This document shows positions 1 through 34,328 of a DNA stretch of 34,328 nt, one piece after another. The notes under the pieces were generated by a model. The model saw nothing but the letters and a program-made list of their open reading frames with translations. It had not been told where the DNA came from and ran no database searches. A program made the position numbers and the translations under genes. Where the stretch lies: NCBI GenBank assembly GCA_938084675.1, contig CALKGM010000011.1:1-34328 (forward strand), given 5' to 3'. Numbering within the stretch: position 1 is the stretch's first letter; each line of letters opens with the position of its first letter. This DNA comes from Candidatus Poseidoniaceae archaeon (GTDB lineage: Archaea > Thermoplasmatota > Poseidoniia > Poseidoniales > Poseidoniaceae).

Positions 1-747
1 CTTGCGCCACCGTTGGTTTCTCGTTTTGACATCATATGGCTCATTACTGACACGCCAGATGGAGATAACGACCAGAAGATTGCCCAGCACATCATTGCAA
101 ACCGGATGAAAGGTAGTAGCGAATTATTGGTCAACGAAGGCTCGCTACCCGACCCGTCTCGGCCCACTGCATTAACCCAAAAGGTCAGCAAGAAAAAGAA
201 TCAGGATTATGATATCTTACCTCGTGAAATCCTCCGGAAATACATTGCCTACTCCAAGCGGAACATTCACCCTAAACTTACGGAGGATGCACAGGAAGCT
301 ATTGTCGCCTATTACGTTGAAACTCGCAAAACTGGCGGAGAATCTACCGACAGCGTAGCCATCACTGCTCGTTCCCTTGAAGCCCTTTCACGCCTTTCAG
401 AAGCGAGCGCCCGTATTCGTCTTTCACAAGATGCAAATCTTGAGGATGCAGAGCGTGCAATCCTCCTCACGAAGACTTGGCGCCACGATTTGATGGGCGA
501 ACATTTCGACGAGACGACCATGCAATCTGGAAAGAAAGGGACGGTCCGAAATCAAGAGAAAATCATTCTTGACTTGGTGTCAACCTTACAGAACGAATCC
601 GGGGGCTCTGCTAATTTACTGGAGGTATTAACAGAGGCTGAACGCAACGATATCAACCGTGGTAAAGCCGAAGACATCATTGACAAACTATGCCGGGAAG
701 GTCGAATGATGCGCCCTTCAGGATACGAGACCCTGCAAGTGGTTTGA
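1..747 (+). CDS. mcm: Replicative DNA helicase MCM, C-terminal part (5' end outside window)
   Basis: The reading frame is open from base 1, so this is the last 248 codons of a longer gene. It begins in the arginine-finger region of the AAA+ ATPase, LAPPLVSRFDIIW, matching the MCM signature 'LLSRFDLI'. A helical lid follows, with the sensor-2 stretch ITARSLEALSRLSEASARI at about residues 120-138. The last ~60 residues look like the C-terminal winged helix found in archaeal MCM proteins. The family forms a hexamer that unwinds DNA at the replication fork. The ATPase Walker motifs and the N-terminal zinc domain lie upstream of the window. A TTG at 13 opens the apparent ORF but is internal to the gene, not a start. 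The stop is TGA at 745, 47 bases before gatE. Confidence 0.94.
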   Translation, partial: LAPPLVSRFDIIWLITDTPDGDNDQKIAQHIIANRMKGSSELLVNEGSLPDPSRPTALTQKVSKKKNQDYDILPREILRKYIAYSKRNIHPKLTEDAQEAIVAYYVETRKTGGESTDSVAITARSLEALSRLSEASARIRLSQDANLEDAERAILLTKTWRHDLMGEHFDETTMQSGKKGTVRNQEKIILDLVSTLQNESGGSANLLEVLTEAERNDINRGKAEDIIDKLCREGRMMRPSGYETLQVV

Positions 748-794
748 CGCCAATTGAGGGTGGTGCTCATGAAGGGTGAGCCCGTCGCAGGTTC

Positions 795-2813
795 ATGGCC
801 GGTGAACCCGAAGGTGATGTAGACCGCTCCGACCTGTTGGACCCTGTCCAAATTGGCTTTATGTGCGGTCTCGAAGTGCATCAGCAATTAGCGACCGGAA
901 AACTTCACTCCCGTCAAACAGGTGAACTCTACGATGTTACGATTGAAACTGTCCCGGACCATTGGCCCCGCTATACTCGGAAATTACGCGCATCTCGCGG
1001 AGAAGGTGGAGCCATTGACATTGCCGCACGCTTTGAAGCAAAGCGAAACCGCTCGTTCATTTATGCCCAATCACCCAATGCAGGGTTGATTGAACTTGAT
1101 GAGCAACCACCTGTAGACCTTGACGACGATGCAGTTGATATTTCACTTACCGTCGCTGCGTTACTCAATGCCAACCCCGTTTCACTGATTCAAACCATGC
1201 GAAAAACCGTCGTTGACGGCTCTAACACCAGTGGTTTTCAGCGTACTTCACTGATTGCTACAGGCGGTGTTTTACAAACTGTAGAAGGTCCAGTAGGCGT
1301 TGATGTCCTTTGTTTAGAAGAAGACAGTGCTCGGAAATTGGATACAATTGATGTCCCTGGGGGCCAACAAGTTCTCTACAATCTCGACCGATTGGGATTG
1401 CCCCTGATCGAGATTGCAACATCCCCTGACGTTCAAACCCCAGAACATGCCAAATCCACGGCCATTGCCCTCGGACGAGTTCTCCGCCAAACCCGGAGAG
1501 TTCGTCGCGGACTTGGAAGTATTCGCCAAGACCTGAATGTCTCTATTGGCGCAGGAGACCGAGTTGAAATCAAAGGCTGTCAGGATTTGGATTGGATTCC
1601 CAGAATCATCCGATTAGAAATGGCCCGCCAACTCCACTTTTATCGTCTTGCAAATGACTTGAGAGCCAATTTGGACTTGCCTGCACTTCCATCGCATCGG
1701 GATGAGGACGTTCCAGATGTTGAGCGGCAAGTTGCCGAACGTGTTGAAGAAGCACTTCCATGGGTTTCACACGACGTTACCGATTCTTTCTCTGCGTGCG
1801 ATTCAAAGATGATTCAAGAGGGACTGAGCAGCGGCTCACGCATGATTGCCCTACCCCTTCCCGGGCTCAAAGGAAAATTGGGTGTCAAGGCAGCAGATCA
1901 CAATGGCGCTCAACTTCCACGATTGGGTCGGGAACTCGCGGGAGCAGCAAAACTCGCAGGAGTCAAGGGGATTTTTCATGCCGACGAACTTCCAGCCTAC
2001 GGCATCACAGAAGAAGAAATCAACAATGTTCGTACAGCGTTGGATTTGAACGAAATGGATGGATATGTGCTGTGCTGTGCTCCTCTCTGGCAGGCTGAAC
2101 TAGCACTTGAAGCCGCATTAAACCGAGCCCGCCTTGCTTGGCATCGGATTCCGCAAGAAGTTCGAAACGTTGTGGTAAAGAAAGGCTCTCCTGAAGACGG
2201 AACCACTGCCCCAATGCGCCCTCTCCCGGGGCGGTCCCGAATGTACCCCGAAACCGACGTCCCCCCTCAAATCGTTACGGCATCTCATTGGGGCGATATT
2301 CTGGATAACCTTCCCATGTCAGATGACGAACGAGCGGAACGACTCTCCGGGTTTGACATCTCAAACGACCAAGCCTCTCAATTGCTTGCTAGAGAACTGG
2401 ATGATGTGTTTTGGAATCACGCGGAAGGGATACCCGCAAAGGGATGGGCTTCACTGCTTTTGGTTTATGACGAGGAACACCCCTCTCTTCTCGTTAACGT
2501 CCTCAAATTGAGAGAAGATGGCCACCTCTCCCGTGAGCATGTTGACGGCGTTATTGAAACTCATGGAGGTCAAAATCCATCAATGGAAGCACTAAATTCG
2601 TATTGTGAGGCCAACGGACTTGCTCCAGCAGATGTTAGTGGACTTGCAGATGTGATTGACAAGATCATCGCCGACCGTCTTGACTTTGTCAAAGAACGTG
2701 GCATGGGCGCCATGGGCCCTCTAATGGGCGTCGTTATGCAAGCTGCTGGCGGTGCAGATGGAAAAGAAGTCAGTGCTCTACTACGCGCCGCCATTCAGTC
2801 GGTCATGGAGTGA
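795..2813 (+). CDS. gatE: Glutamyl-tRNA(Gln) amidotransferase subunit E
   Basis: GatE is the archaea-specific partner of GatD. Together they convert Glu-tRNA(Gln) to Gln-tRNA(Gln), activating the misacylated glutamate and using ammonia released by GatD. The protein has 672 residues, slightly longer than usual for the family. It starts with the GatB/GatE cradle motif CGLEVHQQL near residue 24 and contains the conserved stretch MRKTVVDGSNTSGFQRTSL near residue 135. A GAD (AspRS-like insertion) domain spans about 345-450, which separates GatE from GatB. A YqeY-like helical tail fills the last ~130 residues. GatD is not in this window. The ATG at 795 has only a weak upstream binding site, so the first ~20 residues are uncertain. 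The stop lies four bases before the next gene. Confidence 0.95.
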   Translation: MAGEPEGDVDRSDLLDPVQIGFMCGLEVHQQLATGKLHSRQTGELYDVTIETVPDHWPRYTRKLRASRGEGGAIDIAARFEAKRNRSFIYAQSPNAGLIELDEQPPVDLDDDAVDISLTVAALLNANPVSLIQTMRKTVVDGSNTSGFQRTSLIATGGVLQTVEGPVGVDVLCLEEDSARKLDTIDVPGGQQVLYNLDRLGLPLIEIATSPDVQTPEHAKSTAIALGRVLRQTRRVRRGLGSIRQDLNVSIGAGDRVEIKGCQDLDWIPRIIRLEMARQLHFYRLANDLRANLDLPALPSHRDEDVPDVERQVAERVEEALPWVSHDVTDSFSACDSKMIQEGLSSGSRMIALPLPGLKGKLGVKAADHNGAQLPRLGRELAGAAKLAGVKGIFHADELPAYGITEEEINNVRTALDLNEMDGYVLCCAPLWQAELALEAALNRARLAWHRIPQEVRNVVVKKGSPEDGTTAPMRPLPGRSRMYPETDVPPQIVTASHWGDILDNLPMSDDERAERLSGFDISNDQASQLLARELDDVFWNHAEGIPAKGWASLLLVYDEEHPSLLVNVLKLREDGHLSREHVDGVIETHGGQNPSMEALNSYCEANGLAPADVSGLADVIDKIIADRLDFVKERGMGAMGPLMGVVMQAAGGADGKEVSALLRAAIQSVME

Positions 2814-2817
2814 TCGT

Positions 2818-4491
2818 ATGGTCCGGCGAACGGTCCTTGCGTGTCTTCTTCTCGCAACGCTCAGCGTTCTTGTTCCCGCCCAAGCAATGACGCCGGAATC
2901 ATGGAAGTTAGAATGGGAGATTGACCTCGCAGATGGCTACATCACCACCCACCCGGTTATTGACAATGACACCGTTTACGTTCGGACTTCTGGGTTTTGG
3001 ACCGGAGAAGAGCGGCCACAAGTGTTTGCATTCTCAACCGAAGGTGAAGAGCGATGGAACCGAACAAGTGCAACAACCGTTCAACATGATATGAGCCCCC
3101 TTTTCCTGATTCCTAGCGGAGTAGGTCCCTGCGGTTCTTGGCCTGACCTCATGGCAGTAGGGTGGGCAGATGGCACAGTGGAAGTTTTACGAGCAAATGA
3201 TGGAACATCGCTTTGGAACCGAACTTCAGCAACACAGGGCTGGGGCATTACCGGAGCAATCGCTCAAGATGGCGACCATTTGGTCGTCCCGACGCGGACC
3301 GGCATGATGCGCGTCTGCATTTCAAACGGTGAATTGGATTTCGAGGTTGAACTGGGGCTGGGCTGGCGTAATGGAATTTTGACCACTGACGATGCATTTT
3401 GGCAGGGAGATGAATCTGGAAACATCTGGAAAGTATCACGCGATGGAACATCGACGTTGGTTGCAGATTTGGGCGGTTCAATCCGCCATGCACCAATCCA
3501 AACATCATCGGGAATTTTTGTTCATGTCCAGAGAGGGGCAACGAGCACCATCCATTTGCTGAATGCTACGAACAACAGTGTAGTGACAATTCACCAAGGA
3601 GGCGCCTCACCAGCCATGCCGGTTTCCAATGAACGGTATGTGGTGGCGGGGGACAGTTCTTCCCTCTCAATTTTTGACTGTGAACGCAACTGCACCCTTG
3701 TTTCAGAGCATCCGACTACGACCAACGGGGAACTGGTTTGGGCGAGCGCCCAAGCGGTATGGTATCCTGTGAATCAACCCAATGGCAAATGGGCCGTTAC
3801 AACCCTCACCGAGAACGGTACCATCGCCTCCACAGTCAATTTTTCAACGCCGCATGACGGTTACGGAACAGCAGCCCCGTCTTTTGGGGAAAACAGAATG
3901 GTGATGGGAAATGATGCCGGTGTCCTCATGATGTATGTTCAACAACGTTCCGTTACAACTGACCCACAACCATACGATTGGGTCCCGTTTGGAGGGGCCA
4001 TAGTATTGATTTCTCTTCTTTCAATTGGCGCCTATGCCTCATCCATCAATCGTCATCAATGGGGGTGGAGACTTGTCATGCTCGTTCTTCTTGTTTCGAC
4101 CCTCGCGATTACTCCTGACCTCTCTTCAAGATGGTCGCAATCCTTGATAGAAAACAGCCAAACCGATACCTCAGAGATTTGGAACGAAACGTGGCCAGAA
4201 TCTTGGCGTGAAACTCAAGTCGTGATTATCGAAATTGATGGTGAACAGCAGGTAATCGGGGGCTTGGATGGCTATGAAACAGCTCTTGACCTTACACTTG
4301 CAGCGGCCGATGAAGCATCATGGGAGGTGAATGTTGAATCTACAGAACTTGGCTCCTATGTCGTTTCAATTAACGGAGAAGAGGGTTCCGGGTGGGAGTA
4401 TTTCCTAAATGGAGAACGCGCTGGACAATCTTCCGACCGCCAGTCTGTATCGGACTCCATCGTCTTGCATTGGCGCCTAGTTCGTCGGTAG
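2818..4491 (+). CDS. Secreted membrane-anchored beta-propeller protein with C-terminal DUF4430-like domain
   Basis: This 557-residue protein starts at ATG 2818, seven bases after a GGAG formed by the end of gatE. An upstream in-frame start would bury the signal peptide (MVRRTVLACLLLATLSVLVP, cleavage near AQA). Residues ~25-385 contain repeated PQQ-propeller-like strands such as DGTVEVLRANDGTSLWNRTS, with several N-glycosylation sequons. Two membrane helices follow at about 388-410 and 415-435, putting the last ~100 residues back outside. That tail has the DUF4430 signature GSGWEYFLNGERAG (W526) and ends in IVLHWRL. DUF4430 is related to the C-terminal domain of transcobalamin/intrinsic factor and in bacteria is often encoded beside ECF S components. 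The next gene is such a component, so I infer a ligand-capture role in vitamin (possibly cobalamin) uptake. Ligand identity is not shown by the sequence. Confidence 0.8.
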   Translation: MVRRTVLACLLLATLSVLVPAQAMTPESWKLEWEIDLADGYITTHPVIDNDTVYVRTSGFWTGEERPQVFAFSTEGEERWNRTSATTVQHDMSPLFLIPSGVGPCGSWPDLMAVGWADGTVEVLRANDGTSLWNRTSATQGWGITGAIAQDGDHLVVPTRTGMMRVCISNGELDFEVELGLGWRNGILTTDDAFWQGDESGNIWKVSRDGTSTLVADLGGSIRHAPIQTSSGIFVHVQRGATSTIHLLNATNNSVVTIHQGGASPAMPVSNERYVVAGDSSSLSIFDCERNCTLVSEHPTTTNGELVWASAQAVWYPVNQPNGKWAVTTLTENGTIASTVNFSTPHDGYGTAAPSFGENRMVMGNDAGVLMMYVQQRSVTTDPQPYDWVPFGGAIVLISLLSIGAYASSINRHQWGWRLVMLVLLVSTLAITPDLSSRWSQSLIENSQTDTSEIWNETWPESWRETQVVIIEIDGEQQVIGGLDGYETALDLTLAAADEASWEVNVESTELGSYVVSINGEEGSGWEYFLNGERAGQSSDRQSVSDSIVLHWRLVRR

Positions 4492-4522
4492 GCTCAAGGA
4501 GGAACGCCCTTTCGGGTAGAAT

Positions 4523-5182
4523 ATGTTCCAAGCCTTTGGTGTCCACGGACCCGAACTGACTCCGTTTGCGGACATGGTCATTGACGTGCTACTCGTAGGC
4601 CTTGCCTTCGCTCTTCTTGTAACTGCACCACGAACGTCCCGACATGATGTCTACCTTCTGGCAACCTTCGTTGCTGCTGTGACTGCTCTACGGGTTCTTC
4701 TTCAGCCTGTTCCTAACGTACAGCCTGTGACAGTGGCTGCTCTCCTTGTAGGCGCACAATTAGGTGCTCGTCGTGGAGTTGCCTTCGCCGTCCTGGTCAC
4801 GTTGTTATCGAATCTTCTGATTGGAGATGGTTGGTGGACGGTATTCCAAGCCTTTGGATGGAGCGCAGTGGCGATTCTCGGCTCGCAGTTGAAGTTTGGA
4901 ACTGCGGATAAATTCCGCTCAGGCCAGTTTTATGTTGCAGCAATCTGCTCGGCGTTCATGTTCGATTTCATCGCTTCACTTTCCATCATCACATCCACAA
5001 CGACCCTTTCTGATTTTGCAGTTTACCTTGCACATGGGATTCCATTTGATATCCTACACGCCTTGGGAAATCTCACCTTTGCAGTCTGGTTCGGACATGT
5101 TGTCTTCCGCGCCTTGGAATCCATTGACTCGTTAGAAGAATTGGAACAATCGGTGGTCGAAGACTATGTCGTCGAGGGATGA
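4523..5182 (+). CDS. ECF transporter substrate-specific (S) component, candidate cobalamin type
   Basis: This is a 219-residue integral membrane protein with about six hydrophobic helices and a short acidic C-terminus. The central motif VPNVQPVTVAALLVGAQLG, then LLSNLLIGDGWWTVFQAFGW, is typical of the ECF S-component group with 'IPNVxPVTA...G.GPWTxWQM'. Such S components bind a vitamin and work with a shared EcfT membrane protein and EcfA ATPases, none of which is encoded here. In bacteria this group is frequently linked to DUF4430 proteins and predicted to import cobalamin, and here it follows a DUF4430-like gene by 31 bases. A strong AAGGAGGA (4496-4503) lies unusually far (19 bases) upstream of the ATG. 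A small CCC-TTTC-GGG hairpin (4507-4516) could shorten that distance. Family assignment is fairly sure; substrate is inference. Confidence 0.8.
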   Translation: MFQAFGVHGPELTPFADMVIDVLLVGLAFALLVTAPRTSRHDVYLLATFVAAVTALRVLLQPVPNVQPVTVAALLVGAQLGARRGVAFAVLVTLLSNLLIGDGWWTVFQAFGWSAVAILGSQLKFGTADKFRSGQFYVAAICSAFMFDFIASLSIITSTTTLSDFAVYLAHGIPFDILHALGNLTFAVWFGHVVFRALESIDSLEELEQSVVEDYVVEG

Positions 5183-5534
5183 TGCACCATCCATGGCGTT
5201 GATCGTTCGGGGCGACCTCTCGCTTTCCGCTGGTAAAACAGCAGTCCAATGCGCCCATGCAGCAGTCCAATGTGCCTTTCTAGCACGTCGTCAGCACGCC
5301 CGACTCATGGAACGTTGGCGAAGGGCTGGGGCGCGGAAGATCTGCCTGGTCGCTGACGACCTGCCTTCCTTACACCGACTCGCGAATGAAGCACAGGAAG
5401 CAAATTTATCCTACTACCTGGTACAAGATGCTGGGCATACCGAAGTTCCGGCGGGAACGATAACAGTCCTTGGGATTGGGCCAGCACCGCGCAGGTCATT
5501 GGACTTGATTACGGGCGGGCTCTCTACACTTTGA
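5166..5534 (+). CDS. Peptidyl-tRNA hydrolase Pth2-family protein, divergent copy
   Basis: This 122-residue protein belongs to the Pth2/Bit1 family, which cleaves peptidyl-tRNA to recycle tRNA in archaea and eukaryotes. Visible family landmarks are MALIVRGDL, KTAVQCAHAAVQCAF, DAGHTEVPAGTITVLGIGPAP and the closing DLITGGLSTL. The usual lysine-rich loop KMGKGKIAAQ reads SLSAGKTAVQ here, so only the last lysine is kept, while the D and T of DAGHT are present. It is followed 10 bases later by a second, canonical Pth2 gene. It overlaps the ECF gene by 17 bases if ATG 5166 is used. ATG 5193, preceded by GAGGGATGA, is an equally plausible start and fits the family N-terminus better. It may have a changed substrate or act as a partner of the second copy. 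Confidence 0.85.
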   Translation: MSSRDDAPSMALIVRGDLSLSAGKTAVQCAHAAVQCAFLARRQHARLMERWRRAGARKICLVADDLPSLHRLANEAQEANLSYYLVQDAGHTEVPAGTITVLGIGPAPRRSLDLITGGLSTL

Positions 5535-5544
5535 TGGTGAAACT

Positions 5545-5961
5545 ATGGGACTACGTTCGTTCATTCACCGAATGACTGCTCCAAAAGCGAACGGTCGGGC
5601 TGTAAGCGGGAACATGAAACTCGTCTGTGTTGTAAATCAATCCCTGAAAATGGGCAAAGGAAAGATAGCAGCCCAAGTGGGACACGCCGCAGTAGAATCG
5701 TTTCTCCGCGTAGGAGCAACACATCCAGGACATCTCGATGCTTGGCTGGCAAGCGGACAAAAGAAAATTTGTTTGAAAGGTAAGGATGAGGCAGTTTTTT
5801 CCGAACTCATTGATGCTGCAAACCGAGAGCACATTCCCCATCATATCGTGCGAGACGCCGGTCATACTCAGATCCCTAGCGGCTCTCAAACGGTTCTTGC
5901 ACTCGGGCCATTTGACGAGGAACACCTCGACAAAATTACCGGCCATCTCAAGCTCTTGTGA
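5545..5961 (+). CDS. pth2: Peptidyl-tRNA hydrolase, archaeal type (Pth2)
   Basis: This 138-residue protein carries the full Pth2 pattern: VVNQSLKMGKGKIAAQVGHA with the lysine-rich loop, GQKKICLKGKDE in the middle, the catalytic-region motif DAGHTQIPSGSQTVLALGPF, and the C-terminal DKITGHLKLL. It should hydrolyse peptidyl-tRNAs released from stalled ribosomes. Compared with the family core there is a basic N-terminal extension of ~23 residues (MGLRSFIHRM...). If that is not translated, ATG 5614 gives a standard-length enzyme. ATG 5545 has GGTGA four bases upstream, which favours the longer form. It lies directly after the divergent Pth2 copy and is probably co-transcribed with it. This copy is the better candidate for the housekeeping enzyme. 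Confidence 0.93.
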   Translation: MGLRSFIHRMTAPKANGRAVSGNMKLVCVVNQSLKMGKGKIAAQVGHAAVESFLRVGATHPGHLDAWLASGQKKICLKGKDEAVFSELIDAANREHIPHHIVRDAGHTQIPSGSQTVLALGPFDEEHLDKITGHLKLL

Positions 5962-6002
5962 TACTCCAAGGCATTGATGAAGGAGAGCGTGGAGGATGAA
6001 TC

Positions 6003-7046
6003 ATGCGCGAGTACGCTTCAGACCGCATTGATTTCCGTTCAGACACGGTCACTCAACCAACCCAAGCCATGCGAGAAGCAATGATGGCAGCCCCTGTAGG
6101 TGACGATGTTCTGGGCGACGACCCAACTGTCATCGCCCTTCAGGACCGAGTAGCGAAGATGTTTGGGAAGGAAGCCGCACTTTTTGTACCTTCAGGGACG
6201 ATGTCAAACGCCATTGCATTGAGGACACACACCGTTCCAGGTGACGAGATTGTTTGCGATAAAACCGCACATATCTACCGGTATGAAGGCGGCGGATACG
6301 CAGCACTCTGCGGAGCCTCTATCGCTCTGGTTGACGGAGAAAAGAGTTTGATGACTCCAGAGCAAGTTCAGAAGGCCATACGAAAAGCAGAAGGTTCAGG
6401 CAGCCACTATCCTAACGGCAGTTTGGTTTGCATTGAGAACACGACAAACCTTGGCGGGGGCTCCTGTTACGACCAAGAGGTCTTTGACAAAATTGCTGCG
6501 GTTGCTAAGGACAACGATTGTAAAACACATATCGACGGCGCACGCATCTTCAACGCAGCAATTGCAACAGGCGTTGATGTAGCGACCATGTGCAAGCATT
6601 ACGACTCGGTATCAATTTGCCTTTCCAAAGGTCTTGGGGCCCCGGTGGGGTCGGTCTTGGTAGGTACATCAGCCTTCATTGGACGAGCACATCGCTGGCG
6701 CAAACTGTTTGGTGGAGGGTGGCGGCAAGCGGGGATCCTCGCGGCTGCCGGCATGTACGCTCTTGACCATCATGTACACCGGCTGGAAGAAGACCATCAG
6801 CGGGCGAAAACCATTGCGCAAGCACTCGATTCAATGGATGCCTTTTCAGTTGATTTGACAACGGTACAGACCAACATGGTCTATGCTCAGTGCGCCCGTC
6901 CAGCCGATGAAGTCGCCCTTGAATTACAACACAATGGCGTCGATGTCTTCGATGTATCTCCAACACACATACGCATTGTTGTTCATTTGCACATCACGGA
7001 TGAAGACGTTGAGCGTTTTATTGACCTTTGCAACCGTATTTTCTGA
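6003..7046 (+). CDS. ltaE: Low-specificity L-threonine aldolase
   Basis: This 347-residue PLP enzyme of fold type I, beta-eliminating lyase family, is expected to cleave L-threonine or L-allo-threonine to glycine and acetaldehyde. Family signatures are DFRSDTVTQPTQAMREAM at the start, VGDDVLGDDPTV, LFVPSGTMSNAIALRTH, the PLP-aspartate region HIDGARIFNAA, and the Schiff-base lysine K209 in SICLSKGLGAPVGS. Length is normal for the family. ATG 6003 is preceded by GGAGGATGA, a strong ribosome binding site. It follows pth2 by 41 bases and may be the last gene of the gatE-to-ltaE transcript. The protein supplies glycine, so it would connect to one-carbon metabolism. No unusual residue is seen. Confidence 0.93.
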   Translation: MREYASDRIDFRSDTVTQPTQAMREAMMAAPVGDDVLGDDPTVIALQDRVAKMFGKEAALFVPSGTMSNAIALRTHTVPGDEIVCDKTAHIYRYEGGGYAALCGASIALVDGEKSLMTPEQVQKAIRKAEGSGSHYPNGSLVCIENTTNLGGGSCYDQEVFDKIAAVAKDNDCKTHIDGARIFNAAIATGVDVATMCKHYDSVSICLSKGLGAPVGSVLVGTSAFIGRAHRWRKLFGGGWRQAGILAAAGMYALDHHVHRLEEDHQRAKTIAQALDSMDAFSVDLTTVQTNMVYAQCARPADEVALELQHNGVDVFDVSPTHIRIVVHLHITDEDVERFIDLCNRIF

Positions 7047-7084
7047 GTTGCTGACTTCATAACAGGTCGCCGTTTTTATGGGGT

Positions 7085-9457
7085 ATGAGTTCGCACTCTT
7101 CTTACATCGACTGCAAGTATAATTTGGCTTCGAACGAACCAGAAATCGTTTGTGATTGGTGTCAATCAATGATTGACTTTAATCCAAGAGAAGGATGGTC
7201 AGTCCCTCTTACTCCTACCGAGCATGAGCGTTCTATTGCCCTGTTTGGGGGGCCATCAGTCCACGCTTCGGGCCGCTGGAAGCGACTGGCCGCCTCACTC
7301 GGTGATAGTGAACACGCAAATTGGGCAAAATTAGAACACGAAACACTTGACCCAATTGCCGGCCTTCCTTGCAGTGATGATGAATTTCAGGAACTTGGAA
7401 CTGCTATCAGTCAGGGGAATGCGTTATCGAGTGCCCAAAACAGATGGCTGGCTCAGGGAATTGAATTTCAAGATGGTTCATACTTCAGAATAATGGAGGG
7501 CCGCCAGTACCTTGACGATGTCGAACTTCCATCGGTCATTAGCACTCGCTCCCTTTTCCCTATCATCACAGATAGGGAGCTCCGGAGAGGTTGGGATCTT
7601 GCGAAACTCATCGTCGGGCTTTCTTGTAGTACTCCGTTAACGAACAGACCACAGGACGGGCGAGATGTTCGGGCAATGTATTACGGATTCAGGAATGGAG
7701 ATTCAAATTCACGCCCGATGGCATCTATGCTTGCTTGGCTTTCCACCAAGGTCAAGATTGACCGGTTAAAGCAAACCACGCACTCTGGAAAGGCGGGGTT
7801 CATTTCGTGGGCTTTCGATGTACGCAGTGAACTGATCAGAAACGGAGGCCGAAGCAATATGGAAGATCTCCGTAAAGCATTCTCTCATCATCCCCGAGGT
7901 TTGTTTGACTGTTACGACACCCCATGGATGAAACATTGGAGGGATTCTCAAGAGTTTGAGATTCCAGCGACAACTTTGGATTGGCCTCTTCGAATTTCAG
8001 AAAAACATATTTCCCTACGCGTCCGCAGCCATACGGGGAGAACCCGCCTCGTCCAAATTCCACGTCAACCGGTACATCTGGCGATTCTCGTATCGCTTGC
8101 TTTGTCTCCTTTGAATTCAGATGCTGGAAAAATCCTTCTCGGTCTTCAGCACAATTGGTCCCACGTATACCTCAAAACCGATACTCCAACTGCTCAGATG
8201 ATTCGCTCTTTGGAATTTTGTCATGGGATTTTAAACGGTCTCACAGACCGAGTATATGTGAAAAATTCTACAGCGCTTGTTGTTGGGAAATTGGGTCACT
8301 GTTACCAAATTAATGTGACGAAGGGACAACATGGCGCTCCATATTTGATTTCTCACCTCAGTAACTTGGGTCGGGAACACAAGCATGCGATTTGTATTCA
8401 CAACGGCCAGTACCATTCCACAGTCCCTCTTGGAGACACCATGGGCTCTGTTATTCTCTCCATGTACAACGACACGGCTGCGACCCTCAACATTGACAGT
8501 TTGAATGACCTCATCCGCACTCATCCTCCGTTTGGTTTTCTACGGCCAGTTCCACATGAATGGGTATCCTCGCTCAATCAAGAAGCACTCAAGGAATTGA
8601 TGCATCACCAACACGGCTACCTTGCTCATCCTTGGTATGATGAATCCGATGCCCGTTTCAATCCTGAACCGGAACGTGGTAACAGAGGCTTTCACGGCCT
8701 TTTGCAACGTCAATTCCGCCGCAGTGGACGAACAGAAGAAATCCGAAATATCGAATGGAATGAGATCTTTAGGGAGCATTTTGAAGAGTTTGGTTCATTC
8801 CCAATTGAAAAGGTAGTTCAACGATGGGCAGGAACTGTCAAACCCTACAGACTTCATGCAGTCCATCATACATCAGCCGAAGCCCGAGCCCTCAGGTACG
8901 GAGATTTCAGAAGGCACCTTCACCATCGCCGGCACGCAGTTATGCCGAGGAGGAGGGACGACATCCATGAAATTGGTGACATACGCGATGGGGAACGTCG
9001 CTGGTGTGAAGTGTATTCTCGAATATGGAGTGTCCTCACGTCCCAGCCTCTTGGGTCCGATTTCCAAATTCCCATCAATTACGGTGATGCGCTTCAATTC
9101 GCGAATGTTGAACTTAAGGTGACACTACGTAATACGGTCGAGCGCCGCTTCGTACAGCAAGTGGCATCAATACTTGGCTATGTGAAGGACTTTGATAGCC
9201 CCTCTCACACTCACTACCTTCGAAGAGACCACCCGCGTCCAAATGCCCGCCTCCGCCTTACCGACCTTCTTGGTGAAAGTCAGCGCCGACAGAACGTCCG
9301 AGGGGCCCCACCCAGGTGGTGGAATTATGCCGATGTGGACCGGGCGCCGGATGCCTTTGAGCGGTTTTCGTGGCAGCTGCACGAAGACCTGACGGATGAG
9401 CCGCGAAAGCAAAAAGAATTCATTGCATACGACGGCCTTGGAGATCTCTTTGGTTGA
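7085..9457 (+). CDS. Large hypothetical protein, no family recognised
   Basis: I do not recognise this 790-residue protein. It has no signal peptide or clear membrane helix and looks soluble. Near the N-terminus a cysteine group (CKYN...CDWCQ, residues ~10-26) could bind zinc. The C-terminal half is rich in arginine and histidine, with a basic stretch around RRHLHHRRHAVMPRRRDD (residues ~610-630), which would fit nucleic-acid contact, but this is only inference. No Walker, nuclease, methyltransferase or protease motif is visible. The frame is long and unbroken and codon use resembles neighbours, so it is a real gene. Its 3' end overlaps the convergent thioredoxin-like gene by 38 bases. The start ATG 7085 follows a T-rich GTTTTTATGGGGT, and the mRNA leader must be very short. 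Confidence 0.75.
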   Translation: MSSHSSYIDCKYNLASNEPEIVCDWCQSMIDFNPREGWSVPLTPTEHERSIALFGGPSVHASGRWKRLAASLGDSEHANWAKLEHETLDPIAGLPCSDDEFQELGTAISQGNALSSAQNRWLAQGIEFQDGSYFRIMEGRQYLDDVELPSVISTRSLFPIITDRELRRGWDLAKLIVGLSCSTPLTNRPQDGRDVRAMYYGFRNGDSNSRPMASMLAWLSTKVKIDRLKQTTHSGKAGFISWAFDVRSELIRNGGRSNMEDLRKAFSHHPRGLFDCYDTPWMKHWRDSQEFEIPATTLDWPLRISEKHISLRVRSHTGRTRLVQIPRQPVHLAILVSLALSPLNSDAGKILLGLQHNWSHVYLKTDTPTAQMIRSLEFCHGILNGLTDRVYVKNSTALVVGKLGHCYQINVTKGQHGAPYLISHLSNLGREHKHAICIHNGQYHSTVPLGDTMGSVILSMYNDTAATLNIDSLNDLIRTHPPFGFLRPVPHEWVSSLNQEALKELMHHQHGYLAHPWYDESDARFNPEPERGNRGFHGLLQRQFRRSGRTEEIRNIEWNEIFREHFEEFGSFPIEKVVQRWAGTVKPYRLHAVHHTSAEARALRYGDFRRHLHHRRHAVMPRRRDDIHEIGDIRDGERRWCEVYSRIWSVLTSQPLGSDFQIPINYGDALQFANVELKVTLRNTVERRFVQQVASILGYVKDFDSPSHTHYLRRDHPRPNARLRLTDLLGESQRRQNVRGAPPRWWNYADVDRAPDAFERFSWQLHEDLTDEPRKQKEFIAYDGLGDLFG

Positions 9458-10346
9458 TTTTGCCCCCATGCGCCCATGCCGCTCCTAACAGAGTGGTTGC
9501 TGTAGCCAAGGTGGTTAGGAAGGGTACCGATTCGGAATCTTCAGCATCCTTGACCTCTTCTTCAACAACAGGCTCTACACTTTCGGGCATGATTTCGTAG
9601 ATGAGGTGTACTTGGAGGTCATTTCCATCGTTAGCATTTGGGAGTTGTATTGCAACACTCCCCTGTAGGGCGTCTCCCAAAGAAATGATGTCAAGGACAA
9701 TATGAGGATAGGTTCCAAGCCCGTTTGAACCTTCTTCGAATTCAGCTGCTGCTTCTACAATCCAAGCAGTAACATTGAGTGTTGAATTTTCTAGATGGCT
9801 ATCATCAATGTTGAGATTCCATGTAATTGTTCCAGAACTGGCCGTGGTCGGGGTCCAGCCAAAACTTGTCGAGCCGTCGCCCAGGGCGAGGTCATTGTTC
9901 GCTAGTGTGGTGAATTCATCAACCAAAGATGCTTCGTCTGTTACGCTTCCCGATTTCTTCATCGTTCCGTTGAATACTACTGCGGGTGGCGCGTTTTGGC
10001 CGTATTTAGCGTTCCATCGGGCATCAAGGGCTTCACTTCCAAACGGGTCTTGTGTTTCTCCAATTGCACGATGAATGTGATATTGTTCTATCAACCCAGC
10101 ATCTTGGACCTCATCCAAGGCATGCTCGACATCAACGCAATTCTCGCACCACGTCGCAGTATAGACTTCTACGACAGCAGGAAGGTCGGTGAGGTTTGAT
10201 AGATCCGTAGTGGTGTTGTTAGCCTCTGACCATTGACCACCGAACATCAGGCCCTTGTCGAGACTTTCGGCAGGCAATGCTGGAGCAACAGGGGCTGACA
10301 ATGCGAAAAACATCAACGAGGCAAACATCACGAGAGCGCGGCGCAT
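9420..10346 (-). CDS. Secreted, C-terminally anchored thioredoxin-fold protein
   Basis: This 308-residue protein is predicted from ATG 10346, chosen because it opens with a signal peptide (MRRALVMFASLMFFALSAPV, cleavage near APA). Upstream in-frame codons overlap the TFB gene and would spoil the signal. A thioredoxin-like domain follows with VEVYTATWCENC, giving a CxxC redox pair at C67 and C70, and then APPAVVFNGT. A beta-rich domain of ~110 residues with several N-glycosylation sequons comes next, then an acidic linker and one C-terminal hydrophobic helix (~274-295). It probably faces the outside and handles disulfides or binds partners there. The layout resembles the Omp28-like group of thioredoxin-fold surface proteins. 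It lies 46 bases downstream of TFB on the same strand, so the two are likely co-transcribed. The substrate is unknown. Confidence 0.78.
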   Translation of the reverse strand: MRRALVMFASLMFFALSAPVAPALPAESLDKGLMFGGQWSEANNTTTDLSNLTDLPAVVEVYTATWCENCVDVEHALDEVQDAGLIEQYHIHRAIGETQDPFGSEALDARWNAKYGQNAPPAVVFNGTMKKSGSVTDEASLVDEFTTLANNDLALGDGSTSFGWTPTTASSGTITWNLNIDDSHLENSTLNVTAWIVEAAAEFEEGSNGLGTYPHIVLDIISLGDALQGSVAIQLPNANDGNDLQVHLIYEIMPESVEPVVEEEVKDAEDSESVPFLTTLATATTLLGAAWAHGGKINQRDLQGRRMQ

Positions 10347-10392
10347 GCAATGCCCAGCGAGGAAGAAGATATGAACCCGACTTCTAGATGGT

Positions 10393-11544
10393 TCATTCCT
10401 CAGCGCCTTCTTTGGAAGGAGATGGTCCAGAGTCTTCATCGGCTCCATCAAGTGTAAACATGCTACGAGCTTCTGGCAACTGGCCTGCAGACACCTGAGA
10501 CTGGATGTTCTTGAGTCGGTTGGTCAAGCCAGCAGGAGAGAGCTCCACGGCTTCAGCCACTCGGCCAAGATTTCCGTGGCTAAGTCCAGCCAAGTCCAGA
10601 GCCGCATACATGACACAACCAGCCACATAACCAATGGCTACGTTGGCCAAAGGCCCTTCGACGGTAGGCTCATTCAACTCTGTCATGGTATTCCAGAAGT
10701 ACCCAGTCACTGCATCAAGGTCGCTTGGCGAAAGTCTCTCGGAGAGGGCTCGGTCAAGGTTCTCTGCAGCAATATCAAGTTGGTCGGCACGAAGAGCACC
10801 TCGGGCCATAACACGTGGCGCAGCAGCCCATCCTTGGCGACAACGGGCCTTGTAGGATTTGCTAATCGTAGACTTTGCATTTTTGAATTGGACCTCGGAG
10901 ATACCATATTCAGCCATGACAATCTGGTGGTTGAAAGCAGGAGTGTTGAGCCACTCATGAGAGAGTGAAGCGATGGCCAAGGCAATGATTTGGAGATTGT
11001 CTTGATGGCTTTCACCACGGACTCCTTTCTCTTTTCGGGTGATGGAGGTTTTTGGACAACTCAAAGCCGAATTCTCTCCAGAAGTGAGCGTCTTGCGTAC
11101 AGCTTCTTGGTCAGGGGTCAACTTTCGACATGCAGCATCGGCCAAATGGGTGGTGGCCCGTGCGACATTATCGCCAAACATACGAGCCATGGTTTGCTTC
11201 ACTTCACGGCACATCGGGTCCTTTTCGCGTTGACTTGAGCGGTCAGCACGGCTCAAACGAATAAACATGCGGCGTTGAGACGAAGTAAGGCGGTTCCCAG
11301 AGTAATCGGTACGGTCCCCGAAAGGATTCATGCGCCCCCCTTGAGCAGCATTTGGATTGTTTGCGAAGACATCCAAGGATTCGGTCTGGCGAGTGTCACC
11401 CAATCCAATTGAACTGTTGGTGTCAGCATCGGTGGTGTAATGCGGGTCGACCAACCCACAGCCATCGCATACTCGCTCAGCTCGAGCTTGGTCAATCGTA
11501 AATTTTGTTCCACAGCATTCTTCACATTCCATATTTTCGCTCAT
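10393..11544 (-). CDS. tfb: Divergent transcription initiation factor B (TFB)
   Basis: TFB bridges TATA-bound TBP and RNA polymerase in archaea. This copy has 383 residues against about 300 for the family. The N-terminal zinc ribbon is intact (C7, C10, C26, C29 in CEECCGTKF...CDGCGLV). The B-linker region is recognisable at DRTDYSGNRLTSSQRRMFIR (~residues 76-95). Two cyclin folds follow. The first is interrupted by ~40 residues (LTSGENSALSCPKTSITRKE and beyond) between ADAACRK and DNLQIIALAIASL. The second includes ANVAIGYVAGCVMYAALDLAG and LSPAGLTNRLKNI. An acidic tail closes the protein. TATA elements for this gene lie at 11656-11663 and 11581-11588. The sequence is divergent enough that a specialised TFB paralogue is as likely as the main one. 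Confidence 0.85.
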   Translation of the reverse strand: MSENMECEECCGTKFTIDQARAERVCDGCGLVDPHYTTDADTNSSIGLGDTRQTESLDVFANNPNAAQGGRMNPFGDRTDYSGNRLTSSQRRMFIRLSRADRSSQREKDPMCREVKQTMARMFGDNVARATTHLADAACRKLTPDQEAVRKTLTSGENSALSCPKTSITRKEKGVRGESHQDNLQIIALAIASLSHEWLNTPAFNHQIVMAEYGISEVQFKNAKSTISKSYKARCRQGWAAAPRVMARGALRADQLDIAAENLDRALSERLSPSDLDAVTGYFWNTMTELNEPTVEGPLANVAIGYVAGCVMYAALDLAGLSHGNLGRVAEAVELSPAGLTNRLKNIQSQVSAGQLPEARSMFTLDGADEDSGPSPSKEGAEE

Positions 11545-11580
11545 TTTTGCTCACTTCCTCTAATACATGACCTCAAGGGG

Positions 11581-11588
11581 TTATAAAG
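11581..11588 (-). promoter_or_regulatory. Possible second TATA box for tfb (proximal)
   Basis: The minus strand reads CTTTATAA. A start ~25 bases on, near 11555, would give an almost leaderless tfb message. It is weaker than the distal box but better placed for a short-leader transcript. Confidence 0.4.
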
Positions 11589-11655
11589 AACGGGATTTCT
11601 TTCCCCGCCTAATTGCCCACTTCACATCAAGACATATTCATATTGAGGCAAGCAC

Positions 11656-11663
11656 TATATAAA
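11656..11663 (-). promoter_or_regulatory. TATA box for tfb (distal)
   Basis: The minus strand reads TTTATATA, a perfect archaeal box A. Transcription would start ~25 bases downstream near 11630, giving a leader of ~85 bases before tfb. The core TATATA is symmetric, so plus-strand use cannot be excluded. Confidence 0.55.
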
Positions 11664-11885
11664 GATTGCGCCTTGATGGCAGAACAGATTGACATAATAA
11701 AAACTCTATGGGCTCAAAATGAATGATAAAATCCCGAACAAATCCATCTCCGCCTCTCCGCCCTGAGAATCACGATGCTAAAACATGAATCCTTCAAGAT
11801 AGTAGTCATGCGACTCAATCGGTAGTGATTTATCTCGCCACCTTCAATAAGGGTCACCAACACCTTCTCTGCGGGGGAATCGGTC

Positions 11886-14800
11886 GTGGGAGATTATGCC
11901 ATCACATCAGAGTTCATACCCCCTGGGCAAGGCGCTCCCGATTGGTTGTTTTCGGGCTTATCTGATTCTCTAGAGTCCAACATCATGACCGTACATCCAA
12001 CAGAACAACATCGTAAAGCTACGCTTGACATGCTTGGTCAACAAGGCATGGTTGCCCAACCCCAAGAACATGTTACAATGAATCAACTTCTCAGGTTATT
12101 GCACGTTGATTTCCGCCTCCCTGTCCTGCTCGATGACGAAGCCTCATCGTTCATCGGGATTCATAGAATGTGTACAGATGCAGGTGAGAAGTACAAATTT
12201 CCACTCCTTCACAGTGGCGAACATGGCCCTTGGGGCATGAAAAAGACACAACGACTGGAAAGCCTTCATGCTCACTTGAGTTCGCTTCTTGACCCGTTCA
12301 GTTGGGAGAACAACCCTGGTCTTGAAACCTATGAAACCATCCTGCTTGCGTTTGAAAAGGAACACGGAGGCACGCTTCCAGTCTTGCTCCCAAAACATGT
12401 TTTACAAGCGCTTGATTCCGCCACGACTGCACCGTTTCATTTCTCCCATATTGATGGCATTATTATCCTCGACCATGCTCCAGACTTTACAGAAATGGAG
12501 CGGGCGATTCTATGCTCACTTTCTCGATTTACTCCTGTCCACCAGTTATTGAATCCGGGCTCATTTCGTCTTGGTTACCATGGAGCCTTCCTGGTTGATG
12601 AGTACCCTTGTACCCAGGAGACACTCCCTTCCTGGGTGCCTCCTCACGAGGTATGGGGCGGGGTCGCAGATTCTTGGAGATCGAGCATTGGGGTATCCAG
12701 AGACACTCAATTCACAAGAGTGGCGGTTGACGAAAGGGACCATATTGTAAATTCCACCATTGAATTGGTCAAGCACTTTCGTAGTTCATCTCAAGGTAGA
12801 ATACTGATCGTTGATGGGTCAGCCAGAGACCGGCAGCATATTTGGGCACAATCGCTTGGCTCTCTTGGTATTCAATGGAATTCAACTACCGAACTGTTGG
12901 AAGACCAACCTCTCTTCCACGCTCTTCTCCAAGCATCCCGTTTGTCGCAAGGCATGAGTGCGTGGGGGATGAACGCGCTCCACTCCGTAATGGACTCCAC
13001 CTCACTTCCGCTCAAAGAGGATATGTTCCCCGAACTTGTTCATCCAGCACAAGAAGAATGGCGCCCTCGCCCTCATCGTGAAGCGCTCCAAAGTATCGCT
13101 CAACAATTCCACGTCCTTGGTGGTCCAGGTGCGATTTCAAGATGGGTAGGGGCTCTTTCCCGTGCTAAACCTTCAGCCACAGATCGCAATCCAAAACAAC
13201 GAAGCCAAGACCTTGAGGAAACTCAATGGTGGCTATCATGTATGTTACATGCTTGGAAGCCCTTGCTCATGGGTGAAGACGTGCACATGTTACGGTACGA
13301 TGTTGAGGGGTGCAGTACAGGAGAAGTTCTTCCTCTTCCAGTATCGCCAAAAAACGGCCCTGCATGGATGGCACAATTTGTAAAATGGTTAGACTTTGAG
13401 GCTCTAGAACAGAGACAAGCCCCTTACAATCGTAGTCTAGGCACCTTCCATGCCATTTTAGAATCCATTCAAAAGGTTCAATCTTCAATGGCCCAATCAG
13501 GGCGTCATATCCCGGTTGATGGAACTGAATTCATTGACCTTCTGACCTATATCGGCCAGGTCACCTCTCTTTCCCAAACCAAGATGAAAACCTCAGGAAT
13601 TGAAGTGCTCACGCCCAAGGAAGCACTGGGTCTCGAAGCCGATTTGATTATTTTTGCAGGACTTGATGTGGATGCTTGGCCCATGAAAACCTCAGTTATA
13701 CCTTGGTTGGATGCGAAAGCCCAACTTGAACTCGGAATGTTTCAAACAGATTTACTCATTCGCCAAGGCCGTCACCATCTACGCCATCTCCTCAATGCGG
13801 CCCCGTGCATCGTTATGTTTGATTCCAGCCCCGAAGATGGAGGGGGCCCAAGTGCCCCTTATGCAGAATGGTTGTCTGATGTACGACGCTCAGGTGAATG
13901 GGATAGCATGCGTGCTCCTCCCACGTTCTTACCTGAAGATACCTATCAAGGCGCATCAGGCTCAAGAAATTGGGAGTGGAAATCACGCGAACTCGGGCAG
14001 GGAAGTTGGTTAACGCCCGTATCATCATGGGCTACAGAAGAAGCGGGAAAAACACGCCAAATTCGCAACGGGTACCTTCCGCGAGATGCCCGGCAACAAC
14101 TCGGCATGGATCTCAAACAATCCATTCAGCCTCGCGAGCAACTCATTCATCGGCCAACGCTAACTCATGCATTTGAGGGAGCTATTCAACATGATCGAAA
14201 ACAGAGGCAACCTTCATTGCGAGGACTCACTGAAGGCGCGACGCTTTCTTGGGATCATCGTTTTCACCTCCTCGGAGTAGATGCGTTGAGGTTACGCCCA
14301 GAACACGCCTCAGCCAAAGCCCCCGGAGTCAGCGCAACACAGTGGCCACACCTTGGCCACAAGGAGGCCAAGGTTGTCTCGCTTAGTGTTGACCCTCGCC
14401 CTCTCCCTGCTTACGCCCCAACGGATCTTTCCCTCAACAATCGCTTTGGCAGTATTGATGCTTCGCTGACTCGCAAGGTTTGGTCACCAAGCCGGCTTGA
14501 GAAGTGGCTTCATTGCCCAAGAAGCGCATGGATGAATCAGTTCTTGAATGCTAAAAACGAAGACGAAGGTGTCTCCGAGGACGTTGATTTGAGAATTCGT
14601 GGTATTCTTGCTCACGAGGTTGAGGGCGCTCTCCTTTCAGGTCACGGTGTCAATGTGAGCGGCGTAGACCTTGAGCGGATAGAGCCTCTTCACCTCGGGC
14701 CGATGGGAGACATAAGTGCAGGGTGGAACGTGATTCTTGAACACCTTAACGAGCATGCACAGTGGATGGGTAGGTACAACGCAGTTTCTGTTCACCGAAC

Positions 14801-15620
14801 CCGAGACCTCATTGACGCCACTCCAGCAGAATGGAACGATTACCAAGAGACTGGGAAACAGATTCCTCCGGGTGGTCGTCTTTTCAGAATGTATCAATCC
14901 GATTTGACCCTTGAACATTCAGCACCAGTTGCCTGTGAATGGAAGACCCTTGACCAGGGAACAAGCATCAATTTGGAAACAACTGACGAAGAGGGTGAAG
15001 CGACATCATTCGAGATGTTTGGATACGCAGATCGTGTTGACGTGGTTGTGTTGGATAAAGCCCAACGTGAAGCACTAACCAACCTAGGAATTTTAGACGA
15101 ATCAAGTGAACATTCGACGCCAGCACCTCTTGACGGTTCACCTTACGCTGCCAAACGCCTGGTCATCGTAAGAGATTTGAAAACCGTTCGCGGCCCACAA
15201 GTCAAGCAAAGAAGGCTGCGTCATCTTCGTTGTTTGTTTGAAGAATTACAACTTGCATTGTATGCTAGGGCATGGGAGGTCGCTCACCCGGGAGACCGAG
15301 TGATTGGCGTCGGTGCGACAGAAATCGGTGAATTTACCGCACACTATGTCGAGTTGGATTCTGACATTGGCTCTGTGATGGATGAATTACATTTAGGCGA
15401 GCCAACCAGTTATTTGCCCCTTCACTTCCCTCCAATGAGCGGGGAAGGTGTCCATCGCTCTCCGTTTAGGACATGGATGCATGAGCGATTAAAGGCGGCT
15501 CAACGCGGTGTACAAGCAGCTCACGACGGGCAAGTCAATCCAACTCCAGGCACGCATTGCAACTACTGCGTTCTGCGCCAATCATGTTCGGTATCGTCGT
15601 TCTCAGGGGGGTCATTCTGA
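11886..15620 (+). CDS. AddB/RecC-like subunit of a helicase-nuclease, with Fe-S PD-(D/E)XK nuclease
   Basis: This 1244-residue protein is the first of a coupled pair. The N-terminal part lacks a Walker A but keeps a degenerate SF1 helicase layout: IIILDHAPDFTEMERAIL (motif II region) and LEADLIIFAGLDVDAWP at about 580 (motif V region). This is as expected for an inactive AddB/RecC-type motor arm. The C-terminal nuclease domain is complete: H910 (LAHEVEGALL), D1049 (GYADRVD), D1097-x-K1099 (RDLKT) and Q1122 (QLALYA). Four cysteines C877, C1225, C1228 and C1234 match the Fe-S clasp of AddB and Cas4. The stop TGA shares its A with the ATG of the next gene, so translation is coupled. The start is uncertain; GTG 11886 is the longest choice. 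Role inferred: one half of a double-strand-end resection complex. Confidence 0.82.
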   Translation: MGDYAITSEFIPPGQGAPDWLFSGLSDSLESNIMTVHPTEQHRKATLDMLGQQGMVAQPQEHVTMNQLLRLLHVDFRLPVLLDDEASSFIGIHRMCTDAGEKYKFPLLHSGEHGPWGMKKTQRLESLHAHLSSLLDPFSWENNPGLETYETILLAFEKEHGGTLPVLLPKHVLQALDSATTAPFHFSHIDGIIILDHAPDFTEMERAILCSLSRFTPVHQLLNPGSFRLGYHGAFLVDEYPCTQETLPSWVPPHEVWGGVADSWRSSIGVSRDTQFTRVAVDERDHIVNSTIELVKHFRSSSQGRILIVDGSARDRQHIWAQSLGSLGIQWNSTTELLEDQPLFHALLQASRLSQGMSAWGMNALHSVMDSTSLPLKEDMFPELVHPAQEEWRPRPHREALQSIAQQFHVLGGPGAISRWVGALSRAKPSATDRNPKQRSQDLEETQWWLSCMLHAWKPLLMGEDVHMLRYDVEGCSTGEVLPLPVSPKNGPAWMAQFVKWLDFEALEQRQAPYNRSLGTFHAILESIQKVQSSMAQSGRHIPVDGTEFIDLLTYIGQVTSLSQTKMKTSGIEVLTPKEALGLEADLIIFAGLDVDAWPMKTSVIPWLDAKAQLELGMFQTDLLIRQGRHHLRHLLNAAPCIVMFDSSPEDGGGPSAPYAEWLSDVRRSGEWDSMRAPPTFLPEDTYQGASGSRNWEWKSRELGQGSWLTPVSSWATEEAGKTRQIRNGYLPRDARQQLGMDLKQSIQPREQLIHRPTLTHAFEGAIQHDRKQRQPSLRGLTEGATLSWDHRFHLLGVDALRLRPEHASAKAPGVSATQWPHLGHKEAKVVSLSVDPRPLPAYAPTDLSLNNRFGSIDASLTRKVWSPSRLEKWLHCPRSAWMNQFLNAKNEDEGVSEDVDLRIRGILAHEVEGALLSGHGVNVSGVDLERIEPLHLGPMGDISAGWNVILEHLNEHAQWMGRYNAVSVHRTRDLIDATPAEWNDYQETGKQIPPGGRLFRMYQSDLTLEHSAPVACEWKTLDQGTSINLETTDEEGEATSFEMFGYADRVDVVVLDKAQREALTNLGILDESSEHSTPAPLDGSPYAAKRLVIVRDLKTVRGPQVKQRRLRHLRCLFEELQLALYARAWEVAHPGDRVIGVGATEIGEFTAHYVELDSDIGSVMDELHLGEPTSYLPLHFPPMSGEGVHRSPFRTWMHERLKAAQRGVQAAHDGQVNPTPGTHCNYCVLRQSCSVSSFSGGSF

Positions 15621-18600
15621 TGGTCAACTTCAACAACAGTCAGCGCCTTGGTCTTGATTTGGATAAGCATATTGCTTTGGACGCAGGAGCAGGCACAGGC
15701 AAGACAACCGTCATGGCTGAGCGATATGTTCAGCATTTGCTGGCCAACGACCAGCGTGCAACGCACATGACTCCTCCGGGGCCACGCGTTCCACTTTCCG
15801 GACATGGTTCTTTACGGGCTCCGAAGAAAGAGCGAACTGAGATTGAAGATTGGAACGGGCTCTTGCCTTCCGAAGTTGTTGCCATCACGTTCACCAGGAA
15901 AGCTGCGGCTGAACTCAAGGCAAGAATACGCCACCGTCTTGCTCAAAGTCGGGCTCAGCCTCCGAAGGAAGAAGACATTGAAGGAATATTTGATCCAAGA
16001 CTTCGTGATGACGCTGATGTTGAGATGCTCCTTTCAAGTCTTGATGAGGCTCCCATCTCAACTATTGATGCCTTCCTTCATCGATTGGTACGGCCATACA
16101 TTGACACCGTCACACTCCATTCAGCAAGCGATCAAGTTCCCGAAGAGCGCGCACCACTCATGCTTCGTGATACAATGCATGCTGTTTGGCGAATACGGAC
16201 AACCGACGACGCATCGGATGCTGGAGTACTTAGCCATCAACATGAATTCATTCAGTCTCGAAACAGATTGGTTACGCGATTAGGCGGGCAGGAGCCCGCA
16301 GAAGTGGTTCTCAATGGGCTTCTCAACACCTCTCTATTCGTTGAACAATCTCATCGCTCAATGATTCAACGCGCTCAAGATTTGGGACTCTCTTGGAACG
16401 GTCGAGGCCCAGCTCCGGTTTCGCTTCTCTTGGACATGGTTGCGCAACCCATCGCTTCAGAACTCCCCGGTTTCATCAATAGATTTGCCCCACTCCTTCG
16501 CGACTGGGTAGGGCTGTTCCTCCCCCATACAGGGCAATGCAGCGAACCGATTGAAGAAGAACACGACACCGTTCTCACTCGCTTCAATCATCTCGCTCGT
16601 CTTGTCAGTAGCCCACTTCCTGAACGGCCTGCCGACCAACTGGTTTGGATGTGGAAAGCTATGATTGGATTGGCTGGTTCATCTGCATTAAGCAAAACCC
16701 CTCCCACATTTTTCCCCCGAAACAATCTTCCCTCAACGGACAAATGGCAGGGCGGTTTGCTTGCAAAAGGAAAGGTAAAGGGCATGAAAGGAACCGACAA
16801 GGACGCGTTATTCGCTAATAGTGTATCCTTACAAGGTGACCTGAAACAAGAATTGCAGTCGCCCCTTGGTATCTTAATTCGGCTCTTGGCTGAATCGGCC
16901 TTCCTCCTCAACCCCGGTGACGGCTATGATGGAATGCCACTGGACTCTCCTCTTCGTTTGGTCCCCCTTCCCCCTTCCATCGGACCGACGCCTGTTGAAG
17001 GAGGAACCTATGTTTCAGCAGATCTGCAGATGGAAATCCTAAGCGACCTCATCACCGTTCACCGCGGATGCCATCAAATTCTTGCTCGTAGAAAGTCACT
17101 GGAAGGAATGCATGACTTCGATGACATTCAACGCTTTGCCGCCGACCTTCTTCTCGCCCGCTGCCCAGATGTCTGCCGACACCGTTACCCTCCAGAGGTA
17201 ATCGATGCATTGGACGGATTGGGCGATAATCCATGGAGTGACGAACACATCTCTAGAGCACTAACGTTACTCAACGACCAATCCGAGCTTCAAGAAGACC
17301 TCCATCGTCGGTTTGCAGTTTTGGGAGAACTGCGGCGCCAATTCCGTGCGTTCATCATCGATGAATATCAGGACACGAACCCTTCACATTACCGATTATT
17401 AGCACGGCTATGGGGTCGGAGATCACGCCATGCTGATGACCCCCTGCGACCTAAAGGGTACTGGGACCCGACGGTTTGCATTGTCGGGGACATGAAACAA
17501 AGTATCTATCGCTTCAGACAAGCAGAGGTCTCAGTCATGCGAAGAGCGGTTGCTGCCGTACGAGATTGCAATAGAATTGAAGCCGATGAATCCAGTCTTC
17601 TTCATTTACGCAAAGATGGCGAAGGACGAGACCCGCGCCCGGTCGGCGCTGGAGGAGAAACTGGCTCATACACCAATGACCATGGGGCCGAGACATCAGC
17701 CCCGCACAGCTATGTCTCGTATGCCTGGGAAGATGGCGAGACCACATCAACCATCACAGGTGAACGCCTTGAGCGAAGACAAGAAGGGCACATTGACCTC
17801 ACCTCAAACCACCGGACCCGTCCTAATTTGATGGAATCCATGAACGATATCTTTGATGAGGTTTTTTCACCTCGTCACCATGCATTGCCAGGAGATTGGC
17901 ATGCTGAAGCCCAGCGTTTACACCCCGCGAGAGCAACGGAAGAGCAGGGCGTATTAGAGTGGCTTCTTCCCATTCAGGGGGCGCTTCAACACGCTTCCTA
18001 TGACCTAGATGTCCCGCTCAACACCTTTGAGAATCCAAATGCTTCCAATGTTCAACTTGAACATGAATTGCTTGCAACACGTCTCCATTCGCTGCTCAAT
18101 GGAGAAGGTTCCCGCGTTTGGAATTCAGTTGACGCAGTATGGGAAGAGGTAGCAGAGGCAGGACCAGAGGTCCGTCCTGAGGATGTTATGATTTTGATCA
18201 ACTCCCGCAGACATCTCCCCGACCTGCTTGAACGACTGCGTGCGCGAGGCATTCCTGTCATGGCTGACCGACAAGGATTGTTGCTTATGCAGCCCGTTGT
18301 TCAGCCATTGATGGCGGTGTTGGAACTTCTTGCACACCCATATTCCAGAAAAGCAGGTATTGAATTGGCTCGCTCCGCTGTTGTTGGAATGAATGAATCA
18401 CAAGTCCATGCCGCATTTTACCGGCTTGCTGATGAGCATACTGCATGGGACGCTCTTCTTGGACATGCACCGAACGATGCCATTGGAGCCCTTCTTCAGC
18501 ACCTTCACCATCTCGCCTCTTTGGGAGCTATTTATGACGTGATGGACGCAGTGCTCGACCATTCTGACCTTCTTGTTGCCTTTAGCGATGATTCCCAACG

Positions 18601-20560
18601 TCAACATGCAGAGGCTTGGCTTGGTATGATTCACAGCATCGGAAATGAAACCGGTCACTCAGTCACGGCAATTTACCGTCGTTTGAACGAATTGATTGGT
18701 CTTGAAAAGAGAGGTCCGCAAGCCATCAGTAAGCCAACCAAAGCAGCCGTACAAATTATGACGATACACGGTGCTAAGGGCCTTCAAGCCCCCGTTGTAG
18801 CAGTATCGGGCATCTTTACAGCGGGCATGGCTGATGTCACGACTTCGGTTAAGGACAATGTATTGGTTACGCCTCAAGTCGTGGCAGGAAGAATCCAACC
18901 CTGGCATGCTCACGAGCGTCCTGTTGACGGACTTTGGGCATTTGCAAGTGAGATGAACACGGCGCAAGATAAGGCAGAATTGAGAAGAAAATTCTATGTT
19001 GCACTCACCCGGGTAAAGGACCGCCTCATCATTACCGGTAGGCCGAGCAGCACCTCGACATTTGATGTTGAAACAGGAGCACTTTCCTTGGTGATAAAAC
19101 CCGACCCGAGAACCATGGGGCGGATGTGGGTTGAAGGATTACGCAGAGCATCTTGGCGAGCAGGCGATGAACATAGCCCGTGGCTTCTTTCTGGAGACTA
19201 CGGAGCCTCTTCACTTCCCCCATATGCCTCATCCAAAGTACCCGTTGCCCTCAATCCAGCCCTGCTCCTGACCAACAACCCTCTTGGTGAAAATGGGGTA
19301 TCTGGAATGCGACTTTATCATCACCCTGACTGCTTCCACCAAACGACCCCGCCATCTCCTCAACAACGTCTTCGTATGCTGGAGGCACATCTTGACCAAT
19401 CAACCTTGAACGAGAGCGATAATGATGTCATCCTCCAGCCTCTTCGAGAGACAATCAAAGGCGCAGCCCACCATTTAGATGCTACAGAGGCTTGTCCTCG
19501 CAGGTATTGGCTTGAGCATATGAAGGGCTGGGCCTCTGAACCGTTTAACATTCCAAATGGCCTTACGAAACCCAAACAAAAGCGCTGGCCTTTGCCAACA
19601 GAATTTGGATTGATGATGCACCGCATCGTTGAGATAGGACTTCGTAATCCCCTCCAATTCTCAAAGGATACTCCAACATTACCTCGTGACTGGCATCATG
19701 AAAACGATGGGACTCTTGCCTCCGAAACAACAGTTGGAAGAGTCATGGCTGAATTTGGATACGGGGAAACTCAACGTAAAGACAGTACAGAATACCGGTG
19801 GAGGGAACGGATGCTTCACCTCAGTTCTCTCATTGACACGGGCCTTCTTGGACGATGGGTAGCCGGAGAACCTCTCCACGGATTCATCGTTGAAGCAGTC
19901 CGAACCGAGCTTCCGTTCATCCATTCGTATCCGGTTTTAGTTGATTCGTTCAAGCGCAGTCGTTTTTCTCCTAACGGCCCCGTTGAGCAAGCCACTGTTG
20001 AGCGAGTTGATATGAATTTTAACGGACGTGCTGACTTGGTATTGGCACTCGCTGACGAAGACGGGCAAGGATGTCTTCAGGTTGTTGACCTGAAAACAAA
20101 GGGATGCATGGCTCCGTTCAACCGAGATCTCCCGGAAAAAGGTCACGCACTGCAAGAGGTCGGTCCCGAAATTACGAACCCATTCCCTCAAACGGATGCT
20201 GAGGCAGAGATTCTCTATGAGCACCGCCTCCAATTGACGCTTTATTCCGTCGCTCTTGAAGCGATTGAACAACTCAAAGCGAAGGAAGAACAGCGACGTG
20301 TTCTCCCCCCAGCACTTTTGCTGGGGGCAAACGGGCGTATCGTCCAAATGACTGAAGAGGAATTTTTGGCTGCAAAGGCTGACCTTGAACAACACCTTCA
20401 CTGGCGGACAATGATGCACCTTACGAACGGAAGTGAGGAACCAGAACGATTGGAATCGGGCTCCACTGTGTGCCAGGGTTGCCCGTACTACAAAGGCGAT
20501 GTTCGTCGGTGCGGCCCAAAGGGAGAACAACTTGGCTTCATTGATGACGCTGAGGCTTAG
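15620..20560 (+). CDS. AddA/RecB-like UvrD-family helicase with C-terminal Fe-S nuclease
   Basis: This 1646-residue protein starts at ATG 15620, overlapping the stop of the AddB-like gene by one base. All SF1A helicase motifs are present: GAGTGKT (K28), AITFTRKAAAELKARI, FIIDEYQDTNPSHY (D581, E582), CIVGDMKQSIYRFRQAEV, NHRTRPN, QIMTIHGAKGLQAP and RKFYVALTRVKDRLII. A RecB-family nuclease closes it: H1334, D1472 (NGRADLVLAL), D1490-x-K1492 (VVDLKTK) and Q1538 (QLTLYSVAL). Cysteines C1292, C1618, C1621 and C1631 frame the nuclease as a second probable Fe-S cluster. In characterised AddAB that cluster is in AddB. It is longer than AddA or RecB (about 1200), with extra segments around residues 370-460 and 650-720. 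It should translocate on and degrade DNA ends with its partner. A bacterial origin by transfer is possible but not shown. Confidence 0.9.
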   Translation: MVNFNNSQRLGLDLDKHIALDAGAGTGKTTVMAERYVQHLLANDQRATHMTPPGPRVPLSGHGSLRAPKKERTEIEDWNGLLPSEVVAITFTRKAAAELKARIRHRLAQSRAQPPKEEDIEGIFDPRLRDDADVEMLLSSLDEAPISTIDAFLHRLVRPYIDTVTLHSASDQVPEERAPLMLRDTMHAVWRIRTTDDASDAGVLSHQHEFIQSRNRLVTRLGGQEPAEVVLNGLLNTSLFVEQSHRSMIQRAQDLGLSWNGRGPAPVSLLLDMVAQPIASELPGFINRFAPLLRDWVGLFLPHTGQCSEPIEEEHDTVLTRFNHLARLVSSPLPERPADQLVWMWKAMIGLAGSSALSKTPPTFFPRNNLPSTDKWQGGLLAKGKVKGMKGTDKDALFANSVSLQGDLKQELQSPLGILIRLLAESAFLLNPGDGYDGMPLDSPLRLVPLPPSIGPTPVEGGTYVSADLQMEILSDLITVHRGCHQILARRKSLEGMHDFDDIQRFAADLLLARCPDVCRHRYPPEVIDALDGLGDNPWSDEHISRALTLLNDQSELQEDLHRRFAVLGELRRQFRAFIIDEYQDTNPSHYRLLARLWGRRSRHADDPLRPKGYWDPTVCIVGDMKQSIYRFRQAEVSVMRRAVAAVRDCNRIEADESSLLHLRKDGEGRDPRPVGAGGETGSYTNDHGAETSAPHSYVSYAWEDGETTSTITGERLERRQEGHIDLTSNHRTRPNLMESMNDIFDEVFSPRHHALPGDWHAEAQRLHPARATEEQGVLEWLLPIQGALQHASYDLDVPLNTFENPNASNVQLEHELLATRLHSLLNGEGSRVWNSVDAVWEEVAEAGPEVRPEDVMILINSRRHLPDLLERLRARGIPVMADRQGLLLMQPVVQPLMAVLELLAHPYSRKAGIELARSAVVGMNESQVHAAFYRLADEHTAWDALLGHAPNDAIGALLQHLHHLASLGAIYDVMDAVLDHSDLLVAFSDDSQRQHAEAWLGMIHSIGNETGHSVTAIYRRLNELIGLEKRGPQAISKPTKAAVQIMTIHGAKGLQAPVVAVSGIFTAGMADVTTSVKDNVLVTPQVVAGRIQPWHAHERPVDGLWAFASEMNTAQDKAELRRKFYVALTRVKDRLIITGRPSSTSTFDVETGALSLVIKPDPRTMGRMWVEGLRRASWRAGDEHSPWLLSGDYGASSLPPYASSKVPVALNPALLLTNNPLGENGVSGMRLYHHPDCFHQTTPPSPQQRLRMLEAHLDQSTLNESDNDVILQPLRETIKGAAHHLDATEACPRRYWLEHMKGWASEPFNIPNGLTKPKQKRWPLPTEFGLMMHRIVEIGLRNPLQFSKDTPTLPRDWHHENDGTLASETTVGRVMAEFGYGETQRKDSTEYRWRERMLHLSSLIDTGLLGRWVAGEPLHGFIVEAVRTELPFIHSYPVLVDSFKRSRFSPNGPVEQATVERVDMNFNGRADLVLALADEDGQGCLQVVDLKTKGCMAPFNRDLPEKGHALQEVGPEITNPFPQTDAEAEILYEHRLQLTLYSVALEAIEQLKAKEEQRRVLPPALLLGANGRIVQMTEEEFLAAKADLEQHLHWRTMMHLTNGSEEPERLESGSTVCQGCPYYKGDVRRCGPKGEQLGFIDDAEA

Positions 20561-21224
20561 TTCCAGAAAGAACAAGTGTACCAGCCCATCCATCCTTTGC
20601 TCCGGTTTGAATTGCATTTACATTCTCGAATCCTGCGCTTAGCATTCCTTCCACCCATGTTTGAATTGAGAGGGTTGTCATGTGCACGTTGAGTGAATCG
20701 GGCCAATCATGGCTTGCTGGATTTTCCTCATAGTGGTCCATCCCAATCACAAGTTTACCTGCTGGATTCATCCAATCATCGTGAATCATTTGAAGAAATT
20801 CCAGTGGTTGATGTAAGTAATACAAGCATTCCATGCTGTGAATTACATCAACGGGTTGCTGAGGCTTCCATTCGGGAAGTTGTCCGTAATGATACAAGCC
20901 CTCTGGGTCGATTTCATGTGCTCGTTCAATCATAGCAGTGGCTCCATCAACTCCGGATGCAGTGGTGCAGTGTTGATGCTTGGAAAGTTGGCGAACCACC
21001 CATCCATTGCCGCAACCAATGTCTATGGCAGAGAATGGTTTTGACGCATCTTCCAGGAGGAGGTTCAACATCACATCTACACTTGCAGCATGGCCTTTTT
21101 CCATGCCCACATCTTTGCCTTTTTCTGCCCATTCATGAAAGACATCGGTCGCTTTCCTTTGGTCCATGAACCGTGTCTGGTGAGTCCCGTCTTTGAAGGT
21201 GTTCATGACGAAAAGAACATTCAT
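20538..21224 (-). CDS. Class I SAM-dependent methyltransferase
   Basis: This 228-residue protein starts at ATG 21224, which has AAGGAG five bases upstream; GTG 21227 and ATG 21206 are alternatives. The SAM-binding motif I is AIDIGCGNGWVVRQL, the acidic residue after strand 2 lies in SGVDGATAMIERAHE, and motif post-I/II reads VDVIHSMECLYYL. The fold is the common Rossmann methyltransferase of the Methyltransf_11/25 type, with small-molecule or quinone-like substrates typical. Nothing in the sequence fixes the substrate. Its 3' end overlaps the convergent addA-like gene by 23 bases. Its start is only 20 bases from the divergent prolyl iminopeptidase start, so the two promoters must overlap the opposing coding regions. 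Confidence 0.85.
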   Translation of the reverse strand: MNVLFVMNTFKDGTHQTRFMDQRKATDVFHEWAEKGKDVGMEKGHAASVDVMLNLLLEDASKPFSAIDIGCGNGWVVRQLSKHQHCTTASGVDGATAMIERAHEIDPEGLYHYGQLPEWKPQQPVDVIHSMECLYYLHQPLEFLQMIHDDWMNPAGKLVIGMDHYEENPASHDWPDSLNVHMTTLSIQTWVEGMLSAGFENVNAIQTGAKDGWAGTLVLSGTKPQRHQ

Positions 21225-21229
21225 CACCT

Positions 21230-21241
21230 CTCCTTCGGGAG
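21230..21241. promoter_or_regulatory. Shared inverted-repeat ribosome binding site between divergent genes
   Basis: CTCC-TTCG-GGAG sits between two divergent starts. Read on the minus strand it gives AAGGAG for the methyltransferase. Read on the plus strand it gives GGGAG three bases before the iminopeptidase ATG, and would fold as a four-pair stem with a stable C(UUCG)G tetraloop. Confidence 0.45.
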
Positions 21242-21244
21242 TTC

Positions 21245-22207
21245 ATGCTTGACTCTGTTACCACCCTCAGCGATGTCCTTTACCCACCCTGTGAGCCCTA
21301 TCTGAAAGGAACCCTCTCCGTCACTGACCTCCATACTATTGCATGGGAGGCAAGCGGTAATGCTGACGGAATCCCTGTTGTGGTCATCCATGGTGGGCCA
21401 GGAGGAGGCGGTCAGCCTTCCTATCGCCAGTACTTCGACCCCGAGGCATACAATATCGTTCAATTCGATCAACGCGGATGCGGTCAATCCACACCTCATG
21501 CTGAACTACAAGACAATACAACCCAAGCGTCTGTGAGGGATATTGAAACGTTGCGGCAACACCTGGGAATTGAATCATGGCATGTGTTTGGAGGGTCTTG
21601 GGGCTCGACTCTCTCGTTGATTTATGCTCAGGAACACCCCACTCGGGTTGAAAGTTTGATCCTCCGTGGCATTTTCATGTGCAGGAAAAGTGAACTCCAG
21701 TGGTTCTATCAAGATGGAGCAAGCCATATCTTCCCCGACGCATTTGCTCCGTACCGCGACCACATTCCTGCAGAGGAGCAGGGCGACCTGATCAAAGCCT
21801 ACTATGCCCGACTTACGAGTTCGGAGGGAGCAGTTCGTCGCGCTGCAGCAAAAGAATGGACGCGTTGGGAGATGGCGACCAGCCGCCTGTTCCCAGATCC
21901 AAGTTATCTTGAAAAGGCAGAAGACCTTGATTTTGCGGTCGCATTTGCCCGCATTGAATGCCATTATTTCATCAACGGTATTTTCCTAGAAGAAGCCCAT
22001 ATCTTGAACCATGTATCTCTTATTGAATCCATTCCAACGGTCATTGTTCAAGGGCGATATGACGTTGTTTGCCCTGCTCGTAGTGCATGGGAATTGCACC
22101 AAGTTCTACCAAACAGCACCTTGACGATTGTACCCGACGCTGGCCATTCTATGGGAGAAGTCAGCATTGCCAGAGAGCTTGTTGCGGCAACGGATGCTCT
22201 GCGTTGA
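21245..22207 (+). CDS. pip: Prolyl iminopeptidase (alpha/beta hydrolase, family S33)
   Basis: This 320-residue cytoplasmic enzyme removes N-terminal proline from peptides, helping the cell use peptide and protein carbon. Family hallmarks are the oxyanion motif VIHGGPGGGGQPSYRQYF, the strand QFDQRGCGQSTPH, the nucleophile S118 in VFGGSWGSTLSLIYA, the acid in VQGRYDVVCPARSA and the histidine in DAGHSMGE. Length matches bacterial proline iminopeptidases closely. There is no signal peptide. It is transcribed away from the methyltransferase gene with a 20-base gap, and the GGGAG site is unusually close to the ATG. Downstream, ~100 bases separate it from the coiled-coil gene. The assignment is firm; the exact peptide range is not known. 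Confidence 0.93.
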   Translation: MLDSVTTLSDVLYPPCEPYLKGTLSVTDLHTIAWEASGNADGIPVVVIHGGPGGGGQPSYRQYFDPEAYNIVQFDQRGCGQSTPHAELQDNTTQASVRDIETLRQHLGIESWHVFGGSWGSTLSLIYAQEHPTRVESLILRGIFMCRKSELQWFYQDGASHIFPDAFAPYRDHIPAEEQGDLIKAYYARLTSSEGAVRRAAAKEWTRWEMATSRLFPDPSYLEKAEDLDFAVAFARIECHYFINGIFLEEAHILNHVSLIESIPTVIVQGRYDVVCPARSAWELHQVLPNSTLTIVPDAGHSMGEVSIARELVAATDALR

Positions 22208-22285
22208 GGAAAAACCTCGGAAGGCCCGTACTTTTGGACCCGTTCAAGCGTCGGCTTGATAGGGAGGAGTGGACTCGGGGAGAAT

Positions 22286-22299
22286 GGAGGCTTGCCTCC
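22286..22299 (+). promoter_or_regulatory. Inverted repeat / hairpin in the leader of the coiled-coil gene
   Basis: GGAGG-CTTG-CCTCC forms a five-pair stem with a CUUG loop (six pairs of matching bases if counted as DNA arms). It ends 10 bases before ATG 22310 and abuts the probable site GGTGAG (22301-22306). It would hide a GGAGG decoy and may influence translation start choice. Confidence 0.4.
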
Positions 22300-22309
22300 G
22301 GGTGAGAAG

Positions 22310-23083
22310 ATGACTGAAGGAACCATCACGCCAGAGGTACAAATTCAACAATTGCAAGACTCTCTTGCAACTGAGACAGACCGTCTTCAGAAATTGTTTG
22401 CAGCGTATGAAACACAAGAGAAAGACTTGGTCGATGCACGTGCAGAAATTGAAGTTCTAGAAAAGGAAATTATTGACCGAGAAATCGAAAAAGAATCCCT
22501 TGAATCAATTATTTCTCAAAAGGAAGTTCGAGTTCGAGAATTGGAAATGAAGGCAACAAAGGCATCCAAGCGTGTTGAACACTTGGAACCTGAACTTGAC
22601 AAAATGGAAGAGAAGTACTCTCGTGAGAAAGACCGCTTGGGTAAGGTATTCGGAATTGCGGAAGAACTTGACAATGATTTGCGTTTGGCAGTCACTGAAA
22701 TGAAATCTCGTGATGACTGGTATGTTGCTCACATGCAAATTTTTGAAGATCTGAACAAGGCCATCAAGGACCGATACGAAATGATTGAGCGAGCCGTTGA
22801 AACCGAACGCAAGTCACAACACATGTCCCGGGCCTTCAATGACCGCATGGAAGAAATGGTTCAAGCACGTTCGGATGAAAAAGCAACTCAAGATGCGGAA
22901 GCACAAGCAGCTACTGAAGAAACAGCCTCAATCGAAGTGGTTGAAGCAGCACCAGAAGAAGCAGCACCAGCACCAGAAGAAGAAGCGGCACCAGAAGAAA
23001 CAGAATCAGAAGAGGACGAATCCAATGACGAAGCTCCTGCAGCATCCTGGGGCGACGGCGAAGACCCCTGGTCTGGACAGTAG
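22310..23083 (+). CDS. Coiled-coil protein with acidic Ala-Pro-Glu-rich tail
   Basis: This 257-residue soluble protein has no family I can name. ATG 22310 is chosen because GGTGAG precedes it and the residues before it (GLGENGGLPPGEK) look like leader. Residues ~5-150 form a long heptad-type coiled coil rich in Glu and Lys (EIEVLEKEIIDREIEKE). The stretch ~150-190 is helical. The last ~70 residues are a low-complexity acidic tail with repeated APEE units (EEAAPAPEEEAAPEETESEE) ending in a Trp-containing SWGDGEDPWSGQ. It lies 8 bases upstream of the psd-like gene, so they are co-transcribed. It may be a cytoskeletal-like or scaffold protein at the membrane; this is inference. The tail's WGD element recurs in the surface protein at the right edge. 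Confidence 0.8.
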   Translation: MTEGTITPEVQIQQLQDSLATETDRLQKLFAAYETQEKDLVDARAEIEVLEKEIIDREIEKESLESIISQKEVRVRELEMKATKASKRVEHLEPELDKMEEKYSREKDRLGKVFGIAEELDNDLRLAVTEMKSRDDWYVAHMQIFEDLNKAIKDRYEMIERAVETERKSQHMSRAFNDRMEEMVQARSDEKATQDAEAQAATEETASIEVVEAAPEEAAPAPEEEAAPEETESEEDESNDEAPAASWGDGEDPWSGQ

Positions 23084-23091
23084 GTGTTGAC

Positions 23092-23952
23092 ATGGCTGGT
23101 TTGGCCCACGGCGGCCACGGCCCCGTATTTATCATGACAACAATGGGCGTCAGCGCTCTTTTTGTCGGAGCCCTTATTGACCCAATCTTAGGCCTTGTTC
23201 CACTTTTTGGAATTTCATGTTTGATGTTTGCAGCCTTCCTCGTCAATTTTTGGCGTGACCCCGACCGCCCAATACCTCGGGAAGAGGGGGTTTTGGTTGC
23301 TCCAGCCGACGGGCACATCATGTTCGTTCGCAGAGAGCGAGCAACGGGTCGGCGTCCTTCTAATGCTGAACGTGAACAGGGACCGATTGAATCTGATTCA
23401 CTCACTGGAGAATGGTATCCTCAACCTCTTGCTGAACCGCTCACCTTTGCTACTGAGCAACGCTATGAGGCCGTGGAGAAGGGAGACGAGCAGGCCTCCG
23501 ATGTGATCCGAGTAGCCGTTTTCATGTCACCTCTTGATGTTCATGTTAACCGCGCTCCAGGCAAAGGAATACTAGAACGATTGGAGCATCGTACCGGTAA
23601 AGGCCTCAAGCGTGGACCTTTCGCATTCGCGTTCAAAAAAGAGAGTCAATACAATGAACGAGTTCGTTCCGTGTACCGCTTAGAGGACGATACGATGATT
23701 GAGATGACGCAAATATCAGGAGCGTTAGCACGCACGGTCATCCCATGGGTTGGAGAGGGTGCGCCTGTTCGACGGGGCCAACGCATTGGAATGATTCGTC
23801 TCGGCTCACGGGTTGACGTTCGCGTCCCAGCGAACCGATATGCATGCACGCTCATCTCAGCCGAAGCAAAGGATCCATCCCAGCCAAAAGGTGCATTTGT
23901 TCAAGCCGGTTCAACCGTGATGTTTCGAATTAAAGGGGATGAAGAAGAATGA
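23092..23952 (+). CDS. psd: Phosphatidylserine/archaetidylserine decarboxylase-like protein
   Basis: This 286-residue protein is of the short Psd type, which in archaea should decarboxylate archaetidylserine to archaetidylethanolamine at the membrane. Two hydrophobic helices occupy residues ~12-52, followed by the family motif NFWRDPDRPIP and LVAPADGHIMFV. Then come VAVFMSPLDVHVNRAPGKG, QISGALARTVIPW and the processing site RLGSRVDVRVP. Self-cleavage between G238 and S239 would create the pyruvoyl group. An extra segment of ~55 residues (about 83-135) between the ADG and MSP motifs makes it longer than usual (~215). It is preceded by the coiled-coil gene and followed, with a 4-base ATGA overlap, by the hydrolase. 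The partner serine transferase is not in the window. Confidence 0.86.
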   Translation: MAGLAHGGHGPVFIMTTMGVSALFVGALIDPILGLVPLFGISCLMFAAFLVNFWRDPDRPIPREEGVLVAPADGHIMFVRRERATGRRPSNAEREQGPIESDSLTGEWYPQPLAEPLTFATEQRYEAVEKGDEQASDVIRVAVFMSPLDVHVNRAPGKGILERLEHRTGKGLKRGPFAFAFKKESQYNERVRSVYRLEDDTMIEMTQISGALARTVIPWVGEGAPVRRGQRIGMIRLGSRVDVRVPANRYACTLISAEAKDPSQPKGAFVQAGSTVMFRIKGDEEE

Positions 23953-25022
23953 GTCGATGGAAAAGAAGCGTCCCAGCAATACTAATTTTGCTCATCTGTA
24001 GTATGCCGATTGTATATTATCAACTTGGAAGTTTGGTTTATACTCAGGCTGCTGCAAGCAATCTTGAATGTTCAGACCACGCACCGTACAACACTCCGGA
24101 CAACTTTACCCCGCACCTTTGGGACGAAGGTTTGGAAGAAGGAATTATGGAAAAGAATGCTACTATTGCCTCCGATATGGAAGCATATTGGTTTGACCAA
24201 TGGGATAATGCTACCATTGACGTACCCGATGAACCAATCACCTTGGCTGCCTGGGTCATGGAAACCAATGCATCTCAGCCTTGGGTCATCCTCGTTCACG
24301 GCATCCGTTCTTGTAAAGCCAATCATGAAGTCTTGATTCCAGCAGCAATGCTTCATCAAGCTGATTTCAACATTATTCTATTCGATTTAAGAGACCACGG
24401 CAACAGTACTGTTGAGGATGGATTGGTTTCCGCAGGCCAACGAGAGTATCGGGATGTTCTTGCTGTCTGGTCATGGCTCCAAGAAGAGAAAGGCGTTCCA
24501 GCACCTTCAATCGGAATCATGGGAATTTCTCTAGGGGCGGGGACCACTGCAATCGCTTTTGATCAAGAGCGAGATGTTGAGGCAGTGTTCTTGGATTCTC
24601 CGTTTTCATCGATGGACCGAATCATTTCAGAGGAATTAGAGTTTGCAGGATTCCCTACTTTCCTCAAGGATGCAGCAGTGTTTGCCGGTAAGATTCAATC
24701 CGGCGATAATCTTGTGAAATTTGAACCGTTATCAGGCGCAGAAAACATTGGAAATCGTTCAATGTTCATCACGCAGTCAAACGATGACTACCGGATCAAA
24801 ATTCATCACGGTAATTCAATGTGCGAAACAGCCAAAGAGAATGTCAAGGAAGGGGGCTTCGTTGAATGCTGGTTTGACCATTCATCAATTTCGCACCAAG
24901 ATGGTGATGAGCCAGGCGTGCTTTCTCACGTGACGTTGATGATGACTCAAACGGAAACATATCGAGGACATTTGGTCTCGTTTTTCGAGAATAGCCTTAC
25001 TCAGCCCGCTGCGGTGGTTTGA
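23949..25022 (+). CDS. Membrane-anchored alpha/beta hydrolase
   Basis: This 357-residue protein starts at ATG 23949, overlapping the psd stop by four bases. An N-terminal hydrophobic helix (VPAILILLICSMPIVYYQLG, residues ~8-27) anchors it or serves as an uncleaved signal, placing the catalytic domain outside. The hydrolase core shows the oxyanion motif ILVHGIRSCK, the strand IILFDLRDHGNST, nucleophile S194 in IMGISLGAGTTA, a late acid region QSNDDYR and a histidine in LSHVTLMM. It resembles the BAAT/prolyl-oligopeptidase-like hydrolases such as yeast-type Bem46 proteins. Substrate is unknown; the coupling to psd suggests lipid or envelope metabolism, which is inference only. No truncation is seen. 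Confidence 0.83.
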   Translation: MSRWKRSVPAILILLICSMPIVYYQLGSLVYTQAAASNLECSDHAPYNTPDNFTPHLWDEGLEEGIMEKNATIASDMEAYWFDQWDNATIDVPDEPITLAAWVMETNASQPWVILVHGIRSCKANHEVLIPAAMLHQADFNIILFDLRDHGNSTVEDGLVSAGQREYRDVLAVWSWLQEEKGVPAPSIGIMGISLGAGTTAIAFDQERDVEAVFLDSPFSSMDRIISEELEFAGFPTFLKDAAVFAGKIQSGDNLVKFEPLSGAENIGNRSMFITQSNDDYRIKIHHGNSMCETAKENVKEGGFVECWFDHSSISHQDGDEPGVLSHVTLMMTQTETYRGHLVSFFENSLTQPAAVV

Positions 25023-25056
25023 AACCTCAAATGCTGACGGCAGGTTAGGGGAGCAC

Positions 25057-26223
25057 ATGTCGCAGCCGTCCAATTTGCATCTTCTTGGTCAAGGAAAGAA
25101 GGGCTTGCGCATCCATGATTTGGTTAAGGCTCCGGCTAACACTCCGTGGGCAAAAGCCCGCCAACAATCGTGGGATGCAAGCGAACCTGCTACGGTATAT
25201 ACGACTCCAGAAGCATTGCCCGATGGCACTCCGTGCACGGCAGCAACAGTCATTCTTCGGACCAAAGGGTGTCATTGGTGGTGGTCATCAGGATGTACCT
25301 TTTGTGGTTACTTTAACGATACAAGAGACGATGTTACCAACGAGGACCTCCATTCGCAATGGGCTTATGCAAAAGAGAAATTGAACGGTTTTGAAGAGCA
25401 CGCTATGGTTAAGGTTTACACCTCTGGTTCACTACTTGAAGACCGAGAAATTCCGGTGGAATTCCAAGAAACAGTTCTCAGAGACTGTGCTGAACTTGGA
25501 AAAGAATTGATTGTAGAAAGTCGTTGTGAACAATTGACTGAATCAAAGCTCGAATGGGCTACATCCATCAATCCATCGTTTACCGTTGCGATTGGGTTAG
25601 AGGCATATGATGACGAAGTGCTTAGATTCCATGTCAACAAAGGATTCTCAACGTCTTCTTGGGACCGGGCCGTAACCAATCTTGAACACTTTAATCTCAG
25701 GGTCAAAACATACCTTATGTTCAAACCCCCATTCATGAGCGAGGCTGACGCATTGGACCACAGTGTCAAATGGATTGAAGCCGTTGCAGAACGTTCTGAT
25801 GAAATCTCCGTCAATCCGATGAACATTCAACGAGGCACCGTAATCGACCGCTTGCATCGCCACAATGAATACCGCCCACCCTGGCTTTGGTCGCTTGTCG
25901 CCATGATTCAACGAGCACACCCCTTCATCCATCCCAAAGGCGGAATGAACGGAGAAGCAGACCAAGTTTCACGTCTTATCGTCCACCCTACTGCCGGAGG
26001 AAAGATCCGAGGCTCACACAATTGTGGCTCGTGTGATGGAGAAGTTGTTGCAGCGATTGAACGCTATGCAGTTTCAGGGAGCCTCTTGGAATTTGAAGGG
26101 TTAGCGTGTGGCTGTCAGAAAAAATGGGAGACTGAGTTGATGCTTGAGCGCCAACTCCCACTTCCATTAGGGCTCTCAAAACCTCGTCGAGCCCCAACTC
26201 TTGAGACACTGCGCTCACCGTGA
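25057..26223 (+). CDS. Radical SAM protein, archaeosine synthase RaSEA-like
   Basis: This 388-residue protein carries the spaced cysteine motif C72-x7-C80-x2-C83 in RTKGCHWWWSSGCTFCGYFN, which I match to the RaSEA family (radical SAM partner of ArcS in archaeosine, G+ at position 15 of tRNA). RaSEA converts the ArcS lysine adduct on preQ0-tRNA into archaeosine. Other supporting stretches are VKVYTSGSLLEDREIP, IGLEAYDDEVLRFHVNKG and SVNPMNIQRGTVIDRL. A second cysteine group near the C-terminus (HNCGSC ... ACGCQ) may bind another metal. ATG 25057 follows AGGGGAG by about 5 bases. ArcS and the tRNA transglycosylase are not in the window. The radical SAM call is firm; the RaSEA call rests on motif recall. 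Confidence 0.83.
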   Translation: MSQPSNLHLLGQGKKGLRIHDLVKAPANTPWAKARQQSWDASEPATVYTTPEALPDGTPCTAATVILRTKGCHWWWSSGCTFCGYFNDTRDDVTNEDLHSQWAYAKEKLNGFEEHAMVKVYTSGSLLEDREIPVEFQETVLRDCAELGKELIVESRCEQLTESKLEWATSINPSFTVAIGLEAYDDEVLRFHVNKGFSTSSWDRAVTNLEHFNLRVKTYLMFKPPFMSEADALDHSVKWIEAVAERSDEISVNPMNIQRGTVIDRLHRHNEYRPPWLWSLVAMIQRAHPFIHPKGGMNGEADQVSRLIVHPTAGGKIRGSHNCGSCDGEVVAAIERYAVSGSLLEFEGLACGCQKKWETELMLERQLPLPLGLSKPRRAPTLETLRSP

Positions 26224-26271
26224 ATTCATTGCCCGCAGGTGCCCCTTTTCCTTGACCTATGATGGTGAACG

Positions 26272-26277
26272 TTTATG
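26272..26277 (+). promoter_or_regulatory. Possible TATA-like box for the small membrane protein / oxidase-like operon
   Basis: GTTTATGA is a degenerate box A. A start ~25 bases downstream would fall near 26300, at the edge of the perfect dyad at 26300-26316. It is weak on its own; the spacing to the dyad is what makes it notable. Confidence 0.3.
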
Positions 26278-26299
26278 ACCGCCCGGCAAGTCGGAGGAA

Positions 26300-26316
26300 T
26301 GACCCCTATGGGGTCA
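26300..26316. promoter_or_regulatory. Perfect 17-bp dyad, candidate operator
   Basis: TGACCCC-TAT-GGGGTCA is a perfect inverted repeat of 7-base arms around a 3-base spacer. It lies 16 bases before the likely GTG start at 26333, just ahead of the GAGGTGAG ribosome binding site. It could be a repressor site near the transcription start or an RNA hairpin. Confidence 0.55.
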
Positions 26317-26332
26317 ATTTGAGGTGAGGCCC

Positions 26333-26605
26333 GTGTCAAATTCCACAACCCTTCCAGATACAACCGTCGGAACAGGAGAACCAACATCAAGTCGCGTGAT
26401 TCTCACGTTGTTCTTTGTTGGCCTTTTGGGCCTCTATTCTTTGTTTGCAAATGTCTTCGGATGGGACAATCTTCCACTCCTTGGAGAACTCGTTCCTTTG
26501 GTCCAGAATTTGGGCGGTAGCGGAATCTGGTACTACTTGATTGGATTTATTGTTGGCGTTGGTGCAATTGTAGCAACGCTCGTGGGTGAGGTACTCGCAG
26601 AATGA
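26333..26605 (+). CDS. Small two-helix membrane protein
   Basis: This 90-residue protein is of unrecognised family. I choose GTG 26333 because GAGGTGA (26321-26327) is five bases upstream; the longer start GTG 26324 would lie inside that site. A polar Thr/Ser-rich N-terminus of ~20 residues precedes two hydrophobic helices, VILTLFFVGLLGLYSLFANV and YYLIGFIVGVGAIVATLVGE. It ends 14 bases before the large oxidase-like membrane protein, so it is almost certainly its operon partner and possibly a small subunit of the same complex. No metal-binding residues are visible. Confidence 0.72.
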   Translation: MSNSTTLPDTTVGTGEPTSSRVILTLFFVGLLGLYSLFANVFGWDNLPLLGELVPLVQNLGGSGIWYYLIGFIVGVGAIVATLVGEVLAE

Positions 26606-26619
26606 TGGAGGTGTGATGT

Positions 26620-28614
26620 ATGGAAACTATTTTTATTACCGGCACCCTACTCATTGCGGTTCTTTTCTTTCTTTCTCAAACCCTTGCACGTGGTGCAGGA
26701 AACGTGGGAGGGGCGCTCCAACAAATCGGGTTATTTATTCTCAAGAAGAACCCACCCGGCCTTGTTGATATTTTCGACGACAAAGATGGTAGCGGTTCCC
26801 GTACATGGATGAACTTCGGAATGCTTTGGTTTGTCTTCGCAAGCGTCCTTGGGTTTTTGGCTGCCTGGCACAACTACGATCCTACGGCTCTCGACTCCCT
26901 AGCAAGCATCGGCTGGTCCTATGATGACGGCTCGTCCCTTCGTGATGCAACGCTGAACGTCCTCGGGTTGGCTCTTCTCTACGGCCTTATCGGCGGAGGA
27001 CTCGTCGCTGTGTCCCGAAACGGAAACGGCCGTCTCGCCAGTGAAGCAAACGCTTCGATGGTCGCTTTGTTGTTGACGGTTGTTCTGATCGTGAGTGTTC
27101 TGCTCCCCTTCATCTTCGGATTCCTGGATGTTGACACCGAATCAACAGTCATCTCAACCCTCCTACTAAGTTTGGAAACGCTTGCAATTGGCCTTCTTCT
27201 CGTACCCATACTCATCAACGTTCTTCTGACAACTGCTACCCGTGGAGAACAAGAACTGTCAACCAGTTCTTGGTTCCTCATCATGGCACTTGTTTCCAAG
27301 ATTTTCGCAATGGTCTACATCTTCTTGGGCGAGTTAGCTGACTCCACCCAAACCGTCTGGCTTGGTGAGCGTGTCTCAAACGGATGGGTCCCTCTTGCTC
27401 TCATGTTCTCGGTAGGATATTACACGGTCCCAATGGTTTCCAAGAAACCCATTTGGTCACCATCCATGCGCTCTGCAAGCATGCTTCTGTTGTTTGTTAC
27501 GCTCCCTCCATTCTTCATGTCTTCCGCTGAGGGAGGGAATGTTCTGGTGAACTTCGGGGCCATTCTCCTTACACTAGGTTTGCTTCCAATATTCGCAGGT
27601 TCAGTGAACATCATCATGACCGCAAATGCAGGCATGGACTCGGTGGTAAAGAATCCAGGTTCAATGGCCGGCATGCTCGCCTTTGTCTTTCTACCATTCT
27701 TTGCTATCGGTGGCTATTTCACCTCAATGGACATCTTTGTTGGAACCGGAGAACTCGGCGCTATGGCACATACCATTGACATGGGAATGATGTTTACCGT
27801 TGGAGGATTACTCATTCTTTCTTCTGTATTCAACAGTTACCCAATGGCCATTGGAAAACCACTTGCTACTCCATCAACCGCCAACCTAGCAGTTTGGATG
27901 GTCCTCGTTGGAGGAGTCACCTCTACTGTTACCTTCCTCGTTGGCGATTTCACAACCAACGCCATCACAACCTCAGGAATCGAAGATGTTGTTGCACCCT
28001 CGGGTGGATTCTTCCTCACCGGATCTGGCATGTTCTACATTCTTGGAATCGGAAGTATTCTTGCAACCCTCGTGACCATCCGAACCGGTATTTCCTCATC
28101 CGGTCGCTCGGTCTCAACTGAAACCCTTTCCGATGTGAACACCTACACCCTTGTAGCAGGCTCTTCAACCACCATTCGCAAACTAATTGGCCGAGGTGTT
28201 GGAGTTGATACGGAATTGGTTGTTAGCAAAACCGAGGAAATGGAGGGTGGCTCAACCATCATCGCCGTTGACTCTTCACTCCACAACGACGAGATCACAG
28301 AATTCCCTCCAAAGGCTCCCACAGAAGCCATGATTCAACTCGTCCAATATCTTACCGACAAAGGCCAATCTGTCTTTGACCTGTTCCTTTCCATGGATTT
28401 GGATGCTTCAGGGAAAGTCGATGGCGAGGAATTCCTCACCGCCCTTCAGGCAACAGATATTGACGCCCTTTCTTCAGTTGAAGCGGGTGAATTGATGGAA
28501 ATCATGGACCTTGACGGTGATGGAGAACTTAACCTTCCAGAACTTGACATTGCTATTGCTCAAATCAAGCGAGACTACGACATCATTCCCTCGGCAGGTT
28601 CCGAGGAAGAATGA
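26620..28614 (+). CDS. Heme-copper-oxidase-like polytopic membrane protein with C-terminal EF-hand pair
   Basis: This 664-residue protein begins at ATG 26620 after GGAGGTG. About 13 hydrophobic helices fill residues 1-500. Their order and loop motifs (VGYYTVPMVSKKPIWSPSMR, then LLPIFAGSVNIIMTANAGMD and FAIGGYFTSMDIFVG) resemble subunit I of cbb3/NOR-type heme-copper oxidases. Only three histidines occur in the whole protein (WHNY, MAHT, LHND), so the six ligands for two hemes and copper B cannot be present. The ~160-residue C-terminal domain is soluble and holds two perfect EF-hand loops, 593-604 (DLDASGKVDGEE) and 630-641 (DLDGDGELNLPE). Another Asp-rich loop, DDKDGSGSRTW, lies near residue 50. 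The fold match is my pattern reading, not an alignment. Function unknown; calcium sensing or a structural role is possible. Confidence 0.65.
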   Translation: METIFITGTLLIAVLFFLSQTLARGAGNVGGALQQIGLFILKKNPPGLVDIFDDKDGSGSRTWMNFGMLWFVFASVLGFLAAWHNYDPTALDSLASIGWSYDDGSSLRDATLNVLGLALLYGLIGGGLVAVSRNGNGRLASEANASMVALLLTVVLIVSVLLPFIFGFLDVDTESTVISTLLLSLETLAIGLLLVPILINVLLTTATRGEQELSTSSWFLIMALVSKIFAMVYIFLGELADSTQTVWLGERVSNGWVPLALMFSVGYYTVPMVSKKPIWSPSMRSASMLLLFVTLPPFFMSSAEGGNVLVNFGAILLTLGLLPIFAGSVNIIMTANAGMDSVVKNPGSMAGMLAFVFLPFFAIGGYFTSMDIFVGTGELGAMAHTIDMGMMFTVGGLLILSSVFNSYPMAIGKPLATPSTANLAVWMVLVGGVTSTVTFLVGDFTTNAITTSGIEDVVAPSGGFFLTGSGMFYILGIGSILATLVTIRTGISSSGRSVSTETLSDVNTYTLVAGSSTTIRKLIGRGVGVDTELVVSKTEEMEGGSTIIAVDSSLHNDEITEFPPKAPTEAMIQLVQYLTDKGQSVFDLFLSMDLDASGKVDGEEFLTALQATDIDALSSVEAGELMEIMDLDGDGELNLPELDIAIAQIKRDYDIIPSAGSEEE

Positions 28615-28632
28615 GGGTCGTCACCGGGCGTG

Positions 28633-29919
28633 ATGACGGTGCGCATTGGCCTCGTAGGCAAACCAAACGTAGGCAAATCTACGTTCTTTAGCGCAGCAAC
28701 CCTCGCTCAAGTTGACATTGCGAACTATCCGTTTTGTACCATTGACCCCAATGTCGGAGTTGCCTTTGTAGAGGCGCGGCTTGCCTGTCCGTGCAAAGCC
28801 CTGCGTGAAAAATTAGAATCCGAAGGACGCCTTGAAGCCGCTTCACCTGATGACCCACGTCAAGGTAGCCTCTGTGAACCACGGACGGGCTCGTGTGTAG
28901 GTCACCGCCGCTTCGTTCCAGTAGCCCTGGTTGATGTTGCCGGTCTCGTCCCTGGGGCGAGTGAAGGGAGAGGGAGAGGCAATGCCTTTCTATCGGACTT
29001 AGCTAATTCCAATGTCTTGATTCAAGTTGTTGACGCTGCCGGAACAACCGACTTAGAAGGCCAGTTCCTCGGTGGGGCCTCCTCAAAAGAAGAGGCTCTC
29101 AGTGCAATGAAAGAAGAGATAGCTTTCCTCGAAGAAGAATTGGATGCATGGATCGCCGGCATTCTCAATGAGGGCTGGACTCGCGGTGTACGCAGAGTGC
29201 AAGCGGAAGGCGAGAAGGGGTTGGCTTCGTTTGTTCAAGAGCGATTAAGCGGGCTAGGGGCTACGACTCAACTCGTTTCCCAATGCATGTTGCAATTCCA
29301 ACAAGAGCAACGCCCGGAAGGACAACCGTGGGATTGGAGTGCTGAGGTTCTCCAAGCGCTCGCTGCGACGTTGCGGCAAGGATTGTTTCCCATTGCCTAC
29401 GCAGCGAACAAGTGGGACATTGCTCCGGCTGGAGTGATTGATGACCTCTCCTCGTACTCGATTGAACCGTGCATGGCCGATGTTGAACTCGCATTACGAA
29501 GAGCAGCAAACGCGAATATCATTTCGTACCATCCAGGAGAAACCACCTTCTCAATCAATGATTCCTCTGCACTAAATGACGCCCAAACCAAGGCTTTAGC
29601 ACATATGCTTGCTCGGATGGAATCGTCCAATGGAACGGGCGTGGCTCGCCTATTGGACCGGGTTTTGTTTGACCTCCTGGAACAGATTGTTGTTTATCCC
29701 GTACAAGATGAAAGTCATTGGGTGGACGGTGACGGCAAAGTTTTGCCAGATGCATTTGTAGTCTCATCAGGAATCCAAGCCAAAGCCTTGGCTTACCATG
29801 TCCATACAGACTTAGGAGACGGTTTCATTCGTGGCGTTGATGGAAAAACTCGTCGTGTGGTAGGCGCAGACCACGAGTTGTCTGATGGGGACGTACTCAA
29901 AATTCACGCTAAGTCGTGA
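28633..29919 (+). CDS. ychF: YchF/OLA1-type translation-associated GTPase
   Basis: This 428-residue protein starts at ATG 28633 (GTG 28630 is also possible). G1 is GLVGKPNVGKST (K15), G3 is DVAGLVPGASEGRGRGN and G4 is ANKWD (N259-D262). A C-terminal TGS domain covers the last ~90 residues (AYHVHTDLGDGFIRGV ... DGDVLKIHAKS). This is the archaeal YchF/Obg-related group, thought to bind ribosomes. The NKxD form of G4 suggests GTP rather than the ATP preference of bacterial and human YchF/OLA1. Several cysteines in CPCKALRE and SLCEPRTGSC lie in the region between G1 and G3. It follows the oxidase-like gene by 18 bases and converges with the zinc-ribbon gene with a single base between stops. Confidence 0.92.
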   Translation: MTVRIGLVGKPNVGKSTFFSAATLAQVDIANYPFCTIDPNVGVAFVEARLACPCKALREKLESEGRLEAASPDDPRQGSLCEPRTGSCVGHRRFVPVALVDVAGLVPGASEGRGRGNAFLSDLANSNVLIQVVDAAGTTDLEGQFLGGASSKEEALSAMKEEIAFLEEELDAWIAGILNEGWTRGVRRVQAEGEKGLASFVQERLSGLGATTQLVSQCMLQFQQEQRPEGQPWDWSAEVLQALAATLRQGLFPIAYAANKWDIAPAGVIDDLSSYSIEPCMADVELALRRAANANIISYHPGETTFSINDSSALNDAQTKALAHMLARMESSNGTGVARLLDRVLFDLLEQIVVYPVQDESHWVDGDGKVLPDAFVVSSGIQAKALAYHVHTDLGDGFIRGVDGKTRRVVGADHELSDGDVLKIHAKS

Positions 29920-29920
29920 T

Positions 29921-30307
29921 TCAGTGACCTTTCGGGCGGTCATATGCTGGACTCAAACGAGCCATGTCTCCGGAATATCGGCCACCACGATAGATGAAGA
30001 TAACCGGTGCGAGAAGTGTGAGGACAATCAACAGTCCGAGGAAGAAGAGCCCCCATGGTTGGACATCCGAGAGGGTAAATCCCCAAAGAGCCCAAAGGAA
30101 CGGGATGTAAAGAAAAATACTGTAGCGCCGTGCAACAGCGGAGAAACGGGCGTTAGCGAGTTGCTTTTCAAAGAGAATAGGAACTTCTTCCCTGGTGACC
30201 AAGCCTTGGTCTAACCCGCATTGTGCACATACTTGTGCACGGGGTCCATTTCCATGAATGAAGAATTCACGGGGGTAGGTGCTTCCACAGTGTCGGCATG
30301 CTGGCAT
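29921..30307 (-). CDS. Zinc-ribbon membrane protein
   Basis: This 128-residue protein starts at ATG 30307, five bases after GAGGGA. The N-terminus holds a zinc ribbon with C4, C7, C27 and C30 (CRHCGSTYP ... VCAQCGL). Two membrane helices follow at about 62-79 (IFLYIPFLWALWGFTL) and 85-108 (LFFLGLLIVLTLLAPVIFIY), and a short basic tail. The ribbon most likely faces the cytoplasm. No named family is recognised. It lies 36 bases downstream of the pabB-pabA fusion on the same strand and is probably the last gene of that operon. A link to p-aminobenzoate synthesis is not obvious. Confidence 0.75.
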   Translation of the reverse strand: MPACRHCGSTYPREFFIHGNGPRAQVCAQCGLDQGLVTREEVPILFEKQLANARFSAVARRYSIFLYIPFLWALWGFTLSDVQPWGLFFLGLLIVLTLLAPVIFIYRGGRYSGDMARLSPAYDRPKGH

Positions 30308-30343
30308 GGCGTTCCCTCAAGTTGTCCAACGGCAAGGGATTCT

Positions 30344-32584
30344 TCAACCATCCGATGGATTCTGAAGAAATTCTTGAATGATTGCTCGCCCTTCGGGAGA
30401 GCCAATGGACTCTGGATGGAACTGAACTCCATGAATAGGGTGCGAGGAATGACGGATGCCCATCACCAGCCCAGTTTCAGATTCTCTCCCGTTGATGATG
30501 AACGAATGTCCTTCGTTCTCGTTGACGACGAGTGAGTTGTATCGCGTGAATGCTTCTGGCGAAGTTGAGGTTGCGAAGACGCCCGTCCCATCGTGCTCAA
30601 TTCGAACAGGAACACCATGGACAGGCCCATGCGGAGAGGGGATGACTTCCATTCCATCGGCAAGTGCGAGGGCTTGATGGCCGAGGCAAACCCCCAAGAC
30701 TGGAGTTGACAATTGTCCAGCGAGAGCGTGATGAGCAAGTGCCATGGTCAACGGAGCATCATCCGGAGCCCCAGGCCCGGGGCCGAGAACAATGTGAGTA
30801 GGTTTTAGACGGTCTAGAAGGTCAAACAGGGCCGTGGGGTCCGCCAATAGTTCTGCTTTCTTATTACGCCCCGCTAAGACCGTAACATCATGTCCAGATT
30901 GAGCGATAGCGTCTGCAACATTGAGTGAAAATGAATCCAAATTATCGATGAAGAGCACACCACAATCCCCATTGCTCTCAATGCACTGTTCAAGCGTCTG
31001 AACCGAGGCAGGAGTTCCTTTTGCCGCTGTTAGATTTTGATAACCGATTGGATGAATTTCAAGTTCGCCCCGTGGGATTGGGTTTTCATCGGCTTCCATC
31101 CATCCCGATGCAACTCGCAATGCAGCACCTTTCCATACAGCTTCTGAAACCTCTTTTGCGGCGTCTGAAGCAATAGTAATTCCACCACCGGCTCCGATGC
31201 TTCCTGCCCAACCAGATGTAGTTCTGTGAGCCTCCAGCGTCCGAATCAATATATTCCAAGACGAAGAACCCGTGTGGACGTCAACCCAGCCTGCTGAACC
31301 GGTCCAGAACGAACGTGGATGCTGTTCAAGTTCATCAATTACGGCGCAAACCATGGTTCTGGGACAGCCCGTGATAGAGCCTCCTGGAAAGATAGACTGG
31401 AAGGCAGTTTTCCCGTTGTGTTCCGGCCTGAACGTTCCGGTAATATGGCTGACAAGATGCTGAACATTTGAGTAAACTTCAACATCAAAACGGTCGATAT
31501 CAACCGAGCCCACTTCACATACACTAGAGAGGTCATTTCGCATGAGGTCGGCAAGCATGCGATGCTCGGCTCGTTCCTTTTCATCTCCAATCATTGCATT
31601 TCTAAGAGCTGCTGCTTCTTCTGGGGTTGAACCTTGTAGGCATGTACCTTTGATTGGGGATGAACGGATGTGTTCTTCATTGCAATCGAGGAGAGATTCT
31701 GGAGAAGAACTGGCTAATGCAAATCCAACATCGTCGGCTTCAAGGTAGACTGAATACGGTGCAGGATTGCTCTGCGTGAGGTGTTTAAACACCTCAAAGG
31801 GATGTTCAATAGGCCCCTGCCAGTGTTTTCCAACATTGACCTGATAGACTTGTCCTGCAATGATCCCTTGGCGAACCCGTTCAATGTTTTCAATATGGGT
31901 TTCATCATCGTGGGTTGTTGTTTCCACATGTCGTAGGAGGGACGTCTCGACGGGTTCAGTGGGTATCGCTTTGAGCGCCTCTTGAGCGGCATCAGCCCAG
32001 GGTGAATCTGCACCAAAAATACCGAGTTCATCGCTGTGGCGGTCGTGGAAAACCCCCCCTTCAATGAGCCACATGACGCTCAAAAGCGTCCCTTCTTTCG
32101 GAGGGTTCTGAAGGAGAAGCGGTTGGGTCCATTGCATCATATCGTAAGCCATTGCTCCAGACCAAAAAGGGCCTGAAGCCATGCCGTTGCATCCTGGTTT
32201 GTCAAACGGTTCAGGAGATGTAATCGGTTGTAGTTTGTTCAGCAAGTCACCTACACTTGAGGCGATAAGGGTGACGCTGTGATACCAACTGCCGTGCTTC
32301 CATTCTTCTACCTCGGCTCTTAACTCACACTTTTCTTCAATCAATTGTATGGTTCCAGAAATTGGAGAATGTGGTTTTGCCGCTGGCATTTCTAACCGAG
32401 ATGGTTGACGGATGATAGCACGTTTCTTTGGAGGGGCCGCAAGCATCGACCAGTTCGCTAAATGAGACGCTGGACCGCCTGAAACTAACATCACTCTGTC
32501 TGAAGAACCGTGGCGAAACGCTTCTTGTCCGAGCAACTTACACTGGCTGAGATGGGTAGAAAGTTCGGTCATATTCACCGACAT
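30344..32584 (-). CDS. pabB-pabA: Aminodeoxychorismate synthase, fused PabB-PabA (component I plus glutaminase)
   Basis: This 746-residue fusion starts at ATG 32584, 13 bases after the pabC stop; longer frames would run back into pabC. Residues ~1-535 are the chorismate-binding domain, with SSPIKGTCLQG (K312, the PIKGT form typical of PabB rather than TrpE), RAEHRMLADLMRNDL, FPGGSITGCPRTM and GAGGGITIASD. Residues ~565-746 are a class I glutaminase with LGPGPGAPDDAP, nucleophile C633 in LGVCLGHQALA and HGVQFHPESIGS. The glutaminase supplies ammonia and the enzyme makes 4-amino-4-deoxychorismate from chorismate. Adjacent pabC would finish p-aminobenzoate for folate- or pterin-type cofactors. 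The order (component I first) is the reverse of many plant and fungal PabAB fusions. Anthranilate synthase is the main alternative, less likely given PIKGT and pabC. Confidence 0.88.
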   Translation of the reverse strand: MSVNMTELSTHLSQCKLLGQEAFRHGSSDRVMLVSGGPASHLANWSMLAAPPKKRAIIRQPSRLEMPAAKPHSPISGTIQLIEEKCELRAEVEEWKHGSWYHSVTLIASSVGDLLNKLQPITSPEPFDKPGCNGMASGPFWSGAMAYDMMQWTQPLLLQNPPKEGTLLSVMWLIEGGVFHDRHSDELGIFGADSPWADAAQEALKAIPTEPVETSLLRHVETTTHDDETHIENIERVRQGIIAGQVYQVNVGKHWQGPIEHPFEVFKHLTQSNPAPYSVYLEADDVGFALASSSPESLLDCNEEHIRSSPIKGTCLQGSTPEEAAALRNAMIGDEKERAEHRMLADLMRNDLSSVCEVGSVDIDRFDVEVYSNVQHLVSHITGTFRPEHNGKTAFQSIFPGGSITGCPRTMVCAVIDELEQHPRSFWTGSAGWVDVHTGSSSWNILIRTLEAHRTTSGWAGSIGAGGGITIASDAAKEVSEAVWKGAALRVASGWMEADENPIPRGELEIHPIGYQNLTAAKGTPASVQTLEQCIESNGDCGVLFIDNLDSFSLNVADAIAQSGHDVTVLAGRNKKAELLADPTALFDLLDRLKPTHIVLGPGPGAPDDAPLTMALAHHALAGQLSTPVLGVCLGHQALALADGMEVIPSPHGPVHGVPVRIEHDGTGVFATSTSPEAFTRYNSLVVNENEGHSFIINGRESETGLVMGIRHSSHPIHGVQFHPESIGSPEGRAIIQEFLQNPSDG

Positions 32585-32597
32585 ACTCTCGCCCCGT

Positions 32598-33320
32598 CTA
32601 CGACCAGGTGGCCTCTTGGGTAAAATGTTGGTTGATAATTTTTTGACATTGTTTGGATAAAACCGTGGACTGCCCAACGCGTTCACCATCAATTGAGTCC
32701 ACTCGGCAAGCACCCAGGCCAGACCCTACAACCACCAGTTCATGGCATCGGGCAACGAGACGTTCATTCAAGCGGCCCCGAACTACTGGTAGTCCAAAAT
32801 CAGGGAGTTTTGCTTCAAGAAGCGAAGAAGTGATTCCATCCACACCTCCATCTTCGTCAGTAGGTATCCAAACCGTTCCGTCTTCATCAAGCAGCATCGG
32901 CGTACCTCGGTCAGCATCAACCAGTGCGTGTTCATGAACGAAAAGAGCAACATCACAACCGGCTTTTTCTGCTCTCACTCGGGCTTCGTTGTACGGCGTC
33001 CAATCTCCGTGCTTACAGCCGTTTGTCTTTGGATTCCACCGTGGGGCGGGAACCGATATCGCGTCCAATGACTCGTTACGGACGGTGAACGGTCGGTGCT
33101 GAACCTTCCAGCCTTGTTCGGCTGAATAGGACAGTCGAACGAGTCCCATTTCACTGACCTCAACGTCCATTGAAGGAAATGTGTCGGGAAGTGAAATTCT
33201 CAACCTTTTAGCATGGTCTTTCATCCGTATCAAATGCGCCGGGCCATCAGCGATTTGTCCCTTTGAGTTGACTACAGCGGTGGTAAAGACCTCGTCTCGG
33301 GGCCCACTCGTTTGACTCAT
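32598..33320 (-). CDS. pabC: Aminodeoxychorismate lyase (PabC), class IV aminotransferase fold
   Basis: This 240-residue PLP enzyme would split aminodeoxychorismate into p-aminobenzoate and pyruvate. The class IV aminotransferase features are an early Arg region with HAKRLRISLP, the probable Schiff-base lysine K103 in CKHGDWTPYNEAR, AGCDVALFVHE, TVWIPTDEDGGVDGITSSLL and the closing VGSGLGACRVDSIDG. It is about 30 residues shorter than bacterial PabC and its lysine lies early, with a reduced N-terminal lobe. ATG 33320 follows GAGGCGAGGG by two to three bases and the upstream gene stop by nine. Position between a surface protein and the PabBA fusion, with the fusion immediately downstream, supports the assignment over branched-chain or D-amino acid aminotransferase. 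Confidence 0.85.
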   Translation of the reverse strand: MSQTSGPRDEVFTTAVVNSKGQIADGPAHLIRMKDHAKRLRISLPDTFPSMDVEVSEMGLVRLSYSAEQGWKVQHRPFTVRNESLDAISVPAPRWNPKTNGCKHGDWTPYNEARVRAEKAGCDVALFVHEHALVDADRGTPMLLDEDGTVWIPTDEDGGVDGITSSLLEAKLPDFGLPVVRGRLNERLVARCHELVVVGSGLGACRVDSIDGERVGQSTVLSKQCQKIINQHFTQEATWS

Positions 33321-33329
33321 TCCCTCGCC

Positions 33330-34328
33330 TCAGAGAAGATCATCAAGGAACGATGTGTCAATTTGCGGCGAAGGTGGTGGAGTTTGCGCACCCAAGAGGT
33401 CATTCACAACATCCGCACGAACTTGCGGCTGCAATACCGGCTGGGCTGGTTGATATTCTGTCCGACCATAATTGGCTGATTGGATTTGGTTTGCGGCGGC
33501 GTAGATGTCTGTCGCTTGTTGTTGAGAAACACCTTGCGGTGGAGCAGGCGGAGGGGATGCAGGAGGGGCCTGGCCGGGAGCATCTCCCCAACCTTGGTCT
33601 TGGATGCCCCACGTTGCTTCTTGTAGTTCCCAATTCTTTGAGCGGCGATTACTGCCTCCTCTCGAGCGGACAACAAGTACGGCCAAGAGCACCACGATGA
33701 TGAGCATACCAGCGGCAATCAAATTCGGACCAGTAAGAAGTGATTCAAGCGACAATTGTCCAGAATCATCTCCATCTACAGGTGCTTTTCCGTCATCTCC
33801 GAATGCATTCAGTTTGACCGAGGTGACGGTCTCCTTACTGAGGCTTTCATCATACGGAGTTACAGCGACATACCATGCACTTCCGTTGTCAAGCTCTTCA
33901 AACAGGCTTGGCGTAATCAGGAACGAATTGGATGCTTTGACATCACCAACCATTGTTGCATCTGTAATGTCTTCAAAGGCGGAATCAGAGATGTAGACAT
34001 GGTATCCACGAACTTGCGCATCGGTGGAGTGGTCCCATTCAACGAAGATATTGGTCTCCATATCCCACGTGGCGGTTACGGATTCAATGTCTGGGAGATA
34101 GTTTCCAGGATCTGTGACTCCGTCGTCAATAGATTGTGCTTTGACCACGGTGAGGTCAGTTGTATGTGCATTGCCCGAGGTATCAACAGCCACGACAGCG
34201 ACCCAGATATCTTGGCCAGGTATGACAGGAGTGTCTCCAGCAACGATATCAATGGTGAGTGGAAGTGAAGGATTTCGGTCCAAGGATGCAATGGGTGTCA
34301 AGGCTTGGCCGTTTGGATTTGCAGCATT
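33330..34328 (-). CDS. Surface protein with fibronectin III-like domain and cytoplasmic Pro/Gln-rich tail (5' end outside window)
   Basis: The frame is open to the window's right edge, so the N-terminal part is missing; the visible 332 codons are the C-terminal end. A fibronectin type III-like domain is recognisable around TATWDMETNIFVEWDHST through GYHVYISDSAF to SAWYVAVTPYDESL. A preceding segment (DIWVAVVAVDTSGNAHTTDL) looks like another Ig-like repeat. A single membrane helix follows, NLIAAGMLIIVVLLAVLVVR, with basic residues after it, so the repeats face outside. The ~100-residue cytoplasmic tail is rich in Pro, Gln and Ala, contains QDQGWGDAPGQAPP, and ends in SFLDDLL. It is the first gene in the pabC-pabBA transcript as seen here. 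Adhesion or envelope structure is a guess. Confidence 0.78.
   Translation of the reverse strand, partial: NAANPNGQALTPIASLDRNPSLPLTIDIVAGDTPVIPGQDIWVAVVAVDTSGNAHTTDLTVVKAQSIDDGVTDPGNYLPDIESVTATWDMETNIFVEWDHSTDAQVRGYHVYISDSAFEDITDATMVGDVKASNSFLITPSLFEELDNGSAWYVAVTPYDESLSKETVTSVKLNAFGDDGKAPVDGDDSGQLSLESLLTGPNLIAAGMLIIVVLLAVLVVRSRGGSNRRSKNWELQEATWGIQDQGWGDAPGQAPPASPPPAPPQGVSQQQATDIYAAANQIQSANYGRTEYQPAQPVLQPQVRADVVNDLLGAQTPPPSPQIDTSFLDDLL

Follow-up and report, generated by a model that had tools for sequence, protein, structure and literature searches.

A CcoN-like membrane protein without heme ligands and with a C-terminal EF-hand tail in a Poseidoniales archaeon

Introduction

What can a membrane protein do that is apparently built like the catalytic subunit of a terminal oxidase and has hardly any histidines? 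This question is raised by a 664-residue protein encoded in the window analysed here, a stretch of 34,328 nucleotides from a Candidatus Poseidoniaceae archaeon (assembly GCA_938084675.1, contig CALKGM010000011.1, positions 1 to 34,328). The host genome (1.94 Mb, 49 contigs) belongs to Ca. Poseidonia of the Marine Group II (MGII) archaea. The closest relatives of the window among named records include Candidatus Poseidonia alphae (91%) and a Poseidoniaceae archaeon (96%), as found by an all-species contig scan whose reach is limited to close relatives. A sequence-only reading of the locus had proposed an oxidase core with the helix order of cbb3-type oxidases or NO reductases (NOR), devoid of metal ligands and turned into a calcium-responsive protein.

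For comparison, three archaeal families were distinguished: the family of the window (f1), a sister family of the same order (f2) and a further family of the class (f3). We take the sister family to be the Thalassarchaeaceae (MGIIb), the further family to be MGIII, and the first two together to be the Poseidoniales.

Results

The protein and its locus

The features of the locus are as follows.

26620..28614, + strand: CcoN-like membrane protein, almost certainly heme-less, with a C-terminal EF-hand tail, 664 aa (ORF list, profile, fold)
26620..28089, + strand: membrane core, residues 1-490, modelled as an extra N-terminal helix and an oxidase-type 12-helix core (AF2 models, CcoN profile match; the helix count is our own reading of the models)
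28162..28218, + strand: motif 3' of the last helix, residues 515-533, TTIRxLxxxGxGxDTE (alignment)
28375..28545, + strand: EF-hand pair, residues 586-642, predicted cytoplasmic (Pfam, loop pattern)
28396..28431, + strand: EF loop 1, DLDASGKVDGEE, residues 593-604 (EF-loop pattern)
28507..28542, + strand: EF loop 2, DLDGDGELNLPE, residues 630-641 (EF-loop pattern)
26324..26605, + strand: 93-aa small membrane protein with two hydrophobic segments by eye
25057..26223, + strand: RaSEA archaeosine radical SAM enzyme, upstream neighbour (Pfam/NCBIfam, locus comparison)
28630..29919, + strand: YchF/YGR210-related GTPase, downstream neighbour (Pfam/NCBIfam, locus comparison)

The open reading frame starts with ATG and encodes nine Trp, no Cys and, as had been noticed at first sight, only three His residues (H84, H384 and H555). 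Elsewhere in the window, a single ORF on the opposite strand (30344-32713, -) encodes a chorismate-binding enzyme fused to a class-I glutamine amidotransferase.

Relationship to CcoN

Searched singly against Pfam and NCBIfam, the window protein shows its EF-hands and no match to COX1 or other oxidase models, and the core of one sister-family protein, searched by itself against the PDB, gave no matches. The family as a whole was represented by alignments drawn from 70 distinct homologues, from which mostly near-identical rows were dropped, leaving 50 rows, and 45 rows for the core profile, which included no oxidase. Against the PDB, the core profile placed five CcoN sequences at the top (E 4.7e-13 to 5.6e-10), followed by NorB (E 0.018) and by the last two listed entries with E 0.3. 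A 402-residue CcoN segment scored 48.5 bits with this profile, compared with at best 10.8 bits among 1971 scored shuffles (of 2000), at best 6.9 bits among 1961 scored block shuffles (of 2000) and -2.3 bits for the reversed segment. NuoH, NuoL, NuoM, NuoN and the amino-acid permease of the host genome all scored below zero. These controls argue against composition as the cause of the CcoN match.

The oxidase subunit I of the host genome itself scored below zero as well. When the family profile was compared with a profile of 12 genuine oxidase subunits I from the phylum, the match fell short of significance (E 0.066), though the N..T landmark lined up in that alignment. This places the kinship on the cbb3/NOR side of the superfamily. 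Among the 50 aligned members, eight matched Pfam COX1 and three of them passed its cut-off of 34.8 bits (L069, 50.9 bits; L064, 41.9 bits; L093, 40.6 bits). The NCBIfam model of cbb3 subunit I/II was matched by seven of the 50 (best 1.9e-8) and ccoN by one (3.8e-8), far below the model cut-off of 583 bits. Judged by the profile evidence, the core is homologous to CcoN.

Structure prediction points the same way. With 24 in-genus sequences as input, the AF2 model of the whole protein was weak (pLDDT 60.9, pTM 0.58), and that of residues 41-500 was better (pLDDT 73.8, pTM 0.81); three rows with unknown residues and one fragment were skipped in the structure jobs. In Foldseek searches of the PDB, cbb3 chains came first for both models (best E 7.2e-7 for the whole protein and 7.4e-10 for the core), with TM-scores of up to 0.75 between the core model and CcoN and with NorB next in both searches (E 3.3e-6 for the core). 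The fold list of the weak whole-protein model also held unrelated entries of low probability. The best 50 of the 276 fold matches of the core model, classed by entry title, were heme-copper oxidases, NO reductases or supercomplexes containing an oxidase, and no transporter was among them. As modelled, the core has the fold of oxidase subunit I, and the cbb3/NOR-type helix order proposed earlier is borne out by profile and fold alike.

Lost ligands and retained structural residues

In CcoN (3mk7 numbering), the ligands of the metal sites are taken to be H60, H207, H257, H258, H345 and H347, with Tyr251 as the cross-linked tyrosine and Glu323 as the channel glutamate. In the HMMER alignment to 3mk7, the six histidines correspond to A110, R251, S302, A303, I386 and M388 of the window protein, Tyr251 to P296 and Glu323 to G364. 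By these roles, the low-spin heme pair is replaced by A110 and M388, the heme b3 ligand by I386, in a column that is never His among the 45 relatives, and the three CuB ligands by R251, S302 and A303, the alignment being loose around the last two.

A homologue with the standard histidines was sought among the 45 mapped members, and none was found: 24 have no His at the six positions, 19 have one and two have two. In some members another His lies no more than three residues away from a ligand position. These scattered residues are the grounds for the view that the protein still works as an oxidase or NO reductase through unusual ligands. Against this stand the retained histidines themselves, which differ between subgroups of relatives, and the 13 invariant columns (G25, W63, W70, F79, A90, W279, S280, P323, N330, T334, P408, Y473 and R520), which contain no His, Cys, Met or Lys. 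Moreover, an authentic oxidase subunit I (Pfam COX1, 478 bits) is encoded at another place in the host genome, and an alignment of 12 such proteins shows all six ligand histidines, as assigned by motif, to be invariant. A catalytic role with unusual ligands is thus very improbable.

What the family has kept is of a different nature. The invariant S280, P323, N330, T334 and P408 and the nearly invariant W218, W247, W426 and G431 are common to CcoN, the corresponding CcoN/window pairs being W162/W218, W203/W247, S236/S280, P282/P323, N289/N330, T293/T334, P367/P408, W386/W426 and G391/G431. In the motif that follows the last helix, R520 is invariant and D530 and T531 are nearly so in both Poseidoniales families. 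Structural residues retained and catalytic residues lost give the protein, as far as the alignment tells, the look of a pseudoenzyme. In summary, it resembles CcoN (PDB 3mk7, 8smr) in fold, profile match and structural residues, and differs from it in the replaced histidines, tyrosine and glutamate, in the extra N-terminal helix and in the EF-hand tail, with 53 of 367 aligned residues identical. NorB differs in that it binds metals, and its match is weaker than that of CcoN. Profile, fold and residue mapping together support the earlier proposal of an oxidase core without metal ligands, and the 664-residue protein is almost certainly a heme-less relative of CcoN.

The retained fold, with its polar invariants N330, T334 and S280, would also suit a re-purposed transporter or channel, in which the emptied cavity would let through or hold an ion or small molecule, with Ca2+ as the gating signal in the window's family; an amino-acid permease of the host genome does carry an EF-hand pair at its C-terminus. 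Among the invariant columns, however, R520 alone is charged, and it is placed beyond the last helix; the fold matches described above also speak against a transporter. We regard this explanation as unlikely.

The EF-hand tail

The two calcium loops proposed for the C-terminal domain are upheld by the sequence (residues 593-604 and 630-641); when the protein was shuffled 20,000 times, one shuffle had at least two canonical EF loops. Pfam EF-hand_1 narrowly passes its cut-off (26.1 vs 25.4 bits), the pair model EF-hand_7 does not reach its threshold (26.3 vs 30 bits), and calmodulin chains match the tail. The likeness to calmodulin-like EF pairs lies in the two canonical 12-residue loops; the difference is that here they are joined to an archaeal membrane protein of oxidase fold. 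With helix ends placed manually on the model, nine Lys or Arg residues fall in inside loops and none in outside loops, and the tail is accordingly predicted by the positive-inside rule to be cytoplasmic. The tail is inferred to bind Ca2+.

A third Asp-rich calcium loop had been suggested near residue 50. This candidate, DIFDDKDGSGS, was rejected: it does not match the EF-loop pattern, and the acidic D54 and D56 are variable, being Asp in 38 and 27 of 70 aligned homologues, respectively. D50, G57 and W63 are kept in 68, 68 and 69 of the 70, and we read the stretch, from its conservation, as a probable turn before TM1.

In the 50-row alignment, Pfam EF-hands were found in all 32 rows of the window's family and in none of the 18 rows of the sister family, which were scanned singly. 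A stricter loop pattern gave two loops in 47, one in four and none in one of 52 proteins of the window's family, and no loop in any of the 18 sister-family proteins. Since the sister family keeps the heme-less core without EF-hands, calcium would be an added input and not the reason for the conservation of the core. The suggestion that the oxidase core has become calcium-responsive thus stands, at the level of sequence, for the EF-hands themselves, and gives way to an add-on in one family as regards the core.

The tails of some relatives carry other domains, namely SAP in 16 of 50 (L063, L067, L069, L101 and others) and the helix-hairpin-helix domain HHH_5 in one of 50 (L084). These are nucleic-acid-type modules on a membrane protein; Pfam detects neither in the window protein.

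Conservation and gene order

Among the genomes listed, the core profile has a match in 80 of 81 Poseidoniales (41 of 42 in the window's family and 39 of 39 in the sister family) and in none of the six genomes of the further family; genomes without a match are counted as far as they are listed, in an order that follows kinship in the part shown. The phylum sample comprised 292 genomes, and the other 205 gave three weak, short matches (E 0.003-0.018). At four further places in the phylum with a weak likeness to COX1, the core profile has no match. A wider count of 164 of 170 genomes mixes EF-only and fragment matches, and becomes 153 of 170 after removal of 11 without a match better than 1e-50.

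The gene order RaSEA, small membrane protein, CcoN-like protein and YchF-like GTPase is kept in 45 loci (27 of the window's family and 18 of the sister family), in which RaSEA was recognized in 45, the small protein in 39 and the GTPase in 43. A profile search for the small protein recovered it in the six apparent misses and in two further loci, so that it lies directly upstream in 47 of 47, which makes the 93-residue protein a likely partner subunit. No CcoO- or CcoP-type neighbour was recognized at the 45 loci, where the inner neighbours are the three genes named and the outer flanks, partly identified, are mostly family-specific.

The core evolves under constraint, with dN/dS of 0.04-0.10 in seven of nine pairs; the other two pairs have saturated dS, and in two of the seven dS is near 2. 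Purifying selection, presence in nearly all Poseidoniales genomes and the kept gene order together indicate what looks like an old pseudo-oxidase family and not a decaying gene. A decaying pseudogene or an assembly artefact would account for the loss of all ligands, but the frame is open, homologues occur throughout the order, and neither relaxed selection nor frameshifts were seen in most relatives. Together with the low dN/dS, where estimable, and the conserved gene order, this leaves such an explanation with practically no credibility.

The conserved neighbours RaSEA and the YchF-like GTPase are translation-related, not respiratory. It is conceivable that the heme-less core and the small protein serve as a membrane dock or regulator for the GTPase or the ribosome, with the tail (its EF-hand, SAP or HHH modules) as a contact surface. 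The order with RaSEA and the GTPase is kept in both families. Among 16 genomes of other families, both genes were found in nine, on different contigs in eight and about 16 kb apart in one, as read from drafts in which adjacency is possible near contig ends. The SAP and HHH_5 modules in the tails of relatives would fit such a role. However, adjacency does not amount to interaction, no ribosome-binding domain appeared in the Pfam scans, and the window protein has neither SAP nor HHH, so that we consider a translation-related dock doubtful.

EF-hands on complex I

The second-best match of the window protein in its own genome is NuoL, an 850-residue ORF among other nuo genes (G000:C7:28863-31412; L002:211-2760; L234:4864-7413), which has an inserted EF-hand pair that shares 42% identity with the tail (E 5e-17). 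NuoL carries the EF pair as a continuous match in all 15 sampled genomes of the genus, one of which ends at residue 677 of 850. In the other listed genera of the window's family, the NuoL match stops near residue 440 and resumes near residue 530. In one sister-family genus, represented by two genomes, a NuoL EF-hand is over the Pfam cut-off in G228 and below it in G206. The former genome has a further instance, and the loci concerned in this genus are listed together here.

L233:2251-2844, L233:3147-6110; L220:534-3170: EF-hands on NuoL of the two genomes and, in G228, EF-hand pair over cut-off at the end of the protein at the NuoJ position (Pfam; the position is assigned by gene order, with no NuoJ Pfam match below 0.001)

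In a tree of the EF modules, the pseudo-oxidase tails have among them the NuoL inserts of the window's genus as well as the NuoJ-position pair. Outside them lie the sister-family NuoL inserts and also two tails of one genus of the window's family (L063 and L066), these two beside unrelated EF proteins. Because the tree spans about 90 residues, is midpoint-rooted with no support values printed, and leaves out short matches, the nesting of NuoL among the tails is suggestive only. These relationships weakly suggest that the EF module may have moved between respiratory-type proteins.

EF-hand matches occur in nine ORFs of the host genome. One is the permease mentioned above (L224:1480-3171, -; G000:C24), and another is a ZnuA-like zinc-binding protein that combines EF-hands with long repeats rich in His and Asp (L228:508-2979, -; G000:C15). 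With such proteins among the nine, fusion to EF-hands may be a general habit without respiratory meaning.

Discussion

Taken as a whole, the observations are probably best explained by a pseudo-oxidase with a heme-free accessory role in respiration and a calcium input. As the computations show, the core is a relative of CcoN that has kept the fold and its structural residues and has lost those for binding the two hemes and copper, along with the cross-linked tyrosine and the channel glutamate. It would not work as an enzyme but would serve the respiratory chain as an accessory subunit or scaffold. The window protein and the 93-residue protein would form a membrane unit, and the cytoplasmic tail would bind Ca2+, its movement altering the contact with a partner. 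This partner would be a respiratory complex, most likely complex I at its membrane arm, since NuoL of the same genus contains a similar EF module. The module shared with NuoL is also our main reason for preferring a respiratory role and is circumstantial; the accessory role with calcium input, taken as a claim by itself, is put forward tentatively. The pointer to complex I is the shared EF module, as read from the sequences, and that module only. A calcium-controlled chain, in which the pseudo-oxidase docks to complex I at the membrane arm, the EF module sits on the tail, on NuoL and, in another genus, on the NuoJ-position protein, and cytoplasmic Ca2+ sets proton pumping, is a more speculative extension that we consider rather unlikely.

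The MGII chain described in PMC6336850 consists of complex I, complex II, cytochrome b with a Rieske protein and a low-affinity oxidase. The closest published statements that we found are in PMC9258230. This source reports the family fam02696, which in Halobacteria often lies beside oxidase or NO reductase genes and is assigned 'distant homology' with oxidase subunit I, as well as protein modules of a Poseidoniales subgroup with calcium-binding domains. Like the present family, fam02696 is archaeal and remotely similar to oxidase subunit I, the two being likened by description alone. Nothing on the CcoN-like protein was found in passages of PMC6461757 or by term search in PMC9723583. Among the open-access papers listed for these subjects, none was seen to report that a Poseidoniales oxidase subunit I lacks its ligands or that NuoL carries EF-hands.

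The family has a practical consequence for annotation, as three relatives score above the Pfam COX1 cut-off and might be mistaken for oxidases. Metal sites are what defines heme-copper oxidases, and the findings suggest that the fold can serve a non-catalytic purpose without a complete site. With EF-hands on the pseudo-oxidase and on complex I subunits, the idea that calcium controls an archaeal respiratory chain can be put to the test. The host group are abundant archaea of the ocean surface, which keep an oxidase fold that lacks a complete metal site under purifying selection.
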